Assembly (NCBI GenBank): GCA_017553325.1
Contig: JAFZMH010000004.1
Coordinates: 1 to 64,000, forward strand
Direction: 5' to 3'
From: Clostridia bacterium
Lineage (GTDB): Bacteria; Bacillota; Clostridia; Christensenellales; CAG-917
Length of the DNA: 64,000 bases
Shown here one piece after another: positions 1-64,000 of the stretch. The position numbers and the translations under genes were made by a program. The notes under the pieces are model-generated. The model ran no database searches and was not told the origin of the DNA. It saw only the letters and a program-made list of their open reading frames with translations. Position 1 is the stretch's first letter; each line of letters opens with the position of its first letter.

Positions 1-26
1 CCTTTTTATGTTAGCGTTTTAAAACT

Positions 27-141
27 GCGATTATTTGGATGATAGGCGCGACAGAGTGCCGTGAACGGCAAACCCAATGTACTAAAGCGTACATGATTTG
101 ACGGGCGCGGCGCTCTAACAATGCATATCGCCAAATAGCGC
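27..141. other. Structured intergenic element downstream of pgi
   Basis: The 144 bases left of pgi hold no gene but several nested inverted repeats. An outer stem joins TATTTGG (32-38) to CCAAATA (131-137), extended by GCG (27-29) with CGC (139-141). Inside lie AGAGTGCC (53-60) against GGCGCTCT (109-116), a TGCCG/CGGCA hairpin (57-70) and an ATGTAC/GTACAT hairpin (77-94). Read on the minus strand it is the 3' region of the pgi transcript. That strand's order (outer stem, AT-rich hairpin, hairpin with a TTCA loop, then CTG and CGCG) resembles the tRNA-tail elements at 13.7 and 49.4 kb. No U-run follows, so a simple terminator is unlikely. Function and strand are uncertain. Confidence 0.4.
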
Positions 142-144
142 GGT

Positions 145-1539
145 TTAGATGATGTATTTTGCGTTCTTCTTAGGAGCATTTGCAAGCTCTTCACGCTTTG
201 CCTCATAGCCCTTGCGGTTGAACATCGCGTAAGTCGCGTTCTTGCCCTCTTCGACGCCCGGTTGATTGAAGGTGTCGATGTTGAGCATCTTGCCGCAATA
301 TGCGGTTTCGAGTTGGAAGAACATCATAAGTCCGCCGATTGTGGACGCGCTGACTTCGTCAAGCAAAATCGTGCGGTTCAAGTGTTTGGAACGAGTGAGC
401 GCGTATTCCGTCGCCCTTCTCTCCGTGTTGATGAGTTCCTGCATCGTATGACCGCAGAGGAAATTGACGTCCGGGAATTCTTCCGCGCCTTGCGGAATTT
501 CCACGTTGCCACGGAAACGCTCTACGCCTATCAAGGTTATGACCTTATCAAACGGACCTTCCGTGTAGAGTTGAACCTGTGAGTGTTGGTCCGTGACGCC
601 GAGTGCCTTGACGGGGGTTTGTCCTTTATGTACGACCTTGCCGTCGAAATCGACAGCTTTGCCGAGGCTCTCGCCCCAGAGTTGGCAATACCAGTCCGCC
701 ATAAGTTTCAAGCTGTCCGCATAAGGCATCATGACGGAGACGTTTGCGCCCTTCTCTTCCATTGCAATATATTGGAGCACCGCCGCCATGAGCGCGGGGT
801 TTTTGTACGGGTCGGAACTGTTGCAAGCCTTGTCGACCTCAGCCGCTCCGCGGAGCATACCGATAATATCGATGCCGAGCACCGCCGCCGGAAGAAGACC
901 TACCGGGCAGAGTTCGGAAAACCTTCCGCCCACGCCGTCGGGAATAAAGTAGGTTTTGAAACCGTTGGCTTTTGCGAGTTTGATGAGGTTGCCCTTGGAC
1001 TCGGACGTCGTCGCGATGATGTGCTTTGCCCAGTCCTTGCCGAGTTTCTTCTTGAGAATGTCGGTGATGATGAGATATTGGCTCATCGTTTCGCTGGTCG
1101 CGCCGCTCTTGGTGATGACGTTGAACATCGTCTTTGCGGGGTCTACGACGTCGAGGAGCGCAAGCATTCTCTCGGGGTCTACGTTGTCTTCAACGTAGAA
1201 TTTGACTCCGCGCTTCTTGGGGTCGAGTTCGTTGTAATGAAGATGGCAAAGAGCATTGAACGCCGCCATGGGGCCGAGTGCGCTTCCGCCGATGCCGAGC
1301 ACGACGAAGTTGTCAAAATGCGCGCGTACTTCCGCCGCCGTGAAGATGATGTCTCTCACGATATCTTCTTGGTTGTACGGGAGTTCCGTCCAACCCATCC
1401 AGCCCTTGCCGCGATTTGCTTCGAGATACTCGTAGGAGTCTTTCGCTTTTTCGCGGAGCGCTTCGATTTGGCTCTCGGAAATACCCTTGTCGCCGAGTTG
1501 TTCTTGCATCATATTGTTGAAATCGAATTTAATTTGCAT
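145..1539 (-). CDS. pgi: Glucose-6-phosphate isomerase
   Basis: This cytosolic enzyme interconverts glucose 6-phosphate and fructose 6-phosphate at the top of glycolysis. The 464 residues match bacterial PGI length. Visible motifs are the sugar-phosphate-binding GIGGSALGP (82-90), SGATSE (145-150), the PGI signature GVGGRFSEL (202-210), and a QLWGESLGK segment matching the second PGI signature. The start follows a GGAGG Shine-Dalgarno sequence, and the gene overlaps the end of the upstream TIM-barrel gene by 11 bp, which suggests translational coupling. It is the last gene of a minus-strand run that begins with galE. With GalU and GalE it ties hexose phosphate to UDP-sugar supply. Confidence 0.96.
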   Translation of the reverse strand: MQIKFDFNNMMQEQLGDKGISESQIEALREKAKDSYEYLEANRGKGWMGWTELPYNQEDIVRDIIFTAAEVRAHFDNFVVLGIGGSALGPMAAFNALCHLHYNELDPKKRGVKFYVEDNVDPERMLALLDVVDPAKTMFNVITKSGATSETMSQYLIITDILKKKLGKDWAKHIIATTSESKGNLIKLAKANGFKTYFIPDGVGGRFSELCPVGLLPAAVLGIDIIGMLRGAAEVDKACNSSDPYKNPALMAAVLQYIAMEEKGANVSVMMPYADSLKLMADWYCQLWGESLGKAVDFDGKVVHKGQTPVKALGVTDQHSQVQLYTEGPFDKVITLIGVERFRGNVEIPQGAEEFPDVNFLCGHTMQELINTERRATEYALTRSKHLNRTILLDEVSASTIGGLMMFFQLETAYCGKMLNIDTFNQPGVEEGKNATYAMFNRKGYEAKREELANAPKKNAKYII

Positions 1540-2323
1540 TTTTTATGCCTCCGATAATATTTTTCAAATATTTTACCGACTTTTCGACCTGCGAATAGTC
1601 GTCGTAATCTTTTGCATACTGCTCTATGAGCAGAGGACCCTGATAGTTCATTGTTTGAAGGCGGGACACGAGTTCCTCAAACGGAAACTCTCCGTCGCCG
1701 ACCATACAAATCTCCCCGTCCCTATGGTCGGAAAGATGTACGTTTTTGAGGCTGTCACCCATTGCGTCCAAATACTCACGCCAGTCGTAGCCCGATTGCC
1801 ACGCCTGTTTTATGTCGAGTACCGAGCCGCAATTCGGGCAATACTTTTTGCACTCTTTAAAAAACTCCGGACGATTGAACACCGCCCAATGCACGTTTTC
1901 AAGGCACAAGGTTATTCCGTACTCTCTCGCAATCTCGCCGAGTTCAAACATACGCTTGCCCACGACGACGGGGTCGAAATTGTGCGTCTTTTTGAGCCTC
2001 GATTGCCCGTGGAAGGTGAATACCTTCGCCCCGAGAATCTGCCCTGCCCTCAAAACTTTTCTGAATATCTTTTCCATATCGGCGCGAGTCCTGTCCGCGG
2101 GGTTGAAAAGCTGAGGCTCGAACGTCGTGTTGAGCGAGTGCACGGAGTACACTTCAAGCCCGCCGAGTCTCTCTTTCAAAAGTTTTGCAAAGTCCTCTTC
2201 GTACTCCGAAAAGGTCGTGAGAAAAACTTCGCAACAATCTCCGCCGCAACGCCGAATGACCGAGAAACAGTCCTCGGTCAATTCTTTGAGAAAAAACGTC
2301 GCTGTCGATATGCCGACTTTCAT
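1529..2323 (-). CDS. TIM-barrel sugar phosphate isomerase/epimerase
   Basis: This 264-residue protein belongs to the xylose-isomerase-like / AP endonuclease 2 TIM-barrel superfamily. It begins MKVGISTATFF. It carries the family's scattered metal ligands: Glu in LENVHW, Asp in VLDIKQAW, His and Asp in NVHLSDHRDG, and Glu near the C-terminus in LIEQYAKD. The substrate cannot be told from sequence. The ATG at 2323 was chosen because its TAATG overlap with the hpf stop is typical coupling and because the fold starts there; an upstream extension would lie inside hpf. It ends 11 bp inside pgi, so a role in sugar isomerisation alongside PGI is plausible but inferred. Confidence 0.8.
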   Translation of the reverse strand: MKVGISTATFFLKELTEDCFSVIRRCGGDCCEVFLTTFSEYEEDFAKLLKERLGGLEVYSVHSLNTTFEPQLFNPADRTRADMEKIFRKVLRAGQILGAKVFTFHGQSRLKKTHNFDPVVVGKRMFELGEIAREYGITLCLENVHWAVFNRPEFFKECKKYCPNCGSVLDIKQAWQSGYDWREYLDAMGDSLKNVHLSDHRDGEICMVGDGEFPFEELVSRLQTMNYQGPLLIEQYAKDYDDYSQVEKSVKYLKNIIGGIKNAN

Positions 2324-2652
2324 TATGCCTCTTCTTCCTCGTACACGTTGGGAGAACCCTTCTTGTCCTTGCCCCAAATGTCCTTTTGCTTTCTCATTTG
2401 ACCGAGAAGTTTGGGGATGACTTCGTCCACGTTGTCAAACGGAGACGGTGAAACCGCTTGCGCGCGATAAGTGATGCCGTGCGTCGTCACGCTGGCGTCC
2501 GTCGTGTAGTCGCCGTTTTCAAGGGTGACGACAAATTTGACGAGCGCGTCTTCGTCGTCGAGACGACGTGCAATCTTGACGCACTTCTTCTCCGTGATTG
2601 CCTTCAAGGAGTCGCTTGGGTTGTAATTTTTTCCGAAAAGTTCAAGTTTCAT
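2323..2652 (-). CDS. hpf: Ribosome hibernation promoting factor, short form
   Basis: This 109-residue HPF/RaiA-family protein binds the 30S subunit in resting cells and shields idle ribosomes. The beta-alpha fold pattern is recognisable: an N-terminal strand (MKLELFGKNYNPSDSLKA), a basic helix, and DYTTDASVTTHGITYRA. It lacks the C-terminal dimerisation domain of the long HPF common in Firmicutes, so it is the short type. An AGGAGG sequence precedes the ATG. It sits between clpC and the TIM-barrel gene in one transcription direction, grouping stationary-phase ribosome protection with proteolysis. The 92-bp gap to clpC holds a perfect GTTTTCGCGAAAAC palindrome (2730-2743). Confidence 0.88.
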   Translation of the reverse strand: MKLELFGKNYNPSDSLKAITEKKCVKIARRLDDEDALVKFVVTLENGDYTTDASVTTHGITYRAQAVSPSPFDNVDEVIPKLLGQMRKQKDIWGKDKKGSPNVYEEEEA

Positions 2653-2744
2653 AAACTACCTCCTGAAAATCTTTTCTTTTCCGATTGTTGAAAACGCTTT
2701 GCATATTCAACACACATTTTTCATTTTTTGTTTTCGCGAAAACT

Positions 2745-5255
2745 TCACAGTTTTTGACGTTCCACGTCAAAAGTCAATTCGTTCCCGTCAAAGTCCACGG
2801 TCACGCTGTCGCTCGGCAGTATCTCGCCGAGGATGATTTTTTCGCTCAACTTGTCTTCGACAAGTCTGTTTATCGTCCTGCGCAGAGGTCTCGCGCCGTA
2901 CTCGGCGTCGTAGCCTTGCGAAACGACGTAGTCCTTTGCGTTCTTTGTGAACGCGACATCTATATCTCTCTCGTCGAGACGCTTTGCAAGCGCCTTGAAC
3001 ATGAGATCGGCAATCTTCAAAAGACTTGCCTTTTCAAGTTTTTTGAACACGACGATTTCGTCTATGCGGTTGACGATTTCCGGTTTCATACTCTCTTTGA
3101 GAGCGGCGATATGTCTCTCTCTTGCGTTGTCTACGACGTTTTCGCTCTCCCCCGTGAAGCCGAGAGTGCGACGAGGTTCGCTCGCCTCTTTCGCGCCTAT
3201 GTTGGACGTCATAATCACGACGGTGTTTTTGAAACTCACCACTCTGCCGTGGCTGTCCGTCAGTCTGCCGTCCTCAAGTATTTGAAGGAGAATATTGTAG
3301 ATGTCCGGATGCCCTTTTTCGATTTCATCGAAAAGAACGACGGAATACGGCTTTCTCCTCACCTTTTCCGTGAGTTGTCCGCCCTCTTCAAAACCTACGA
3401 GACCGGGCGCGGAGCCTATGAGTCTCGACACGTTTTCCTTTTGCATATACTCGCTCATGTCGATACGTATTAGCAAATCTTCGTCTCCGAACAAAGCGGA
3501 CGCAAGCGCCTTTGCAAGCTCCGTCTTGCCGACGCCCGTCGGTCCTAGGAAGATAAACGAGCCTATCGGACGCTTCGGGTCCTTGAGCCCCGCTCTCGCG
3601 CGCTTGACGGCACGCGCGACTGCGCCGCACGCCTCGTCCTGCCCGATAACGCGAGCTTTCAATATGTTTTCAAGTCCCGCAAGTTTCTCGCTCTCGCCCT
3701 CGGTTATCTTTTTGACGGGGATACCAGTCCAGTTGCCCACGACCTCAGCTATCTCGTCCTCGCCAATCGAAAGCGTCGTGTTCGCGCGTTTTTCGCGCCA
3801 CATAACCTCCGCTCTCTCCATAGCCTCGCCGAGTGCGTTCAAAGAGGTTTGATAGGCGTCGCATTTTTTGTAATCTTTTTTGCGCAGAGCCTCGTTCAGT
3901 TCGAGTTCGGTCTGCTTAATCTTTGCTTCGAGTTCGCGTATCTCCTGCGGAGTCGTAAAATTGAAAATCTTCTTCCTTGACGCCGCTTCGTCGATAAGGT
4001 CGATTGCCTTGTCAGGCAAAAACCTGTCCGTGATGTATCTGTCCGACAAAATCGCCGCGGAAGAAATCGCTTCGTCCGTGATTTCCACTCCGTGGTGCGC
4101 CTCGTACTTGGATTTCAACCCTTGCAAAATTTCAATAGTATCGTTTACGGACGGTTCTTCCACGAGAATTTGCTGAAAACGACGCTCGAGCGCGGGGTCC
4201 TTTTCGAATTGTTTTCTGAACTCCTCTATCGTCGTTGCGCCAATCGTCTGTAGCTCTCCTCTCGCGAGCATGGGCTTCAAGATGTTCGCAACGTCAAGTC
4301 CGCCCTCGCTGGAGCCCGCTTTCAATATCGTGTGAATTTCGTCTATGAACAGGATGATGTTTCCGTTTTGCTTTATGCCGTTGAGCGCGGCTTTGAGCCT
4401 CTCTTCAAAGTCGCCCCTGTATCTCGTCCCCGCGACGAGCGAGGTGAGATCGAGAGAGAAAACCGTCTTTCCGCGCAGAGCGTCCGGCACCTCTCCGTTC
4501 ACTATGGCTTGCGCGAGACCGTCCACGACGGCGGATTTGCCGACGCCGGGTTCGCCGATTAAGACGGGGTTGTTCTTCGTGCGTCTGCAAAGGACTTGTA
4601 TGAGACGCTCGGTCTCCTTGCCTCTGCCGATGACGGGGTCGAGCTTGCCGTCTTTCGCCTTCTTCGTGAGGTCGGTGCCGAATTTTGATAAATCAAAATT
4701 TGCATCCGCCGTATTATCATTGTCGAATTGCTTGTTTTGCAAGGAAAAATCGTTTTGTTTGAGCGGAGTTTGCTTGTAGCTTTCAAGTATATCGTTGACC
4801 TTGTTCGCGCCGGACGCACCGCACATAGACGGCTTGTTTCCGCTGTTTTTCACTATGGCGTCGTAGGTCATACGTTGCAGGGTTTCGGTGTCTATTCCAG
4901 CATTTTGAAGCAAGGACGTAGCAACCGACGCAGGCTCGTCGAGCATGGCGTAAAGTATATGTTCGGTCCCGACCAATCTGCAACCGAGCGACTCCGCAAC
5001 GTCGCGAGCGTCGTCAATCACCCGACGGGCGTTTTTGGACATCTCGACGCTCTTGACGACGGCGTAGAACTCAAAGAGTTTGACGAAATTCTCCGCCTTT
5101 AAACCGCACGCGTTCAAAAGACGTCTCGAGGTGGAGTTCTCCACTCTCAAAAGTCCGTACAGAAGGTGTTCGGTACACACGAGTCCGCCCGTTTCCGTGG
5201 CGAGTTCGCTCGCATATTCGAGCACTTTTTTGGAGTTGTCAGAAAAATTTAACAT
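2745..5255 (-). CDS. clpC: ATP-dependent Clp protease ATPase subunit ClpC
   Basis: ClpC is the AAA+ unfoldase that feeds substrates to ClpP in the cytosol. In 836 residues one sees the two ClpN repeats (about 1-135), Walker A of AAA-1 (GEPGVGKS, 234-241), a middle region with a UVR-like helix pair (about 440-490), Walker A of AAA-2 (GPTGVGKT, 571-578), and an LGF tripeptide (698-700) matching the ClpP-docking loop. It overlaps the upstream mcsA-mcsB fusion by 7 bp, matching the classical mcsA-mcsB-clpC order. In Bacillus subtilis, McsB arginine phosphorylation marks substrates for ClpCP. No clpP and no CtsR heptad repeat are visible nearby. Confidence 0.97.
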
Positions 5256-6733
5256 CTTCCCTCCGTAAGTACCGCCCTGACTATCTCCGCGCGGAGGTCG
5301 GACGGGTGTTCACGTCTATTCTTTATCGCGATTTCGATTGACGCAGGCGAACACAGAAGTTCGAGTTTGTCAATCTGCGAAATTTTGAGTTTTGTGGGCA
5401 GGACGCCCAGTATCACGCCGAGTTTGAGATTGGATACGGCAGAGGCAAATTCGTCGAACTCCAACCTTCCTGCGTTGAACAAGAAGTTATAACTTCTTGT
5501 GATTTCGTCTAAAAAACTTTCCCCCTCGTCCGATACGAGTTTTTCGAGCGCGACTCTTTCAAAGTAACACATATTTTCAACCGCTTCTTCCACTTGCGCA
5601 ATCGTCGTCCTTTCGTCGACGCCCAGCGTCCTCGAGTTGGAGATTTGGTAAACGTCGTTCTGCGCTTCGCTTCCCTCGCCGAAGATACCGCGAATGGTGA
5701 GTCCGTACGCCTTTTTGAATTTGTCGAGCGCGTCATCTATCGCTCCCGCTCGCCTGAGCGCAGGCAAGAACACCATCACGGACGCTCTCATCCCCGTCCC
5801 TACGTTCGTGGGGCACGCGGTCAAAAAGCCGAGTTCATCGTCGTAGGCTATGGGCAGGTTGCGCATAAGATTGTCGTCGTAAACGTTAAGACGTTTATAT
5901 GCGGTTTTCAGGTTGAAACCATCCACCACGCATTGCTCGCGGACGTGGTCTTCCTCGTTTATCATAACGCTGAAACCCGTGTCGCCGCCGTCCACTATGA
6001 CCGCGCCGTTTTCCTCGTTGTTGGCAAGGTTCAAAGATATGACGTGTCTCTCGATGAGCACCTTCTTTTGGGACTTGTCAAGGTCGCAAATTCTTCGCAC
6101 TCGAGCGTCGAATACGCCGAGGGACGCAAGATACGCGCCTAAAATCTCGTCTTCGACGTTGTGACAGTATGGTTGCATCTTCCTCGGAAACACGAGCCCT
6201 TTGACGTTTCTCGCAAGCCTTATTCTCGAAGAGATGACCAAGGGTTCAGTCAGTTCCTTCGCGCTGCACTCGTCGGCGGTTTTAAATCTCTTTTTGCCAC
6301 CGTAGAAATCGCCGCCGAGAATTCTGTCGATATAATTCCCGTCCGTCGCGAAACTCGGCAAGTCTCTATAAAGCGTCTTTGAGGTCGCGCCGCGACGATT
6401 TAGGTCGAAAGGTATACACCTCTTGCCGATATGTCTCGTCGCGCCCTGCACTTCGCTTGACACGTCGAGAGCGTACGCGCGCATATTCGCATAGCAGCTC
6501 GGACACCCGAACAGAAACGAGTTTTCAAATTCCTGCACGTCGGTCCCGCAAAAAACGCATTCTTTTGAGTTGAATTTGCGTATTCTATCCACCTCGATTT
6601 GCGGGTTTACGCCGTTTTTCAAGAGAGAACGGTAGCACGCCTCGCAATAGGCGTACTCCACCTTGACGTTATTCTTTACGGCGTGGTCGACGAGAGTCCC
6701 TTCCCGTTTTCCGCAGATGTCGCAAATTCTCAC
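5249..6733 (-). CDS. mcsB: McsA-McsB fusion: protein arginine kinase with zinc-finger activator domain
   Basis: This 494-residue protein joins two proteins that are separate in Bacillus. Residues 1-105 are McsA-like: four CxxC pairs (C4/C7, C30/C33, C59/C62, C77/C80) and an HIGK segment like the McsA linker. From about residue 165 it is the McsB arginine kinase: SSRIRLARN (168-176), NEEDHVRE (259-266), [12 protein letters not shown] (307-318) and GEGSEA (352-357). The C-terminal UVR helix pair of normal McsA is absent, replaced by a short linker. The start is GTG with AAAGGTG upstream. It overlaps clpC by 7 bp, and no ctsR is adjacent; the preceding gene is galU. It probably marks proteins by phospho-arginine for ClpC. 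Confidence 0.93.
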
Positions 6734-6772
6734 AAAACACCTTTATTCGTTGTTAAATTGCAGAGCAATTTA

Positions 6773-7642
6773 TCAGTCGAGTTTCAAAGATTTCAAATAT
6801 TCTTTTACACCCTCTTTGAGTTCCTCTTTTCGGAGAGAAAACTCGATTGCGGCTTCCAAAAAGCCCTGTTTGTTGCCGATGTCGTATCTTCTCGCCTCAA
6901 ACTCGCAAGCGTACACGTTTTTGGGTTCCTCGGCGAGCAGGCTGATAGCGTCCGTAAGATAAGTTTCGCCGTTTTTGACGGGTGCTTTCAAGAGCGCGCC
7001 GAAGATATCTTTGGTCAAAACGTATCTCCCGAGAGATACGAGTTTGCTCGGAAGTTCCGCCTTCGGCTTTTCGATAATACCTCTGACCTCCGTGGTTTTG
7101 TCGTCGAGTACGTCGCCGACGACCATAACTCCGCAACGTCTTGCAATCTCCTCGGGCGGACATTGACAACCGACTATCGTCTTGCCTCCCGTCCTCTCGT
7201 ACGCGTCGATGAGCTGTTTCGTGACGGGCGCGCCTTCCGTGTACATGACGTCGTCGCCGAATAAGACCGCAAACGGCTCGTCTCCGACGAAATCTCTCGC
7301 CACCATGAGCGCCATACCGTTGCCGTTCATCTTCTCCTGTACGCCGAAATGAATTTTTACGCCGTAGTCCTTGTTTGCAAGTTCGAGTTCAAGCGTCTTC
7401 CCGACGCTTTCGAGTTGTTGATTCAATGCCTCGTTTGGTTGAAAAAGACGTTTTACGTCTTGTTTTTGCGGGGAGATGATGATAAACACCTCTTCAATGC
7501 CCGAATTTGCCGCCTCTTCCACGATATAGGAGAGCGCGGGCGTGTCGACTATCGGGAATAATTCCTTGGGCACGACCTTCGTTGCGGGCAAAAACCTCGT
7601 ACCGAAACCGGCGCAAGGTATGATTGCTTTTTTTACCGTCAT
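6773..7642 (-). CDS. galU: UTP-glucose-1-phosphate uridylyltransferase
   Basis: GalU makes UDP-glucose from UTP and glucose 1-phosphate. The 289-residue protein opens with the nucleotidyltransferase signature (AIIPCAGFGTRFLPATK), followed by KELFPIVD, the LFGDD metal-binding segment and GRYVLTKDIF. The ATG at 7642 was preferred over an in-frame GTG nine bases upstream because TAGGTGAT sits just before it. Together with galE upstream it supplies UDP-glucose and UDP-galactose for envelope glycans. A small AAATTGC/GCAATTT hairpin (6755-6771) separates it from mcsA-mcsB. Confidence 0.95.
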   Translation of the reverse strand: MTVKKAIIPCAGFGTRFLPATKVVPKELFPIVDTPALSYIVEEAANSGIEEVFIIISPQKQDVKRLFQPNEALNQQLESVGKTLELELANKDYGVKIHFGVQEKMNGNGMALMVARDFVGDEPFAVLFGDDVMYTEGAPVTKQLIDAYERTGGKTIVGCQCPPEEIARRCGVMVVGDVLDDKTTEVRGIIEKPKAELPSKLVSLGRYVLTKDIFGALLKAPVKNGETYLTDAISLLAEEPKNVYACEFEARRYDIGNKQGFLEAAIEFSLRKEELKEGVKEYLKSLKLD

Positions 7643-7666
7643 AATTATCACCTAAAACGCAATGGC

Positions 7667-7684
7667 AGGACAATACATTGTCCT
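7667..7684 (-). other. Intercistronic hairpin between galE and galU
   Basis: AGGACAA and TTGTCCT form a perfect 7-bp stem with a four-base loop in the 56-bp galE-galU gap. No U-run follows on the minus strand, so it is more likely an RNA-stability or processing element than a terminator. Confidence 0.35.
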
Positions 7685-7698
7685 ATTTGCAAAAACCG

Positions 7699-8685
7699 TT
7701 ATTTGTTGTAGCCGTTCTTGTGGGTGGAGTGCCACTTCCACGCGGACGCGATTATGCTTTCGAGACTGTCGTATTGCGGGTTCCAGCCGAGTTCTTTCTT
7801 TATCTTTGCGCTGGAAGCAACGAGCGTCGCGGGGTCTCCTGGACGTCTCGCTTCAACTTGACGTTTGATTTTGAGCCCCGTCACCTTTTCCGTCATATCA
7901 ATGACTTCCTTGACGCTGAAACCGTTGCCGTTGCCGAGGTTGTAATACGTGGACTTTCCGCCCTTCTTCAAGTAGTCGAGAGCGCGGATATGCGCGTCGG
8001 CAAGGTCGGTGATATGAATGTAGTCTCTGACGCAAGTTCCGTCCGGCGTCGGGTAGTCGTCGCCGTAGATGCCGATGTGGTCTCTCGTGCCGTTTGCAAC
8101 CTGCAAGATGATTGGGATGAGGTGGGACTCGGGGTTGTGTGCTTCACCGATTTCACCGCTCTTGTGCGCGCCCGCTGCGTTAAAATAACGCAGAGCAACG
8201 TATTTCAGCCCGTACGCCTTGTCGTAATCTTGCATAAATTGCTCCATCATGAGTTTGGTTTGTCCGTAGACGCTCGTCGGGTTTTGCGGAGTCTGTTCCG
8301 TGATGAGCCCGTCCCCTTGGTCGCCGTAAGTTGCGGCGGATGACGAGAACACGAGATACTTGACGTTCTCGGCAATCATAGCGTCGAGAAGCGCGAGCGT
8401 GCCCGCCACGTTGTTGTGATAATACTTTGCGGGGTTGACCATACTCTCGCCAACGAGCGAAAACGCCGCGAAATGAATGACGGAGTCAACGTCGTATTTT
8501 TTGAAAGTCTCGCGAAGAAGTTCGACATCAAAGATGTCGCCCTTGACAAACGGCACGTCCTTCGGGACAGACTCGATGTGCCCCGTGACGAGGTTGTCGT
8601 AGACGACTACGCCGATACCGCGCTCTTGAAGTTCACGAACGCAATGAGAACCGATATAACCTGCTCCACCTGTGACTAAAATCAT
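7699..8685 (-). CDS. galE: UDP-glucose 4-epimerase
   Basis: GalE interconverts UDP-glucose and UDP-galactose using bound NAD. The 328-residue product starts MILVTGGAGYIGSH, the Rossmann dinucleotide-binding motif. It has the catalytic SSSAATYG...SVYGQTK pattern (Tyr and Lys of the YxxxK motif) and the RYFNAAGAH segment typical of GalE. The ATG at 8685 was chosen for the AAGGAG eight bases upstream and because the Rossmann strand begins there; upstream in-frame codons encode an unlikely Arg-rich leader. It is the first gene of the minus-strand run, driven by a promoter at 8759-8787. Confidence 0.95.
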   Translation of the reverse strand: MILVTGGAGYIGSHCVRELQERGIGVVVYDNLVTGHIESVPKDVPFVKGDIFDVELLRETFKKYDVDSVIHFAAFSLVGESMVNPAKYYHNNVAGTLALLDAMIAENVKYLVFSSSAATYGDQGDGLITEQTPQNPTSVYGQTKLMMEQFMQDYDKAYGLKYVALRYFNAAGAHKSGEIGEAHNPESHLIPIILQVANGTRDHIGIYGDDYPTPDGTCVRDYIHITDLADAHIRALDYLKKGGKSTYYNLGNGNGFSVKEVIDMTEKVTGLKIKRQVEARRPGDPATLVASSAKIKKELGWNPQYDSLESIIASAWKWHSTHKNGYNK

Positions 8686-8758
8686 AAATTTTCTCCTTAA
8701 AGCGCGCGCCGTGCGAGCAAAACGCCCACGTATTCGCGCAATATAATATTCTTGAAAC

Positions 8759-8787
8759 ATTATATCTTATCTAAAATGATTTTGCAA
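8759..8787 (-). promoter_or_regulatory. galE operon promoter
   Basis: On the minus strand TTGCAA (8782-8787) and a perfect TATAAT (8759-8764) are separated by 17 bp. This gives a leader of about 67 nt before galE. The rest of the 333-bp galE-dinB gap (to 9018) is AT-rich with no further recognisable feature except the dinB promoter. Confidence 0.7.
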
Positions 8788-8982
8788 GACAAAACCGCAA
8801 TTTTGAACCGCGTTTTTGCAAAAATATGATTTTGAACCGCAAACGTCAAAAAGCCGATTTTTCGACAAGTTTTTAAAATTTAATGGTGTTAGAATAGCGA
8901 TTTTTTGCATTTAACTGCATTAGATAGCCCATGCGTTCGACAAATATAAGTTTCAAAAAACCTCAAAATAATCGCTTTTGAG

Positions 8983-9012
8983 TTGTTTTCGGGACAAACA
9001 TCGGTGTATAAT
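8983..9012 (+). promoter_or_regulatory. dinB promoter, apparently giving a leaderless transcript
   Basis: A perfect TATAAT (9007-9012) ends six bases before the dinB ATG at 9019, with TTGTTT (8983-8988) 18 bp upstream as a weak -35. Transcription would start at or next to the A of the ATG. No Shine-Dalgarno sequence is visible, in contrast to most genes here, so a leaderless mRNA is likely. I found no LexA box. Confidence 0.5.
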
Positions 9013-9018
9013 AAACGT

Positions 9019-10260
9019 ATGACAAAGACGATACTTCACTGCGACTTAAACAATTTCTACGCTTCGGTAGAACAAAAATTGCATCCCGAATACGACGGGT
9101 TGCCTCTTGCCGTCTGCGGAAACCCCGAGGTCAGACACGGTATCGTCCTTGCAAAAAACCAGCTTGCAAAGCAAGCGGGCATACAGACGGGCGAGGCGAT
9201 TTGGATATCCAAAAAGAAATGCCCGAACATCGTGTTTGTCCCCCCTCACTATGACGAATACGTCAAATACTCCAAGCAGGTGTTTGAGATTTATACGACT
9301 TTCACGGACAAAGTCGAGAGTTTCGGCATAGACGAATGCTGGCTCGACGTGACGGGTTCTTTGAAGCTTTTCGGCAAAACGGGCGAAGAACTCGCGAATA
9401 TAATTCGCGAAACGGTAAAAAAGAAGACGGGACTCACGATTTCCGTCGGCGTTTCTTTCACGAAAACACTGGCAAAACTAGGCTCCGACCTCAAAAAGCC
9501 CGACGCCGTCACCGTTCTTGACAAAGAGCACTATATGGAGCGCATCGGCGATCTTGCGCCCAACGAAATGATTATGATTGGCAGGCGCACTGCTCAAAAG
9601 CTCACGTATCTGAACATCCGCACGATTTCCGACCTCGCAAACGCGGACGTCGCGCTTTTGCGTTCGCACTTTGGAGTCGTGGGCGAAAACTTGATAAACG
9701 AAGCGCGTGGCGAGGGCGACGACAAAGTGGCGAAATATTTTGAACACACCGTTCCCAAGAGCGTTTCAAACGGCACGACGACGCCGAGAGACATAACAAC
9801 GTTTGAAGAAGCCAAGGTGGTGGTCTACGCACTTGCCGAGTTGGTTGCCGTAAGACTAAGAAGCCACAACCTCGTCGCAAACGGCGTGGGAATATACCTT
9901 AAAAACAACCAATTTGACGGCGTTACAAAACAAATCGCGCTCAAAACGCCGACTTCCAACGCTTCGACGATAGCAAAAAGCGCGCTTGACACCATGAAAG
10001 CGATATACAACTTCAATCAACCGCTGAGAGCGATAACCGTCGCCGCAATCAGACTGACGGGAGACAGCGAATATCAAATATCGTTGTTTGAAGAAGACAA
10101 TGAAGAACGCGAAGAAAAACTTGAAAAATCGGTCGATAAAATTCGCGACAAATACGGTTATCGCGCGATAAAGCGCGGCGTGGTCCTAAAAAACGACCTT
10201 ACAGGCAATCTGCACGAAGACGACGATTTCAGACCATTTCATCAGTCAAAAACGACCTGA
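9019..10260 (+). CDS. dinB: DNA polymerase IV (Y-family, DinB)
   Basis: This 413-residue translesion polymerase has the Y-family palm motif LHCDLNNFYASVE at its N-terminus (catalytic Asp), the second acidic motif in SFGIDECWLDVTGS, SVGVSFTKTLAKLGSDLKKPD, and a helix-hairpin-helix region around TAQKLTYLNIRTISDLA. The little-finger region follows, but the C-terminus (HEDDDFRPF) shows no perfect QxxLF clamp-binding motif; QISLFEED near residue 357 is a better candidate. The ATG at 9019 is favoured over an upstream in-frame ATG because homology starts at MTKTILHCD. It stands alone, with its own promoter and terminator. Confidence 0.95.
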   Translation: MTKTILHCDLNNFYASVEQKLHPEYDGLPLAVCGNPEVRHGIVLAKNQLAKQAGIQTGEAIWISKKKCPNIVFVPPHYDEYVKYSKQVFEIYTTFTDKVESFGIDECWLDVTGSLKLFGKTGEELANIIRETVKKKTGLTISVGVSFTKTLAKLGSDLKKPDAVTVLDKEHYMERIGDLAPNEMIMIGRRTAQKLTYLNIRTISDLANADVALLRSHFGVVGENLINEARGEGDDKVAKYFEHTVPKSVSNGTTTPRDITTFEEAKVVVYALAELVAVRLRSHNLVANGVGIYLKNNQFDGVTKQIALKTPTSNASTIAKSALDTMKAIYNFNQPLRAITVAAIRLTGDSEYQISLFEEDNEEREEKLEKSVDKIRDKYGYRAIKRGVVLKNDLTGNLHEDDDFRPFHQSKTT

Positions 10261-10307
10261 CCTTCAAAAATCAACCTAAAAAAGAATTCTATCGCCCACC
10301 CATTTAA

Positions 10308-10470
10308 ACACTTATCGTGTTTTTTAAAAATCGCTACTAAATAGTGGCGATTTTTGAATATTTTGACGATTTTTTAAGTTAAAACCGTCTCAATTTGCTT
10401 TGATTTTTCCGTCAAATTCAAGAGTATAATACACGATATGTGTTTTTGTTTTATGATACACGGTTCGTGT
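10308..10470 (+). repeat. Cluster of three ACAC-N5-GTGT-TTTT repeats
   Basis: Three copies of a 13-bp interrupted palindrome, each followed by a T-tract, lie in the 399-bp dinB-cotransporter gap: ACACTTATCGTGT (10308-10320), ACACGATATGTGT (10431-10443) and ACACGGTTCGTGT (10458-10470). The arms are constant and the five-base centre varies. The same motif recurs three times at 43.2-43.4 kb. It could be a protein-binding site or a degenerate mini-hairpin family. Confidence 0.5.
10326..10355 (+). terminator. Rho-independent terminator of dinB
   Basis: AAAAATCGCTACT pairs with AGTGGCGATTTTT around an AAAT loop (13 bp with one U-G wobble on the plus strand), ending in a U-run. Confidence 0.85.
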
Positions 10471-10506
10471 TTTTGACAATTCTCGCAACTTAATTGTCGC
10501 AATCGG

Positions 10507-10535
10507 TTTACAACCATAACGTTTTTGACTATACT
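10507..10535 (+). promoter_or_regulatory. Promoter and structured leader of the Na/Pi cotransporter gene
   Basis: TTTACA (10507-10512) and TATACT (10530-10535) are 17 bp apart, predicting a leader of about 118 nt before the ATG at 10660. The leader contains CTACC/GGTAG and, directly before the ATG, TTTCG-AA-CGAAA, whose right arm overlaps the only weak Shine-Dalgarno sequence (GAAAG). This could limit translation. Confidence 0.55.
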
Positions 10536-10659
10536 ATTTGTAAGTATAATCCGAAAATACAAAAGATGCGAAGACGAGTTCGTATCAAATTGACGATATT
10601 GCGAGCAATCGCGATTCTACCGAAAATGCCACGGTAGTAAACGTTTCGAACGAAAGAAT

Positions 10660-12387
10660 ATGACCGCAGTTCAGATTATTACAGCACTATTGGGACTTTT
10701 GGCCGGTATCGGCGTTTTTTTGGTCGCTATAAAAATCATTTCGAATAATTTGGAATCTGTCGGAGGCAACAGACTCAAAGCACTCTTTGCAAAGACCTCG
10801 AAGAGCAATCTGCTCGGAGTAGGTATCGGCACGGCTGCCACTGCCCTCGTACAGAGTTCCGGCGCGACGTCGGTTATGGCAATAGGTTTTGTCAACGCAG
10901 GCGTTATGGTGCTTACGCAAGCCGCGGCAATCGTACTCGGCTCCAACCTCGGTACTACGATTACGGGTCAAATCGTTGCAATCGGTCTCATCGGCAACAG
11001 CGACGGAAGCGAAACCACAATGATATCCGCGTCCGTCATCCTCGCAGCTCTTGCGGGCGTCGGCGCATTTATCACCTACTTTGCAAAACGCGGAAAAGTC
11101 AAACGTATCGGAAGTTTGATAGCCGGCTTCGGACTTTTGTTCCTCGGCTTGAACACGATGAGCGGCTCGATGAAGACGTTTACCGGCGCCGAATCACCAA
11201 TTCGAGATTTCATTCAAGGAATCAATTTCCCCGGCTATGAAATCGTATTGACGCTCGTCGGCATATTGCTCACAGCCGTCATGCAATCTTCAAGCGTCAC
11301 TTCGTCCGTTGCGATCACGATGTACGTTTCCGGTCTTATCAGTATTGACCAAGGCATATATCTGATTCTCGGGTCAAACGTCGGCGCGGTTGTCGTTGCA
11401 ATTCTCGCAACGCTCGGCGCAAACGTCAACTCAAAGCGCCTTGCGCTTTTCCACCTCGTCACAAACATTTTAAGAGTGTCGGTGTTTTTGGCGATCGCAA
11501 TGGCTGTCGCATATACCTCAAAACAGGCGCATACCGTCGGAAAACTGTTCGACATGATGTTCCCGAACGAGGAAGTCGCCGCTTTCAGACTCTCAATGTT
11601 CCACACGATATTCAACGCGGCGACGGTTCTTATGCTTATTCCGCTCATCAAGCCGTTCGTCAAGCTCATAGAAAAGATGCTTCCCGAGCGCGTGCGCAAG
11701 GAAGAAGCGCAAAAAACCTTCGTCCCGCGCCTGTTCTATATTGACGAACACTTGCTCAAAACTCCGCCTATTGCTATGCAACAGACCAAAAACGAAATCG
11801 TCAATATGGCGGAAATCGCGATGCGCAATTTCAATCTTTCCTGCGACATCGTCTGCACGTTGAACTTTGAAAATATCGAGCAATTCCGCCACGACGAGGA
11901 GCAACTCAATTTCTTGAACCGCGAAATCGTCCGCTTTATCGTCAAACTCTCGGCGAAAGAACTCACGGGACACGACCACTTGTATTTGTCGACTGCGTTC
12001 CATACGATAACCGACTTGGAGCGTATCGGCGACTATGCGGAAAACATCGTGGAATACGCGGAGAAATTGCAAGCCGCGGAGGAATCGTTCTCGGAGACCG
12101 CAGTCAAAGAAATTCGCATCCTGCAAGAGACAATCGACGACCTCTTCCAAAAGGTTATGAAGGCTTACGTTTCCAAAGATTTCTTGGCGCTCAGCGAAGC
12201 TGACAAGATTGAAGATCTCATCGACGACTTAACGGACCAAATGTCCGAAAACCACATAAAGCGGCTTGCTGACGGCACTTGCACGCCGGACGTCGGAGCG
12301 CACTTCCTGTCGCTCTGCTCGAATGCGGAACGTATCGCCGACCACTTTATTAACGTGGCAAAGACCATCCGCGATTTTGCAAACTAA
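10660..12387 (+). CDS. Na/Pi cotransporter family protein with C-terminal PhoU-like domain
   Basis: This 575-residue membrane protein belongs to the NptA/PNaS family. About eight hydrophobic segments fill residues 5-340 and hold the two inverted repeats with the diagnostic QSS motifs: LVQSSGATSV (about 64-73) and VMQSSSVTSS (about 207-216). Residues from about 365 form a helical PhoU-like domain in the cytosol. The family moves phosphate with Na+ in characterised members, but bacterial homologues may export phosphate or carry other anions. No pho operon lies nearby. The next gene, rdgB, starts 24 bp downstream, so co-transcription is likely. Confidence 0.88.
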   Translation: MTAVQIITALLGLLAGIGVFLVAIKIISNNLESVGGNRLKALFAKTSKSNLLGVGIGTAATALVQSSGATSVMAIGFVNAGVMVLTQAAAIVLGSNLGTTITGQIVAIGLIGNSDGSETTMISASVILAALAGVGAFITYFAKRGKVKRIGSLIAGFGLLFLGLNTMSGSMKTFTGAESPIRDFIQGINFPGYEIVLTLVGILLTAVMQSSSVTSSVAITMYVSGLISIDQGIYLILGSNVGAVVVAILATLGANVNSKRLALFHLVTNILRVSVFLAIAMAVAYTSKQAHTVGKLFDMMFPNEEVAAFRLSMFHTIFNAATVLMLIPLIKPFVKLIEKMLPERVRKEEAQKTFVPRLFYIDEHLLKTPPIAMQQTKNEIVNMAEIAMRNFNLSCDIVCTLNFENIEQFRHDEEQLNFLNREIVRFIVKLSAKELTGHDHLYLSTAFHTITDLERIGDYAENIVEYAEKLQAAEESFSETAVKEIRILQETIDDLFQKVMKAYVSKDFLALSEADKIEDLIDDLTDQMSENHIKRLADGTCTPDVGAHFLSLCSNAERIADHFINVAKTIRDFAN

Positions 12388-12411
12388 AAACACAAAATTG
12401 AGCTAACCAAA

Positions 12412-12999
12412 ATGGAAATCGTACTTGCAACCAACAACAAAAACAAACTCAAAGAAATGCGCTCGATTTTGGGCGGTTTTTTTGACGAACTCTATTCGCT
12501 CGCCGATTTGAGCGTCGACGTAGACGTCGAGGAGACAGGTTCGACGCTCGCGGAAAACTCTTACATCAAGGCAAAAACCATCTGCGATTTGACGGGCAAA
12601 ACCGCGCTAGCGGACGACACGGGACTTATGGTGGACGCTCTAAACGGCGCACCCGGAGTTTATTCCGCGCGCTACGCAGGCGACGAGCACGACGACGCCA
12701 AAAACCGCGCGTTGCTCCTCAAGAACCTGACGAACGCCAAGGACCGCTCCGCGCACTTTGCGACGGTCATCACGATTTGCTATCCAAACGGCGAAGTGCT
12801 GACGGCGGAAGGCAAAGTGGACGGCTATATCGCAAACGAGGAGCGCGGCGAAAACGGTTTCGGCTACGACAGCCTGTTTTTCTGCCCCGAACTCGGCAAA
12901 ACTTTTGCTCAAGCCTCCGCGGAAGAAAAGAACAAAGTCAGCCACAGAGGTCGCGCTCTGCGCAATACCGTCGAGAAACTGAAAGCACTCGACAAATGA
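12412..12999 (+). CDS. rdgB: XTP/dITP pyrophosphatase (RdgB/HAM1 family)
   Basis: This 195-residue house-cleaning enzyme hydrolyses dITP, XTP and ITP to monophosphates and keeps deaminated purines out of DNA. It starts with the family signature MEIVLATNNKNKLKEM and carries ETGSTLAENSYIKA, LADDTGLMVDAL (metal-binding Asp residues), GAPGVYSARYAG, and the late FGYDSLFF...HRGRAL segment. Length and motif order are normal. It lies between the cotransporter and a phosphodiesterase; in Firmicutes rdgB is often followed by exactly this type of phosphodiesterase, consistent with an operon. Confidence 0.95.
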   Translation: MEIVLATNNKNKLKEMRSILGGFFDELYSLADLSVDVDVEETGSTLAENSYIKAKTICDLTGKTALADDTGLMVDALNGAPGVYSARYAGDEHDDAKNRALLLKNLTNAKDRSAHFATVITICYPNGEVLTAEGKVDGYIANEERGENGFGYDSLFFCPELGKTFAQASAEEKNKVSHRGRALRNTVEKLKALDK

Positions 13000-13026
13000 T
13001 TTTTGTATCATAGATACAACCCGTAT

Positions 13027-13491
13027 ATGAAAACGATAACCGTCTTTTCCGATTCACACCATATTCCTCTCCCGAAGAGGCTCGTCGACGTAGCAAACGA
13101 AAGCGACTACGTCTTTTTTTTGGGCGACGGAATAAGCGGACTCGACGAGATACTTTTCCACAAAGGTTTTCACGGCGTAAAAGGTAATTGCGACGGCTTT
13201 CACGACTTTCCCGACGAGGACCTCGTGCAGGTCGAAGGAGTCAAGTTTCTGCTCACACACGGGCACAATTATCACGTAAAATCCGACAAATTGCCACTCT
13301 ATTACCGCGCGCAGGAACTCGGCGCAAACGTTGCTCTCTACGGGCATACCCACTTCGCAGAAGAGTCCAAAGAAAACGAGATTCTGCTTTTAAACCCCGG
13401 CGCAATTCAGTCTCCGATGATAGGCGCACCAAGCTACGCCTACTTCGTCGTGAACGGCGATAAATTTTCATATAAAATCGTCAAAATGTAA
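13027..13491 (+). CDS. YfcE/MJ0936-type metallophosphoesterase
   Basis: The 154-residue protein carries all five calcineurin-like phosphoesterase motifs in order: FSDSH (metal Asp and His), FLGDG, GNCD, THGH and GHTH. Relatives hydrolyse phosphodiesters in vitro with Mn2+; the physiological substrate is unknown. The ATG at 13027 is preferred because the first beta strand (MKTITVFSDSH) begins there; a TTG 24 bases upstream is possible but overlaps a GTATC/GATAC inverted repeat (13005-13017). It starts 27 bp after rdgB, so it is probably the third gene of the same operon. Confidence 0.85.
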   Translation: MKTITVFSDSHHIPLPKRLVDVANESDYVFFLGDGISGLDEILFHKGFHGVKGNCDGFHDFPDEDLVQVEGVKFLLTHGHNYHVKSDKLPLYYRAQELGANVALYGHTHFAEESKENEILLLNPGAIQSPMIGAPSYAYFVVNGDKFSYKIVKM

Positions 13492-13498
13492 AAAACGC

Positions 13499-13527
13499 TT
13501 GTTAATCTTAAAAAAATGTAGTAAACT
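13499..13527 (+). promoter_or_regulatory. tRNA-Ala promoter
   Basis: TTGTTA (13499-13504) and TAAACT (13522-13527) are 17 bp apart, about 12 bp before the mature tRNA 5' end. Confidence 0.6.
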
Positions 13528-13539
13528 ATATCTCGCTGT

Positions 13540-13615
13540 GGGGGTGTGGCTCAGTTGGTAGAGCGTCGCGTTCGCAACGCGAAGGCCAGGGGTTCGAATC
13601 CCCTCATCTCCACCA
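13540..13615 (+). tRNA. tRNA-Ala (CGC)
   Basis: A complete 76-nt cloverleaf with encoded CCA. The acceptor stem pairs GGGGGTG with CATCTCC and includes the G3:U70 wobble that identifies alanine tRNAs. The D arm is GCTC/GAGC, the anticodon stem TCGCG/CGCGA with loop TTCGCAA (anticodon CGC), and the T arm GGGGTTCGAATCCCC. It reads GCG codons. Its last 21 nt are repeated twice downstream at 154-bp spacing. Confidence 0.97.
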
Positions 13616-13640
13616 AACACGTCTTTGGACGTGTTTTTTT
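13615..13640 (+). terminator. Terminator of tRNA-Ala (copy 1 of 3)
   Basis: AAACACGTC pairs with GACGTGTTT around TTTG (9 bp), followed by a U-run. The same hairpin, base for base, recurs at 13769-13794 and 13923-13948. Confidence 0.9.
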
Positions 13641-13642
13641 AT

Positions 13643-13769
13643 TGGAGATGGGGATTTGTGTAAAACTATTGCGCTTGCAACAAAGTTGCACAACCCCTGT
13701 CCTACGGCCATGCTGCACGCGATTGGCTTCGCAACAATCGCTGTAAGACGAATCCCCTCATCTCCACCA
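13643..13769 (+). repeat. tRNA-tail element, Ala copy 1
   Basis: This 127-nt unit begins with TGGAGATGGGGATTTG, nearly the reverse complement of the tRNA-Ala 3' end, and ends with the 21-nt tRNA 3' end itself including CCA (13749-13769). The two ends can pair over 7 bp (GGAGATG/CATCTCC) and beyond, like an acceptor stem. The core carries hairpins TGCAAC/GTTGCA and GCGATTG/CAATCGC; the loop of the latter contains TTCGCAA, the tRNA-Ala anticodon loop sequence. A terminator follows at 13769-13794. No credible gene lies inside. Confidence 0.85.
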
Positions 13770-13794
13770 AACACGTCTTTGGACGTGTTTTTTT
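13769..13794 (+). terminator. Terminator copy 2, after tRNA-tail element 1
   Basis: Identical hairpin to the tRNA-Ala terminator, with a U-run. If the first terminator leaks, the element RNA would end here. Confidence 0.85.
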
Positions 13795-13796
13795 AC

Positions 13797-13923
13797 TGGA
13801 GATGGGGATTTGTGCAAAACTATTGCACTTGCAACAAAGTTGCACAACCCCTGCCCTGCGGCCATGCTGCACGCGATTGGCTTCGCAACAATCGCTGTAA
13901 GGCGAATCCCTTTATCTCCACCA
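13797..13923 (+). repeat. tRNA-tail element, Ala copy 2
   Basis: Second tandem unit, 127 nt, exactly 154 bp from the first. It differs from copy 1 at roughly seven positions, including the tRNA-like tail, which reads CCCTTTATCTCC instead of CCCCTCATCTCC. Both core hairpins are kept. A third terminator follows (13923-13948), then an isolated third head TGGAGATGGGGATTT (13951-13965) that leads into unrelated sequence. Confidence 0.85.
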
Positions 13924-13948
13924 AACACGTCTTTGGACGTGTTTTTTT
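13923..13948 (+). terminator. Terminator copy 3, after tRNA-tail element 2
   Basis: Third identical copy of the AAACACGTC/GACGTGTTT hairpin with U-run. Confidence 0.85.
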
Positions 13949-14044
13949 ATTGGAGATGGGGATTTATCACAACGCAGTTCGGGGGACTTGGACTGCTTTT
14001 TTTTGCGAAAAGATGGGAAAATTTGATTATTTTGAAAAACGGTA

Positions 14045-14073
14045 TTGCCATTATTGGTAAATTATGGTAATAT
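14045..14073 (+). promoter_or_regulatory. Promoter of the 1315-residue surface protein gene
   Basis: TTGCCA (14045-14050) and TAATAT (14068-14073) are 17 bp apart, about 23 bp before the first possible ATG. The leader is very short and no clear Shine-Dalgarno sequence is visible. Confidence 0.45.
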
Positions 14074-14095
14074 AAAATAGTTATAAAACCTACTA

Positions 14096-17000
14096 ATGAA
14101 GATGAGAATGCGTATGACAAAAACCGGGGTAAAACGTTTTATTGTTGCTGTCGCTGTTGCGGCTGCAATTATTTTATTATCGGGAATTTTTGTCGGTTTT
14201 GACTCTAAAATTGCCTGCGCGGACGGCGAGATTGACGTGTGGGACGGCTCGGTGGAAACGAGCTGGTACACCGAACACACATCCGACCCCTCGTTCGAGA
14301 TTTCATCCGCCGCCCAACTTGCGGGACTGTCGCAACTGAGCTACGACAACGAACTCACTTTTGAAGGCAAAACCATCACTCTCACTCGCGACATAGATTT
14401 GAACGGTTGCAAAGTTTTCGAAATTTTTGAAAATTCCAAACATAAAAACGCAATAAACTTTACGGACACTGCCGAACGCAACGTTTGGGTGCCTATTCGC
14501 ATATTCTCCGGCACTTTTGACGGCGGAAATCACACGATTTACAATATGAGCGTGCAAGATGGCGCCTATGCGGAAGGGCTCGGATGGGACAGCGGGTTTA
14601 TTCCGATGTGTTCAAACGGCACGGTAAGAAACCTCGGATTTGCAAACGCCATCGTTTCGGCGACCCGTCACGCGGGCGTTGCGGTTGGAACCAACGACAA
14701 CGGAACGATAAGAAACGTCACGGTTGAAAACTCTCAAATTCTGCTTGCTCAATACTGCGCGGGCGGTATAGCGGGCACTTCGAGTTCGCTCATCGACTGC
14801 GTAGTGCGCGGACTCACCGTAAATTGCGAACTCGGCGGTTCACAACTTATCGGCGGTCTCGTGGGCGCAAGCGGTCCAACCGCAAACGAGCCTACGTCCA
14901 TCACCCTGACACGCTGTGAGGTCTACAACTTTTCAATCATAAACGCCGTATCGCCAACCTGCGTCGGTCTGTTCGCCGGCAACGACGGACAGGACGTCAG
15001 TCTGACGAACTGCAAGGCAAACGGCTGGGTGGGTTTGGCGTCGAACAGCGATTTCACAGTGAGCGGAGACGAGAGTATCGTATGGCAAAACGTCGAGCAA
15101 ACGACAGTAAACGGCAACGTGGTTGCAGGCGGAGGAAACAATTCCTACGCGTACGACGCGACCTCTTGCCACGGCTACCCCGTGGTCGTGACGTTTGTCT
15201 CCGCACCGTACTCCGTAATTATAGAATGCACGGGAGCGGACGCTCCGTCCTATACGTTGACAGGGCGCACGCTGAGTTTTTCTATTCCGTCAACCGCGAC
15301 GGACTTGACCATAACCGCAAAAATGCAACAGCCGGCAAGCGCGGAGGACCACACCTACGACGTGACGGCGACTTTTGATATAGGCGACAATTCAGGTCCT
15401 GACTACACCGCTCTCGACGCTCTCCTCGACGACTATATGGACGCGGTTGAGGCTCTTGGCGGAAACGACCTCGTCGCCACCGCTCAAACGCTGTACGCAA
15501 ATTATCTCGCTCTCTTGGACGGCAAGACAGCGGACGAACTCACTCATATCGCCTCTTATCTCGAGGATACGAACGACTATGCGAGCGCGATTGTGAAACG
15601 CATTTCTTCCGTCTCCGCCTCGACCTACGGCGATACGACGGTCACCGCCACTCTCGAAATGATTGACGGCACGACGAAGGCGGAATCTGCGACGATTGCG
15701 TCGTTTACGACGCAAAACTCGTTGAGCGCAACCGTAAACAGCACTCAAACGTACAAGCAGACCGAATACGTCGTTTCCTACGTTGCGACCAACGTTCAAC
15801 CGAAGCATATCACTGTCACCATAGACGACAAGCAAAGTCAATACGGCGACGGCGTAGTCGCTTTGACGCATTCCGTCCCCGCCCTCATAGAGGGAGAGCA
15901 GAACGTCAATTTCATAACGCTTGAAAAAGCGGCGGGCAACGCCGTCGGCAATTACGAAATAACCGGCGAGGCTTCGCACCTCGGCTACTCGGTTGATTTC
16001 ACGACGGGGACCTATACGATTGTCCCTCGACAAATCAAAATCGTAATTCACGATTTGGAGTCGGAATACGGCGACAATCTCAGCGCGTTGGGCGCAGACC
16101 TCGAAGATGGCTACACCTTTGCGTACGGCGACCAAATGGAGGACGTAATCGAACTTTTAAAAGTGGACGGAACCGCGGTTTCGACTTATGACATAAGTTT
16201 CAACTGCATAAACTCAAACTACTCCGTCACAAGCGACAAACTCGGCGTGTATACGATAACTCCGCGTGCTGTGAAAATCACGATTGACGACAAAAACTCC
16301 GTATACGGAGAGAGCGACGTCCCTTTGACTTTCAGCCTTGACGAGGGCTACGAAACGGCATACGACGAGGACGTCAACTCGCTCGTCACTCTTGCAAGAG
16401 AGGCGGGAACGGGCGCGAAAGACTATGCCGTTTCTATCGCGCTTTACGACCCGAACTATACGGTCACCGCGACCAAAAACGGAGTTTACACGATCAATAA
16501 GCGTCCTATAACTATCGTTATTGATAGTTTGACGGCTGAATACGGCGAAGAAAACGCGCCTGAACCGTCGGCTGCATTGAAGACAGGTTCTACCCTCGCA
16601 ACGGGAGACGAGTTGACAAAAATTCTCTCTTTGTCAAAGGGCACGAATAAGAACGTGGGCGTTCACACTATCACCTGTTCGGACAAGAGCGGAAACTATG
16701 AAATCACCTTGGACAGCGTTGCGACTTATACGATTAAGCCAAAATCCATCTCCGTGAAGATTGACGACAAAGAGTCGTATTTCGGCGATTCTATCGCAGA
16801 ACTGACCTGCTCCGTGAAGGGCGAAGTCGAATTGCCCTATGGCGACGACGTTTACGACGTGGTCTCCCTCTCGACGACGTCGGGCGAAAACGTCGGCCCT
16901 TTCACGATAACCGGCGCGATGAAAGCAGGCAGCGAAATAAGCGGAAATTACGAGGTCGAATTTGAGGAAGGCACCTACACCGTTCTCCCACGCCCAATAT

Positions 17001-18043
17001 CAATTCGCATCAACGACGCAACGTCGGTCTACGGCGAGGAAGACGCCTCACTATCCGCAGTCATTACGAGCGGAAGCCTGGTCGGTGAAACAGACGTCAC
17101 TTCCGTTTTGACCCTCGTCAGAGAAAAGGGCGCGGACGTCGGCACGTACGAAATATACAGACAACTCAAAGATGACATCAATTACGACGTAAAGTGGACG
17201 GACGGCGTTTATACAATAACTCCAAGACCGATTACGGTTTCCGTTTCGGACGCGACAAGCGTGTACGGCGAAGCGCTCGCCAAACATACGCTCGCCTTAA
17301 CGCAAGGCGAAACAAAAGATTCGCTCGAAGACGTCATCGTCGTCTCCGAACCCGATTCTTTGGCGGCGGGCACGTACGAGATAACCGCTCGCGTAAAAAG
17401 CGCGTCGGGCAAAGAGCCGAATTACGACGCGACTTTCGTCTATACGCACGACGACCACTCAATCTACGTCATTGAAAAGAAGGACGCGTCAAGCGGAATT
17501 ACCGCGAACATCTCAAACGGCGCAAGCGTAATTCAAGGCACGGCGGTAAACTTCGAAACAAATATAGTCGGCGCAAAAATCGAAAAAACTATCACTTTGA
17601 ACGGACGAACCGTCGAAAACACCGACGCAGTCGGTGAGTATTCGATAACCGCTACCCTCGCGGACGACAACTTCTTTGGGAGTTTGACGATAACGTTCTC
17701 CACCTACGAAAACGTGCTCGGCAAAATCGAGGCTATTGCGGAATACGTCGCGACTTACAATCTTGCGAGCGCAAGCGACGAGGAAAGAATCGAGGCGTTG
17801 TTCTCCGCTCAGGCAATCTACGCGAATATGAGCGCGACGGACCTTATGCAGATAGAAGCGAACGACGACTACCAAACGGCTGTCAACGGCTTTATAACAT
17901 GCTGGAACGCCTTGCGAGAAGGCGCGGAGAAAGATATTGCCGTCGCTCAAAAGGCGTACGACAACACCCTCGCCGTCGTGCTTGCCGCGACGTCCGCCGC
18001 TACCCTGCTCGGGCTTGCGGTTGTGAAACTTATTTTGGGATGA
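14096..18043 (+). CDS. Large secreted surface protein with GLUG region and seven MBG (YGX-type) repeats
   Basis: This 1315-residue protein is probably exported and membrane-anchored. A basic N-terminus and hydrophobic stretch (about 13-35) look like a signal peptide ending near ACADG. Residues 50-290 contain GLUG-type beta-helix motifs (GTFDGGNHTIYNMS, GGIAGTSS, IGGLVGASG). Seven MBG-like Ig repeats of about 78 residues start near 571, 648, 727, 805, 885, 968 and 1045, each opening with a pattern like ITIDDKNSVYGE. The C-terminus has one hydrophobic segment (about 1290-1312) and no LPXTG. Four in-frame ATGs (14096, 14102, 14108, 14114) are possible starts. It is followed after 10 bp by a lipoprotein gene. 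Adhesion or matrix binding is inferred from the domains. Confidence 0.8.
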   Translation: MKMRMRMTKTGVKRFIVAVAVAAAIILLSGIFVGFDSKIACADGEIDVWDGSVETSWYTEHTSDPSFEISSAAQLAGLSQLSYDNELTFEGKTITLTRDIDLNGCKVFEIFENSKHKNAINFTDTAERNVWVPIRIFSGTFDGGNHTIYNMSVQDGAYAEGLGWDSGFIPMCSNGTVRNLGFANAIVSATRHAGVAVGTNDNGTIRNVTVENSQILLAQYCAGGIAGTSSSLIDCVVRGLTVNCELGGSQLIGGLVGASGPTANEPTSITLTRCEVYNFSIINAVSPTCVGLFAGNDGQDVSLTNCKANGWVGLASNSDFTVSGDESIVWQNVEQTTVNGNVVAGGGNNSYAYDATSCHGYPVVVTFVSAPYSVIIECTGADAPSYTLTGRTLSFSIPSTATDLTITAKMQQPASAEDHTYDVTATFDIGDNSGPDYTALDALLDDYMDAVEALGGNDLVATAQTLYANYLALLDGKTADELTHIASYLEDTNDYASAIVKRISSVSASTYGDTTVTATLEMIDGTTKAESATIASFTTQNSLSATVNSTQTYKQTEYVVSYVATNVQPKHITVTIDDKQSQYGDGVVALTHSVPALIEGEQNVNFITLEKAAGNAVGNYEITGEASHLGYSVDFTTGTYTIVPRQIKIVIHDLESEYGDNLSALGADLEDGYTFAYGDQMEDVIELLKVDGTAVSTYDISFNCINSNYSVTSDKLGVYTITPRAVKITIDDKNSVYGESDVPLTFSLDEGYETAYDEDVNSLVTLAREAGTGAKDYAVSIALYDPNYTVTATKNGVYTINKRPITIVIDSLTAEYGEENAPEPSAALKTGSTLATGDELTKILSLSKGTNKNVGVHTITCSDKSGNYEITLDSVATYTIKPKSISVKIDDKESYFGDSIAELTCSVKGEVELPYGDDVYDVVSLSTTSGENVGPFTITGAMKAGSEISGNYEVEFEEGTYTVLPRPISIRINDATSVYGEEDASLSAVITSGSLVGETDVTSVLTLVREKGADVGTYEIYRQLKDDINYDVKWTDGVYTITPRPITVSVSDATSVYGEALAKHTLALTQGETKDSLEDVIVVSEPDSLAAGTYEITARVKSASGKEPNYDATFVYTHDDHSIYVIEKKDASSGITANISNGASVIQGTAVNFETNIVGAKIEKTITLNGRTVENTDAVGEYSITATLADDNFFGSLTITFSTYENVLGKIEAIAEYVATYNLASASDEERIEALFSAQAIYANMSATDLMQIEANDDYQTAVNGFITCWNALREGAEKDIAVAQKAYDNTLAVVLAATSAATLLGLAVVKLILG

Positions 18044-18053
18044 GGAGGAGACT

Positions 18054-18869
18054 ATGAAACGCACAAACGATAAAAAAGCGTTGAATATGAGAAAACTCGT
18101 TTTGGCTCTCGTATGCTTGCTCCTCGTCGCAATTCTTTCGACGACGCTCTTTGCTTGTTCAAAGAACAAGTCTCCCGCAAGCGATAATAGCGACAGCGCG
18201 GTTGAACAACCAAGCGGACAACAGACCGACGCAAATCAAGGAGATAATTCCGGTGGCGACGTAAACGCAGGCGATAACGGAAATACGGGCGACAACACGA
18301 ATACGAACGATAACCCCGGCGACGATCCAAGCGGAAACGAGCCCTCTCAAAAGAGCGCGTTGCAAGTCTTTGCCGAACTGCTTGAAAACATCAGCAGTCA
18401 AAACGCCAAGACGACGATGACCGTCTCCTTGGGCGGTAGGACTTTGAGCCAAAGAACGCTTGAATTTTCAAGAAGTGCAAACGGCGGCAGCGTAAAGACG
18501 ACCACCCTTTCGCTCGACGTGGCAAACGCGAAGAACCCGTACAAAACCGAGGAGAGCGTCCAAACTCTCGACAAAGCCGAGTTCGAAAACGCGTTCCCTC
18601 TAGTCGGACATTTCGCAAACGAAGAGTTGTTTAAGGACGGAAACTATCGCTTGACAACAGTGACAGGGCAATCTACCCTCGCGTTTACGCTTGTCAAAAC
18701 AGACGCACAGTCCGCGTTTAAATTGACCGCGCAAGAGGCGGGAAGTATCGCGACGGACATAAGCGTCACGATAGTCGCGGCGGAAACCGCGCCTTCCTCC
18801 TTGGTCGCTACGTACAAGAGCACAAGCGGAAATACGGTTGAAATCAAGGTCGAATATTTGAACGCATAA
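18054..18869 (+). CDS. Secreted lipoprotein with low-complexity linker
   Basis: This 271-residue protein has a signal peptide with lipobox LFAC (Cys near residue 35). A Ser/Asn/Gly/Asp-rich linker (about 40-98) follows, then a globular domain of about 170 residues (LQVFAELLENISSQNAKTTM...) that I do not recognise. The strong GGAGGAG before the ATG and the 10-bp spacing from the 1315-residue surface protein show they form a two-gene operon. The long disordered linker suggests the domain is held away from the membrane, perhaps interacting with its partner. Function unknown. Confidence 0.75.
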   Translation: MKRTNDKKALNMRKLVLALVCLLLVAILSTTLFACSKNKSPASDNSDSAVEQPSGQQTDANQGDNSGGDVNAGDNGNTGDNTNTNDNPGDDPSGNEPSQKSALQVFAELLENISSQNAKTTMTVSLGGRTLSQRTLEFSRSANGGSVKTTTLSLDVANAKNPYKTEESVQTLDKAEFENAFPLVGHFANEELFKDGNYRLTTVTGQSTLAFTLVKTDAQSAFKLTAQEAGSIATDISVTIVAAETAPSSLVATYKSTSGNTVEIKVEYLNA

Positions 18870-18887
18870 AAGTTGAAATAAAAAATT

Positions 18888-18915
18888 AAAGCGTGACATA
18901 GTCACGCTTTTTTTA
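18888..18915. terminator. Bidirectional terminator
   Basis: AAAGCGTGAC pairs with GTCACGCTTT around ATA, with T-rich or A-rich sequence on both sides. It separates the lipoprotein gene (plus) from cdd (minus). Confidence 0.85.
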
Positions 18916-18929
18916 TTGCGTTTCGGCGT

Positions 18930-19334
18930 TTAGCGCAAATTGGTTTTTGAAAACGCAAGCGGAAGAATTTGTTCGAGCGCGTACACGTCGTACTTTTGAG
19001 GAGTGCCGAGCACGACTTTGAAATCTTCGTCGCAAAACTCCGCCATAACCTGACGACACACTCCGCAGGGCGCGCAGGACGTAGAGAGTTCCCCCTCTTT
19101 CCCGCCGACGATTGCGATTGCTTCAAATTCTTTGACGCCCTCGCTCACCGCCTTGAAAAACGCCGTGCGCTCCGCGCATACGGTTGCAGAATACGAGGCG
19201 TTTTCGATGTTGCATCCGAGATACACCTTGCCGTTTTTTGCGAGCAAGGCGGCTCCGACTTTGAATTTTGAATAAGGTGCATAAGCGTTTTCTCTCGCCT
19301 GCATAGCCGTTTCAATCAATTTTGAACACTCCAT
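18930..19334 (-). CDS. cdd: Cytidine deaminase
   Basis: The 134-residue enzyme deaminates cytidine and deoxycytidine to uridine and deoxyuridine. The zinc site is plain: CAERTA (Cys ligand and catalytic Glu) and SCAPCGVCRQ (two Cys ligands). The N-terminal substrate motif AYAPYSKFKVGAAL and GCNIENASYSAT are present. Size fits the homotetrameric type. It is the last gene of the minus-strand nucleoside-salvage operon, 14 bp after deoB, and passes pyrimidine nucleosides to the phosphorylase encoded upstream. Confidence 0.96.
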   Translation of the reverse strand: MECSKLIETAMQARENAYAPYSKFKVGAALLAKNGKVYLGCNIENASYSATVCAERTAFFKAVSEGVKEFEAIAIVGGKEGELSTSCAPCGVCRQVMAEFCDEDFKVVLGTPQKYDVYALEQILPLAFSKTNLR

Positions 19335-19348
19335 AATTCACCCCATAT

Positions 19349-20509
19349 CTATTTTTTGATTGCGGTTAAAAAGCTTTCGCCCGCCGTATTTTCCTTGTCC
19401 ACGCCGAGATATTCGAGCACCGTTGCGGATATATCCGCAAACGACGTCCTCGTGCCAAGATTGACGCCCGCCCTTATAGGCTTTCCGTAGACGAGCATAG
19501 GCACGTATTCGCGGGAGTGGTCCGTGGACGGCGTAGATGGGTCGCAACCGTGGTCGGCGGTTATGACGAGCACGTCCTCATCTCGCATATTCTTCAAAAA
19601 CTCGGCGAGTTGCCCGTCGAATTCCGTCATCGCGGACGCATAACCGACGACGTCGTTTCTGTGCCCGTACTTCATATCGAAATCGACGAGGTTGACGAAG
19701 CACAAGCCCTCAAAATCTCGCTTCTCCATATCGAGCGTCACTTGCATCCCGTGATTGTTGCACGTCGTCCTGTTGACCTCTTGCACGCTCTTCCCCGCAA
19801 AAATGTCGTATATCTTGCCGACGGAAAGCGTGGCAAGTCCGTTCTTCTTCAAGACGTCGAGCATGGTCTGCCCCTGCGGTTCGAGGGAAAAGTCGTGGCG
19901 ATTTGCCGTCCTCGTAAACGGATATTCTCCCGTGAACGGACGCGCGATAACTCTGCCTACCGCGTGTTCGCCGACGAGTATGCCCCTTGCAATCTCGCAG
20001 TAGCGATACAGTTCCTCGACGGGGACGACGTCCTCGTGCGCGGCGATTTGAAACACGCTGTCCGCCGACGTATACACGATGAGCGCGCCTGTTCTTATGC
20101 TCTCCTCGCCGTAGTCCTTGATGACTTCCGTGCCGGAATACGGCTTGTTGCAGAGGGCTTTTCTGCCCGTCTTGCGCTCGAATTCCTCGATGATTTCCTT
20201 TGGGAACCCGTTTGGATATACGGGGAGCGGTTTGGTTGACACGAGTCCTGCAATCTCCCAGTGCCCTATCGTCGTATCCTTGCCCGCGGATTTCTCCGTC
20301 AAGCGCGCGTAAGAAGCAAGCGGACTTGCTACTCCGCCTCCCACGGTGTCGATGTTGAACAGCCCGAGTCTTTTGAGATTCGGGCAATCAAAATGCGAGT
20401 CGTACCTTATCGCCGCGAGAGTGTTGCTACCCTCGTCGTGCCAAAGATGCGCGTCGGGCATTTCGCCTATGCCGAGGCTGTCGAGTACGATGATAAAAAC
20501 TCTTTTCAT
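19349..20509 (-). CDS. deoB: Phosphopentomutase
   Basis: DeoB converts (deoxy)ribose 1-phosphate, released by nucleoside phosphorylases, to the 5-phosphate. The 386-residue protein shows alkaline-phosphatase-superfamily metal motifs: VLDSLGIGEMPDA at the N-terminus, KDTTIGHWEIAG around the catalytic Thr, and NLVDFDMKYGHRND plus VITADHGCDPSTPSTDHSREY near the C-terminus. Length is normal. It starts one base after deoD, with its ribosome-binding site inside deoD, so the two are translationally linked. Confidence 0.96.
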   Translation of the reverse strand: MKRVFIIVLDSLGIGEMPDAHLWHDEGSNTLAAIRYDSHFDCPNLKRLGLFNIDTVGGGVASPLASYARLTEKSAGKDTTIGHWEIAGLVSTKPLPVYPNGFPKEIIEEFERKTGRKALCNKPYSGTEVIKDYGEESIRTGALIVYTSADSVFQIAAHEDVVPVEELYRYCEIARGILVGEHAVGRVIARPFTGEYPFTRTANRHDFSLEPQGQTMLDVLKKNGLATLSVGKIYDIFAGKSVQEVNRTTCNNHGMQVTLDMEKRDFEGLCFVNLVDFDMKYGHRNDVVGYASAMTEFDGQLAEFLKNMRDEDVLVITADHGCDPSTPSTDHSREYVPMLVYGKPIRAGVNLGTRTSFADISATVLEYLGVDKENTAGESFLTAIKK

Positions 20510-20510
20510 C

Positions 20511-21218
20511 TTAGGCTAGTTCCAGCGCGATTTTCATCATCGCGGTAAAAGATTTTTCACGGTCTTCCGCAGACACATTCTCCTCCGGATAGACGAAACT
20601 GTCGCTGACCGTGCAAATTGTGAGCGCCTTTTTGCCCGCGCGGGCGGCGTTCATATAGAGCGCGGCGGTTTCCATCTCCACGCCGAGCACTCCCATCTTT
20701 GTCCAAGCGTCGACTTGATTTTCCTCGCCGTAAAACATATCGCTCGTGAGTATGTTGCCCACCTTAAAGTTCACACCTGCCTCTTTGCAGAGTTCCGCCG
20801 CGCGCCTTGCAAGGTCAAAATCAGCAAGCGGACAGAATGTGCCCGGGAGTCTATATTGGCTTGCAAAATTGCCGTTGGTGCAAGCTCCCATAGCGATGAT
20901 TATGTCTCTTGCGTGCAAATCTTTGTCAAACGCCCCGCAGGATCCAACGCGAATTATCGTTTTGACGCCGTAAAAATTGAAAAGTTCATAGGAATAGATC
21001 CCAATGGACGGTTGTCCCATTCCCGACGCCATAACGGACACACGCTTGCCGTGATACGTCCCCGTGTAGCCTTGAACCCCGCGCACGTTGTTGACAAGCA
21101 CCGGGTTTTCAAGGAATGTCTCCGCAATAAACTTTGAACGCAGCGGATCGCCAGGCATGAGCACGGTATCGGCAAAATCGCCGAGTTTTGCTTGTATGTG
21201 AGGGGTTGGAACTGACAT
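20511..21218 (-). CDS. deoD: Purine-nucleoside phosphorylase, DeoD type
   Basis: This 235-residue protein is a hexameric-type PNP that phosphorolyses purine (deoxy)nucleosides. It begins SVPTPHIQAKLGDFADTVLMPGDPLR and carries RVGSCGAF (phosphate site), GVEMETAALY and the catalytic TVSDSF segment. The ATG at 21218 has AAAGGAG upstream; an earlier in-frame start would sit in a TTGCAAAAC/GTTTTGCAA hairpin (21231-21251) in the gap after deoC. It releases the purine base for salvage and ribose 1-phosphate for DeoB. Confidence 0.96.
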   Translation of the reverse strand: MSVPTPHIQAKLGDFADTVLMPGDPLRSKFIAETFLENPVLVNNVRGVQGYTGTYHGKRVSVMASGMGQPSIGIYSYELFNFYGVKTIIRVGSCGAFDKDLHARDIIIAMGACTNGNFASQYRLPGTFCPLADFDLARRAAELCKEAGVNFKVGNILTSDMFYGEENQVDAWTKMGVLGVEMETAALYMNAARAGKKALTICTVSDSFVYPEENVSAEDREKSFTAMMKIALELA

Positions 21219-21260
21219 ATATTTCTCCTTTTGCAAAACAAAGTTTTGCAATCCAATATT

Positions 21261-21920
21261 TTATTTGTTTTCTTGCGCTTTTACGATTTTGACTATTCTG
21301 CTTGTACCGAGTCTCGACGCGCCGAGTTCGACGAATCTTTCTGCGTCTTCAACGGACGATATTCCGCCCGCGGCTTTAATCTTGACGCTCTCGCCTACGT
21401 TCTTTGAAAACAGTTCTACGTCGTGGAAGGTCGCGCCTGCCGACGAAAACCCCGTCGAGGTCTTTATGTAGTCCGCGCCGGACGAGGTGACGATTTCGCA
21501 CATTTTGATTTTTTCTTCGTCCGTCAAGAGACAGGTCTCGATTATCACTTTCAGCACCTTGTCTCCGCACACCGACTTTATCTTTCTTATTTCCTGCTCG
21601 ACGAAGGAATAATCGCCTGCTTTGAGTTCGCCGATATTGACGACCATATCGATCTCGTCCGCGCCGTTCTCGATTGCGTCTTTTGCTTCGAAAACCTTGA
21701 CCGCCGTCGTGTTGTAGCCGTTTGGAAAACCTATCACCGTGCAGATTGCAAGGCGGTTGCCGACGTACTCCTTCGCGCGCTTGACAAAGGACGGAGGAAT
21801 GCAGACGGAAGCGGTTTTATACTTGATTCCGTCGTCGCAAATCGCTCTTATATCCTCCCATGTCGCCGTCTGAGAAAGAAGCGTGTGGTCACACTTTGAA
21901 AGTATCTCTTTTGTTGTCAT
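21261..21920 (-). CDS. deoC: Deoxyribose-phosphate aldolase
   Basis: DeoC cleaves 2-deoxyribose 5-phosphate to glyceraldehyde 3-phosphate and acetaldehyde, feeding nucleoside carbon to glycolysis. The 219-residue TIM barrel shows DHTLL near the start, [26 protein letters not shown], the second lysine in KVIIETCLL, and the Schiff-base lysine in [14 protein letters not shown], followed by IKAAGGI. An AGGTGAT sequence precedes the ATG. It lies 15 bp after pdp. Confidence 0.96.
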
Positions 21921-21935
21921 AAATCACCTGCTAAT

Positions 21936-23237
21936 TCAATCTATTCGGGCAAAAATGATCGGACGTTTTTTTGGTTTGGAGTCCAAAATCATCGTTGAGC
22001 GCCAAGACACGCTTTCCGCCTCGACAAACGAGGTTTCTTTTGAGGAATACAAAACCGCAATCACGTCGCCTTCGTTCACAAAGTCGCCCGTCTTCTTTTT
22101 GAGAATTATTCCTGCGGAATAATCTATTTCATCCTCTTTGGCGTTTCTGCCTGCGCCAAGAAGCAAACTTGCTCTCCCATAGCCTTCCGTGTCCACCGCG
22201 CTTATATAGCCGCTCTTAGGCGCTTTAAGTTCAAACTCAAACTTTGCCTTTGCAAATTTTGACGTGTCGTAGATCACGCTCTCGTCTCCGCCATGAGCTT
22301 TGACCATTTTGGCAAACGTACGAAGTGCCGAGCCGTCCGAGAGTGCCTTTTCGCATGCGGTTCTGCATTGCTCACGCGTACCTTGTCCGGCAAGCGCAAG
22401 CATATTTGACGCCAACTCCAAACAGAGCATTGTCAAGTCCTTCGGGCCATTTCCATTCAACGTCTCGATTGCCTCGATGACTTCGAGCGAGTTGCCTATT
22501 GCGTTGCCGAGAGGTCTGTCCATATCCGTGATGAGCGCAAGCATCTTCTTCCCCGCTCGCTTGCCGATATCCACCATCGCGCTCGCGAGTTTTTTGCTGT
22601 CTCCAAGCGTCTTTGCAAAAGCGCCGCTCCCCGTCTTGACATCGAGCACAATACAATCGTCGTCCGCTGCAAGTTTCTTGCCCATAATGCTGGACACGAT
22701 AAGGGGCAAACTGTCCACCGTGGCCGTCACGTCACGAAGCGCGTACAACTTTTTGTCAGCGGGAGCAAGTTCCTGACTCTGTCCGACGATTGAGACGCCG
22801 ACCTCGTTGACGATTCTCACAAACTCTTTTGTGTCGAGAGAGGTTTTGAAACCGGGAATAGATTCCAACTTGTCAATCGTTCCACCCGTATGTCCAAGAC
22901 CTCTTCCGCTCATCTTTGCGACCTTTACGCCGAGCGTGGCGACGAGCGGAGCGACGATAAGGCTCGTCTTGTCACCAACGCCACCCGTAGAGTGTTTGTC
23001 CACTCGCACGCCGTCTATTGCGGAAAAATCGAGTCGAACGCCCGAATCTCTCACGGCAAAAGTGAGATCCGCCGTCTCACGCGGTGTCATGCCTTTCAAA
23101 TATATCGCCATAAGAAGCGCGGACGCTTGGTAGTCGGGGATTTCGCCCAACGCGTAGTTTTGGACGAAGAACCTGATTTCCTCTGTCGACAGTTCTTCGC
23201 CGTCGCGCTTTTTGCGGATAATATCAAACATTCTCAT
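21936..23237 (-). CDS. pdp: Pyrimidine-nucleoside (thymidine) phosphorylase
   Basis: This 433-residue enzyme phosphorolyses thymidine, deoxyuridine and probably uridine. It matches the Bacillus Pdp pattern: MRMFDIIRKKRDGEELSTEEIRFF, KHSTGGVGDKTSLIVAPLVA (phosphate site), KMSGRGLGHTGGTIDKLESIPGF, and DVKTGSGAF. The C-terminal lobe ends in a barrel-sandwich-like domain (DYSAGIILKKKTGDFVNEGD). The ATG at 23237 is chosen because homology starts there; a longer in-frame extension reaches into the bmpA-like gene and is spurious. It is the first gene of the salvage operon, behind its own promoter. Confidence 0.93.
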   Translation of the reverse strand: MRMFDIIRKKRDGEELSTEEIRFFVQNYALGEIPDYQASALLMAIYLKGMTPRETADLTFAVRDSGVRLDFSAIDGVRVDKHSTGGVGDKTSLIVAPLVATLGVKVAKMSGRGLGHTGGTIDKLESIPGFKTSLDTKEFVRIVNEVGVSIVGQSQELAPADKKLYALRDVTATVDSLPLIVSSIMGKKLAADDDCIVLDVKTGSGAFAKTLGDSKKLASAMVDIGKRAGKKMLALITDMDRPLGNAIGNSLEVIEAIETLNGNGPKDLTMLCLELASNMLALAGQGTREQCRTACEKALSDGSALRTFAKMVKAHGGDESVIYDTSKFAKAKFEFELKAPKSGYISAVDTEGYGRASLLLGAGRNAKEDEIDYSAGIILKKKTGDFVNEGDVIAVLYSSKETSFVEAESVSWRSTMILDSKPKKRPIIFARID

Positions 23238-23292
23238 AAGAGCCCCCGTCGCGGCGAATAGGTTTTGCCATTCCCGCATATCGTTCACTTCT

Positions 23293-23320
23293 ATTATACA
23301 CCGTTTATTCAAAAAATAAA
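23293..23320 (-). promoter_or_regulatory. Promoter of the pdp-deoC-deoD-deoB-cdd operon
   Basis: On the minus strand TTTATT (23315-23320) and a perfect TATAAT (23293-23298) are 16 bp apart, about 50 bp before the pdp ATG and just after the terminator of the upstream lipoprotein gene. Confidence 0.55.
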
Positions 23321-23326
23321 GAGTAA

Positions 23327-23352
23327 AAAAGCGCACAAGTTTGTGCGCTTTT
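23327..23352 (-). terminator. Terminator of the BMP-family lipoprotein gene
   Basis: An 11-bp stem, AAAAGCGCACA with TGTGCGCTTTT, ends in a run of T on the minus strand, two bases after the stop codon. Confidence 0.85.
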
Positions 23353-23353
23353 A

Positions 23354-24508
23354 TCAAATCTCGACGTTGACTACGACGTATGAACCGTATTCTGCGTTCA
23401 GGTCCGCAACTCTTTCGTTCCACCAAATCACGTCGTTGCAATCTTCCGGAACGTTTGAGAGAGGATTGAAAGTGCCTGCCTTCATGCTGTCGTACATATC
23501 GTAATACTCGGCGACAGTATAGGTGTTGAATCTCCACGGATTGTCAGGAATGCCCGTAGCGTTTTCGTTTGCGCCGAGGTTGGACGTCTTGTTGGCGAGT
23601 TTCGCATCCCATTCGCCGCCGTAGTAGAGCGCGAGCACGTGCTTGACCGCCTCGTCCAGTCTCTTGATTGCGGAAGTGATGATTCTGTCGGAGCGACTCG
23701 ACTGGTCGACGTCGACGCCGATTATGTGCTTTTCGTTCGTATAACCTTCTTCACCCTCGACGGAGAACTCTTCCGCCGCTTCGATGACGGATTTCAACAT
23801 ATCCCCGCCGCAGGAGAATATGACTTCTACTCCTTCGGAATACCAGTTCGTCATCTGCGCTTTTAGTTCTGCGGAATCATTGAAATTCTCTCCGTACTTA
23901 AAACTGATTTTGACGAATACGTTGCGCTTCCCCGACGTCGCCGCAATTATGCCTTGAACGTAGCCGTAGGCAAATCTGTTGCAGGCGGCATAGGTGCCTC
24001 CGCCTCCAAACGTTCCGCCCAAATTATCAAAGCCTTCCTTCGCGACGGAATAACCGGCGATAAACCCAGATTCTTCCTCTTTAAAACTGATTGCGGTGAC
24101 GTTTTGAAGGTCGTCAATCGCGGTCCCGTCCACGTACACGAATTTTACGGAAGGATTCTCCTTTGCGACTTTTTTTATCGCTTCCTTTTGCAAATCTCCG
24201 GGCGCGACTATGATTTTAGCCCCGTCCGCAATCGCTTTGCGCATAGCCTCTTCGCGACCGGAATTCGTCACGGTGCCGTCGCTGTCCACATTCGGATGAT
24301 AATAAGCATATCTAAGCCCGTGCTCCTCAGCATAGGACTTTACGCCCTCGTAGGTGTTTTGATTGAACCCGCCGTCGTTAAGGTCGCCGATGTCGGTGAC
24401 GATGGCGATCAAGTCTTTATCGCTCGACTTGTTGCACGACGCAAGCGCGACGGCGCAAGAGGTGACGAGAGCCACGCATAAAATAAAAGCTATGATTTTC
24501 TTTTGCAT
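23354..24508 (-). CDS. BMP-family (BmpA/Med) nucleoside-binding lipoprotein
   Basis: This 384-residue protein is an ABC-type substrate-binding lipoprotein. The signal peptide ends in lipobox LASC (Cys near 25). It continues LIAIVTDIGDLNDGGFNQ, the family signature, and later has VAPGDLQKEAIKK, AISFKEEESGFIAGYSV and HIIGVDVDQSSR. Characterised homologues (PnrA, BmpA) bind nucleosides, which fits the adjacent salvage operon. The ATG at 24508 follows TGGAGAA. Matching ABC permease and ATPase genes (yufO/P/Q type) are not in the window, so they must lie elsewhere or the protein acts with another transporter. One transcription unit with the upstream lipoprotein is possible, separated by a weak hairpin. 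Confidence 0.9.
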   Translation of the reverse strand: MQKKIIAFILCVALVTSCAVALASCNKSSDKDLIAIVTDIGDLNDGGFNQNTYEGVKSYAEEHGLRYAYYHPNVDSDGTVTNSGREEAMRKAIADGAKIIVAPGDLQKEAIKKVAKENPSVKFVYVDGTAIDDLQNVTAISFKEEESGFIAGYSVAKEGFDNLGGTFGGGGTYAACNRFAYGYVQGIIAATSGKRNVFVKISFKYGENFNDSAELKAQMTNWYSEGVEVIFSCGGDMLKSVIEAAEEFSVEGEEGYTNEKHIIGVDVDQSSRSDRIITSAIKRLDEAVKHVLALYYGGEWDAKLANKTSNLGANENATGIPDNPWRFNTYTVAEYYDMYDSMKAGTFNPLSNVPEDCNDVIWWNERVADLNAEYGSYVVVNVEI

Positions 24509-24516
24509 ATTTTTCT

Positions 24517-24540
24517 CCAAAAACGCACTCAAAGGAGTGC
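24517..24540 (-). terminator. Weak terminator or attenuator upstream of the BMP-family gene
   Basis: GCACTC and GAGTGC form a 6-bp stem with a four-base loop, followed on the minus strand by GTTTTT. It lies between the two lipoprotein genes, just before the second one's ribosome-binding site, so it may reduce rather than stop read-through. Confidence 0.5.
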
Positions 24541-24553
24541 TCTTTCAAAATCG

Positions 24554-25933
24554 TTATTCTTCGGGAGTTTGTTCTTCTTTTGAATGCTCTTCCTCTTCGA
24601 TGGAGACGTTCGTATCGCTCTCGGCATCGAGCGCGGACGAATTTTCCTCATCCGAAACGTTTGACTCGCCGTTTTGCGCATTCTTTTTTGCGAGGCGTTT
24701 CTGCTTTGCCGCTTCGCGCTGCGCGGCAAGTTTGGGCAGTTTGCCCTTCTTGACGAGCACTTCAATCGTTACGACGATTGCGACGACTACCACTATGACG
24801 CACCCGAGCACTATGAGCAAAATGTGCCAACTGAGGAGCACGATTGCGTCGGACACCTCTGCGGTGCAATAAAAATCCACGAACTTATCGGGAGACGTAA
24901 ACGTGGCTTGTTGTTCCTCGCTGAGCGCAGTAAACTTCGGGTCCTGTTTCAAGATTGCCATAATCTTTTCTTCATTGTAGTAGAAATTGAAATTCGACAC
25001 CGCTTCGCTGTTGACCATTATATTGGGGCTGTCCCATTTTTCATAATAATCCAACGACTTGACGTATCCGTTGTCCCACACCTCGATATCGGCATACCAA
25101 TAATAGTACGTTCTTGAACTTACGGACGTACCGAGTGGATTGTAGGCGTTCCCCTCACTGAAGGCTTGCAAATACCATTCTCTGAGGGCTTCTTTTTTGG
25201 CTTCCTTCTCCTCGTCGGTACCTTCTATCGAGCAATCGATGACGAGTTTCACTTTGTAGACGTGGTTTTCTGCGTCGTGCTCAATCGAGCAAGTATGTTC
25301 CTGCTCGTCGTCCACGAGCAAAAGGTCCAAAGACATCTTCATATTGCAGAGCTCGAGTTGATCGTCGAGAAAATATCTGTTGGCTCTGAACTCGTCGAAA
25401 TCGTACTCGTCGGGTTGCTCCGTCAAAATAAACGTCGAATACGGGAACGTCGTCAGGTTTTTGCAATCGGGACTGGAATCGGGTCCCAAATGTTTGAAAT
25501 AGAACGTTTCATTGTCAAAAGTATAGGCGAGAGTCGTATAAGAAACGTCGAGAATAGGATAAAACGCCTGCGTTGGAAGTTGATAATACCAAGCGTTTCC
25601 GCTCTTGAGTTCAAAACCTTTGAAAATCATCATGCCTTCGCCCGCGTCAGTGTGTTGAATCATGAGCGATGTGCCCGCAGTACGTCTCGAACGGTTGGCG
25701 ACGTTGTACATGGTAAGAACCGCGTTTTTGATTTGGTCTGCGGTTGCGTTTTCGGCAAGTCCCGCGTTTATAATCGCAAGTTCGCCTCCTTGATAATTGC
25801 TCGGAAGTCCCTCGGGATAAGTGTCCTCGTCGAGGTCTAGATCTTGAGTCTTGTTGCACGCGAAAAACGCGAACGACGAGACTATCACGATTATTACTGC
25901 CAAAGCGAGCAAAACAATTCTTTTCTTTTGCAT
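24554..25933 (-). CDS. Lipoprotein with C-terminal transmembrane segment and acidic cytosolic tail
   Basis: I do not recognise this 459-residue protein. The N-terminus is a lipoprotein signal (lipobox FFAC, Cys near 26). A large extracellular domain of about 330 residues rich in Tyr, Trp and Asp follows (for example TYYYWYADIEVWDNGYVKSLDYYEKW). A strong transmembrane helix lies near 367-392 (LLIVLGCVIVVVVAIVV), then a basic stretch, then about 50 residues dominated by Glu, Asp, Ser and Asn. It would be anchored at both ends of the extracellular domain. It precedes the BMP-family binding protein, so a sensory or accessory role in nucleoside uptake is possible but unproven. Confidence 0.75.
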   Translation of the reverse strand: MQKKRIVLLALAVIIVIVSSFAFFACNKTQDLDLDEDTYPEGLPSNYQGGELAIINAGLAENATADQIKNAVLTMYNVANRSRRTAGTSLMIQHTDAGEGMMIFKGFELKSGNAWYYQLPTQAFYPILDVSYTTLAYTFDNETFYFKHLGPDSSPDCKNLTTFPYSTFILTEQPDEYDFDEFRANRYFLDDQLELCNMKMSLDLLLVDDEQEHTCSIEHDAENHVYKVKLVIDCSIEGTDEEKEAKKEALREWYLQAFSEGNAYNPLGTSVSSRTYYYWYADIEVWDNGYVKSLDYYEKWDSPNIMVNSEAVSNFNFYYNEEKIMAILKQDPKFTALSEEQQATFTSPDKFVDFYCTAEVSDAIVLLSWHILLIVLGCVIVVVVAIVVTIEVLVKKGKLPKLAAQREAAKQKRLAKKNAQNGESNVSDEENSSALDAESDTNVSIEEEEHSKEEQTPEE

Positions 25934-25948
25934 AACTATCTCCCCAAT

Positions 25949-25993
25949 ATTACACTATGTAATTATTTTATAACATACAAAGAATTTCGTCAA
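25949..25993 (-). promoter_or_regulatory. Promoter with +1 inverted repeat for the lipoprotein/BMP genes
   Basis: On the minus strand TTGACG (25988-25993) and TAAAAT (25965-25970) are 17 bp apart. ATTACA-CTA-TGTAAT (25949-25963) starts right after the -10 and would cover the transcription start, a classic repressor position. The ribosome-binding site GGGGAGA lies beyond it. Confidence 0.6.
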
Positions 25994-26079
25994 CACCAAC
26001 TTTTTAAAACTCTAAACCGCTCTTTCGTTTGCGGCGTTTGCAACGCGGCGATATTCGAACAAAATCGTAATTTTGACTA

Positions 26080-26108
26080 TTTACAGTCGAACGTTTGTTT
26101 GGTATAAT
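26080..26108 (+). promoter_or_regulatory. Promoter of the FGGY kinase gene
   Basis: TTTACA (26080-26085) and a perfect TATAAT (26103-26108) are 17 bp apart, about 20 bp upstream of an AAAGGAGA ribosome-binding site. Confidence 0.7.
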
Positions 26109-26135
26109 GACTTTAGATTTTCAAAGGAGAAAAAT

Positions 26136-27731
26136 ATGGGAAAATTCGTTTTAGCATACGACGTCGGTACAACGGGACTCAAAACCTGTCTCATTGAAAT
26201 CGACAAGAATATGAAAATCATCGCTTCGGCAAACGAAGGCTACAAACTCTACGTCTTTGACGACGGCGGTGCCGAGCAGGACCCCGAGGAATGGTGGCAG
26301 GCTATGTGCCACACGACGAAAGCCGTGTTTGAAAAGACCTCCGTCACACCCGAGCAAATAGAGGGCGTGTCCTTCTGCTCCCAAGCCCAAGGGCTTGTGC
26401 TCGTCGACAAGGACGGAGTGCCCGTGCACAGAGCGTTCAGTTATATGGACCAACGCGCGACGGCGGAGATGAAAAAGTGCGTCGCAAACGGACTTCAAGT
26501 CGCGGGTTGCAATATAGCAAAACTCCTGCCCGCCCTCATGATTACCGGCGCCGCGCCTATAAGCGTCAAGGACCCCGTGTGGAAATATCATTGGCTCCGC
26601 GCTCACGAACCGGAAAACTTCGCGCGCGTCTACAAGTGGCTGGACGTCAAGGAATATCTCATCTGCCGCATGACGGGCGAGTTCGTCATGACTTACGACT
26701 CCGCGTTCGGCACCGAGATGTACGACTACAAAAACAAGTGCTTCTCAAACAAAATGTGCAAACTCTTTGAGGTCAACCCCGAGCACTTCCCTCGCCTCAT
26801 CAATTCCACTGACTGCGCGGGTACGGTGACCGAAAAGGCTTCGGCGGAACTCGGTCTTGCCATTGGCACGAAGGTATTCGGCGGCGGTATGGACGCAAAC
26901 CTCATCGGCGTCGGCGCAGGCTCTACGGCAGTCGGCGACACGCATATATACAGCGGTACGTCGGGCTGGATAGGCACGATAACCGAAAAGTCCGTCGTGG
27001 ACGTCTCACACATGATTGCGGCAACCGTGGCGGCTCAACCCGGCAAGTTCAACTATTTTGCCGAAATGGAAACCTCAGGCAAGTGCCTTGAATGGGTCAA
27101 AGACCATATTGCGCTCGACGAGGTCGGCGTCTACTACAACAAGGTGCACATCACCGACGTCGAAAAACGACATCTCAGTTTGTTCAGCTATATGACGGAA
27201 GTCGTGGCAAAGATACCGGCGGGAAGCGGAGGAGTCATCTTCACCCCGTGGTTACACGGCAACCGCTGTCCGTTTGAGGACCCGTATTCACGCGGAATGT
27301 TTTTCAACATCAGCCTTGAAACGGGCAAGACGGAACTCATCCGCGCAGTGCTTGAAGGCGTATGCTATCACAAGCGTTGGATGCTTGAATCTTGCGCGAT
27401 AAAGGTCAAACCCTCCGACACGATCAGATTCGTGGGCGGCGGAGCTCTAAGCGACTTCACCTGCCAACTCCTCGCGGACGTGACGGGACATCGCATCGAA
27501 ACGGTGGACAGCCCTCAAAACGTGGGCGCAATGGGCGCGGCTGCATGCGTCGGCGTGGGCATAGGCGCGATTGAAAACTTTGACAAAATCAAGGACTTCA
27601 TCCCCGCCTCAAAGACGTTCGAGCCGAACCTCAAACTCAAAGCCGAAGTCTACGACAAACAATTCGAGGTCTTCAAAACCCTCTACAAGACAAACAAAAA
27701 GAACTTCGGCATCCTGAACGCCAATAAATAG
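26136..27731 (+). CDS. FGGY-family carbohydrate kinase, xylulokinase-like
   Basis: This 531-residue kinase phosphorylates a sugar or polyol with ATP. It opens MGKFVLAYDVGTTGLKTCLIEID (phosphate-1 motif), has EQDPEEWW and FSYMDQRATAEM where xylulokinases bind substrate, IYSGTSGWIG (phosphate-2), and the FGGY_C adenosine motif FVGGGALSDFTCQLLADVTG near the C-terminus. The substrate cannot be fixed; xylulose-like is the best guess. The start has a good AAAGGAGA ribosome-binding site. It stands alone with its own promoter and terminator and no sugar isomerase or transporter alongside. Confidence 0.85.
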   Translation: MGKFVLAYDVGTTGLKTCLIEIDKNMKIIASANEGYKLYVFDDGGAEQDPEEWWQAMCHTTKAVFEKTSVTPEQIEGVSFCSQAQGLVLVDKDGVPVHRAFSYMDQRATAEMKKCVANGLQVAGCNIAKLLPALMITGAAPISVKDPVWKYHWLRAHEPENFARVYKWLDVKEYLICRMTGEFVMTYDSAFGTEMYDYKNKCFSNKMCKLFEVNPEHFPRLINSTDCAGTVTEKASAELGLAIGTKVFGGGMDANLIGVGAGSTAVGDTHIYSGTSGWIGTITEKSVVDVSHMIAATVAAQPGKFNYFAEMETSGKCLEWVKDHIALDEVGVYYNKVHITDVEKRHLSLFSYMTEVVAKIPAGSGGVIFTPWLHGNRCPFEDPYSRGMFFNISLETGKTELIRAVLEGVCYHKRWMLESCAIKVKPSDTIRFVGGGALSDFTCQLLADVTGHRIETVDSPQNVGAMGAAACVGVGIGAIENFDKIKDFIPASKTFEPNLKLKAEVYDKQFEVFKTLYKTNKKNFGILNANK

Positions 27732-27744
27732 GAATTTGAACAAA

Positions 27745-27773
27745 AAAAGCACGGACATCCTGTCCGTGCTTTT
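27745..27773. terminator. Bidirectional terminator
   Basis: A 13-bp stem AAAAGCACGGACA/TGTCCGTGCTTTT with a TCC loop lies between the converging kinase gene and the 94-residue gene. Confidence 0.9.
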
Positions 27774-27788
27774 ATTATGCTTTTTCGC

Positions 27789-28073
27789 TTATTTCATATA
27801 CGCGATTGAGATGCAGGGCTTGCCCTCGAGCGGTTTGGATTGCCACATAAAAAAGCGCACGTTGTCGTTGAGTTCCATAAGATAGGCAAAGTCCTTTTGC
27901 AAATTCCAGTTTGGAATGAACTCGGAGACGATGTCCATCTCCGCGCCCCCGCCGATGTAGAAAAGTTGTCCCGTCTTTTCGACGAGTTTTATCGACTTGC
28001 GCCCATTGACGTAGATTTCAGACGCCTGACAAGCGCTCACCAAAATCTCTTCCAATGCCTCTTTTCTTGTCAT
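27789..28073 (-). CDS. Uncharacterised 94-residue protein
   Basis: Not recognised. The protein is small, soluble and mixed alpha/beta, with no signal peptide or cysteine motif; it ends ISIAYMK. Reality is supported by a good AGAGGG ribosome-binding site, a consensus promoter (28115-28143), a downstream terminator and neighbours in proper spacing. Its leader holds an AAAAGCG/CGCTTTT hairpin (28087-28104). It stands next to, but is transcribed separately from, the cysK-rrf2 operon. Confidence 0.65.
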   Translation of the reverse strand: MTRKEALEEILVSACQASEIYVNGRKSIKLVEKTGQLFYIGGGAEMDIVSEFIPNWNLQKDFAYLMELNDNVRFFMWQSKPLEGKPCISIAYMK

Positions 28074-28114
28074 AATTATACCCTCTAAAAGCGTATTCGC
28101 TTTTCAACACAAAA

Positions 28115-28143
28115 ATTATAACATTAAATTCATGTCATGTAAA
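28115..28143 (-). promoter_or_regulatory. Promoter of the 94-residue gene
   Basis: On the minus strand TTTACA (28138-28143) and TATAAT (28115-28120) are 17 bp apart. Confidence 0.65.
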
Positions 28144-28164
28144 TAGACAATTTGAATTTGCAAA

Positions 28165-28188
28165 ACAAAAACACGCTTTGCGTGTTTT
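28165..28188 (-). terminator. Terminator of the cysK-rrf2 operon
   Basis: AAACACGC and GCGTGTTT form a stem around a three-base loop, followed by TTGTTTT on the minus strand. Confidence 0.8.
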
Positions 28189-28196
28189 TGAATTCT

Positions 28197-28619
28197 TCAT
28201 TTGTTCTTAAATTCTATATTGCCGTTTATCACGTCTTCAATGCTTATGCTGTCAAAGTAAGCATGGGTCAACCGATAGTATTCTTTCCATATCCCGAGCG
28301 TTTTGCAATTGTCCGCCCTATCGCAAGGTGCCGCATCACATTTTAAACACGCAACGGGAGCAAGTTCGCCTTCTGCCGCTCTTAGCACGTCGCCGACTTT
28401 GAGTTTATCGGGCGTGATACTCAGTCGATAGCCGCCGCCCTTGCCGTGCGCCGACAAGACAATGCCCGCCTTCGTCAAAGACGGGATGATAAGTTCAAGA
28501 TATTTGAGAGATATCTCCTGTCTTGCCGCGACGTCGGAAAGCCGCACGGGCGAGCCGTTTTCGTTTTCGGCGATATCAATGACTACGCGAAGCGCATAGC
28601 GTCCTTTGGTCGAAATCAT
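28197..28619 (-). CDS. Rrf2-family transcriptional regulator (CymR/IscR-like)
   Basis: This 140-residue protein has the Rrf2 winged helix: MISTKGRYALRVVIDIAE, the recognition region RLSDVAARQEISLKYLELIIPSLTKAGIV and the wing HGKGGGYRLS. It carries four Cys in CLKC-DAAPC-DRADNC, a spacing that allows an Fe-S cluster or thiol sensing. It is translated 9 bp after cysK. In Firmicutes the cysK-cymR pair represses cysteine biosynthesis genes, with CysK itself as a co-repressor partner; the four-Cys motif is closer to IscR. It probably controls this operon through the inverted repeat at 29583-29597. Confidence 0.88.
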   Translation of the reverse strand: MISTKGRYALRVVIDIAENENGSPVRLSDVAARQEISLKYLELIIPSLTKAGIVLSAHGKGGGYRLSITPDKLKVGDVLRAAEGELAPVACLKCDAAPCDRADNCKTLGIWKEYYRLTHAYFDSISIEDVINGNIEFKNK

Positions 28620-28628
28620 GTTGTCCTC

Positions 28629-29558
28629 TTATTCAAAAAGCGGAGTGGAAAGATATCTGTCCCCCGTGTCAGGCAAAAGCACGACGATATTCTTGCCCGC
28701 GTATTCTGGTCTCTTTGCCACTTCAATTGCCGCCCATAGTGCCGCGCCCGAAGAGATGCCCACAAGGAAACCTTCCTTCTTGCCCACAAGTTTGCCCGTC
28801 TCAAAAGCGTCTTCGTTGCCGACAGTTATGATTTCATCATAAACTTTCGTGTCGAGCACGTCGGGCACGAAGCCTGCGCCTATGCCTTGAATTTTGTGTG
28901 CACCCGCTACGCCCGTCGAAAGCACTGCCGACGTGAGAGGCTCAACCGCTACGACTTTGACGCTTGGGTTCTTTTCTTTGAGATATCTGCCGACGCCCGT
29001 TATCGTTCCGCCCGTGCCAACGCCCGCGACGAAAACGTCCACCTTGCCGTCCGTATCTTCGTAGATTTCGGGAGCGGTTGTGAGATAGTGCGCTTTTGGA
29101 TTGGCAGGATTGACGAATTGCCCCGGTATGAAACTGTTCGGAATTTGCTCCGCCAGTTCGTTTGCCTTTGCAATCGCCCCTTTCATACCCTTCGCGCCCT
29201 CGGTGAGCACGAGTTCCGCACCGTAGCCAAGCATGAGTTTTCTTCTTTCAATCGACATTGTCTCAGGCATAACGATGATGATGCGATATCCTCTTGCCGC
29301 CGCCACGGAGCAAAGTCCTATGCCCGTATTGCCGGAAGTCGGCTCAATGATAACGGAGCCCTCTTTGAGTTTGCCGTTTGCTTCTGCATCGTCAATCATT
29401 GCTTTGGCGATTCTGTCTTTGACAGAGCCGGCGGGATTGAAATATTCAACCTTCGCAAGAAGTTTTGCTTTCAAGCCAAGCGCCTTTTCAATGTGCGTGA
29501 GTTCGACAATCGGCGTTCTGCCGACGAGTTGATCGATGGACGTGTAAATCTTTGCCAT
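28629..29558 (-). CDS. cysK: Cysteine synthase A (O-acetylserine sulfhydrylase)
   Basis: The PLP enzyme makes cysteine from O-acetylserine and sulfide. The 309 residues match the family, with [11 protein letters not shown] (PLP lysine), [10 protein letters not shown] (substrate loop), [16 protein letters not shown] (phosphate loop) and GISSGAA. It begins [20 protein letters not shown] behind AAGGAG. It forms an operon with an Rrf2-type regulator downstream and has a near-consensus promoter with a probable operator. Confidence 0.97.
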
Positions 29559-29582
29559 AAAATACTCCTTAATATCTTTTCA

Positions 29583-29597
29583 ATAGGAATAACCTAT
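29583..29597 (-). promoter_or_regulatory. Candidate operator of cysK-rrf2
   Basis: ATAGG-AATAA-CCTAT is an inverted repeat in the cysK leader, between the promoter and the ribosome-binding site, well placed for autorepression by the Rrf2 protein. The sequence does not match any Rrf2 box I know with certainty. Confidence 0.45.
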
Positions 29598-29619
29598 CAA
29601 ACTACTATGTTAATATGAT

Positions 29620-29647
29620 ATTATACCAAAAGAATATGTGCTGTCAA
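29620..29647 (-). promoter_or_regulatory. Consensus promoter of cysK-rrf2
   Basis: On the minus strand a perfect TTGACA (29642-29647) and a perfect TATAAT (29620-29625) are 16 bp apart. So strong a promoter implies control by a repressor. Confidence 0.8.
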
Positions 29648-29715
29648 CAAAAATTGTGCGGAATATCAAAAAAAATGCCCGCAAATTTGCGAGCATTTTA
29701 TGTTTCGGTTTTTAA

Positions 29716-30468
29716 TCAAATAAACAATAATGCGATTGCGATAAGAAACTGCGCGATATAGTAGGTCGCGTGATTTGCTACAATCATAAATTTGCTCTCG
29801 GGGTTCATCATTCCCTTGCGTTTGTAGTCCTCTTCCTTGCTGAAATAGGTCATTGAAAGGATGAGGTCGGAGACGATAAACATAATGGAGCCAACAAGCA
29901 AGAGCGTATTTGCCACCGTGTTAAGCGTCGCAAGTTGCCAAGCGGAATACGCCACGAACCAAGTGAGCAACACGCAATAACTTATGCTCGGGATGAGGAA
30001 TTTGCCAAAGCGCATTTTCATGATGAAAATGCTGAGAGAGAATATCGCCGCCGTCACGCCTATACCTATGAGCGCGGACCAAAGTATATCCAGCCCTGCC
30101 CCTGCGCGGAGCGCGGTCGCGGTAATATACAAAATATGTCCGACGCCAAACGCCGCCATGCCGATGTAGGTCATTTTGTCGGAATCCTTTTCAGCGTCCT
30201 TGTATGGCAAACCTTTGAGATAGATTTTGAAATCAAGCGTTATATCTCCCACCATGCCGAGCACGAGTCCGCAGATCATAAGGAGCGCAGGAAGCAAAAC
30301 AAAGGCTCTGCCTTCGTTTTCAATAAGAGCCGCCACCGCGGTAGCAATAAACATGAGCGACACGACTGTCTTGACGCAAATCGCCGACACAGACGACTTT
30401 TTGTCCCTTAATATCGCAAAGACGCCGAATGCCGCCACGCCGAGCGCCAAAAATATGTAAGTTGCCAT
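29716..30468 (-). CDS. YhhN-family (lysoplasmalogenase-like) membrane protein
   Basis: This 250-residue integral membrane protein has about eight hydrophobic segments. It shows the YhhN/TMEM86 pattern: GMVGDITLDFKIYL, GHILYI, IMFIVSDLILSMTYF and a late NHATYYIAQFLIA. Characterised relatives hydrolyse the vinyl-ether bond of lysoplasmalogens; some Clostridia make plasmalogens, so the role is plausible here. The ATG at 30468 with AGGGGGG upstream is chosen over a TTG 15 bases earlier. It is a single gene, divergent from the 151-residue gene. Confidence 0.75.
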   Translation of the reverse strand: MATYIFLALGVAAFGVFAILRDKKSSVSAICVKTVVSLMFIATAVAALIENEGRAFVLLPALLMICGLVLGMVGDITLDFKIYLKGLPYKDAEKDSDKMTYIGMAAFGVGHILYITATALRAGAGLDILWSALIGIGVTAAIFSLSIFIMKMRFGKFLIPSISYCVLLTWFVAYSAWQLATLNTVANTLLLVGSIMFIVSDLILSMTYFSKEEDYKRKGMMNPESKFMIVANHATYYIAQFLIAIALLFI

Positions 30469-30591
30469 AGTTTCCCCCCTCAAAATACTCTTTATATTAT
30501 GATTTTACTTCACTTTTGCGCGCTCGTCAATATGAGATTTGATTGAAAATGCGTTTTATTGCAAGAAATCCGCGTACTTGCAAAATTTGTC

Positions 30592-30619
30592 TTGAAAGTT
30601 GCAAATCGTATGATATAAT
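30592..30619 (+). promoter_or_regulatory. Promoter of the 151-residue gene
   Basis: TTGAAA (30592-30597) and a perfect TATAAT (30614-30619) are 16 bp apart, shortly before GAAGGAGA. Confidence 0.65.
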
Positions 30620-30638
30620 AATACCGAAGGAGATTACC

Positions 30639-31094
30639 ATGGCAAAGCGCAAAGTTTACATCACCTATAAACATCAGGAGTGGACTTTTGACGACAAGTC
30701 CGCGCTTATGCCTTTGCTCGACGGAGAGGACGACGAAATCCGCGAGTTTTACGTCACGGACGAGAACTTTGCCATACTTTTAAGAAACGGCAACACTTTC
30801 GACGTGCGCGACACGATTGCCGAGGCGGAAAACTTCATTCTCCGTCAATACCGCGCCTATACCATTCGCCAATGCAAGGACGACAACTGCTATTTCAACC
30901 GCGAAAACTTCAATCAGTCCTTCAAAACCGGCGCAATGGCGCAGGAGGAAGGCGTGTTCGACTACGTCTTTGTCCCAAAGGGACAATTCTTGCTCGCGCG
31001 CTACGACAAAATCGTCGCAACCGCACCCACCCAAGAGGAAATCGTCCGTAAGATGTTCAAGGTCTTCGGGTGCGCCTACACCTATATCGGTTGA
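30639..31094 (+). CDS. Uncharacterised 151-residue protein
   Basis: Not recognised. A soluble, acidic protein without signal peptide. It has two nearby Cys (QCKDDNC) and a C-terminal helix before CAYTYIG. It has its own consensus promoter, a strong GAAGGAGA ribosome-binding site and a shared terminator, so it is a real gene. The ATG at 30639 was chosen for the ribosome-binding site; the longer in-frame reading extends across the promoter. Confidence 0.65.
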   Translation: MAKRKVYITYKHQEWTFDDKSALMPLLDGEDDEIREFYVTDENFAILLRNGNTFDVRDTIAEAENFILRQYRAYTIRQCKDDNCYFNRENFNQSFKTGAMAQEEGVFDYVFVPKGQFLLARYDKIVATAPTQEEIVRKMFKVFGCAYTYIG

Positions 31095-31110
31095 CAAAAC
31101 TTTCGCAAAA

Positions 31111-31139
31111 AAAAATCTCGGCAGTCGCCGAGATTTTTT
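31111..31139. terminator. Bidirectional terminator
   Basis: AAAAATCTCGGC pairs with GCCGAGATTTTT around AGTC, between two converging genes. Confidence 0.9.
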
Positions 31140-31147
31140 GTTTTTCA

Positions 31148-32452
31148 TCAACCGTAAATGAGTTTTTCGACTTTGTGCGCCCAAGCGTCGATTGCCTTTT
31201 CGTCGTAGACTTTCGGAATGTTCCTGCCAAGGCGCGCGACCTTCTTTGTCTTTGACAACATCCCCGCCATTTTGAGGAGAAGCGGAAGTCTCGTTATGCC
31301 CCTCGTCGCCTTGACGAGCAGGTCGCCGAATGACAGTATAATTAGATGTCCCGTCGCCGCGTCCGCCATATTCTTTTCGTCCACGACCTTTTTGCCGAAC
31401 AACCAGTCGATGTCGGCGGGTTTTGCGCCGAGCAACCAGCGTTTCAAGATGTCGACGCCGAGGTGCTCCGCCCCGCGTTTTTCAAAATAGGTGACCTCGT
31501 ATTCCCAAAGGTCTTCTTTCTTTACGGATTGTTTTTTGAGTATGACGTCGGCAAGTTCAACCCCCGCCTTCATCGAGTTTTCTATGCCGCTTCCAATCAT
31601 GGGTATCGTCATAAACGCCGAGTCGCCGATTGCCACGTAGCCGTCCCCGACCATGCGAAGAAGCGGAAAACGAATGGGGATGATACACTCGATTCCACCG
31701 CGTACGACCTCGTCGCCAATTATCGGGTTCGAGGCTTTAAGTGCCTGATACGCGCGTTTAAACGTCTCTTTTGACAATTTGCCCTGTCTTCCTATGAGCA
31801 CGTTCACCGTGCCCGCGGGGTCGAGAATACTCCACGAAATACCGTCCTCTCCCAAGTGTTTGAGGTACGCCCTGTTGGTAGATTTCGGCTCCTCTACGCC
31901 CGTCGCTTTCTTGTGGAAGGCGCGGTATGCGACGAAGATTTCCGTTCCGTCCGGCTCGGGGGTTATCTTCCATTCCTTTGGCAATGACGCTCTGAATTTT
32001 GAAAGCGCGCCCGAGTTGTCCACGACGAGGTCGGCATAGACCTTCTCCCCTTTTACGACAACGCCTTTGACCTTTCCGTCCTCGATTATCAAGGAGTCGA
32101 CGGGGGTTTCGAAATGGAAGTTCACGACGTCCTTTGCCCTGTCTGCGTACTGCTGAGCGAGCAATCTGCGCTCCGTCGACCAGTCGAGAACGTCTTCGGG
32201 CAGATTGAGCGTCGTCTCACTGCTCTCGCTGGGCGGTATAAACGTCCAGTTGCGCTTGGTAAAATGAGTCCCTTCCTTGGGAGCGGGTAAGCCGTATGCT
32301 TCCCACGCGTCGGGATTGATGTCGTCGTGCCAGTCGTACGACAGATTTTCGTAGGCGTTTTTTTCAAACACCTCGCACTCCACCCCGCCTCTTGCGAGCC
32401 TCTCCGACGCCACGAGCGCCGCGTTGCCTGCGCCGATAAATACAATCTTCAT
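31148..32452 (-). CDS. FAD-dependent oxidoreductase, geranylgeranyl-reductase-like
   Basis: The 434-residue flavoprotein begins with the Rossmann motif MKIVFIGAGNAALVASERLARGG and a following acidic residue for FAD ribose (VFEKN). It has VVDNSGALSKFR and the second FAD motif GYVAIGDSAFMTIPMIGSGIENSMKAG, typical of the GG-reductase / squalene-epoxidase-like group. The family reduces isoprenoid double bonds in archaeal lipids and chlorophyll; clostridial homologues have unknown substrates, possibly quinones or polyprenols. The ATG at 32452 follows GGTGGAG. It is monocistronic, with a TTGCGG/CCGCAA hairpin in its leader. Confidence 0.75.
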   Translation of the reverse strand: MKIVFIGAGNAALVASERLARGGVECEVFEKNAYENLSYDWHDDINPDAWEAYGLPAPKEGTHFTKRNWTFIPPSESSETTLNLPEDVLDWSTERRLLAQQYADRAKDVVNFHFETPVDSLIIEDGKVKGVVVKGEKVYADLVVDNSGALSKFRASLPKEWKITPEPDGTEIFVAYRAFHKKATGVEEPKSTNRAYLKHLGEDGISWSILDPAGTVNVLIGRQGKLSKETFKRAYQALKASNPIIGDEVVRGGIECIIPIRFPLLRMVGDGYVAIGDSAFMTIPMIGSGIENSMKAGVELADVILKKQSVKKEDLWEYEVTYFEKRGAEHLGVDILKRWLLGAKPADIDWLFGKKVVDEKNMADAATGHLIILSFGDLLVKATRGITRLPLLLKMAGMLSKTKKVARLGRNIPKVYDEKAIDAWAHKVEKLIYG

Positions 32453-32513
32453 AAAACTCCACCCTTTGCGGTTACTCCGCAACCTTTATACGACTATTTT
32501 AACCCCAAAATAA

Positions 32514-32544
32514 AAGAATGGCAATCCCGAATTTCGAGATTGCC
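32514..32544 (-). terminator. Terminator of the SPFH gene
   Basis: GGCAATC and GATTGCC bracket an inner partial stem, followed on the minus strand by a T-rich run. Confidence 0.7.
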
Positions 32545-32573
32545 GTCATTTTTTTCGACAACTGCAAGATTTA

Positions 32574-33575
32574 TTATTTCGCAGCCTTCTTTGCTTCGGG
32601 TTTTGCTTCCGCTTTCGGTTTTTCGTCCGCCACGGTTTCCTTCAAAGACGCGAGGAGTCCCGTCACGTTTGCGAGGTCGCTCGGGACGACGATCTTTGTC
32701 GATTGTCCGTTTGAGAGTTGCTTCAAAGCGTCGAAACCTTCGAGCGTCACGTACGCAGCGCTCGGAGTCGCTTCGTTGATGAGAGTGATTGCTCTCGCTC
32801 TGCCTTCGCCTTCCGCGATGAGCGCGGCTTTTTCCGCTTCCGCCTGCATTATGCGCGCCTGCTTTTCTGCGTCTGCCGCAAGAACTCTTGCTTCCTTGTC
32901 CGCTTCCGCACGGAGAATCTTGCTCTCTTTTTCGCCTTCCGCTCTAAGAATGCTCGATTTCTTTTCGCCTTCCGCCTTCAAGATTGCTTCACGTCTTTCA
33001 CGCTCTGCACGCATCTGCTTTTCCATTGCCTCTTGAATGTCCTTCGGGGGCAGGATGTTTTTGAGCTCGACACGATTGATTTTGATGCCCCACGGGTCCG
33101 TCGCTTCGTCGAGGATGATTCTCATCTTGCTGTTGACGGTATCGCGCGAGGTCAAGGTCTCGTCAAGTTCAAGTTCGCCGACGATATTTCTCAAAGTCGT
33201 TGCGGTGAGGTTTTCAATCGCGTTGACGGGACGGTCTACACCGTAGGTGTAGAGTTTCGGGTCGGTGACAGAGAAATAGACGACTGTGTCTATCTGCATC
33301 GTGACGTTATCCTTTGTGATAACGGGCTGCGGTTTGAAGTCCGCAACGATTTCTTTGAGGCTTATCGGCTTGCTCGTACGGTCGATAAACGGCGCGATGA
33401 GGTGGAAGCCCGTGTTCAAAGTCCTGTGATATTTGCCGAGTCTTTCCACGATGACCGCCGTCGATTGACGAACGACGCGCGCGCAAGACGCAATGATGAT
33501 TGCCGCGAGTACAACGAGAACCGCAATGACGATTCCTGCAACCGCGCCTCCTGACAAACTGAGAATTACTGCCAT
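32574..33575 (-). CDS. SPFH/Band 7 membrane-scaffold protein (QmcA/stomatin type)
   Basis: The 333-residue protein has an N-terminal transmembrane helix (about 10-32), an SPFH domain (about 35-190: VERLGKYHRTLNTGFHLIAPFID, QIDTVVYFSVTDPKLYTYGV, WGIKINRVELKNILPP), a long charged coiled coil (about 190-265), and an Ala/Lys/Glu-rich tail. Proteins of this type oligomerise and organise membrane domains. The gene directly upstream encodes an NfeD protein, the standard partner, so the pair is probably one operon. The 51-bp gap contains a small TAAGGC/GCCTTA hairpin. Confidence 0.92.
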   Translation of the reverse strand: MAVILSLSGGAVAGIVIAVLVVLAAIIIASCARVVRQSTAVIVERLGKYHRTLNTGFHLIAPFIDRTSKPISLKEIVADFKPQPVITKDNVTMQIDTVVYFSVTDPKLYTYGVDRPVNAIENLTATTLRNIVGELELDETLTSRDTVNSKMRIILDEATDPWGIKINRVELKNILPPKDIQEAMEKQMRAERERREAILKAEGEKKSSILRAEGEKESKILRAEADKEARVLAADAEKQARIMQAEAEKAALIAEGEGRARAITLINEATPSAAYVTLEGFDALKQLSNGQSTKIVVPSDLANVTGLLASLKETVADEKPKAEAKPEAKKAAK

Positions 33576-33626
33576 AATTTACTCCTTTTAAGGCTAAGCC
33601 TTAATCTTAATTATATTTTGTGCGGA

Positions 33627-34094
33627 TCAGTCGTTTTCTTCCCCTTCCGCGCAAGGAATTGCGATGAGCTTGTTGCCGTCGACATCGACGATTTCGACTA
33701 TTTCGCCCTCTTTCAAGGTCTCGCCGTCTCTCGATTTGACGCTCCAAACGACGTCGCCGACTTTCGCTTGACCAAGGTCGTCAAAGTCGCTGGTCGCAAT
33801 CATACGCACCTTCTTGCCCAAGAGCGAATCGACGTTCGTCTTTAAGTCCTTGTTCCTCTTCATAAGTTTCGTGAGAGTGGGACGAAGCGAGAACAAAAGT
33901 ATGACGGAGAGTACGCCGAATATGATGATAGTCCCCCAGAACGGGAGCCCAGGTATAAAGGAGAGCCCTATACAGACCGCAGCCGCAATCGCAAACCATA
34001 TCGACACGAGTTGCGGTGTCATGACTTCAACTACTACGGATGCGACGGTTATCGCCGCCCAAACGCAAACGATGATGATTGTCTCGGTTGCCAT
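33627..34094 (-). CDS. NfeD-family membrane protein
   Basis: This is a 155-residue short-form NfeD protein: three hydrophobic segments (about 7-70), a linker, and a C-terminal OB-fold domain (LLGKKVRMIATSDFDDLGQAKVGDVVWSVKSRDGETLKEGEIVEIVDVDGNKL). It lacks the protease domain of long NfeD. NfeD proteins pair with SPFH proteins, as here. The OB fold is thought to mediate partner contact at the membrane. Confidence 0.9.
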   Translation of the reverse strand: MATETIIIVCVWAAITVASVVVEVMTPQLVSIWFAIAAAVCIGLSFIPGLPFWGTIIIFGVLSVILLFSLRPTLTKLMKRNKDLKTNVDSLLGKKVRMIATSDFDDLGQAKVGDVVWSVKSRDGETLKEGEIVEIVDVDGNKLIAIPCAEGEEND

Positions 34095-34184
34095 AAACTA
34101 CCTCCTGACAAATTTTCTTTCAATTTGATATTATACCACATACTCCCCGCATTTGCAATAAAAATCGTACGCGCGCACGAAAAA

Positions 34185-34212
34185 CAGCAAAAGTCCGTAC
34201 TTAGTACGGACT
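34185..34212 (-). terminator. Terminator of spoIVA
   Basis: AGTCCGTAC and GTACGGACT form a 9-bp stem with a TTA loop; a T-rich run follows on the minus strand. The 188-bp gap to nfeD holds nothing else clear. Confidence 0.75.
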
Positions 34213-34282
34213 GTTTTCTCCTTTGCAAACGGTGGTATAAACGTTTTGAACGGTTTTGACCTGCCTGCGATGAGGCTTTTCG

Positions 34283-35761
34283 TCAGAGCAAAATGCAAAT
34301 CACTCCGCCCTTGCCCTCGTTGACTATTCTACCCATCGTCTTGCGCATTTTCTGCTCTGCGTCGACGGGGATGTTTTGAATTTTGTTGTTAATCCCGTCC
34401 GCGACAAGGCTGGAAAGCGTTCTGCCGAAGATGTTCGTGTCCCAAATCGCCTGCTTGTCGCTCTCGAAATCTGCGAGCATACCGTCCACGAGTTCTTTGC
34501 TCTGCTGTTCGCTGCCGACGATGGGGCTGACTTCCGTCTCGACGTCCACGCGCATGACGTGCAAGGACGGCGCGCTGGCTCTCAGTTTGACGCCGTACTG
34601 CCCTCCCTGACGCAAGATTTCCGGCTCTTTGAGTTCGATTTCGCCCATAGTGGGAAGCACTACGCCGTAGCCTATGCTGTCCACCTGTTCGAGAGCGCTT
34701 CTCAACTTGTCGGTCTTTTCCTTGTCCTTGGCGAGGGTGCGCATACTGTTCAAGAGGTCGTATTCGTCCTCAAGGTCCATACCGCACTCGCGACTCAAGA
34801 CCTTGTAGAACACTTCGGCTTTCGGGGTGAGCGCGACGGACAGTTTGCCCGTGCCCGCGTCGATATTCACCGCTGTAGGCTCTTCCCAGTACTCCGCGCC
34901 TTCAAAGAATGCGTCAATCTTTTCGTAGTCCCTCATCTTGACGATTTGACCGCCCATATTTCTCACCGCAACGAGGAGTTCCTTGACTACTTCGTCGTCG
35001 AGCCCCAAGGATTGAACCCAGCGCGGGAGGTCGAAATCTACGAGTTTTACTGCAAATTCCAAAAGTATGCTCTCAAATATCTCGCTTATGTCGCTCTCGC
35101 TCAAATTCAAAGCGTTTTTCAAGAGCACGGGCGAGGAATACTTCTCTTCGAGTTCATCACGCAAATTCTTTGCGCTCTCGCTGTTTGCGTCCGCCACGTT
35201 GAGCACTATGACGAAGGGCTTTCCGCACTCTTTGAGTTCGGCAATCGCACGCTCCTCTGCCGGGACGTATTCCTCTCTCGGTATACCGGAAAAACTTCCG
35301 TCCGTCGTGACGGCAAGCGCAATCGTACTGTGCTCTTTTATCACTTTTTCCGTGCCGATTTCAGCCGCTTTCGAAAACGGAATCATATCTTCGTCCCAAG
35401 GCGTGGAGACCATTCTCTCCTTGCCGTCCTCCTCTGCGCCGAGCGCTCCTGAGACGACGTAGCCGACACAATCAATCAGCCGCATATTGACTGCGATATT
35501 GTCTGAAATCGGCACTCTAACCGCTTCGTTTGGTACGAAACGCGGTTGGGTTGTCATAATTGTTTTGCCATCGGCGGACTGCGGAATCTCGTCGATGGCG
35601 CGGGCGCGCTCGTCGGGGTTCTCGATGCCGTCGACAACGAATTGCTCCATAACCTGCTTCAAAATCGTAGATTTGCCCGTACGCACGGGACCGACTACGC
35701 CGACGTAAATGTCGCCGCCGGTGCGCGAAGCGATATCTCGGTAAAGGTCAAACTTGTCCAT
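34283..35761 (-). CDS. spoIVA: Stage IV sporulation protein A
   Basis: SpoIVA is the ATPase that polymerises on the forespore surface and forms the base of the spore coat. The 492-residue protein starts DKFDLYRDIASRTGGDIYVGVVGPVRTGKST (Walker A), carries PRFVPNEAVRV, RLIDCVGYVV and the middle and C-terminal domains that end in KGGVICILL. The ATG at 35761 is chosen for the GGAGGAG upstream. Its presence marks an endospore former. The promoter region resembles a sigma-E promoter. Confidence 0.96.
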   Translation of the reverse strand: MDKFDLYRDIASRTGGDIYVGVVGPVRTGKSTILKQVMEQFVVDGIENPDERARAIDEIPQSADGKTIMTTQPRFVPNEAVRVPISDNIAVNMRLIDCVGYVVSGALGAEEDGKERMVSTPWDEDMIPFSKAAEIGTEKVIKEHSTIALAVTTDGSFSGIPREEYVPAEERAIAELKECGKPFVIVLNVADANSESAKNLRDELEEKYSSPVLLKNALNLSESDISEIFESILLEFAVKLVDFDLPRWVQSLGLDDEVVKELLVAVRNMGGQIVKMRDYEKIDAFFEGAEYWEEPTAVNIDAGTGKLSVALTPKAEVFYKVLSRECGMDLEDEYDLLNSMRTLAKDKEKTDKLRSALEQVDSIGYGVVLPTMGEIELKEPEILRQGGQYGVKLRASAPSLHVMRVDVETEVSPIVGSEQQSKELVDGMLADFESDKQAIWDTNIFGRTLSSLVADGINNKIQNIPVDAEQKMRKTMGRIVNEGKGGVICILL

Positions 35762-35786
35762 AAACTCCTCCAACATTGACTATCAA

Positions 35787-35816
35787 ACCCTATGCCGACG
35801 CCTCGTCAAATATGAC
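35787..35816 (-). promoter_or_regulatory. Sigma-E-like promoter of spoIVA
   Basis: On the minus strand GTCATATT (35809-35816) and CATAGGGT (35787-35794) are 14 bp apart, close to the Bacillus sigma-E pattern (GHATATT, 14 bp, CATACAHT). spoIVA is sigma-E dependent in Bacillus. Confidence 0.55.
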
Positions 35817-35843
35817 TTAACGTTTCAAAAACGCCGTTGCCCG

Positions 35844-35878
35844 CAAAAAAAGCCCTCTCGCCACACCGCGAAAGGGCT
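35844..35878 (-). terminator. Terminator of the aminotransferase gene
   Basis: An 11-bp stem, AGCCCTTTCGC with GCGAGAGGGCT on the minus strand (one wobble that fits only that strand), followed by seven T. Confidence 0.85.
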
Positions 35879-35901
35879 CAACAATAATTAAATTTGTTTA
35901 A

Positions 35902-37176
35902 TTACTTTTTCTTGCTCAAGACCAACTCTATTCTTGCAATCTTTATCGCGGTGATGAGCACTTCGAGCGCCATATCCAAGTCTTCGAGAGACGGAACGCT
36001 CGGCGCGATTCTTATATTGCTGTTGTTGTCGTCGATGTGATACGGGAAAGCCGAACCTGCGGGCGTGAATATCACGCCGACTGTCTTTGCGAGTTCGACG
36101 ATACGCTTTGCGCAGTGTCTCACGTCCAAGGATACAAAGTATCCTCCGCGCGGTCTCGTCCACCTGACGTACTCGTCGCCTGCAAATTCCGCCGTCAAAC
36201 GCGCGTCAACGAGCTCGAATTTCGGACGCACGATGTCCGCGTGTTCCGCCATAATGCGCTTGATGTTGTCGACGTTCTTCAAAAACGCGACGTGGAGCGC
36301 CTGATTGACCTTGTTCGGGCAGATTTGACGAATTGAGAGATGTCTTGAAAACTCCACCACGTTCTCTTCGCTCGCGCCCATACACGCAATACCCGAGCCT
36401 GCGAAAGTGATTTTCGAGGTCGAAGCAAACGTCAAAATTCTATCGAAGGTACCTGCCTTTCTCGCGACGTCGAAAATGTTTTTCAACTTGTCGTTGTTGT
36501 CGTAAAAACCGTGAATGACGTAGGCGTTGTCCCAGAAAATTCTGAAATCGTTTGCCGCCGTCTTCATGGTGGCGAGTCTCTCCACCGTTTTGTCTCCGTA
36601 GACGATGCCCGTCGGGTTGGAATACTTCGGGACGCACCAAATGCCCTTTATGCTCTCGTCGTCGACCACCAAACTCTCCACCGTGTCCATATCCGGACCG
36701 TCGTCAAGCATCGGGACGGTTATCATCTCGATTCCAAACTCTTCGCAGATTGCGAAGTGTCTGTCGTAGCCCGGGGCGGGACAGATGAATTTGACCTTTG
36801 GAAGTTTGCCCCAAGGAGTATTGCCTCTCAAACCGAATTGCATTGCGAATTGTATCGCCGTATACATAAAGTCCAGGCTCGAACCGTCGCCGACCAACAC
36901 GTTTTCCGCTCTCAGTCCCAACAGGTCGCCGAAAAGTTCTCTCGCCTGTCTCAGTCCGCCGAGTCCGCCGTAGTTTCTGGCGTCTCCGCCCGAGAGTTCG
37001 TAGTTGACAACCGCCGCCTCTTCAAGCATAGGCATCGCAATCTCCAATTGCTCCTTTGCGGGACGACCGCGAGACATATCTATAGATATGCCTCTCTTGC
37101 CGATTTTGGAGAGTTTTTTCTGCTCGGTTTTGAGCATCTCTTCAAGTTCTTCCTTTGAAAAACCGATATAATCCAT
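35902..37176 (-). CDS. PLP-dependent aminotransferase (Aminotran_MocR / AspAT Ic type)
   Basis: The 424-residue fold-type I aminotransferase shows SGGDARNYGGLGGLRQARELF, GDGSSLDFMYTAI (PLP phosphate region), CPAPGYDRHFAI, WCVPKYSNPTG, the Asp/Tyr pair in FWDNAYVIHGFY and the Schiff-base lysine in FASTSKITFAGSG. The long N-terminus and spacing match the subgroup Ic aspartate aminotransferases, though the substrate is not certain. It has no helix-turn-helix domain despite the MocR family name. It begins after AAGGAG and follows der; TATAAT near 37239 may give it its own promoter. Confidence 0.85.
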   Translation of the reverse strand: MDYIGFSKEELEEMLKTEQKKLSKIGKRGISIDMSRGRPAKEQLEIAMPMLEEAAVVNYELSGGDARNYGGLGGLRQARELFGDLLGLRAENVLVGDGSSLDFMYTAIQFAMQFGLRGNTPWGKLPKVKFICPAPGYDRHFAICEEFGIEMITVPMLDDGPDMDTVESLVVDDESIKGIWCVPKYSNPTGIVYGDKTVERLATMKTAANDFRIFWDNAYVIHGFYDNNDKLKNIFDVARKAGTFDRILTFASTSKITFAGSGIACMGASEENVVEFSRHLSIRQICPNKVNQALHVAFLKNVDNIKRIMAEHADIVRPKFELVDARLTAEFAGDEYVRWTRPRGGYFVSLDVRHCAKRIVELAKTVGVIFTPAGSAFPYHIDDNNSNIRIAPSVPSLEDLDMALEVLITAIKIARIELVLSKKK

Positions 37177-37262
37177 ATTTGCTCCTTAATTCGCGCGTCC
37201 AAGCGTCGGCGCGGAATGGAAAACTATTCTCTTGTATTATATTGCTTGCGGAAAAGAAAACG

Positions 37263-38579
37263 TTATCTTTCTTCTCCGCCGTTTTCTCTTACGAGAAGGC
37301 GTATGGGCGTACCCGAAAAATCGAAACTGCGACGCATAGCGTTTTCGAGATAGCGCTTATAGCTGAAATGCATAATCTTCGGGTCGTTGACCTTGAGCAC
37401 GAAGGTCGGCGGTGCGACGGCAACCTGAGTGACGAAGAATATTTTGAGTTTTTTGCCGAGATACGACGGCGGTTCGCTTATTCTTATCGCGTCCCCGATG
37501 ACCTCGTTGAGAAGTCCCGTCGTTATTCTGCGGCGGCTGTTCTCCACCACCTTTTTGCAGAGAGGAAGCAGATTGTCGATGCGCTTTCCGCTCTTTGCGG
37601 AGACGTATGCCGACTCAAAGTAGTCCATATATTTCAAATCCTCTTTGAGTTTGCCCTCAAAAGTGTTTATCGTGTTCGTGTCCTTTGTGATGAGGTCCCA
37701 CTTGTTCATTACGACGATAGAGGGTTTGCCCTCTTCGTGCACGAACCCCGCAATCTTGACGTCCTGCTCTGTGAGTCCCTCGTTTGCGTCGCAAACGATG
37801 AGCACTACGTCCGCGCGTCTTACAGCCAAAATACTGCGAACGACGGAGTATCTTTCAAGCTCCTCCGTGACGGCTTTCTTCTTGCGCATACCCGCGGTGT
37901 CGATGATGAGATATTTGTCTCCCCCTATATCGAGCGGAGTGTCGATTGCGTCTCTAGTCGTACCCGCTATGTCGCTGACTATGCTCCTGTCGTAGCCGAG
38001 CAGTCTGTTTGCAATCGAGCTCTTGCCCGCGTTCGGCTTGCCGACGATTGCGATTTTTATGCGTTCGCTGTCCTCTTCGACGGGGTGAGCCTCGATGACT
38101 TCGCACACGGCGTCCAAGAGGTCGCCGAGCCCCTTGCCCTGCTCCGCGCTGACGGGATACGGGTCGCCGAACCCGAGCGCGTAAAAGTCGTAAAGGGTGT
38201 CCGTCTCGTTGTTGTCAATCTTGTTCACGGCAAGAATTACCGGCAAATTCGACTTGCGAAGGAAAGCGCACACGAGGTTGTCGTCCGTCGTGAGTCCCGT
38301 CTTGCCGTCCACGACGTAGACGATTGCGTTTGCCGTATCGACGGCTATCTCAGCCTGCTCGCGAATATGCGACCACATCTCGTCCTCGCTCTTGAGTTCG
38401 AGTCCGCCCGTGTCGATAAGGGTGAAGGAATGCCCGCACCATTCGCAGTCCGCATATATTCTGTCTCTCGTGACGCCGGGGGTGTCTTCGACAATGGAAA
38501 TTCTCTCGCCCACAAGGCGATTGAACAGCGTCGATTTGCCCACGTTCGGGCGTCCTACAATTGCAACCAAAGGTTTCAT
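37263..38579 (-). CDS. der: Ribosome-assembly GTPase Der (EngA)
   Basis: Der is an essential tandem GTPase acting in 50S subunit maturation. The 438-residue protein shows both G domains: GRPNVGKS near the N-terminus with DTPGVT, DTGG and NKID, and GKPNAGKS near residue 181 with DIAGTT, DTAGM and NKWD, followed by a KH-like C-terminal domain (KKLKIFFVTQVAVAPPTFVLKVNDP). AGGTGAT precedes the ATG. The 110-bp gap to the TfoX-like gene holds a 10-bp hairpin (GAGCGTTAAA/TTTAACGCTC, 38649-38683). Confidence 0.97.
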   Translation of the reverse strand: MKPLVAIVGRPNVGKSTLFNRLVGERISIVEDTPGVTRDRIYADCEWCGHSFTLIDTGGLELKSEDEMWSHIREQAEIAVDTANAIVYVVDGKTGLTTDDNLVCAFLRKSNLPVILAVNKIDNNETDTLYDFYALGFGDPYPVSAEQGKGLGDLLDAVCEVIEAHPVEEDSERIKIAIVGKPNAGKSSIANRLLGYDRSIVSDIAGTTRDAIDTPLDIGGDKYLIIDTAGMRKKKAVTEELERYSVVRSILAVRRADVVLIVCDANEGLTEQDVKIAGFVHEEGKPSIVVMNKWDLITKDTNTINTFEGKLKEDLKYMDYFESAYVSAKSGKRIDNLLPLCKKVVENSRRRITTGLLNEVIGDAIRISEPPSYLGKKLKIFFVTQVAVAPPTFVLKVNDPKIMHFSYKRYLENAMRRSFDFSGTPIRLLVRENGGEER

Positions 38580-38648
38580 ATATCACCTGAATCGATTTCG
38601 CGTCTTGTGATTATATTTGCAAAACGCAAAGTTTATCGTTGTGTTTTT

Positions 38649-38683
38649 GAGCGTTAAACCGCTTGTATTGCAATTTAACGCTC
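38649..38683 (-). other. Hairpin in the der leader
   Basis: GAGCGTTAAA and TTTAACGCTC form a perfect 10-bp stem with a 15-nt loop. On the minus strand it is followed by A-rich, not T-rich, sequence, so it is not a normal terminator of the upstream operon; a processing or regulatory site is more likely. Confidence 0.4.
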
Positions 38684-38689
38684 TCACGT

Positions 38690-38986
38690 CTATTTCTTGT
38701 TATTGAGGTCGAAGCACACTTTGAGCACCACGTCTTTGACCTCTTCCGCATCGTCTGTTTCAACGACGAGCATAGGCTTTGCGCCGTCGTACGGAAGTTC
38801 CTCTCTCATAGCAAGGCAAGCGAGCGATGGCGTCTTTTTCACGAGGAATCTGTCGTCGTAAACACCGCCGAACAGCACTCCGTCCTTGTAGAGCAAAAAC
38901 TCTCCCATCATATTTTTGTGGGATATGCCGTCCACTTCTCTTAACAAGTCAAGAATATAAATCAAATATTCTTTTGAACTCGCCAT
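38690..38986 (-). CDS. TfoX N-terminal-domain protein
   Basis: This 98-residue protein consists of a TfoX_N domain alone: MASSKEYLIYILDLLREVDGISHKNMMGEFLLYKDGVLFGGVYDDRFLVKKT and ELPYDGAKPMLVVE. In gamma-proteobacteria TfoX regulates competence, but single-domain clostridial versions are uncharacterised. It overlaps the stop of the DUF512 gene by one base, so the two are translationally coupled. Confidence 0.85.
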   Translation of the reverse strand: MASSKEYLIYILDLLREVDGISHKNMMGEFLLYKDGVLFGGVYDDRFLVKKTPSLACLAMREELPYDGAKPMLVVETDDAEEVKDVVLKVCFDLNNKK

Positions 38987-40263
38987 TATGCCTTTACTCC
39001 TTCGAGAAAATTCTTGACTGTACTAATCATATTGCTACCGTCGTGCGCAACAGGTATAATCGGAGCACCAAGTTTTTCTTGCAACTCTCCAACCCTGACG
39101 TTGTCGAGGAAGGTGTCGGAAAACTCACGAAGCATATTGTCGGGCAGTATCACGAGGTCGGAGCCTTTGACGTCCACCTGTTTCAATATATCGCTTGCGG
39201 TAACAAGTCCCGCAACGGTCACGCTGTGCCCGAAAAAATCGTTTACAACAGCGTGCACGACAGAGTGCGTCCCGAGTTTTGCGTCAAGTCGCTTTGCGTA
39301 TTCTTTGAGATACGGCGCGAAAGACACGCCGGTTATCATATCCACTCTGCCGCCGAGATTGCAGTCTTCAGTCTCTTCGAGTTCGTATTCAAAGTTATCT
39401 TTGAATTCTGCAAGCAGTCCCACGCCGTTTTCGATTTGGTCGTAGGTGCCGTAATACTTGCCGCCCTTGACGTCCACGTTCGCCTTTACGTAGTACTCGT
39501 CGCTGCACCAGCAAAAACCGCCGAATTCGACGTGGAGTTTTTCCACCATTTTGATAGTCTCGCGGGCATTTTGCTCGTTTACGCAGTTTAGGTCGCTGAG
39601 CCCGTTTCTGTGTCCCGTAAGTCCGACGGGCACGACAGCCACCGTTTCGACGCCCTTTATCGTGTGCAGTCCGCGAATACTGTCTTCAAGCACCTTGCCG
39701 TCGTTTATACCCGGTACGACGACGAGCTGGGTGTGCATGACTATTCCGTGCTCGCCGAGATACCTCATTTGGTCTATGAGTTTGACGGTGTTCGGGTTTT
39801 TGAGCATATACTTGCGAATTTCGTCGTCATAGGCGTGAACGGAGATGTAGAGCGGGCTGAGTTTCAACCTCACGATACGCTCTATGTCCTCGTCCGTGAC
39901 GTTGGTCATGGTGACGTAGCTTCCGCACATAAAACTGTAGCGATAGTCGTCGTCTTTGACGTACAAACTCTCGCGCATATTCTTTGGCAACTGGTCGACG
40001 AAACAGAATATGCAGTGGTTTTTGCATACCGCAGGTTTCATCTCGTAGTCGAAATCAAGCTCCAAACTCTCACCGAGTTTCTTGTTTACAAGAATACGTT
40101 TTCTCTTCCCTGCGCGAACGACTTCCGCTTCAAATCTCTGCTCGTTGTCGTAAAAGAGATAGTCAAGGTCGTCTTGAACCTTGTACCCGCCCAGCATAAC
40201 GAGGTCGTCCTCGACCTTGAAGCCTTGTCTCTTTCCGATTTTTCCGACTGCTTTGATTATCAT
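38986..40263 (-). CDS. DUF512-family radical-SAM-like protein
   Basis: The 425-residue protein has a PDZ-like N-terminus, a CKNHCIFC motif (CxxxCxxC, radical SAM cluster) followed by FVDQLPKNMRESLYVKDDDYRYSF, and a C-terminal DUF512 domain with ALV-type repeats (VTGVSFAPYLKEYAKRL). This family is restricted mostly to anaerobic Firmicutes and typically sits immediately before der, as here. Its reaction is unknown; the context suggests a role tied to ribosome assembly. Confidence 0.85.
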   Translation of the reverse strand: MIIKAVGKIGKRQGFKVEDDLVMLGGYKVQDDLDYLFYDNEQRFEAEVVRAGKRKRILVNKKLGESLELDFDYEMKPAVCKNHCIFCFVDQLPKNMRESLYVKDDDYRYSFMCGSYVTMTNVTDEDIERIVRLKLSPLYISVHAYDDEIRKYMLKNPNTVKLIDQMRYLGEHGIVMHTQLVVVPGINDGKVLEDSIRGLHTIKGVETVAVVPVGLTGHRNGLSDLNCVNEQNARETIKMVEKLHVEFGGFCWCSDEYYVKANVDVKGGKYYGTYDQIENGVGLLAEFKDNFEYELEETEDCNLGGRVDMITGVSFAPYLKEYAKRLDAKLGTHSVVHAVVNDFFGHSVTVAGLVTASDILKQVDVKGSDLVILPDNMLREFSDTFLDNVRVGELQEKLGAPIIPVAHDGSNMISTVKNFLEGVKA

Positions 40264-40294
40264 TCGTTCTTTTATACTTTTGATTGATTTTCAA

Positions 40295-41407
40295 TCAAAT
40301 TCCTATATAGGAAACAAGGAAATTACAGATATTGTCGACGGAGTTAAACTCCACCCACTTGGCGCCGTTTTCTGCTATCACGTCTGCGGCGTCCGTCTGC
40401 AAAAGCTTGTACATCTGCCCCACAACCTCGATATTCTCCTTCGCAGGAAGGCATAGCTCGCGCGAGACGAGATAGTCGACGTCGCCCTTCTCTCTCTCGT
40501 CGTTGCCGAGCACGATTGAAGGTATGCCGAGCTTGAAGCACTTGTAGATAACGGACGGGTCGTAGCGGGTGACCGCTATGTCGCAAACGGATATGTACTC
40601 GTCGATTTTGTCCTCGCTTTGGACGAAAACGACCTTCATATTCTGCACTCTGACCGCCATAGCGTTGAGCGTCTGACGGAATCTTTGATCCGCGCACACT
40701 ACGACGAGATTTATGATGTTGCCTTGGTCGAGCATAAGCTCGAAAAGTTCCTGCAAGCGGTTTTTGTTTTGCTTTTCACGCTTCAAACCGCTGTCTATGT
40801 TCAAAAGAACTGTCTTCGCCTTGAAAAAACCGAGTTCCTGCTTCAACGCCAAAATATCCTCTTTCGACTTTTTTTCGACGTCGTAAGGAAGCCCCATCGT
40901 CATAACGTCCTTCGACCTTACGCCCTCTCTCACCAAATCGGCTTTTACGTCCGCGTTTTCGACGAGCACGACGCTCGTCTCATCGTCGGGAACTCGCTTG
41001 CCGAGCGTAAAAGACGTGAGCATATAAAGAATTTGCGTGGAAAACCTCGCGCGCCTCTTTGCCTCTATCGCGGAATGATGCGCATAGGGCGTCATACAGA
41101 GAATATACTCCGGACGGTAGCGTTTTACGAGGTTGTTGATACGGTTGACGCGCTTTGACAAGGTCTTGAATTTGAATTTGTCGCGAAGCACGCCCTTGTC
41201 CTTCTTTTCGCGGAGATATTGATATTCCGCTCCGCTGTCCAAAATTCTGTCGAGAGTGGACGCGCGCTTGACCGAGCCGTATTTGTCATCGCTGACAATG
41301 ACCGCGTTGTGCGAGCCTATTTTCCTGATGCCGTCGGCGACGGTCTTGCTTGCCCCGCCGATTTCGTCTCCGGACGTAAGTATCAAAATTATCGGTTTTC
41401 TGTTCAT
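40295..41407 (-). CDS. Putative GT-B glycosyltransferase
   Basis: The 370-residue soluble protein begins ILILTSGDEIGGASKTVADGI, a glycine-rich start like MGDG synthase or processive diacylglycerol glucosyltransferases. It has a second Rossmann-like half (AKTVLLNIDSGLKREKQNKNRLQELFELM) with VVFVQSEDKIDEYISVCDIAVTRYDPSVIYKCFKLGIPSIVLG, resembling the nucleotide-sugar-binding region of GT28-type enzymes. Donor and acceptor are unknown. It lies 27 bp after RNase J and 31 bp before the DUF512 gene, so it is probably in their operon. Confidence 0.6.
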   Translation of the reverse strand: MNRKPIILILTSGDEIGGASKTVADGIRKIGSHNAVIVSDDKYGSVKRASTLDRILDSGAEYQYLREKKDKGVLRDKFKFKTLSKRVNRINNLVKRYRPEYILCMTPYAHHSAIEAKRRARFSTQILYMLTSFTLGKRVPDDETSVVLVENADVKADLVREGVRSKDVMTMGLPYDVEKKSKEDILALKQELGFFKAKTVLLNIDSGLKREKQNKNRLQELFELMLDQGNIINLVVVCADQRFRQTLNAMAVRVQNMKVVFVQSEDKIDEYISVCDIAVTRYDPSVIYKCFKLGIPSIVLGNDEREKGDVDYLVSRELCLPAKENIEVVGQMYKLLQTDAADVIAENGAKWVEFNSVDNICNFLVSYIGI

Positions 41408-41434
41408 AACAGTCTCCCAAACAAACTTTCGTTA

Positions 41435-43081
41435 TCAGTTTTCGACAATCACCGGAATGATTATCGGGAATTTTCTATCGCGCGCAAACAGCTTGCGCAC
41501 TCCGCGCTTGACGTTCTTGGCGACGTCGTTGACGTCGGAACCGTCGAAATCGGTGCCTGCGACGCTGTCGTAGACGCTTGAAATTATCGCTTCTCGCAAG
41601 TCGGAGGAAAGTCCAACGCCTTTTGCGACCACGTCGACGTCGCTTTCAACGGTGCCCGTGTCCATATTCACGGCGCAAATCACCATAAGCATGCCGTACT
41701 CGGCAAGAGAACGGCGTTCTTCGACGACTCTTTCGCCGTCCTCGAGCGCCACTCCGTCCACGTAGACGTTTCCGCTCGGCACGGTCGCGTGTCTCACGAC
41801 GCCTCGTTCGCTGACTCCAAAGGAGTCACCTATCTCCGCGACGACGATATTTCTTTTTTGAATACCCATAGACTCCGCAATCTGCGCGTGCTTGAATTGA
41901 TGTCTGAATTCGCCGTGCACGGGGAAGAAATATTTCGGATGCACGAGAGAAAGCATAAGTTTGAGTTCCTCTGAGTAGGCGTGCCCCGAGACGTGAATGT
42001 CGTTCATCGCGTCGTATAGTACGTTCGCTCCTTTTTTGAAGAGGTCGTTGATGACGTCGTAGACGGCTTTTTCGTTGCCGGGAATGGGACTCGACGAGAG
42101 CACGACCAAATCGTCCTCCCCGAGATTTATCTTGTTAAACTCTCCTTGTGAGAGTTTTTTGAGCGCGGAAAGAGGTTCCCCCTGCGAACCCGTAGCAAGA
42201 ATAACCGTCTCACCCGGGAGCAGTTTCCCCGCCTTTTCTACTATGGTGTTCGACGGAATTTCAAGTTGTCCGCAGTTGGACGCGACGTCCACAATCGACT
42301 TCATACTCTTGCCCGCAAGCACCACCTTGCGCCCGAATTTCTTTGCGAGCCACAAAACTTGCTGTATGCGGTAGTTGGAGGAAGCGAAGCACGCCACGAC
42401 GAGACGCTTGTCCCTGTTCGTCGCAAAAATATTTTCGAGGGTGTTTCCGACGACCTTTTCGCTCGTCGAACTTCCTTCGCGCTCCACGTTCGTAGATTCG
42501 CCGAGCATCGCAAGCACGCCCGCCTTTCCGATCTGCGCTATGCGCTTCGTGTTCGTCTTTTTTCTGTCGATGGGGGTATTGTCCATCTTGTAGTCGCCCG
42601 TGATGAAAACCCGTCCCGCGGGAGTTGAAATCGAGAGCGCGCAAGCGCCGGACATAGAGTGACAAACTTTGATGAACTCAACGGAGAAACAACCGAGATT
42701 TACGGTGTCTCCCTCGGCAATCACGCAAAGCTTGCATTTTCTTGCGTCGTCTTCGAGTTTGCGCTTCAAAAGTCCTATCGTGAGCGCGGTGCCGTAGATG
42801 GGAACGCCTCTCAACTCGTCAACATAGTACGGAATTGCGCCGATATGGTCCTCGTGTCCGTGAGTAAGCAAAACCCCGCGGAGTTTTTTGACGTTCTCCT
42901 TGACGTAGGTGATGTCGGGAATGATTGCGTCAATGCCGGGTATCTCGTTATTGGGAAACGATACGCCGAAATCAACGATAATCATATCGTCGCCACATTC
43001 AAGCACGTTCATATTTTTTCCTATCTCGCCTACGCCGCCGAGAAAGGAAATCTTGATTTGAGAATTTTTGCTTTTTGTCAT
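41435..43081 (-). CDS. rnj: Ribonuclease J
   Basis: RNase J is the 5'-3' exonuclease and endonuclease of Firmicutes RNA decay. The 548-residue protein has the metallo-beta-lactamase motif THGHEDH with VDFGVSFPNNEIPGID before it, the beta-CASP region (FASSNYRIQQ, ATGSQGEP), and a C-terminal domain (DGVALEDGERVVEERRSLAEYGMLMV). The ATG at 43081 was chosen because homology begins there; no clear ribosome-binding site is visible. The leader contains a GC-rich perfect palindrome, possibly a site for autoregulation by RNA cleavage. Confidence 0.94.
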   Translation of the reverse strand: MTKSKNSQIKISFLGGVGEIGKNMNVLECGDDMIIVDFGVSFPNNEIPGIDAIIPDITYVKENVKKLRGVLLTHGHEDHIGAIPYYVDELRGVPIYGTALTIGLLKRKLEDDARKCKLCVIAEGDTVNLGCFSVEFIKVCHSMSGACALSISTPAGRVFITGDYKMDNTPIDRKKTNTKRIAQIGKAGVLAMLGESTNVEREGSSTSEKVVGNTLENIFATNRDKRLVVACFASSNYRIQQVLWLAKKFGRKVVLAGKSMKSIVDVASNCGQLEIPSNTIVEKAGKLLPGETVILATGSQGEPLSALKKLSQGEFNKINLGEDDLVVLSSSPIPGNEKAVYDVINDLFKKGANVLYDAMNDIHVSGHAYSEELKLMLSLVHPKYFFPVHGEFRHQFKHAQIAESMGIQKRNIVVAEIGDSFGVSERGVVRHATVPSGNVYVDGVALEDGERVVEERRSLAEYGMLMVICAVNMDTGTVESDVDVVAKGVGLSSDLREAIISSVYDSVAGTDFDGSDVNDVAKNVKRGVRKLFARDRKFPIIIPVIVEN

Positions 43082-43110
43082 ATAACAAATTTTCGATGAT
43101 TTATCGTGTA

Positions 43111-43122
43111 TGCGCCGGCGCA
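43111..43122 (-). other. GC-rich palindrome in the RNase J leader
   Basis: TGCGCCGGCGCA is a perfect 12-bp palindrome in an otherwise AT-rich leader, about 30 nt upstream of the rnj ATG and just after the predicted transcription start. Confidence 0.45.
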
Positions 43123-43136
43123 CACCATAGATTATT

Positions 43137-43165
43137 ATAATACATTATTTTGAAAATTAATGCAA
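43137..43165 (-). promoter_or_regulatory. Promoter of rnj
   Basis: On the minus strand TTGCAT (43160-43165) and TATTAT (43137-43142) are 17 bp apart, giving a leader of about 50 nt. Confidence 0.55.
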
Positions 43166-43225
43166 CAAAAACAAACTCTAAAATCGACGCGGATTTGCAA
43201 AACGCATCGCGTGCAATGCAAGATA

Positions 43226-43424
43226 ACACTTATCGTGTTTTATACATATATAAACAAATACACCTATCGTGTTTTGAAAACTGCGAAATTTGCCGTATAT
43301 CTCTTGAAATCAGTCTAAAAAACAGCCGAAACGCTTGAAAATCGCAGAGAATACCACGATTATAGCATAAACGGACAAATTTGACGGAATATGTGTGAAA
43401 ACGTCGAAAATACACGAATTGTGT
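43226..43424 (+). repeat. Second cluster of ACAC-N5-GTGT-TTTT repeats
   Basis: Three copies lie in the 350-bp gap between rnj and the YtxC-like gene: ACACTTATCGTGT (43226-43238), ACACCTATCGTGT (43260-43272) and ACACGAATTGTGT (43412-43424), each followed by TTTT. The first is identical to the copy at 10308. The gap otherwise contains only the rnj promoter. Confidence 0.5.
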
Positions 43425-43431
43425 TTTATAT

Positions 43432-44142
43432 TCAGTTTTCTATTACCCTCGCAATCTTTCTCAAAGGAACGGAAAGCGACTTTGGGAGTTTGAAGTTTTC
43501 GACGACGATTTCGCTCGGGTGATTTTCGACTATCGAACTCAACAGGTTGAATTCGTCGTCGTCAAACACGTCGAGAACCTCTATTATTCTGTGCTCAGTG
43601 ACGTTTTTGACGTTGTCCTTGTCAATGATTATCTTGGACTTTTTGGCGTCGCTACCCGTAATAAACGACGACACGTCGTAGACGTCGTCCTCTCCGTCCG
43701 CGCCGTCGAGCAAGCGCGCGGACACCGTCGCGAGTTCCTGCCACTCGTCCTTTAATGCGCGCAAACGAAAGTTTACGAGCCCGTCTAAATTGTAGTCCAA
43801 CGCATTTGAGAATACTTTTCTTACAATCGTGCGTTCAAAATCTTTGTCAAAGTGCGCAAGTGAACATATTAGCACGCATTTTGCCTGCGACATGGGCTCC
43901 CCGCCGAGTTTTTCGCAAAAGAAACGAATCTTCATAAACGTCAAAATGACGGTCTCGACTATCTCCTCAATCTTTTCTTCGACCTCGTCCTGTTTTTCGC
44001 AGACGGAAGCAAGATATATCCACACTCTGTCCTGCGACTCCTCAACCGCAAACGATACGTCTTTCATCCCACTGAGTTTGCCGAGTATAAACTCGATTTC
44101 TCTGTCATACTTCTTGTCGAGACTTATCTCATTTGACCACAT
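43432..44142 (-). CDS. Possible sporulation protein, YtxC-like
   Basis: This 236-residue soluble protein resembles the YtxC-type sporulation proteins in one segment: a helical region CVLICSLAHFDKDFERTIVRKVFSNALDYNLDGLVNFRLRALKDEWQELA. The N-terminal 80 residues look like two beta strands and a helix, and the C-terminal 60 are acidic. The resemblance is weak and should be checked. The ATG at 44142 has GAGGTAG upstream. It is monocistronic, divergent from the GH3 gene, and read toward rnj. Confidence 0.45.
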   Translation of the reverse strand: MWSNEISLDKKYDREIEFILGKLSGMKDVSFAVEESQDRVWIYLASVCEKQDEVEEKIEEIVETVILTFMKIRFFCEKLGGEPMSQAKCVLICSLAHFDKDFERTIVRKVFSNALDYNLDGLVNFRLRALKDEWQELATVSARLLDGADGEDDVYDVSSFITGSDAKKSKIIIDKDNVKNVTEHRIIEVLDVFDDDEFNLLSSIVENHPSEIVVENFKLPKSLSVPLRKIARVIEN

Positions 44143-44208
44143 CAACCAAACTACCTCGAAAATAGTATATTCAATTTGACGTTTTTTAAAACCGAGTGTT
44201 TTTGCCTA

Positions 44209-44237
44209 TTGATTATATCTATTCGGTATGATATAAT
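44209..44237 (+). promoter_or_regulatory. Promoter of the GH3 gene
   Basis: TTGATT (44209-44214) and a perfect TATAAT (44232-44237) are 17 bp apart, giving a leader of about 68 nt that ends in GGAGGAAATT. Confidence 0.7.
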
Positions 44238-44311
44238 AATTTATAGCGTATAACTCAATTTTTACATAAATTACATTTAATTTTACATTTTGTATACGCG
44301 CGGAGGAAATT

Positions 44312-46765
44312 ATGGCAGAACAAACCTATCAAGAAATTCTCGCAAGTTTGACCCTTGAAGAAAAGGCGTCGCTTTGCTCGGGACTTACAAACTGGCTCAC
44401 AAAGCCGATAGAAGAAAAAGGCGTCCCCTCGGTTTGGGTTTCCGACGGTCCGAGCGGACTGAGAAAGGAAAAAGTGCTCGAAGGCAAGACGAACATCATG
44501 CAAGAGCCTGAACCCGCAACCTGTTTCCCGGGAGCGGCGGCAACCGCGTCTAGCTGGGACGAAAACCTCGTCGAAGAGGTCGGCTCCGCAATCGCTCGCG
44601 AAGCGAAGGCGCTCAAAGTCTGTACGGTGCTGGGCCCCGGCGTCAACATCAAGCGCAGTCCTCTGTGCGGCAGAAACTTCGAATATTTCTCGGAAGACCC
44701 GTATCTTGCGGGCCGCATGGGCGCAGGCTGGGTGCACGGCGTTCAAAAGGAAAACGTCGGCACGTCCTTGAAACACTTCGTCGCAAACAACCAAGAACAT
44801 ATCAGAATGAGCATTAGTTCTATCGTCGACGAGCGCGCGCTCAGAGAAATCTATATGCCCGCGTTTGAATATATCGTCAAGACGGAACAACCGACGACGG
44901 TCATGTGCTCCTACAACCAACTCAACGAGATATTCCTCTCCGACAACAAGCGTATGCTCACCGACGTCCTCCGCGACGAATGGGGGTTTGAAGGCATAGT
45001 TGTCAGCGACTGGGGCGCGGTCAACGACAGAGTTCAAGGCATAAGAGCAGGTTTGGACCTCGAAATGCCGGGCAACAACGGGCTCAACGACAGACATATC
45101 GTCGCGGCAGTCAAAAACGGCACTCTGAAAGAGGAAGAACTCGACAGAGTCGTCCTCCGCATGATAAAATTCGCAATCGAAAACAAGGCGCGTGAAGTCG
45201 AAGACTTCAAAGTCGACCTCGACGCAAACCACGAGATTGCAAGAAAGGCATCTGCAAACTCCGCCGTACTCCTCAAAAACGTCGACAAGGCTCTTCCTTT
45301 GAAAAAGGAAGAGAAAATCGCGGTCATCGGTCAAATGGCAAAGCACGCGCGCTTCCAAGGCGCGGGTTCAAGCCATATCGGTTGCACGAAGATTACGGCG
45401 TTTACAGATATGCTCGACGCTCAAAATCAGCCGTATGAATATGCTGACGGCTACACTTTGAAGGGCGACGGCATGAGCAAAAAACTCTTGAAGGAAGCCA
45501 TCGAACTCGCAAAAGGCAAGGACAAAGTCCTCCTGTTTATCGGTCTCACGGACGCATACGAATCTGAAGGCTACGACAGAACGCATTTGAATCTTCCCGA
45601 GTCACACAACGTGCTTGCAAACGAACTCTTGAAGGTCAACCCCAACGTCATCGTCGTCCTCTCCGTCGGCGCGCCCGTCAAACTCGGCGAATGGGAAAAG
45701 GACGTCAAGGCGATTCTCAATATGTACATCGGCGGACAGGCTGTCGGCGAAGCGACCTACGACTTGCTTTACGGCGCGGTCAATCCGTCCGGCAAACTTG
45801 CGGAGACCTTCCCATTCCACAACCACGACAACGTCGTCGCAAACTATTTCTCAATGGGACCGAAGACGGTCGAATACAGAGAGAGCGTCTACGTCGGCTA
45901 TCGTTATTTCGACAAGGTCAACAAGCCTGTCAGATACCCGTTCGGCTATGGTCTCAGCTATACGACTTTCGAGTATAGCGGTTTGAAACTTTCGGCAAAG
46001 AAAATCAAAGAAACCGACAGTCTAACCGTGTCTTTCAAGGTCAAAAACACCGGCGACGTAGCAGGCGCGGAAGTTGCTCAGCTCTACGTAGCGGACGTCG
46101 AATCGACCTTGTTCCGCCCCGTAAAAGAACTCAAAGGCTTCAAGAAAGTATTCCTTGAACCGGGCGAAGAAAAAGAAGTCAAACTCACCCTTGACAGCCG
46201 TGCGTTCGCCTACTACAACGTGCTCATAAAAGATTGGCACGTCGAGAGCGGCGATTTCAAGATTTTGGTCGGCGCGTCGTCAAGAGATATAAAACTCGAA
46301 GACACCGTGTACGTCGAGTCCGCAAACCCGAGCGCGCCAATTCCCGACTATACGAAGTCCGCTCCGTACTACTACGAACTCACGGGCGAAGAGACGGAAA
46401 TTCCGAAAGAGCAATTTGAAGTCCTCTACGGCGCGGAACTCCCCGTCAACGAGAAGTTCAAAAAGGGCGAACTCACAAAGAACTCCTCAATCGCTCAATG
46501 CGCGGTCTCCCCGTGGGGCAGATTTATCTATCGTGCGGCCATGCTCGGCGCAAAAATAATCGCAAAGAACGCCGAGAACCCCGAGATGATAATCGAGTCC
46601 GTCCGAGACATTCCTCTCCGCTACACCTCAACGATGACGGGCGGTATCGTCAGCGAATATTCGCTCCAAGGTCTCGTCAAGATGGTCAACGGCAAGCGCG
46701 GCGGTTTCTGCCAACTTTTGCGCGGTTTCCGCAAGAAATACAAAGCGATTATCATCGAAGAATAA
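44312..46765 (+). CDS. Glycoside hydrolase family 3, beta-glucosidase-like
   Basis: The 817-residue cytosolic enzyme (no signal peptide) would cleave beta-linked sugars from short oligosaccharides. The GH3 barrel shows SDGPSGLR, GPGVNIKRSPLCGRNFEYFSEDPYLAGRMG, KHFVANNQEHIRM and the nucleophile Asp in GFEGIVVSDWGAV (about residue 233). The C-terminal domain has AVIGQMAKHARFQGAGSSH and a fibronectin-III-like domain (VKNTGDVAGAEVAQLYV). A C-terminal extension of about 90 residues follows, seen in other clostridial GH3 enzymes. The intracellular location implies uptake of oligosaccharides; no transporter is adjacent. Confidence 0.92.
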   Translation: MAEQTYQEILASLTLEEKASLCSGLTNWLTKPIEEKGVPSVWVSDGPSGLRKEKVLEGKTNIMQEPEPATCFPGAAATASSWDENLVEEVGSAIAREAKALKVCTVLGPGVNIKRSPLCGRNFEYFSEDPYLAGRMGAGWVHGVQKENVGTSLKHFVANNQEHIRMSISSIVDERALREIYMPAFEYIVKTEQPTTVMCSYNQLNEIFLSDNKRMLTDVLRDEWGFEGIVVSDWGAVNDRVQGIRAGLDLEMPGNNGLNDRHIVAAVKNGTLKEEELDRVVLRMIKFAIENKAREVEDFKVDLDANHEIARKASANSAVLLKNVDKALPLKKEEKIAVIGQMAKHARFQGAGSSHIGCTKITAFTDMLDAQNQPYEYADGYTLKGDGMSKKLLKEAIELAKGKDKVLLFIGLTDAYESEGYDRTHLNLPESHNVLANELLKVNPNVIVVLSVGAPVKLGEWEKDVKAILNMYIGGQAVGEATYDLLYGAVNPSGKLAETFPFHNHDNVVANYFSMGPKTVEYRESVYVGYRYFDKVNKPVRYPFGYGLSYTTFEYSGLKLSAKKIKETDSLTVSFKVKNTGDVAGAEVAQLYVADVESTLFRPVKELKGFKKVFLEPGEEKEVKLTLDSRAFAYYNVLIKDWHVESGDFKILVGASSRDIKLEDTVYVESANPSAPIPDYTKSAPYYYELTGEETEIPKEQFEVLYGAELPVNEKFKKGELTKNSSIAQCAVSPWGRFIYRAAMLGAKIIAKNAENPEMIIESVRDIPLRYTSTMTGGIVSEYSLQGLVKMVNGKRGGFCQLLRGFRKKYKAIIIEE

Positions 46766-46780
46766 TCGAAATTCCAATCA

Positions 46781-46810
46781 AAAAACTCCGCTCGATTGAG
46801 CGGAGTTTTT
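46781..46810. terminator. Bidirectional terminator
   Basis: A 13-bp stem AAAAACTCCGCTC/GAGCGGAGTTTTT with a GATT loop lies between the converging GH3 and GDPD genes. Confidence 0.92.
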
Positions 46811-46828
46811 TATAGCCAAAATATTGCG

Positions 46829-47938
46829 TCAATTCGTGCGACCAAGCGCCTCGTACGCCATTGCGGGGTTGTCGGTCATAATGCAATCTGCGCCGTTAGA
46901 TTGCAGTTTTTTGACGGTTTCGGCGTCGTTTATCGTCCAGTATTGCACCGCTATTCCGTAGGTGTGCGCATAGTCGATAAACGCCTGCGTCGAAAAGTCG
47001 AAGAACCCGTTAAGTCCAGTCGGTATTTGAAGCACTCTGAAACCGAGTTTGTCGACGTTTAGCTTCGTGCCCCAAAGGAATGAATAGTAGAAGTTTACGA
47101 CCTCCACGATGCCCGCTGAGCGCGTCACTTTGCCCTTGTACTCCTTGTCGATATAATCCGTAATGTCGCCGTTGAACGTGCCGACTATCGTGCGGTCAAG
47201 GATGCCGTGCGCAACCATAGACTCATAGAGAATGTCCATACTCTTTCTGCCGCGCTCGCCCTTGTCCTTGATTTCGATGACGTAGTGCATACCGCCGTCC
47301 TTTCTCGCCTCGTTCTCGATGTAGTCCAAGATTTCTTCCAGCGGGAATATGCCGATTTCTTTCTGAGCGATTTCCGCGGGAGTCATATCGCGTCTATACA
47401 CGTATTCGTCCGTCTCGGGGTCCTTGAAATTGTAGCCAAAATTGACGGTTTTGAGTTCGTCAAGCGTGAGGTCGCATATCTTTACGCCCTTGAAAAAGAG
47501 TTGTTCGCCGTTTGAAGTCCTCGCGAGTTCGTGGTCGTGCAAAAGGACGAGTTTATTGTCCTTGGTCAGGTGCACGTCAAACTCCAAAACGTCAACCGTA
47601 TAGTCTGCTTCCATGCAGAGGCGGAACGCGGACTTGGTCTCCTCGGGAGCGAGGTCTCCGCCCGCTCTGTGCGCCGAAAGGTACAAACCGCCTGGGTTGT
47701 CGAAAGTGATGTATTGATTGTCGCCGCCATACGCCTCGACGTGCGAGGTTCTTGCGCCCGCGCTCGTCAACGGCAATACGATTATGTTGAGAACGAAGAC
47801 GAGAATAAGCAACCCGAGCGGTATCCATACCGCAAGTTTAATCTTGTTGCGCTTTTTGATTTTCTCTCCGACCTCTGCGCCGTCCAGCGTCATAACCTCG
47901 ACGCCCTCTATTTCTTTTTTGTGAAAGAGTTTGCTCAT
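46829..47938 (-). CDS. Membrane-anchored GDPD-family phosphodiesterase
   Basis: This 369-residue protein has a cytosolic N-terminus, one transmembrane helix (about 32-55) and an extracellular GDPD domain: SAHRAGGDLAPEETKSAF (catalytic His and Arg), LEFDVHLTKDNKLVLLHDHELARTSNG (metal Glu/Asp and second His), VIEIKDK and the late YWTINDAETVKKL. It should hydrolyse glycerophosphodiesters at the cell surface, possibly from phospholipid or teichoic acid turnover. The ATG at 47938 has AGGGGG at proper spacing; a GTG six bases earlier is too close. Confidence 0.88.
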   Translation of the reverse strand: MSKLFHKKEIEGVEVMTLDGAEVGEKIKKRNKIKLAVWIPLGLLILVFVLNIIVLPLTSAGARTSHVEAYGGDNQYITFDNPGGLYLSAHRAGGDLAPEETKSAFRLCMEADYTVDVLEFDVHLTKDNKLVLLHDHELARTSNGEQLFFKGVKICDLTLDELKTVNFGYNFKDPETDEYVYRRDMTPAEIAQKEIGIFPLEEILDYIENEARKDGGMHYVIEIKDKGERGRKSMDILYESMVAHGILDRTIVGTFNGDITDYIDKEYKGKVTRSAGIVEVVNFYYSFLWGTKLNVDKLGFRVLQIPTGLNGFFDFSTQAFIDYAHTYGIAVQYWTINDAETVKKLQSNGADCIMTDNPAMAYEALGRTN

Positions 47939-47966
47939 AAGCACGCCCCCTATATTTCATAAAATC

Positions 47967-47995
47967 ATTGTACCACCATTTTCCGCCCGCGTAAA
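47967..47995 (-). promoter_or_regulatory. Promoter of the GDPD gene
   Basis: On the minus strand TTTACG (47990-47995) and TACAAT (47967-47972) are 17 bp apart. Confidence 0.5.
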
Positions 47996-48057
47996 TAGGC
48001 AATTTTGACAAATTATCTTTGCCGAACATTTTGCCGATTTATTCCGTTTTTGGCAAC

Positions 48058-48083
48058 AAAAAACGCGGTATAAACCGCGTTTT
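48058..48083 (-). terminator. Terminator of the alpha/beta hydrolase gene
   Basis: AAACGCGGT and ACCGCGTTT form a 9-bp stem around ATAA; TTTT follows on the minus strand. Confidence 0.8.
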
Positions 48084-48088
48084 CGTTT

Positions 48089-48982
48089 TTATTTGCAATA
48101 TTTATCGACAAATGCGAGTATCGGCTCGAAATAGTCGTCGCCCGCAAGTTGCGCCCCTCCGTGCCCGCAGGTTTCGACGAGAAGCAGTTGCTTGTCCGTC
48201 GGACACTTTGCATACAGTTCTTCCGCCGCAGAATACGGGATAAAGGTGTCCGCCTTGCCGTGCACGAAAAACACGGGACATTTTGCTTTTTGAATGCTCT
48301 CAATCGGCGACCTAGAGGAAAAATCGAAGCCGAATTTCTTTATTGCCAGACGTTCCGCGGCATTTATGCCGCGTCTTGGCACGAAATGTACGAAAAATTT
48401 CGTCAAATATTCAAACTCCCAGCGCATAGACACGTAGGCGCAGTCCTCGACGATTACCTTTACGTCCGGCAAATCGAGCGCGGAACACATACACACGGTT
48501 GCTCCGCCCAGCGACGTGCCTATAAGCACGATGTTTCCGTTTGGGACGCGCTTTGACACGAGCGACACCCAACGCGCGATATCTTCGCTCTCACGCACTC
48601 CGTACGTGAGATATTTGCCCTCGCTCTCCCCGCACGCGCGGTTGTCGGATATGAGGACGTTGTAGCCGTGCTCGAAAAATCTGCACGCCTGCACGACGCA
48701 GTCCGTCCACGCCTTTGAATTGAACCCGTGCACGATAACAGCCGTGTTTTTGCTTTCTGCGTCGAAATACCAGCCCTTAAGCTTGAGCCCGTCCGCGGTT
48801 TCCATTTCAAGTTCTTCGTGCGGAATTGCCTGCAAACGCTCCCTATGCTCCTTAATCAGGTCGACGAGCTCGGGAAACCTGTCCCCCATAAGTTTCCTCG
48901 AAAAATACGAGTCGGGTTTGAATTTGCCTGCAATCGGACGCCTTTTGAACGCCATATCAAAGAATAAATACCCAAAACACAT
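48089..48982 (-). CDS. Alpha/beta hydrolase
   Basis: The 297-residue serine hydrolase shows VIVHGFNSKAWTDC (oxyanion region), SDNRACGESEGKYLTYG, the nucleophile motif GTSLGGAT, a late HGKADTFIPYSAAEEL (acidic residue) and CGHGG (catalytic His). This resembles the BEM46/YqkD group of Firmicutes. The N-terminal 20 residues are mildly hydrophobic with FKRR, perhaps membrane-associated. The natural substrate is unknown. GAGGTGG precedes the ATG. Single gene with its own promoter and terminator. Confidence 0.87.
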   Translation of the reverse strand: MCFGYLFFDMAFKRRPIAGKFKPDSYFSRKLMGDRFPELVDLIKEHRERLQAIPHEELEMETADGLKLKGWYFDAESKNTAVIVHGFNSKAWTDCVVQACRFFEHGYNVLISDNRACGESEGKYLTYGVRESEDIARWVSLVSKRVPNGNIVLIGTSLGGATVCMCSALDLPDVKVIVEDCAYVSMRWEFEYLTKFFVHFVPRRGINAAERLAIKKFGFDFSSRSPIESIQKAKCPVFFVHGKADTFIPYSAAEELYAKCPTDKQLLLVETCGHGGAQLAGDDYFEPILAFVDKYCK

Positions 48983-49009
48983 ATTCCACCTCTCATCTTT
49001 TGTGAGAAT

Positions 49010-49039
49010 ATTTTAGCACACGCGCCATCCAAAAATCAA
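49010..49039 (-). promoter_or_regulatory. Promoter of the alpha/beta hydrolase gene
   Basis: On the minus strand TTGATT (49034-49039) and TAAAAT (49010-49015) are 18 bp apart. Confidence 0.5.
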
Positions 49040-49074
49040 TAGCATATTCAACGCCACAAAAAACTCATAAACAA

Positions 49075-49103
49075 TTGACATTGCGCGGGCGCTATGCTAT
49101 CAT
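49075..49103 (+). promoter_or_regulatory. tRNA-Thr promoter
   Basis: A perfect TTGACA (49075-49080) and TATCAT (49098-49103) are 17 bp apart, 20 bp before the tRNA. Confidence 0.75.
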
Positions 49104-49123
49104 ATTCAAGCAATTTGAGATTT

Positions 49124-49199
49124 GCTGATGTGGCACAGGAGGTAGCGCAATACCTTGGTAAGGTATAGGTCGCGGGTTCGAGTCCCGCCATCAGCTCCA
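49124..49199 (+). tRNA. tRNA-Thr (GGT)
   Basis: A 76-nt cloverleaf with encoded CCA: acceptor GCTGATG/CATCAGC, anticodon stem ATACC/GGTAT with loop TTGGTAA (anticodon GGT) and T arm GCGGGTTCGAGTCCCGC. It reads ACC and ACU. It is followed by its own terminator and, unlike tRNA-Ala and tRNA-Ser, by no copy of its own 3' end. Confidence 0.97.
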
Positions 49200-49202
49200 A
49201 AC

Positions 49203-49233
49203 AAAAGAAACCCTTATTGGGTTTCTTTTTTTT
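49203..49233 (+). terminator. Terminator of tRNA-Thr
   Basis: AAAAGAAACCC and GGGTTTCTTTT pair around TTATT, followed by more T. Confidence 0.9.
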
Positions 49234-49235
49234 GT

Positions 49236-49257
49236 TCCGTTTGAATCCCTCCGCTTC
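49236..49257 (-). repeat. Isolated head of a tRNA-tail element, Ser type
   Basis: On the minus strand GAAGCGGAGGGATTCAAACG resembles the reverse complement of the tRNA-Ser 3' end with a few changes. It stands after the second Ser-type terminator, just as a third isolated head follows the two Ala elements. Confidence 0.6.
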
Positions 49258-49262
49258 AGTCA

Positions 49263-49294
49263 AAGAAAAAGCAACCCATTTTTGGGCTGCTTGT
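49263..49294 (-). terminator. Terminator after the Ser tRNA-tail element
   Basis: On the minus strand AAGCAGCCCA pairs with TGGGTTGCTT around AAAA, with one G-U wobble that fits only this strand, followed by TTTCTTT. Confidence 0.8.
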
Positions 49295-49295
49295 T

Positions 49296-49430
49296 TGGCG
49301 GAAGTGGAGGGATTCGTTCAATAGCGAGGCGTGCGAAATAATTCGCAAAGGCACGCGTCAGCCCCGTGAAGGGGGTTCGCTGTGCAGGGCACAGACTTGT
49401 CATTTATGACAAGTTGTTCCCTCGCTTCCG
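49296..49430 (-). repeat. tRNA-tail element, Ser type
   Basis: Read on the minus strand, this 135-nt unit starts CGGAAGCGAGGGA, near the reverse complement of the tRNA-Ser 3' end, and ends with an exact 21-nt copy of that 3' end including CCA (49296-49316), 160 bp from the original. The core holds hairpins ACTTGTCAT/ATGACAAGT, CTGTGC/GCACAG and CCCC-TTCA-CGGGG, then CTGACGCG, then TGCGAA/TTCGCA. The design is the same as at tRNA-Ala although the core sequence differs. No credible gene lies inside. Confidence 0.85.
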
Positions 49431-49456
49431 TAAAAAAACAGCCCCTTAGGGCTGTT
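49431..49456 (-). terminator. Terminator of tRNA-Ser
   Basis: ACAGCCC and GGGCTGT pair around CTTA directly after the CCA end; seven T follow on the minus strand. Confidence 0.88.
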
Positions 49457-49544
49457 GGCGGAAGTGGAGGGATTCGAACCCCCGTGGGCTTTCACCCAAA
49501 CGGTTTTCAAGACCGCCTCGTTGTGACCGCTTCGATACACTTCC
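49456..49544 (-). tRNA. tRNA-Ser (TGA)
   Basis: An 89-nt class II tRNA with encoded CCA. The acceptor is GGAAGTG/CACTTCC with G discriminator, the anticodon loop CTTGAAA (anticodon TGA), the long variable arm TTGGGTGAAAGCCCA and the T arm GGGGGTTCGAATCCCTC. It reads UCA and related serine codons. Its 3' end faces the tRNA-tail element; its 5' end faces the giant surface locus. Confidence 0.97.
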
Positions 49545-49565
49545 ATGTATTTGAAATGCTCATTT

Positions 49566-49594
49566 AGTATATCAATACTTTTTCAAAGTGTCAA
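49566..49594 (-). promoter_or_regulatory. tRNA-Ser promoter
   Basis: On the minus strand a perfect TTGACA (49589-49594) and TATACT (49566-49571) are 17 bp apart, about 22 bp before the tRNA. Confidence 0.75.
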
Positions 49595-49647
49595 CGTTTG
49601 GCGCTCAATTTGATTTTTTTGTTTGACCGAAAAAACTCGAATTGTGA

Positions 49648-50376
49648 TTAGGCGTGCATTTGGGCTTTCGTGATGTCGCCGTCGCTGCAGTGGACGGTAT
49701 AGTCGCCGGTGTTGCTGTCCCAGCTTGAGGCTCGCGTCATATCGTTGAGCCACTCATCCCTAGTGCCGCCGTAGACTATGCTTGTAAGGTTGAAGCAACC
49801 CATCAAGGCGCCTGCGCCGAAATTGACGACGCGTCCCGCTTCTATGACGATTTCTTGAAGGCTTCTGCACCCTGCGAGCGCATAGTCGCCCACGTTGACC
49901 GCAGCGTTTGAATAGACCGTGGCGTCGTTTGTGCCGTAGCCGGAATATGCAAAGACGACTTTGTGGAGATTGACGAGGTTCATAAACGCGCAGGTTTCGA
50001 TTGTGGTGATCCTGCAAGAGATATAAATAGTCTCCGGCAAGCTCTTTTTTGTGTCGGAGTCAAAGACGGTATTGCTGATTTTTATGACGTAGTTGTTGTT
50101 GTCGACGGTTGGGAAAATAACGTCGCCGAGGTTGGTGCCGGAATAACTCCTGACTACTCTGCCGTCTATGCCCTGCCCGTTGCTTGACGTGACGTCGGCG
50201 CAGACAAAATACTTTGCCCAAGAGTTCCAATCGGTGGTATCGACGACGGGGCCGTATTCGGTGGACGTACCGCTGGTGCTGTCCCAAATTGCCGCGGTTA
50301 AACCGATCCCGATTGACATAACCGAGAACAGCACTACCATCATTATGATTAAACTTGCCTTTATACGTCTTGTCAT
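49648..50376 (-). CDS. Secreted BspA-type leucine-rich-repeat protein
   Basis: This 242-residue protein has a basic N-terminus and a hydrophobic segment (about 8-29) ending LTAAIWD, which resembles the AW-type N-termini of the two genes before it. The rest carries BspA/LRR_5 motifs: ITTIETCAFMNLVNLHKVVF, VGDYALAGCRSLQEIVI and FGAGALMGCFNLTSIVYGGTRDEW. Such repeats often bind host or surface ligands. The ATG at 50376 lies 10 bp after the previous stop with only a weak ribosome-binding site. It is the last gene of the giant surface locus. Confidence 0.75.
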   Translation of the reverse strand: MTRRIKASLIIMMVVLFSVMSIGIGLTAAIWDSTSGTSTEYGPVVDTTDWNSWAKYFVCADVTSSNGQGIDGRVVRSYSGTNLGDVIFPTVDNNNYVIKISNTVFDSDTKKSLPETIYISCRITTIETCAFMNLVNLHKVVFAYSGYGTNDATVYSNAAVNVGDYALAGCRSLQEIVIEAGRVVNFGAGALMGCFNLTSIVYGGTRDEWLNDMTRASSWDSNTGDYTVHCSDGDITKAQMHA

Positions 50377-50386
50377 AGTTTTTTCG

Positions 50387-51244
50387 TTATACCACAAGCG
50401 GGTCGATTGCGGTCAAGAAATCAGGCCTTTCAATCGTCTGAATGTTGACGCCGAAACTTATCGTCTTGTAAATCGTTGCGGGGTTGAGGAGTTCGTCAAC
50501 CTTGTCGTAGCTGATGTCGACTCTCACGTAATACGTAGCGTCCGGCGGGAGCAATAAGTAGAGCGATTTATTGCTCAAATCGGACACGAAATACAAACTG
50601 TTGTCGTTGGGATTAAGTCCCGTAAACGTGATGGTGTTTCCCGACTTCGAAGCGGTGGCGGACGTCGCAACGACGCTTGATACGTAGGCGCCTGTGTTTT
50701 GGTCCGTCGTGATGCTCGAAAGCACCGTGAACGTGATGTAGAACTCGTCGAGATAATTCACGGAATCGAGAACGGGCGTGACCGTCTCGCCTACCGTCGT
50801 TTCTCCAATCTTGATTTTTGCGGTGTCAATAAAAATTCTGACAGCTTTTTTGCCATCCGCGACGCCCTCGTCTGCGGTTCCGCCATAACTGAACGGGAAA
50901 TATATCGATGCTTTGGTCGCCGCGGTCTGTATGCCTGCGCCTGCGTTTGCGGTGTACAAAGTCGCTCCCGTGCCTATCGCCGCGTTAGTGCTGTCGAGCA
51001 ACCAACCGTTCACCGCTTTTGCTGGTATCAAATCGGCGGTTCCCGCATTGAGGCGGTTTGCCGACGTAAGGTTTATCGTCGCGACGCCTGCCGGACGATT
51101 TGACGAAATCTTGAGTTGTTCTTTGTTTGCCGTTTCGACGTGCTTGACGTCGCCAAACCACGCGGCTGAGACGCCGACTATCGTGACGATGAGCGCAAGC
51201 ACCATGATTGCAGAGGAAATAATAATTGCGGATTTAGTTTTCAT
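50387..51244 (-). CDS. Secreted protein with SAAWF N-terminus (TasA/SipW-like signal)
   Basis: Not assigned to a known family. The 285-residue protein has an N-terminal hydrophobic segment (about 5-28) ending SAAWFGDVKH, like the type of signal recognised by SipW-like peptidases in TasA-family proteins. The rest is predicted beta-rich with many Ser, Thr and Ala (ATSATASKSGNTITFTGLNPNDNSLYFV). It lies 11 bp after the 337-residue gene and 10 bp before the LRR gene. It could be a fibre subunit or anchor; this is inference. Confidence 0.65.
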   Translation of the reverse strand: MKTKSAIIISSAIMVLALIVTIVGVSAAWFGDVKHVETANKEQLKISSNRPAGVATINLTSANRLNAGTADLIPAKAVNGWLLDSTNAAIGTGATLYTANAGAGIQTAATKASIYFPFSYGGTADEGVADGKKAVRIFIDTAKIKIGETTVGETVTPVLDSVNYLDEFYITFTVLSSITTDQNTGAYVSSVVATSATASKSGNTITFTGLNPNDNSLYFVSDLSNKSLYLLLPPDATYYVRVDISYDKVDELLNPATIYKTISFGVNIQTIERPDFLTAIDPLVV

Positions 51245-51255
51245 ATATTACCTCC

Positions 51256-52269
51256 TCAGTCTCGACCATAAATATTTGACACGTTGATTTCCGCAATAAA
51301 GTAGAAATTCGCGCCGGTATACGCCGTAGACGAATAATACATCTTGTCATGCGTCACTTGGTCGTAAATTTTGGGGAGTTCCTCCGAAGCATAAACTCCT
51401 CCGTTGTTGCCACTTATTGCATAAGGTCTATCGATATCCGCCTTGAAAAACTGCATCCAATAGAGTTCTTCAGGGGCGAAAACGATATACAAATCGTAGG
51501 GATGATTTGCACCGAGTCCGTTCTTTTCCGCAGAGAAGTTTTTGATGCCTTCAGGACGGCGATTAAGGATGGAATAGGTGTTCGGATTGATGTCGTCTTC
51601 ATTTTCGAGATTGTCGTTTCTGTCGTTGACGTCAACCACGTAGTTGTAACCGTCCGCGTCGTGAGCAAAGTCAAGTTTTCCGTACGGCGTATAGTATGAG
51701 GTGTGATAATCGTCGATGTCCGCACCACTCTCAACAAAGAACCACGTGAAAGCATACGGAATATCCGACGTTTCATACTCTCTCACGGGATGCACGTTCG
51801 TGTTGTTGGTGGACTCTTCTCCGTAGATTGCAAGGTCGAAATACATCAATTCTTCCGAATCGTATTGAGCAATTTGCACGATTTTGAAACTCATCGCCAT
51901 ATCGACGCTCGTCCCGTCCGTGGAAAAACCGATTTCAGTTTTGAAAGAGTAGGCGTAGTCACGGGCGTAATCAGCAGAATAACTGTTCGTCACCTTTTGA
52001 TACGGCGAACGCAAATAACCGTACTCGTCGAGAGCCTTCTGTCCGTTGTACCACTTTGACTCGTCATTGTCGATCGCGCCAACGGAAAAATCGAGGATGA
52101 AAACGTCCTTCGTCGTGAGGTTTATCGTCCTGATTTCCGAAGTTGCGGTCTGAGTAAACCACGCAAAAGACATACTCACCATTATAAGCGAGGCAATCAT
52201 GATGAAAATGGGGATAGCGATTCCCATAATCAACTTGAGTCTTGAAATGTTGCGTGTTTGTTCAGCCAT
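51256..52269 (-). CDS. Secreted protein with SFAWF N-terminus (TasA/SipW-like signal)
   Basis: Not assigned to a known family. The 337-residue protein has a hydrophobic segment (about 13-35) ending SMSFAWFTQTATSEIRTINLTTKDVFILDFS. The AWF-T-x-T-A-T pattern resembles TasA and camelysin-type proteins just after the cleavage site. The remainder is Tyr- and Asp-rich with predicted beta strands. AGAGG precedes the ATG. It is the first gene after the giant protein gene, 182 bp downstream, with inverted repeats in the gap. No SipW-like peptidase is in the window. Confidence 0.65.
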   Translation of the reverse strand: MAEQTRNISRLKLIMGIAIPIFIMIASLIMVSMSFAWFTQTATSEIRTINLTTKDVFILDFSVGAIDNDESKWYNGQKALDEYGYLRSPYQKVTNSYSADYARDYAYSFKTEIGFSTDGTSVDMAMSFKIVQIAQYDSEELMYFDLAIYGEESTNNTNVHPVREYETSDIPYAFTWFFVESGADIDDYHTSYYTPYGKLDFAHDADGYNYVVDVNDRNDNLENEDDINPNTYSILNRRPEGIKNFSAEKNGLGANHPYDLYIVFAPEELYWMQFFKADIDRPYAISGNNGGVYASEELPKIYDQVTHDKMYYSSTAYTGANFYFIAEINVSNIYGRD

Positions 52270-52321
52270 TTTTCCTCTATTTAGACTTATCGTCTATAAT
52301 ATATACAATTTTGCCCCATCA

Positions 52322-52399
52322 TTTTATTGTATTACAATAAAAGATTTTTGCCGTACTTTTTCACCCTCTCGGGACGGAGGAGTTTTTTCTCGTCCCGAG
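52322..52399 (-). promoter_or_regulatory. Two inverted repeats between the giant gene and the AWF genes
   Basis: A perfect AT-rich repeat TTTTATTGT-ATT-ACAATAAAA (52322-52342) lies about 55 bp before the 337-residue gene; a GC-rich one, CTCGGGACG/CGTCCCGAG (52368-52399), lies nearer the giant gene's stop. Neither is followed by a clear U-run. They may be an operator and a processing or partial-termination hairpin that set the ratio of giant protein to small subunits. Confidence 0.4.
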
Positions 52400-52451
52400 G
52401 AATGAAACGTGAATTGATTTAAATCGTTTTTTCGGCATTCTAACCGATTAT

Positions 52452-55400
52452 TTATGCCGAAGTGACTATCACCGCCGACTGCCCCGTGGAGAGCGCGTGG
52501 TTTGCAAGTTCGACCTCGAACATCTGCGCCGTCGCGGAGTTGATGAGGTTGATCTTGAGCCCTGCCGACGCGGTGTTCACCGTGCCGTAGAAGGCGCCCG
52601 CATACGGTGACGTCGAGTAGTTGGTGTACATATCAACGTTGTTTGCAAGCGTGAACGTTGCAAAGCGGAACTCTCTCAAGTACGCCACGTGTTGCTGGTT
52701 TTTGATGATAATCGGGCTCGCCGACGTGCCGAGCGCAGAGCCTACGAGATAAGAATCGGCGATTCTGTAAACCGTGATTTGCGCCTGACCCGAGCCGTGT
52801 GTGGTCGTGCTCTTTTCATAGCGCAAGACGTAGACCTTGATGAGGTCGACGAGTCTCGGGCTCTCGTGGAGCGTGGTCGCAGACAACGGGAGATCGTCGA
52901 GCACGTCGTAGATTCCTCTTGACACTCCGCCGCCGCCGAGGTACTTGTACGGGTCGTTTCCGCCCGCGGACACGTAAGCAGTCGTTGATCCCGCGATGAG
53001 ATCGCTATAGCTCACGCCTGCCGCGTTGCTGAGGTTGCCGACCTTCTTGTTGACCGCCTGTTGCGTATACATATTGACGACGGAGTCTGTGACGTAGGTG
53101 TTCGACTTGCCGTCCGCAGTCGCGAGTACGCTCGAGTTTGCTGACGTGCCGATGAGGCCGCCGATATAACCGCTTGCGCCCGCCGAGAAGATACCCGTCA
53201 AGGATACGACGTTCTTGACCGTGCAGGTCGTGCCAGCATAGTTGCCGACGATACCGCCTGCATTTACAGTCGAGCCGTTGACGTAGATATTGCCGAGCGC
53301 GATTGCGCCGTATACGACGTCTATCGGAGTCGAGATGCCAGTGTCGACAAACTTGCCGACGATGCCGCCCACGTTGACCGTGGAGTACGGAGCGTATACG
53401 TTGATAGTGCCGTGGAACGAACCGTTATTGAGCGTCGATCTTTGATTGTCAAGACCGATGATACCGCCGACGTTGATCGTATCGCCAGTATTGTTGCCGT
53501 CCGTGAAGGAGATGCTCCAGTCGCGGAGGTTGACTTCTTTGACTTGACCATAGCCGCTGAACGTGTTGTTCTCGTCGATTTCGACCTCGCCGTAGCCGAC
53601 AGATTCAAACATACCGACGTTGTAAGTCGCTTGACTCGGCGAAGTTGCAAAGCCTATCACGTTGACGTTGGTGATTGAATAGCCGCCGCCGTCGTAGATA
53701 CCGATAAACGGAGCGCCGCTGTGGTTGGTGAACATCGCGCCCACAACCGTCACCGCGTTGCCTACCGTCGTCGGCAAGAAGTTGGTGAGATGAGCCGACC
53801 AGTCTTGCCATTGACCTGCGAGAATTCTGATATCACCTTCCGTAAGCACACCCGAGATGTCCTTTACTTGGATGAACTTGGAATACGCGGTTCTATCAAC
53901 GAGCTTGTGCGCCCAGTAGCCCCATTCGCCAAACGTCTCTTCGTATTCGAGAGTTGCGTTCGGAACGGTGTTGTTGGGTTTGTTGGCATTGTACTCCGCA
54001 ATCTTCTCGTTGAAGTACGCTTCCCAAGACTGATAACCCGACGGTGGGTTGTTGTTCTCATATTCGGATGCGGTTGCAAGCGACGTCCAGACGTTTTCAG
54101 TCGGAGCAGAGTTCACGTCTCCACCCGTTCCGGTGGTCGCCACAAAGTTCATTGAATAATAGTAAGTCGCAAGCATGAGACCTGCCATTGAGTTTATCTT
54201 GAAATAGCCTTGATATTCGCCCTCTTCAATCGATACGAAGTAGCCGATTATGAGCGTCGGTTGCTTGCGGAGATTGTAGTTGAGTTCCTTGCCCTTGTTG
54301 GTGGAATCTTTGAGCACCGCGCCGAGTTCCGCACTGTCTGCTCTACCCGTCTTCGTGGTGTAGTTTCTATACTCCTTGCCCCCTTCGACGACGCTGGCAG
54401 GAGGATCCGTATCCACACCGCTCTGATAACGCCAGCCGTTGGCAACCGAAATCGTGACGCTTGCGTCGATGATTTGATTTGACGTACCTGCGATGGCAAG
54501 CCATGTCGTGTTGAACGTGTTGTCTGCGTTCGCGTAGCTCTGCATCGTATTCGAATACGCAACGGTGGTGATTGAGAGTCGTTCGATTGCGATATCGATA
54601 GTGCCTACGCCCGACTGTCCGTTGCCCGTTGCATTTGTCGAATCGTCGCTGTCGAAGAGGTCGAACGTCGTACCCTTGCCCGAGATGAAGCCCGAAATGC
54701 CGTAGGTATAGTTGTTTTCGACCACGCCGTTGCCGGAAACGACAAAGTGCAGTTTCTTGTGATAGTTGCCGCCGAGCGCATAGTTGTTTCCGCCCGTGGA
54801 GTAGACGCCGTTTACGTATGCGTCGTAAGTGCTTCTGCCCGACGCAGATTCCGCAAAGGTCGCCGTAATCGTGATGGCGTCACCGCTGACTACGCCGCTG
54901 TCGACGCCTCCCGCTTCAACCGAGAAACCACGACCCGAGCGATAGTTGTTGCTGGTTGCTTGACCGCTCGACCACGTTGCGAACGTGGCGTTGCCGTCGT
55001 AGACTTTGTAGGCTTTGCCACTCCTCATGTTGAGATCGATTGTAACCGGTCTTGGGTTGATCATGCCGATATAACCCGATACCCAATCATCCATATCATA
55101 CGGATTTTCCGCTTCAAGGTCGATTGCAAACGCAAAGTTCGAGTCGCTGATCGTAACCTTGTATCTCATCATCTTGGAGGTCGGGCTGCCGTTATACCAA
55201 GCGACGTTGTAGTCGTCTGCGGTATTTGCGTCGTTGCGGTAGCTGCCGTTGGACAAAGTGACGTCTTCATCGGAGATTTCATCTCCCTCAAAGCCAACAG
55301 GATAACCGAACGTGATTGTCGGATATCTTCCGGAAGGTGCAGTTGCGGAGCGGTTATATACCTTTGTTATGGTCGATTGCTGAGGCGCAAGCGAGACGGT

Positions 55401-58400
55401 GATGATGGCAGGAATAATCTCGAAGTCCGCATCGAGTTCCTCTCCGCCAAGCGTAAACGTATAGTTGGACGTGTACGCGTGACCAATCACGTTTCCGCCC
55501 TCAACGGAGAACCCTACCACTCTTGCAGTGTATTCGCCGACAGAACTGCCGTCCTTGTTTTCGGCGTCGTCACGGCTGATATGGAGCACGATAAACTCGC
55601 CTGATTCGCCTTGAGGCGGTTGCGGATAGATGCCGTTGAATCTCTCTTTGAACAAATCGTTTTCGCTGTCGTACGTTGTGTTCAACCTGTTTCTTGTCAC
55701 AGAGCCGCCAAGCACGATACTCGTAATCGTCGGGCTCTGCGCCGCGCCGCTGTAGTTGTAATGATTACTGTTCGTCCAACCGTTGGATGACGGAACCGTA
55801 ATTGCAAGCGGAGCAATCGTCCAGCTTGCCGACTTCGTCGACGACGAGGACAACGAATAGTTGGAAGCATACGTGCCGGAGAGGCAGGATATTGAAACAG
55901 AGTGTACGGTGAGACTCTCCGGATTGCTTGCGTCTACGGTGCGAGTGAGTGTATAATTCGCGGCATTGTACGCACCGGTGACGTTTGTCGGCGTCACGAC
56001 GACGCCTCTCGCGCCTTGCAAAGTATCGCCGGTTTCAAGTCCCGTGACTGTTACTTTTTCAACGCCCTTGTAATTGCCGTTGTAGGTGTAATTTTGACGC
56101 ACATTGTCTCCTGCAGTGTAAGTCTCGGCTCCGGAATCGCCCGTACCCGTGAACGTCGCGGTGATTTCTTTCTTTGTGACGGTGAATTCCGCCGAAGCAT
56201 TTCCGCTGAACGTGTAGTTGTCAAGCGCGCTGTCGCCCGAATCGTTATACTTGATGCCGCCGATTGTGATGCTGTATTTGCCGACGTCTCTCATCTTTCT
56301 GCGGTTTTGGTCGTTATCGCCTGAAATATCCGTGTAGTTGACGGTGACGGCGAGCGTATCGGTACCGTACGTGAAGGTGAAATTGCCGTCGCTCAAATTG
56401 TGGTTCGTGCCCGCGCAAGTCACGGTGACTCCCGGCGAATACGTCGCGTTCTTGTATACTCCGCTTCCGCCGGTGACGGACACAAGTTGAACAGGTCGCT
56501 TGGTTATCTCCCAAGTGATTGCTCCCGGGAGCGGCGTCAACGAATAGTTCGTTGACGTGAAACCTGCAAAGGTCAACGTATACGTGCCGACCTTCTTGCA
56601 GTTCTGCACCGAAATCTTGGCGGTTCCGTTTGCGCTGCCCGTGACCGGCGACGTGACGTATTCAACCACGGTTTGATTGTCGAAATTGGTGTAGGTGCAA
56701 GACACGCTCATGTTGAGATAGTTGGTTGAACCGCTCGTGCAGCCTACGCTATCGCCCGACAGCAAGCCGGAAATATCTATCTTGTCCACGCCTCTGTCGC
56801 CCGTGGTATACACGTATTCGTGTTGCGCGTTTCCGCCCGACTTCCAAGTATACGACAAGCTCAACGCCTTCTTGGTGATTGTATAATCCAATCTCGTGAC
56901 AGTATGTTCAGTATGATAACTTCCGTTTGTGAACGTGATTGCTATGTTGGAGTCGCCGTTGCCGTAGATGAAGAAATAATACGAGCCTGCGTTGACGCCG
57001 TCTTTGATTTGACCGTTCGAATACGTACCTGTGTTTAACGTGACGGTCAACACGTTGTTGACGGGTGTGCCCGAAATCTCAATCTCGGGGCATTCCGCCT
57101 TCGGCGCTCTATTGTCGCCCGTATCTTGCGTATTTCCGCTGGAAAGCCTGTATATATCGAAATACTCGTTGACCGTATCCGCGAAGTATTTCAAGGATTT
57201 GGTGGCGGTAAACGTCACTGTCACGGAACCGACTGCCTTGTTATATTCTTTGGTCCGTTGTTGCGCGGTAGTAGTCGTCCACGTGACCGAAATTGCGTTG
57301 TCGCTGATGCCGTACAGTTTGAGCCTATAACCCGTGCTATACGCTGTCAAACCTGTGGTGTTGAGTTGATAGTTGCCGTCCGCGGTTTCGGTGTTCTCGA
57401 CATACAGATAGTAATCGCCGTAATTCTTGAAACCGTTGACGTCGATACCGTTGTGAAGCGGACCGTCAATAGTCGTCACGTGCATCTCCGTGAACGTAAA
57501 CGGAGCAACGTTCGTAATCGCACTGGCGCTTGTGTGAGCTATCGAAGTCGACACGGTTGTGTGAGCGTTGTCAAGTTTATCCCACAAAATCGCCAAACCA
57601 AAGTCGTCAATGCCGTGTACCACGTCGTTGGAATCTTTGTAGAACAAATCGTCCTCGCTCTTCCATTGCGCCGAACTGGTAAGGTCCGTACCGCTTCCGA
57701 TATAGAATTGGTTGCTATAGCTGTCGCCGTCGTAATCGTGTTGTCCTGCCTCGGTATATCCGTTGATGGACAAGACTCTCTTGTTGACCGTCGCCGAGCC
57801 GTTTGCGGGAGTCGGAGCCTTATAGTTGGTCTTGACGTTGTTGCCGGAAATTCCTTGCGGGGTTTGCGTGTCCGTCGTGACGGTCACGGAATACTGACCC
57901 GCATTCTTAAAGTGGAATACGAGGATGTAGGTCCTGATCTTGTTGTCATAATGATACTCAGAACTCACCGTCGTCGAGAGTTGATCGCGAGCATGAGAAA
58001 GCGGGTCGAACGTATGATCGACGTTGACTACCGTATTTGCAGTGACGGCACCCGTCGACGTGTTGGCAAGACCTCTGACCTCTGCGGAAACCGGTTCCGT
58101 ACTGTACGAAGAACCGTAAGTGACGTAGAAATACGACTCGTTGTCGTCAAGGTTGGCATTCGTCAAGCATCTTGTATTGAAATAGACGGGTGAACCGTAA
58201 TCAACGTTGTCCTTCTTGACCACGAACTTGAAGTTCAAATAATGCGTATAGTCTTCGTTGTCAAGCGGAGAAATGTTGGTCAACGTGACTTTGATGCTGT
58301 TCGCCATCGTAGACGGAGCAATACCGTCGCCCTCGTATCCGTTGGTCGCGCCGTACGTGCCGTTTGTTCCCGCAAAGTGAGTCTTGATATCGCGCGTCTT

Positions 58401-61400
58401 GATTTGCCAAGACATAGACGTGATATAACCGACCTTGAATATGCTGGCGGTTCCCGTCGGCGAATAGTAGATGTCAATACTCGTCGTATAGTTGCCCGCG
58501 TTCGTAGGATACGCCTGCGAAGCGTTGTAGAGATAGGTGTATTGTTCGCTCAACGCCTTAGCCTGAGTCTCGTTTTCGCTGAACGGCATATCGACGGAAA
58601 TAGGAGCGTATCTCGGCGCGCCGTTGTAGACGAGCGCCTTGCCCGCGTTGACAACGCGATAGTAGACCGCGACGTTTTGGACTGCCGTGGACGTCTTGTC
58701 AATCTTTACGAAGAGACGTACAGGACTGCCTGCGACCCAAACTTTTTCAAGTCCGGTACCCGACGCTTCGGCGTAGAGATAATAACCGCTCACCGAAGGT
58801 GCGTCCGCATAGGCGTGCAGATAGTCGCCGTTCGTGCCCGACGTGATGTCGCCGTTGCTGGAATAAGTTCCGCTGTAAACGATTGCCGAACTGGTGACGG
58901 CGCCCCAAGAACTGCCCCAACCCGCTTCGTCGTCGGAGTAGCATTGCGCGATGTATTTCCAGAAGGAGAGGTTGCCGTTTCTGAACTTGTAGGTGTTGCC
59001 GTCCTTCCAGAACTCACCGTTTGCGGCTTCCGTGTATGACGAGCCGTTGTAGGTATAGTAATTGCCCTCGTAGTTGTTCGGCTCCACTTCGGAATTGTAA
59101 GTGGTGTTGACTTGGAATCTCGAATCGTAGGAGTAGACGAAATACCAGCCGGTATTTTCAGTACCTGTCGAGAACGCCTTGAAACTGCCATTCTCATAGT
59201 CGTAATAGGTGTAGTTGCCATCCTCTGTTTCGACGTTATGCGGTTGCACCGTGAACCCGTCGGGTATGTCGCCTGCTCTCGTCACGGTCAAATACGTATT
59301 CCACGTGACGCCCTCGGTGATCGTGCTCTTCCAATCGTGAGGCGTTGCATGGTTCTCAAAGAAGCTTTGATCCATGGTCGTGCCGTCAAGTGTTATTGAT
59401 CTCCTCTTACCCAAATCGGTGATAGAGTCAATGTCAAGTTCGGCAAGTTCATCGTTGTTGTATGCCTTTACCCAGTAGCTCGTGCTTGCGTCAGTCTCGT
59501 GTCCGTCAGCCAAATTCGCCTTGCCGACGATACCGCCGTAATAGACGGTTGCGGCAGTCGAATGATAGTAGACGCCTTTGGTCGGAGTGACAGTGACGTT
59601 GAAGCTGTTCAAGATGACCGCGTCGTTGCCGTTTATGTTGCCGACGATACCGCCGACGTTGTCGTAGCCTTCGACCTTCGTGTCGTAGGCAAGCATGTTG
59701 GTGATCTCGACGTTTGCGGCTTGAATGAGACCGACGGTACCGCCGACGTTCACAACGTTTGAAGCCGTGACGTCACCCGCTACGTAGAAGGTGTTGCCGT
59801 CGCCCCAAGTCGTCTGCGCGCTGATGATACCGATAACGCCGCCGACGCCGCCGACGTCTGAACCCGCGCCGCCCGTGACCGAGAGGTTGAGGGTTTGCGT
59901 GGTTGACGAATACTCGGCGTGAATGTGCGAATAGCTTACCGCGAAGTTGGCAGGTGCGGCGCCAAACGCGTCGTTGACCCAACCTATATAACCGATTGCG
60001 CCGCCGATTGCCATCTTGTTCGTGGCTGACGAACTTGACTTGACGGTGCCGCCGTTCAAGAAGTTTGCATAGCTCACGTTGTTTGCGAGGATGCCGATTG
60101 CGCCACCGACGTATTTGTTGCCGTCAACGGCACCCGTATTCTTGAAGATGACTCTGTTTTGCGCCGTGCCTGTGATGTTGCCGAGCGCAAGCGCGCCGAT
60201 TGAACCGCCGACGTACTTGTCGCCGTCCACGTTGCCGCTGTTTTCAAGCGTAGCGCCCGAAATGGTGAACGCGCCTTGGTTGAGTCCGATGAGACCACCT
60301 GCGTAGTCTTTTCTCGAATTGATTGTGACGGTCCTATTGTTGCCGGAACCGGTTATCGACACGGTACCGGAAACGACTTGACCTTCGTTTTTGATATTGC
60401 CCTTGTAGATTGCAATACCGCCGCCGTTTGCGGACACGCCCTTATTCGCGCCAACGATACCGCCGACGTAGCCGTTCGACGCAGTGATTATTGTCGGCTC
60501 GCAAGTTTTGGTGGTGGTGCTGTTGCCGACAGTCAACGTGAACGACAGCGCGTCGTCAATCGTGATGTTGAGCGAACCGTTGTACGGTTTGCCGCCGTAT
60601 GAAGACGGACCTATGTCGAGTTTGGCTGATTGACCGATATAGCCGATGAAGCCGCCGACGTATTGTTTTGCTTGAATGTTACCGCCGATTTGAATGTTGA
60701 CGTTGTCGGGAAGAATCGTACATCTGCCCGTTGCGGTGCCGATAAAGCCGCCGACGTTGACGCCGTTGGTCGCGGTAATCGTAGGAGCGGCATAGAAGTT
60801 TCCGCTGAACGCCGCGTTTGCAACCTGACCGACCGCGCCGCCGATGTTTTGAACATTCGTGAGAGAAGCCGTGTCTATGGTGCCCACGATATAGATGGTT
60901 GAACCCGTCATGAACTGAGCGCCTTCGCCGAAGTAGCCGACGACGCCGCCAACCGATTCAACGTAACCGCTATTGCTCGTCGCAGTCGTTGCGGTAATCT
61001 TGCCCGCAAAGAGCAACGAACCTTTCAAAAGGATATTCGGGGTTTCTCCGCCCGCGTCCGACTTGCTCGGCGTATAGCCGATGAGACCGCCGATTGCGGT
61101 GCCGTAATTCGAACTGTTGGTGACCGTACTACCCCACGTTGCACGCTTAATCTCAGTCTCGCCGAACACTTTGGTGTCCTCGATTGTGAGGTGTCTGCCC
61201 GCCACGCCGATGACGCCGCCGATTGAGTGTTCGCCCTTGATGGTTACGGACGCCGTGTTTTGCGGAGTCAACTGGCTCGTGCCGACGCTACAACTCGAGA
61301 TATTGAGCGAAACGAGGTTGTCCTGCGCGCCGATAATACCGCCCGCCTTTGTACCGCAGGCGTCGTCAGTCTTGCCTGCGGTCGTTTGAATCGTTGCCTT

Positions 61401-64000
61401 TGAGACTTTGCATCCTGTGATATTGACGGTCGTATTTCCGCTTTCGGTGTTTTGAGTGGACGTAGCGTAGCCGACAATACCGCCCACGCTGTTCTTGAAG
61501 GTGTTAATGGTTGCGTTTTTGACTTCGCAATTAATGAAGTTGATCTCTGCGCCCGTGACGTTTTGCGCCGTACCGTTCTTGTCGTAGCCTGCGGTGTCTG
61601 CAACGCCAGCGATACCACCGACGTAGCCTGACGGGTTATAGCCCGAGGCGTTGGCTACTACCGTGAGTGCATTGCTGTCGTCATAGCCTGCGGAGCAACC
61701 TTCAAGCTTGGTGCCTGCGCCCGCCCTGCCGACGATACCGCCGACGGACACGACGTGCGACGAATTGGTTGAGTTCGTGTACGCTTTGATTGAGCCGGAA
61801 ACCGCAAGGTTCTTGATCGTCGCGTTCGAGACCTTGGTGAACAAGCCGACGTCCATGCCGGTTGTCCCGCCGATTTGAATGTTGACGCCTTTCACGAGTC
61901 CGCCGTGAGCGTTGAGAGTGCCCATGAACAGAGTCTTGTGCCCAACGTAGCTTATCGGCCATAAGCGACTCGTTTCGATGGTCGCGCCGCTTGACATCGA
62001 GGTTGCGGTGTCACTGTTGTAATAGTAGTTTTTATTCTGCCAAGCCGTACGTTTATTATTGTACGATTTACTGTCGCCTGCCACTAAATCGCCTTGCGAT
62101 ATAACCGCGCCTTTCTCAAACAGGAAGTAGCTCTTGCCCGTCACGTAAGACGAACCTGTTGGTGTCGTTATGCCTTTGTAAGCATTACCAATATATACAT
62201 TATTTTCATTATATTTATAATCATCATTTGCATCTACAGGAAGATTTATACCGAGAACCGTCTCGTTTTTGACGTTGTTGCTCTCGCCTTGGACGTCGCC
62301 GGTTGCTGAAGAGTTTGCAAAATCTACATAGATTTTGTTGAAATCATAATAACAACTGCCCACCGACGCGGACGTCAAAGCCGTCATGCCCATAAGGTGT
62401 ATGCCGTCTCGAATTATGTACGGTGAATACTGTCCGCCTGCCTGTTGAGGCACGAACTCTTGATACATGTTCCTGCCGTAAGAAGTCGATAGCATCGACA
62501 TACTCTTCTTCGTGCCCAAAGTGAAGATTGCAAGTTGAGGCAAGCATCCGTAGATGTAAACCCAACCGTTGAGAGTGCCCGCTTTAAAACTGGAATTATA
62601 CTGTGGGGAGAATTCGTTGGACGTATTCTTGATGCTGTTGCCGTTTGAATCTATGAGAGTTGCCGCACTCGACGCAGTCACGTGACCGGAAGCACTGCCC
62701 TTACCAGTGACTTGTCCTCCTGCAATCCAGTTGCCATCGGGAGCGATTGCTCCGTCGCTTCTCATAAGTGCAGTCATATCGGCAAGCGAGCAAATACGTC
62801 CGCTTGACATTTGATCCGTATTGTCATAAGTGCCGAGGTTGGAATATTTCTTTCCGCTTTCTCTCTTTGCATTGTAATAGCAGTTCGGAGCGGAATAGCA
62901 GTTTGTGATTGTGAGGGCGGCGTTTATCTCACTTGAATAGTCTGCCCAATCGATAAAGCCCATGATTGAGCCACCCATTTTGAGAGCGTTGTCAGGCCAA
63001 GTACTGACCGCGGCGCATCTTCTTGTTGCCGGAGCTTGAATCAAGCCCGTATTATAACATTCCGTAATAGTTATTGTTCTATAACTACCATTTGAACCTG
63101 CAGGTTGCGCGTGCGCTACTATACCGCCGACACGCACAACCCAGAGACCTGCATAGCCGTCGCCGCCGTGAGCGATAACGTCCGCAGTGTTGTAGCAATA
63201 GGCGATTTTGCCAGAGCCGAACACACCGACTATACCGCCTGCCATAGAGCCTGAAGTACGGTTGACGCCGTTGGTCATCCAACCTTGGATGCACTTGTTG
63301 CTGTCACCGCCCGTTTGAACCAAGCCCTTGTTGTAGCAATATGCGATTGTTGAATCGACGCCGCAGTCGGTCTGGTCGGGGTTGCCACCGAACCAACTTT
63401 TGAGCGGTTTATAAGTGCCGACGCTTCCGACTAGTCCACCCGCAATACTGCCGTATGCGGTGATCGTCGCTTCGTTGTAGCAACCATACATATTGAGTGC
63501 CGCGCTTGAACCCGCCGTCTTGCCGACGATACCGCCGACGTAGTTAAGGCAGTTGTAGGTGCCCTTTTGTTCGTATGCGCAGTATGACCAAAGGTACTGT
63601 GCAACGACCGTGACGTTGGATGCTTCGTTTGCGTCCGTATTGTAGCCGGAATCTCCGGTGATAGCGCCCGTGTTGGCGCAGTTGTAGATGTTGAGAGTCT
63701 TTGTAGACCTTCCGACGATACCGCCGAGGTTTTGCGGACCGCGCACAGTGCCGTCGTTTCTGCAGCTGTCAAGAACAGTATTGCCCTTGACGTTGCCGAT
63801 GAAACCACCAGTACCGCCGTCAAAGTCAAGCACTGCGTCGCCTACGTTCGGTTGATCCGAATCGGAATACGCTCCGGCTGCTTCGTAAGAACGCATTGCA
63901 CCCTTGTTGATGCAGTCGATGATGGTAACCGTGAGTCCATCGCTGACGAAACCGACGAAACCGCCGACGTTTCTATAGCCTGTGACGGCAGCCGAGTTTG
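52452..64000 (-). CDS. Giant surface protein with GLUG and MBG-like repeats (partial; start beyond window)
   Basis: The frame is open from 64000 to the stop at 52452, at least 3,848 residues, with the N-terminus off the right edge. Three zones are visible. GLUG-type beta-helix repeats fill about 64000-59400, with dozens of motifs such as VGGIVGKTAGSS, VGGFIGYIGQSA and YVGGAIGILANN alternating with NCYNxG or similar. MBG/Ig-like repeats fill about 58700-54600. A second GLUG zone runs about 53900-52900 (GIYDGGGYSITNVNVIGF, VGGIVGKFVDT, AGGIVGNYAG). The end (STGQSAVIVTSA) breaks off inside what looks like a new GLUG unit, without LPXTG or transmembrane anchor. Adhesin or matrix function is inferred. 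Confidence 0.85.
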   Translation of the reverse strand, partial: NSAAVTGYRNVGGFVGFVSDGLTVTIIDCINKGAMRSYEAAGAYSDSDQPNVGDAVLDFDGGTGGFIGNVKGNTVLDSCRNDGTVRGPQNLGGIVGRSTKTLNIYNCANTGAITGDSGYNTDANEASNVTVVAQYLWSYCAYEQKGTYNCLNYVGGIVGKTAGSSAALNMYGCYNEATITAYGSIAGGLVGSVGTYKPLKSWFGGNPDQTDCGVDSTIAYCYNKGLVQTGGDSNKCIQGWMTNGVNRTSGSMAGGIVGVFGSGKIAYCYNTADVIAHGGDGYAGLWVVRVGGIVAHAQPAGSNGSYRTITITECYNTGLIQAPATRRCAAVSTWPDNALKMGGSIMGFIDWADYSSEINAALTITNCYSAPNCYYNAKRESGKKYSNLGTYDNTDQMSSGRICSLADMTALMRSDGAIAPDGNWIAGGQVTGKGSASGHVTASSAATLIDSNGNSIKNTSNEFSPQYNSSFKAGTLNGWVYIYGCLPQLAIFTLGTKKSMSMLSTSYGRNMYQEFVPQQAGGQYSPYIIRDGIHLMGMTALTSASVGSCYYDFNKIYVDFANSSATGDVQGESNNVKNETVLGINLPVDANDDYKYNENNVYIGNAYKGITTPTGSSYVTGKSYFLFEKGAVISQGDLVAGDSKSYNNKRTAWQNKNYYYNSDTATSMSSGATIETSRLWPISYVGHKTLFMGTLNAHGGLVKGVNIQIGGTTGMDVGLFTKVSNATIKNLAVSGSIKAYTNSTNSSHVVSVGGIVGRAGAGTKLEGCSAGYDDSNALTVVANASGYNPSGYVGGIAGVADTAGYDKNGTAQNVTGAEINFINCEVKNATINTFKNSVGGIVGYATSTQNTESGNTTVNITGCKVSKATIQTTAGKTDDACGTKAGGIIGAQDNLVSLNISSCSVGTSQLTPQNTASVTIKGEHSIGGVIGVAGRHLTIEDTKVFGETEIKRATWGSTVTNSSNYGTAIGGLIGYTPSKSDAGGETPNILLKGSLLFAGKITATTATSNSGYVESVGGVVGYFGEGAQFMTGSTIYIVGTIDTASLTNVQNIGGAVGQVANAAFSGNFYAAPTITATNGVNVGGFIGTATGRCTILPDNVNIQIGGNIQAKQYVGGFIGYIGQSAKLDIGPSSYGGKPYNGSLNITIDDALSFTLTVGNSTTTKTCEPTIITASNGYVGGIVGANKGVSANGGGIAIYKGNIKNEGQVVSGTVSITGSGNNRTVTINSRKDYAGGLIGLNQGAFTISGATLENSGNVDGDKYVGGSIGALALGNITGTAQNRVIFKNTGAVDGNKYVGGAIGILANNVSYANFLNGGTVKSSSSATNKMAIGGAIGYIGWVNDAFGAAPANFAVSYSHIHAEYSSTTQTLNLSVTGGAGSDVGGVGGVIGIISAQTTWGDGNTFYVAGDVTASNVVNVGGTVGLIQAANVEITNMLAYDTKVEGYDNVGGIVGNINGNDAVILNSFNVTVTPTKGVYYHSTAATVYYGGIVGKANLADGHETDASTSYWVKAYNNDELAELDIDSITDLGKRRSITLDGTTMDQSFFENHATPHDWKSTITEGVTWNTYLTVTRAGDIPDGFTVQPHNVETEDGNYTYYDYENGSFKAFSTGTENTGWYFVYSYDSRFQVNTTYNSEVEPNNYEGNYYTYNGSSYTEAANGEFWKDGNTYKFRNGNLSFWKYIAQCYSDDEAGWGSSWGAVTSSAIVYSGTYSSNGDITSGTNGDYLHAYADAPSVSGYYLYAEASGTGLEKVWVAGSPVRLFVKIDKTSTAVQNVAVYYRVVNAGKALVYNGAPRYAPISVDMPFSENETQAKALSEQYTYLYNASQAYPTNAGNYTTSIDIYYSPTGTASIFKVGYITSMSWQIKTRDIKTHFAGTNGTYGATNGYEGDGIAPSTMANSIKVTLTNISPLDNEDYTHYLNFKFVVKKDNVDYGSPVYFNTRCLTNANLDDNESYFYVTYGSSYSTEPVSAEVRGLANTSTGAVTANTVVNVDHTFDPLSHARDQLSTTVSSEYHYDNKIRTYILVFHFKNAGQYSVTVTTDTQTPQGISGNNVKTNYKAPTPANGSATVNKRVLSINGYTEAGQHDYDGDSYSNQFYIGSGTDLTSSAQWKSEDDLFYKDSNDVVHGIDDFGLAILWDKLDNAHTTVSTSIAHTSASAITNVAPFTFTEMHVTTIDGPLHNGIDVNGFKNYGDYYLYVENTETADGNYQLNTTGLTAYSTGYRLKLYGISDNAISVTWTTTTAQQRTKEYNKAVGSVTVTFTATKSLKYFADTVNEYFDIYRLSSGNTQDTGDNRAPKAECPEIEISGTPVNNVLTVTLNTGTYSNGQIKDGVNAGSYYFFIYGNGDSNIAITFTNGSYHTEHTVTRLDYTITKKALSLSYTWKSGGNAQHEYVYTTGDRGVDKIDISGLLSGDSVGCTSGSTNYLNMSVSCTYTNFDNQTVVEYVTSPVTGSANGTAKISVQNCKKVGTYTLTFAGFTSTNYSLTPLPGAITWEITKRPVQLVSVTGGSGVYKNATYSPGVTVTCAGTNHNLSDGNFTFTYGTDTLAVTVNYTDISGDNDQNRRKMRDVGKYSITIGGIKYNDSGDSALDNYTFSGNASAEFTVTKKEITATFTGTGDSGAETYTAGDNVRQNYTYNGNYKGVEKVTVTGLETGDTLQGARGVVVTPTNVTGAYNAANYTLTRTVDASNPESLTVHSVSISCLSGTYASNYSLSSSSTKSASWTIAPLAITVPSSNGWTNSNHYNYSGAAQSPTITSIVLGGSVTRNRLNTTYDSENDLFKERFNGIYPQPPQGESGEFIVLHISRDDAENKDGSSVGEYTARVVGFSVEGGNVIGHAYTSNYTFTLGGEELDADFEIIPAIITVSLAPQQSTITKVYNRSATAPSGRYPTITFGYPVGFEGDEISDEDVTLSNGSYRNDANTADDYNVAWYNGSPTSKMMRYKVTISDSNFAFAIDLEAENPYDMDDWVSGYIGMINPRPVTIDLNMRSGKAYKVYDGNATFATWSSGQATSNNYRSGRGFSVEAGGVDSGVVSGDAITITATFAESASGRSTYDAYVNGVYSTGGNNYALGGNYHKKLHFVVSGNGVVENNYTYGISGFISGKGTTFDLFDSDDSTNATGNGQSGVGTIDIAIERLSITTVAYSNTMQSYANADNTFNTTWLAIAGTSNQIIDASVTISVANGWRYQSGVDTDPPASVVEGGKEYRNYTTKTGRADSAELGAVLKDSTNKGKELNYNLRKQPTLIIGYFVSIEEGEYQGYFKINSMAGLMLATYYYSMNFVATTGTGGDVNSAPTENVWTSLATASEYENNNPPSGYQSWEAYFNEKIAEYNANKPNNTVPNATLEYEETFGEWGYWAHKLVDRTAYSKFIQVKDISGVLTEGDIRILAGQWQDWSAHLTNFLPTTVGNAVTVVGAMFTNHSGAPFIGIYDGGGYSITNVNVIGFATSPSQATYNVGMFESVGYGEVEIDENNTFSGYGQVKEVNLRDWSISFTDGNNTGDTINVGGIIGLDNQRSTLNNGSFHGTINVYAPYSTVNVGGIVGKFVDTGISTPIDVVYGAIALGNIYVNGSTVNAGGIVGNYAGTTCTVKNVVSLTGIFSAGASGYIGGLIGTSANSSVLATADGKSNTYVTDSVVNMYTQQAVNKKVGNLSNAAGVSYSDLIAGSTTAYVSAGGNDPYKYLGGGGVSRGIYDVLDDLPLSATTLHESPRLVDLIKVYVLRYEKSTTTHGSGQAQITVYRIADSYLVGSALGTSASPIIIKNQQHVAYLREFRFATFTLANNVDMYTNYSTSPYAGAFYGTVNTASAGLKINLINSATAQMFEVELANHALSTGQSAVIVTSA

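Follow-up and report, generated by a model that had tools for sequence, protein, structure and literature searches.

Why should the 3′ end of a tRNA gene stand three times in a row, and what are the sequences that separate its copies? The question is raised by the tRNA-Ala(CGC) gene in the window, by which we mean the whole 64,000-nt stretch of DNA analysed here, taken from the genome of a Clostridia bacterium. The gene is followed by a tandem repeat whose two 154-nt copies start at 13595 and 13749 and share 96% identity, and a third, partial copy of 63 nt starts at 13903 and agrees at 97–98% over its 63 nt. Each repeat runs from a tail, namely the last 21 nt of the tRNA including CCA (nt 56–76), through a terminator to a shortened inverted head, GGAGATGGGGATTTG. 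An earlier, sequence-only reading had described this 154-bp unit with its three tRNA-Ala tails, the inverted shortened heads and a third head stranded at about 13951–13965, and all of this was confirmed. As to its meaning, that reading offered structured RNAs mimicking tRNA ends, a mobile element using tRNA tails as ends, or repeated att-site remnants, and taken as a whole it is partly supported by our analysis. The explanation that we favor, at a probability of roughly 0.58, is that the repeat consists of two very small mobile DNA cassettes without genes, arrayed at the tRNA-Ala 3′ end and working in an integron-like manner with T-loops as attachment sites. The features concerned are:

13540–13615, plus strand: host gene tRNA-Ala(CGC) (ARAGORN; Rfam RF00005, 72.9 bits), of which nt 56–76 (13595–13615) are tail 1
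13616–13643, plus strand: terminator hairpin of cassette 1, AACACGTC-TTTG-GACGTGTT and a T run, recurring in the sequence after all three tails
13644–13658, plus strand: inverted head 1, the reverse complement of the tail but 2 nt shorter (own-tRNA match, 0/5000 permutations)
13658–13690, plus strand: insert A of unit 1, with predicted hairpins GTGTAA-AACTA-TTGCGC and TGCAAC-AAA-GTTGCA
13691–13712, plus strand: apex CAACCCCTGTCC-TAC-GGCCATG, the reverse complement of host tRNA nt ~44–51 and then its forward copy (left arm matches own tRNA, 0/5000 permutations)
13713–13748, plus strand: conserved insert B of unit 1, CTGCACGCGATTG-loop-CAATCGCTGTAAGA, replacing tRNA nt 52–55
13749–13769, plus strand: tail 2, 21/21 identical to tRNA-Ala nt 56–76
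13770–13902, plus strand: unit 2, with terminator, head, insert A, apex and insert B (13867–13902), 96% identical to unit 1
13903–13923, plus strand: tail 3, with 2 mismatches
13924–13965, plus strand: terminator and stranded third head, the truncated end of the array (from sequence and repeat families)
49456–49544, minus strand: second host gene, tRNA-Ser(TGA)
49296–49455, minus strand: 160-nt unit after tRNA-Ser(TGA), with terminator, head, two-hairpin insert A, apex CCCC/GGGG, insert B of the CTGACGC...GCTATTGAA type and a perfect tail at 49296–49316
49236–49295, minus strand: terminator and stranded head GAAGCGGAGGGATTC after the tRNA-Ser array, the same truncated end as at 13951

Architecture and strand symmetry of the units

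A typical unit consists of a terminator, an inverted head, insert A, the reverse complement of tRNA nt ~44–51, a short loop, the same nt ~44–51 in forward orientation, insert B, and the tail of nt 56–76, and truncated final units often end the arrays of relatives, as one does here. Insert A usually has two hairpins in the genus, a layout that recurs in most of its units. The conserved part of the unit is insert B. It reads CTGCACGC...CGCTGTAAG, its inner stem being of the GATTG/CAATC or TCCGC type, or in a variant form CTGACGC...GCTATT; it is 36–50 nt long and is seen behind many types of tRNA gene, in families f1 and f5. The units themselves are non-coding, range from 94 to 340 bp and carry no integrase. 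Among 45 non-redundant units, the head matched its own tRNA better than other tRNAs (0/5000 permutations) and so did the 9-mer before insert B (0/5000 permutations), while the tails were identical to the host tRNA in 31 of the 45, a number that is favored by the similarity threshold in tail selection. Since head and left arm match the own tRNA, the unit reads, as far as sequence comparison goes, as a palindrome of the 3′ third of the host tRNA with hairpins at the T-loop. Tandem units within one array can differ only in insert B (locus L010), an outcome that homologous recombination could give too.

Is this palindrome a property of the DNA or of an RNA? The segment 13644–13768 has a predicted fold of -45.4 kcal/mol (z = -4.7), and none of 200 shuffles was as good. 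This strong fold, the covariation between head and tail, and a mean z over 40 units that is slightly better on the plus strand (-4.0) than on the minus strand (-3.5) speak for a family of structured RNAs mimicking tRNA 3′ ends, which would be read through from the tRNA promoter and processed to the CCA end. The advantage of the plus strand relative to shuffles (p about 0.02) is too weak to rest on, and the two strands hardly differ in how well they fold. Selection on a transcript would be expected to leave G.T mismatches on the transcribed strand. Helix mismatches were counted under a folding score that makes no difference between G.T and A.C, and 37 units gave 70 G.T and 102 A.C, against 44 and 2 for the acceptor and T stems in 41 tRNAs from this genome; the units thus have no G.T bias, which argues against a structured RNA. 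In addition, a terminator precedes each unit, the acceptor-like outer stem that had been noted at tRNA-Ala is lost in many units elsewhere, and the Rfam search at this locus returned the tRNA only, with no match for the unit. Covariation is uninformative on RNA function because copying of the host tRNA produces it either way, and we read the head–tail covariation seen earlier as the trace of a DNA palindrome. The likeness of one loop to the anticodon-loop sequence TTCGCAA is a coincidence, the loops of other units being ACTTTGTAG, CGCTTCGCG, GCCTTACGG and others. None of the checks, which were folding of the two strands, their comparison and the mismatch bias, revealed an RNA signature; the constraint on the units is one of DNA rather than RNA, and it is very improbable that they are tRNA-mimicking transcripts.

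Distribution behind tRNA genes and single-gene cassettes

For all 43 tRNA genes listed in the genome, a search of the next 1.5 kb downstream for the gene's own 21-nt tail turned up copies behind about 8 of them, namely Ala(CGC), Ala(GGC), Arg(ACG), Arg(CCG), Leu(TAG), Ser(TGA), Val(GAC) and, with 4 mismatches, Ser(GGA); a longer scan of the same regions at up to 3 mismatches gave no tail copies upstream of the listed tRNAs. A search of the own genome also located, at a distance of 69 kb, a related core that follows tRNA-Arg(ACG), where two units bear tRNA-Arg tails. In relatives from the genus and the order, which where named are uncultured Clostridia including Candidatus Alloclostridium, units stand after Ala, Arg, Leu, Thr, Val, Ser, Glu and Pro tRNA genes and after tmRNA genes, and the arrays of other species hold from none to two or more copies. 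In the sister species G005 the tRNA-Ala gene lies without any unit between the same two neighbors, a phosphoesterase (83% amino-acid identity) and a secreted protein (47%), and this is an empty orthologous site. Tails and palindromes specific to their tRNA, the many tRNA targets and the empty site all support the idea of a mobile element using tRNA tails as ends; the alternative of repeated att-site remnants we judge to be close to that same idea.

Contigs often break at unit arrays, which would suit an assembly artefact or a pure local tandem duplication but is also expected because arrays are repeats; all genomes are drafts, mostly metagenome bins, in which unit arrays may be collapsed. Independent instances that differ in sequence are found behind other tRNAs of the own genome and in about 17 related genomes, and with the empty site of the sister species they make an artefact or local duplication scarcely credible.

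Several observations were made beside the arrays. Directly downstream of the Ala array, the window encodes at 14096–18043 a 1315-aa secreted protein with repeated modules, a homolog of which is found at the empty site of G005. At locus L035 (G034:C144) a gpsA-like gene passes after its first ~30 codons straight into a tRNA-Ala tail and unit array; either the insertion was off-target or the contig is chimeric. Several arrays in the genus have another GC-rich repeat, GCATGCGGTGGCTTCGTCCCGCTGTCGGC...GTAAGGGCTG, downstream of them (L137, L147, L149, L031).

Slots bounded by tails hold, in relatives, single-gene cassettes behind a shared promoter-leader, with GNAT, glyoxalase, GrpB, nitroreductase, PNPOx, TraX, HTH and one Cass2 “integron-associated effector binding protein” as cargo. 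In G004 the tRNA-Leu(CAA) gene has a perfect tail behind it, and then come 1.1 kb that hold a single OmdA/YdeI-like gene (its Pfam match falls slightly short of the cut-off), a terminal palindrome and a second perfect tail. The promoter-leader of this cassette, TATAAT-N-GATAAACAGNAATTTA (pattern TATAAT-N-GATAAACAGTAATTTA), recurs before different genes and is present in 37 of 396 genomes of the order, in families f1, f5, f14, f19 and f32, against 0 for a reversed control pattern. A same-strand tRNA gene was found within 1.5 kb upstream of the leader at 15 of the 33 loci examined. Six leader loci lie exactly 103 nt behind tRNA-Leu genes, in four families, and the first 100 nt after CCA are 98–100% identical in f1, f14 and f19 beside differing tRNA-Leu genes; therefore DNA moved between families and between tRNA genes. 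The near-identical terminator and promoter-leader AGTCAGTATAATCCGAACC...GATAAACAGGAATTTA, 103 nt behind different tRNA-Leu genes in four families, was observed at L185/L134 (G004:C8), L188/L190 (G015, G018), L216, L218, L221, L222 and L228, and the gene behind it is always small and mostly differs between genomes.

A direct exchange of cargo is seen at tRNA-Val(TAC), where the gene that stands behind two units is a GrpB gene in one of the species G015 and G018 and an HTH gene in the other; the flanks are 98% identical, the left junction is formed by tail and terminator and the right one by a tail remnant. What looks like the same HTH cassette stands after tRNA-Tyr in another family (G241). The gene-bearing relatives and this swap give the mobile-element option further backing. 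In the gene cassettes behind tRNA-Leu, DNA identity begins at GCACCA and not at nt 56, so that the crossover of these leader cassettes may lie at the CCA end rather than at the T-loop. Most gene cassettes have a short remnant of a tail at their end, with neither insert B nor a full palindrome, hence the units and the gene cassettes may move by different mechanisms. A link between the gene-less units and the leader cassettes is suggested by their co-location and shared tail boundaries, not by an observed reaction. Around the 3′ end of the gene cassette at L134, and at L183, a TTCGAA-loop hairpin closes the cassette; it is followed by GTGGTGCACCA or ATGGTGCACCA, and together they resemble a T-arm with its CCA end.

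Could all this arise without a dedicated enzyme? Template switching and quasi-palindrome correction at tRNA and terminator hairpins, together with RecA-dependent unequal crossing over, could expand and homogenize palindromes, and the gene exchanges would then be homologous recombination between repeats. The absence of strand bias in the palindromes, the truncated units at array ends and the modules swapped between tandem copies are all in keeping with such an origin. The conserved insert B at many tRNA types and in two families, and the near-identical leaders beside unrelated tRNA-Leu genes in three, speak against it, because their recurrence needs transfer between loci and cells; we therefore regard a non-enzymatic origin as distinctly unlikely.

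Candidate enzymes and comparison with known elements

The genome encodes only one tyrosine recombinase (a single PF00589 protein), a 361-aa XerS/XerC-like protein whose gene (L085, at G000:C2:136658–137233) lies beside sigF and its regulators. Neither the Y1 transposase (PF01797) nor the reverse transcriptase (PF00078, RVT_1) has any match in the genome, and Rfam gives no intron match in the window. On these grounds REP/RAYT elements and a group IIC intron or other retroelement were rejected. REP/BIME sequences moved by RAYT (Y1) resemble the units in being small, palindromic, non-coding and repeated, whereas the units stand behind tRNA and tmRNA genes with arms that match their target.

It is well known that integration into tRNA genes leaves direct repeats of the tRNA 3′ end, which restore the gene. 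Phages, ICEs, P4-like satellites and tycheposons target the tRNA 3′ end as the units do, a copied tail restores the gene while another is left at the far end, and direct repeats mark both borders. The units differ in their size, in having no integrase, in carrying inverted as well as direct copies of the tRNA, and in their tandem arrangement. Such elements could leave or mobilize attP-sized pieces through their ordinary integrases, and the units would then be non-autonomous attP remnants moved in trans, the palindrome being a mere arrangement of integrase binding sites. The tails would fit as the gene-restoring repeats, and conventional integrative elements do occur in the genus: G018:C13 carries one of ~2 kb in tRNA-Leu(TAA), with an adjacent integrase gene (L178/L208). 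Yet that local example lacks both palindrome and insert B, its ~54-bp att repeat begins in the anticodon loop, and internal arms copying the host tRNA are left unexplained. Insert B and the leader are absent from phage and plasmid collections, and viral contigs contain neither insert B nor the tRNA-Leu leader junction. The leader pattern did appear in four viral contigs, as one identical stretch within a phage that is common to all four and has no leader-type gene behind it, and was dismissed as a chance match. We consider remnants of ordinary integrases unlikely on balance, the weightiest of the rivals nonetheless.

Integrons provide a close parallel, since their cassettes with attC and attI combine palindromic end sites, tandem cassettes and swapped single genes (PMC8618304, PMC2727003). 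A target tRNA that is kept whole, palindromic ends, tandem cassettes and swapped genes lead us to propose an integron-like working of the present system. Integrons and CALINs (clusters of attC lacking integron-integrases) share with it the tandem arrays of small cassettes with imperfect palindromic end sites, single-gene cargo such as GNAT, glyoxalase and Cass2, and arrays without a resident integrase; the unit end site too is an imperfect palindrome predicted to be able to fold as a single strand, as is asked of an integron or CALIN site. In contrast, the attachment site here is a tRNA or tmRNA gene and the palindrome copies the host tRNA, boundaries lie at C56-R-A and not at G/TTRRRY, most units are gene-less, gene cassettes bring their own promoter-leader, and IntI was not found. 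On tandem exchange of single-gene cassettes the observations pull both ways: the G015/G018 swap and the tail-bracketed gene of G004 speak for it, the gene-less majority of units and the mostly incomplete palindromes at the ends of gene cassettes against it. Membership among integron attC sites was rejected: an R′ box of the G/TTRRRY type (GTTRRRY) occurs near the boundary in only 2 of 48 units, the tail starting with CRA in 46 of 48, and the integron integrase (TIGR02249, curated cut-off) exceeds the cut-off in none of 60 genomes, the own genome included. The system thus does not belong among the integrons, even if its working may be similar. Literature searches, in which coverage of subscription journals is thin, returned no description of tRNA-tail cassettes.

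Filamentous phages of the CTXphi type, whose integration is mediated by Xer, have an attP that is single-stranded and folded. Shared with the units is that inverted target copies, ~90 nt apart, could fold into a duplex like the chromosomal target; in the units this target is a tRNA T-arm and not dif, and phage genes are absent.

Proposed cassette exchange at tRNA genes

In the cassette model that we prefer, each cassette starts with a 21-nt tail that keeps the tRNA gene whole and brings its own terminator. It ends in a palindrome reproducing the T-arm region of the host (nt ~44–76), in which insert B separates nt 51 from nt 56. Integron attC and the folded phage attP suggest by analogy that a single strand of this palindrome may fold into a duplex similar to the tRNA attachment site, and a site-specific recombinase would join the folded palindrome to the T-loop. 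Slots of this kind are also occupied by other cassettes, which carry single genes with the shared promoter-leader. The reaction could be catalyzed by the Xer-like recombinase of the genome itself, or by an enzyme that visiting elements provide in trans. Neither a circular form nor a junction was seen in these draft and metagenome assemblies. That one recombinase moves both the units and the gene cassettes, that crossover takes place at the T-loop, and that the intermediate is a folded single strand are steps we infer.

A wider proposal, which we put forward as tentative, is that gut Clostridia possess a system of gene-cassette exchange independent of integrons, with tRNA and tmRNA genes as attachment sites, palindromes of the host tRNA as cassette ends, possibly a Xer recombinase acting on folded single-stranded DNA, and a mobile leader that expresses the cargo. 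Further cases could be sought by a simple rule, copies of tRNA nt 56–76 within ~400 bp downstream of the gene plus the leader motif. If the proposal is true, these would be natural palindromic end sites made from a known template, which bears on the origin of attC-like sites, and there would be a second route of cassette exchange beside integrons, by which common gut Clostridia shuffle small adaptive genes behind their tRNA genes via sites that copy the tRNA.
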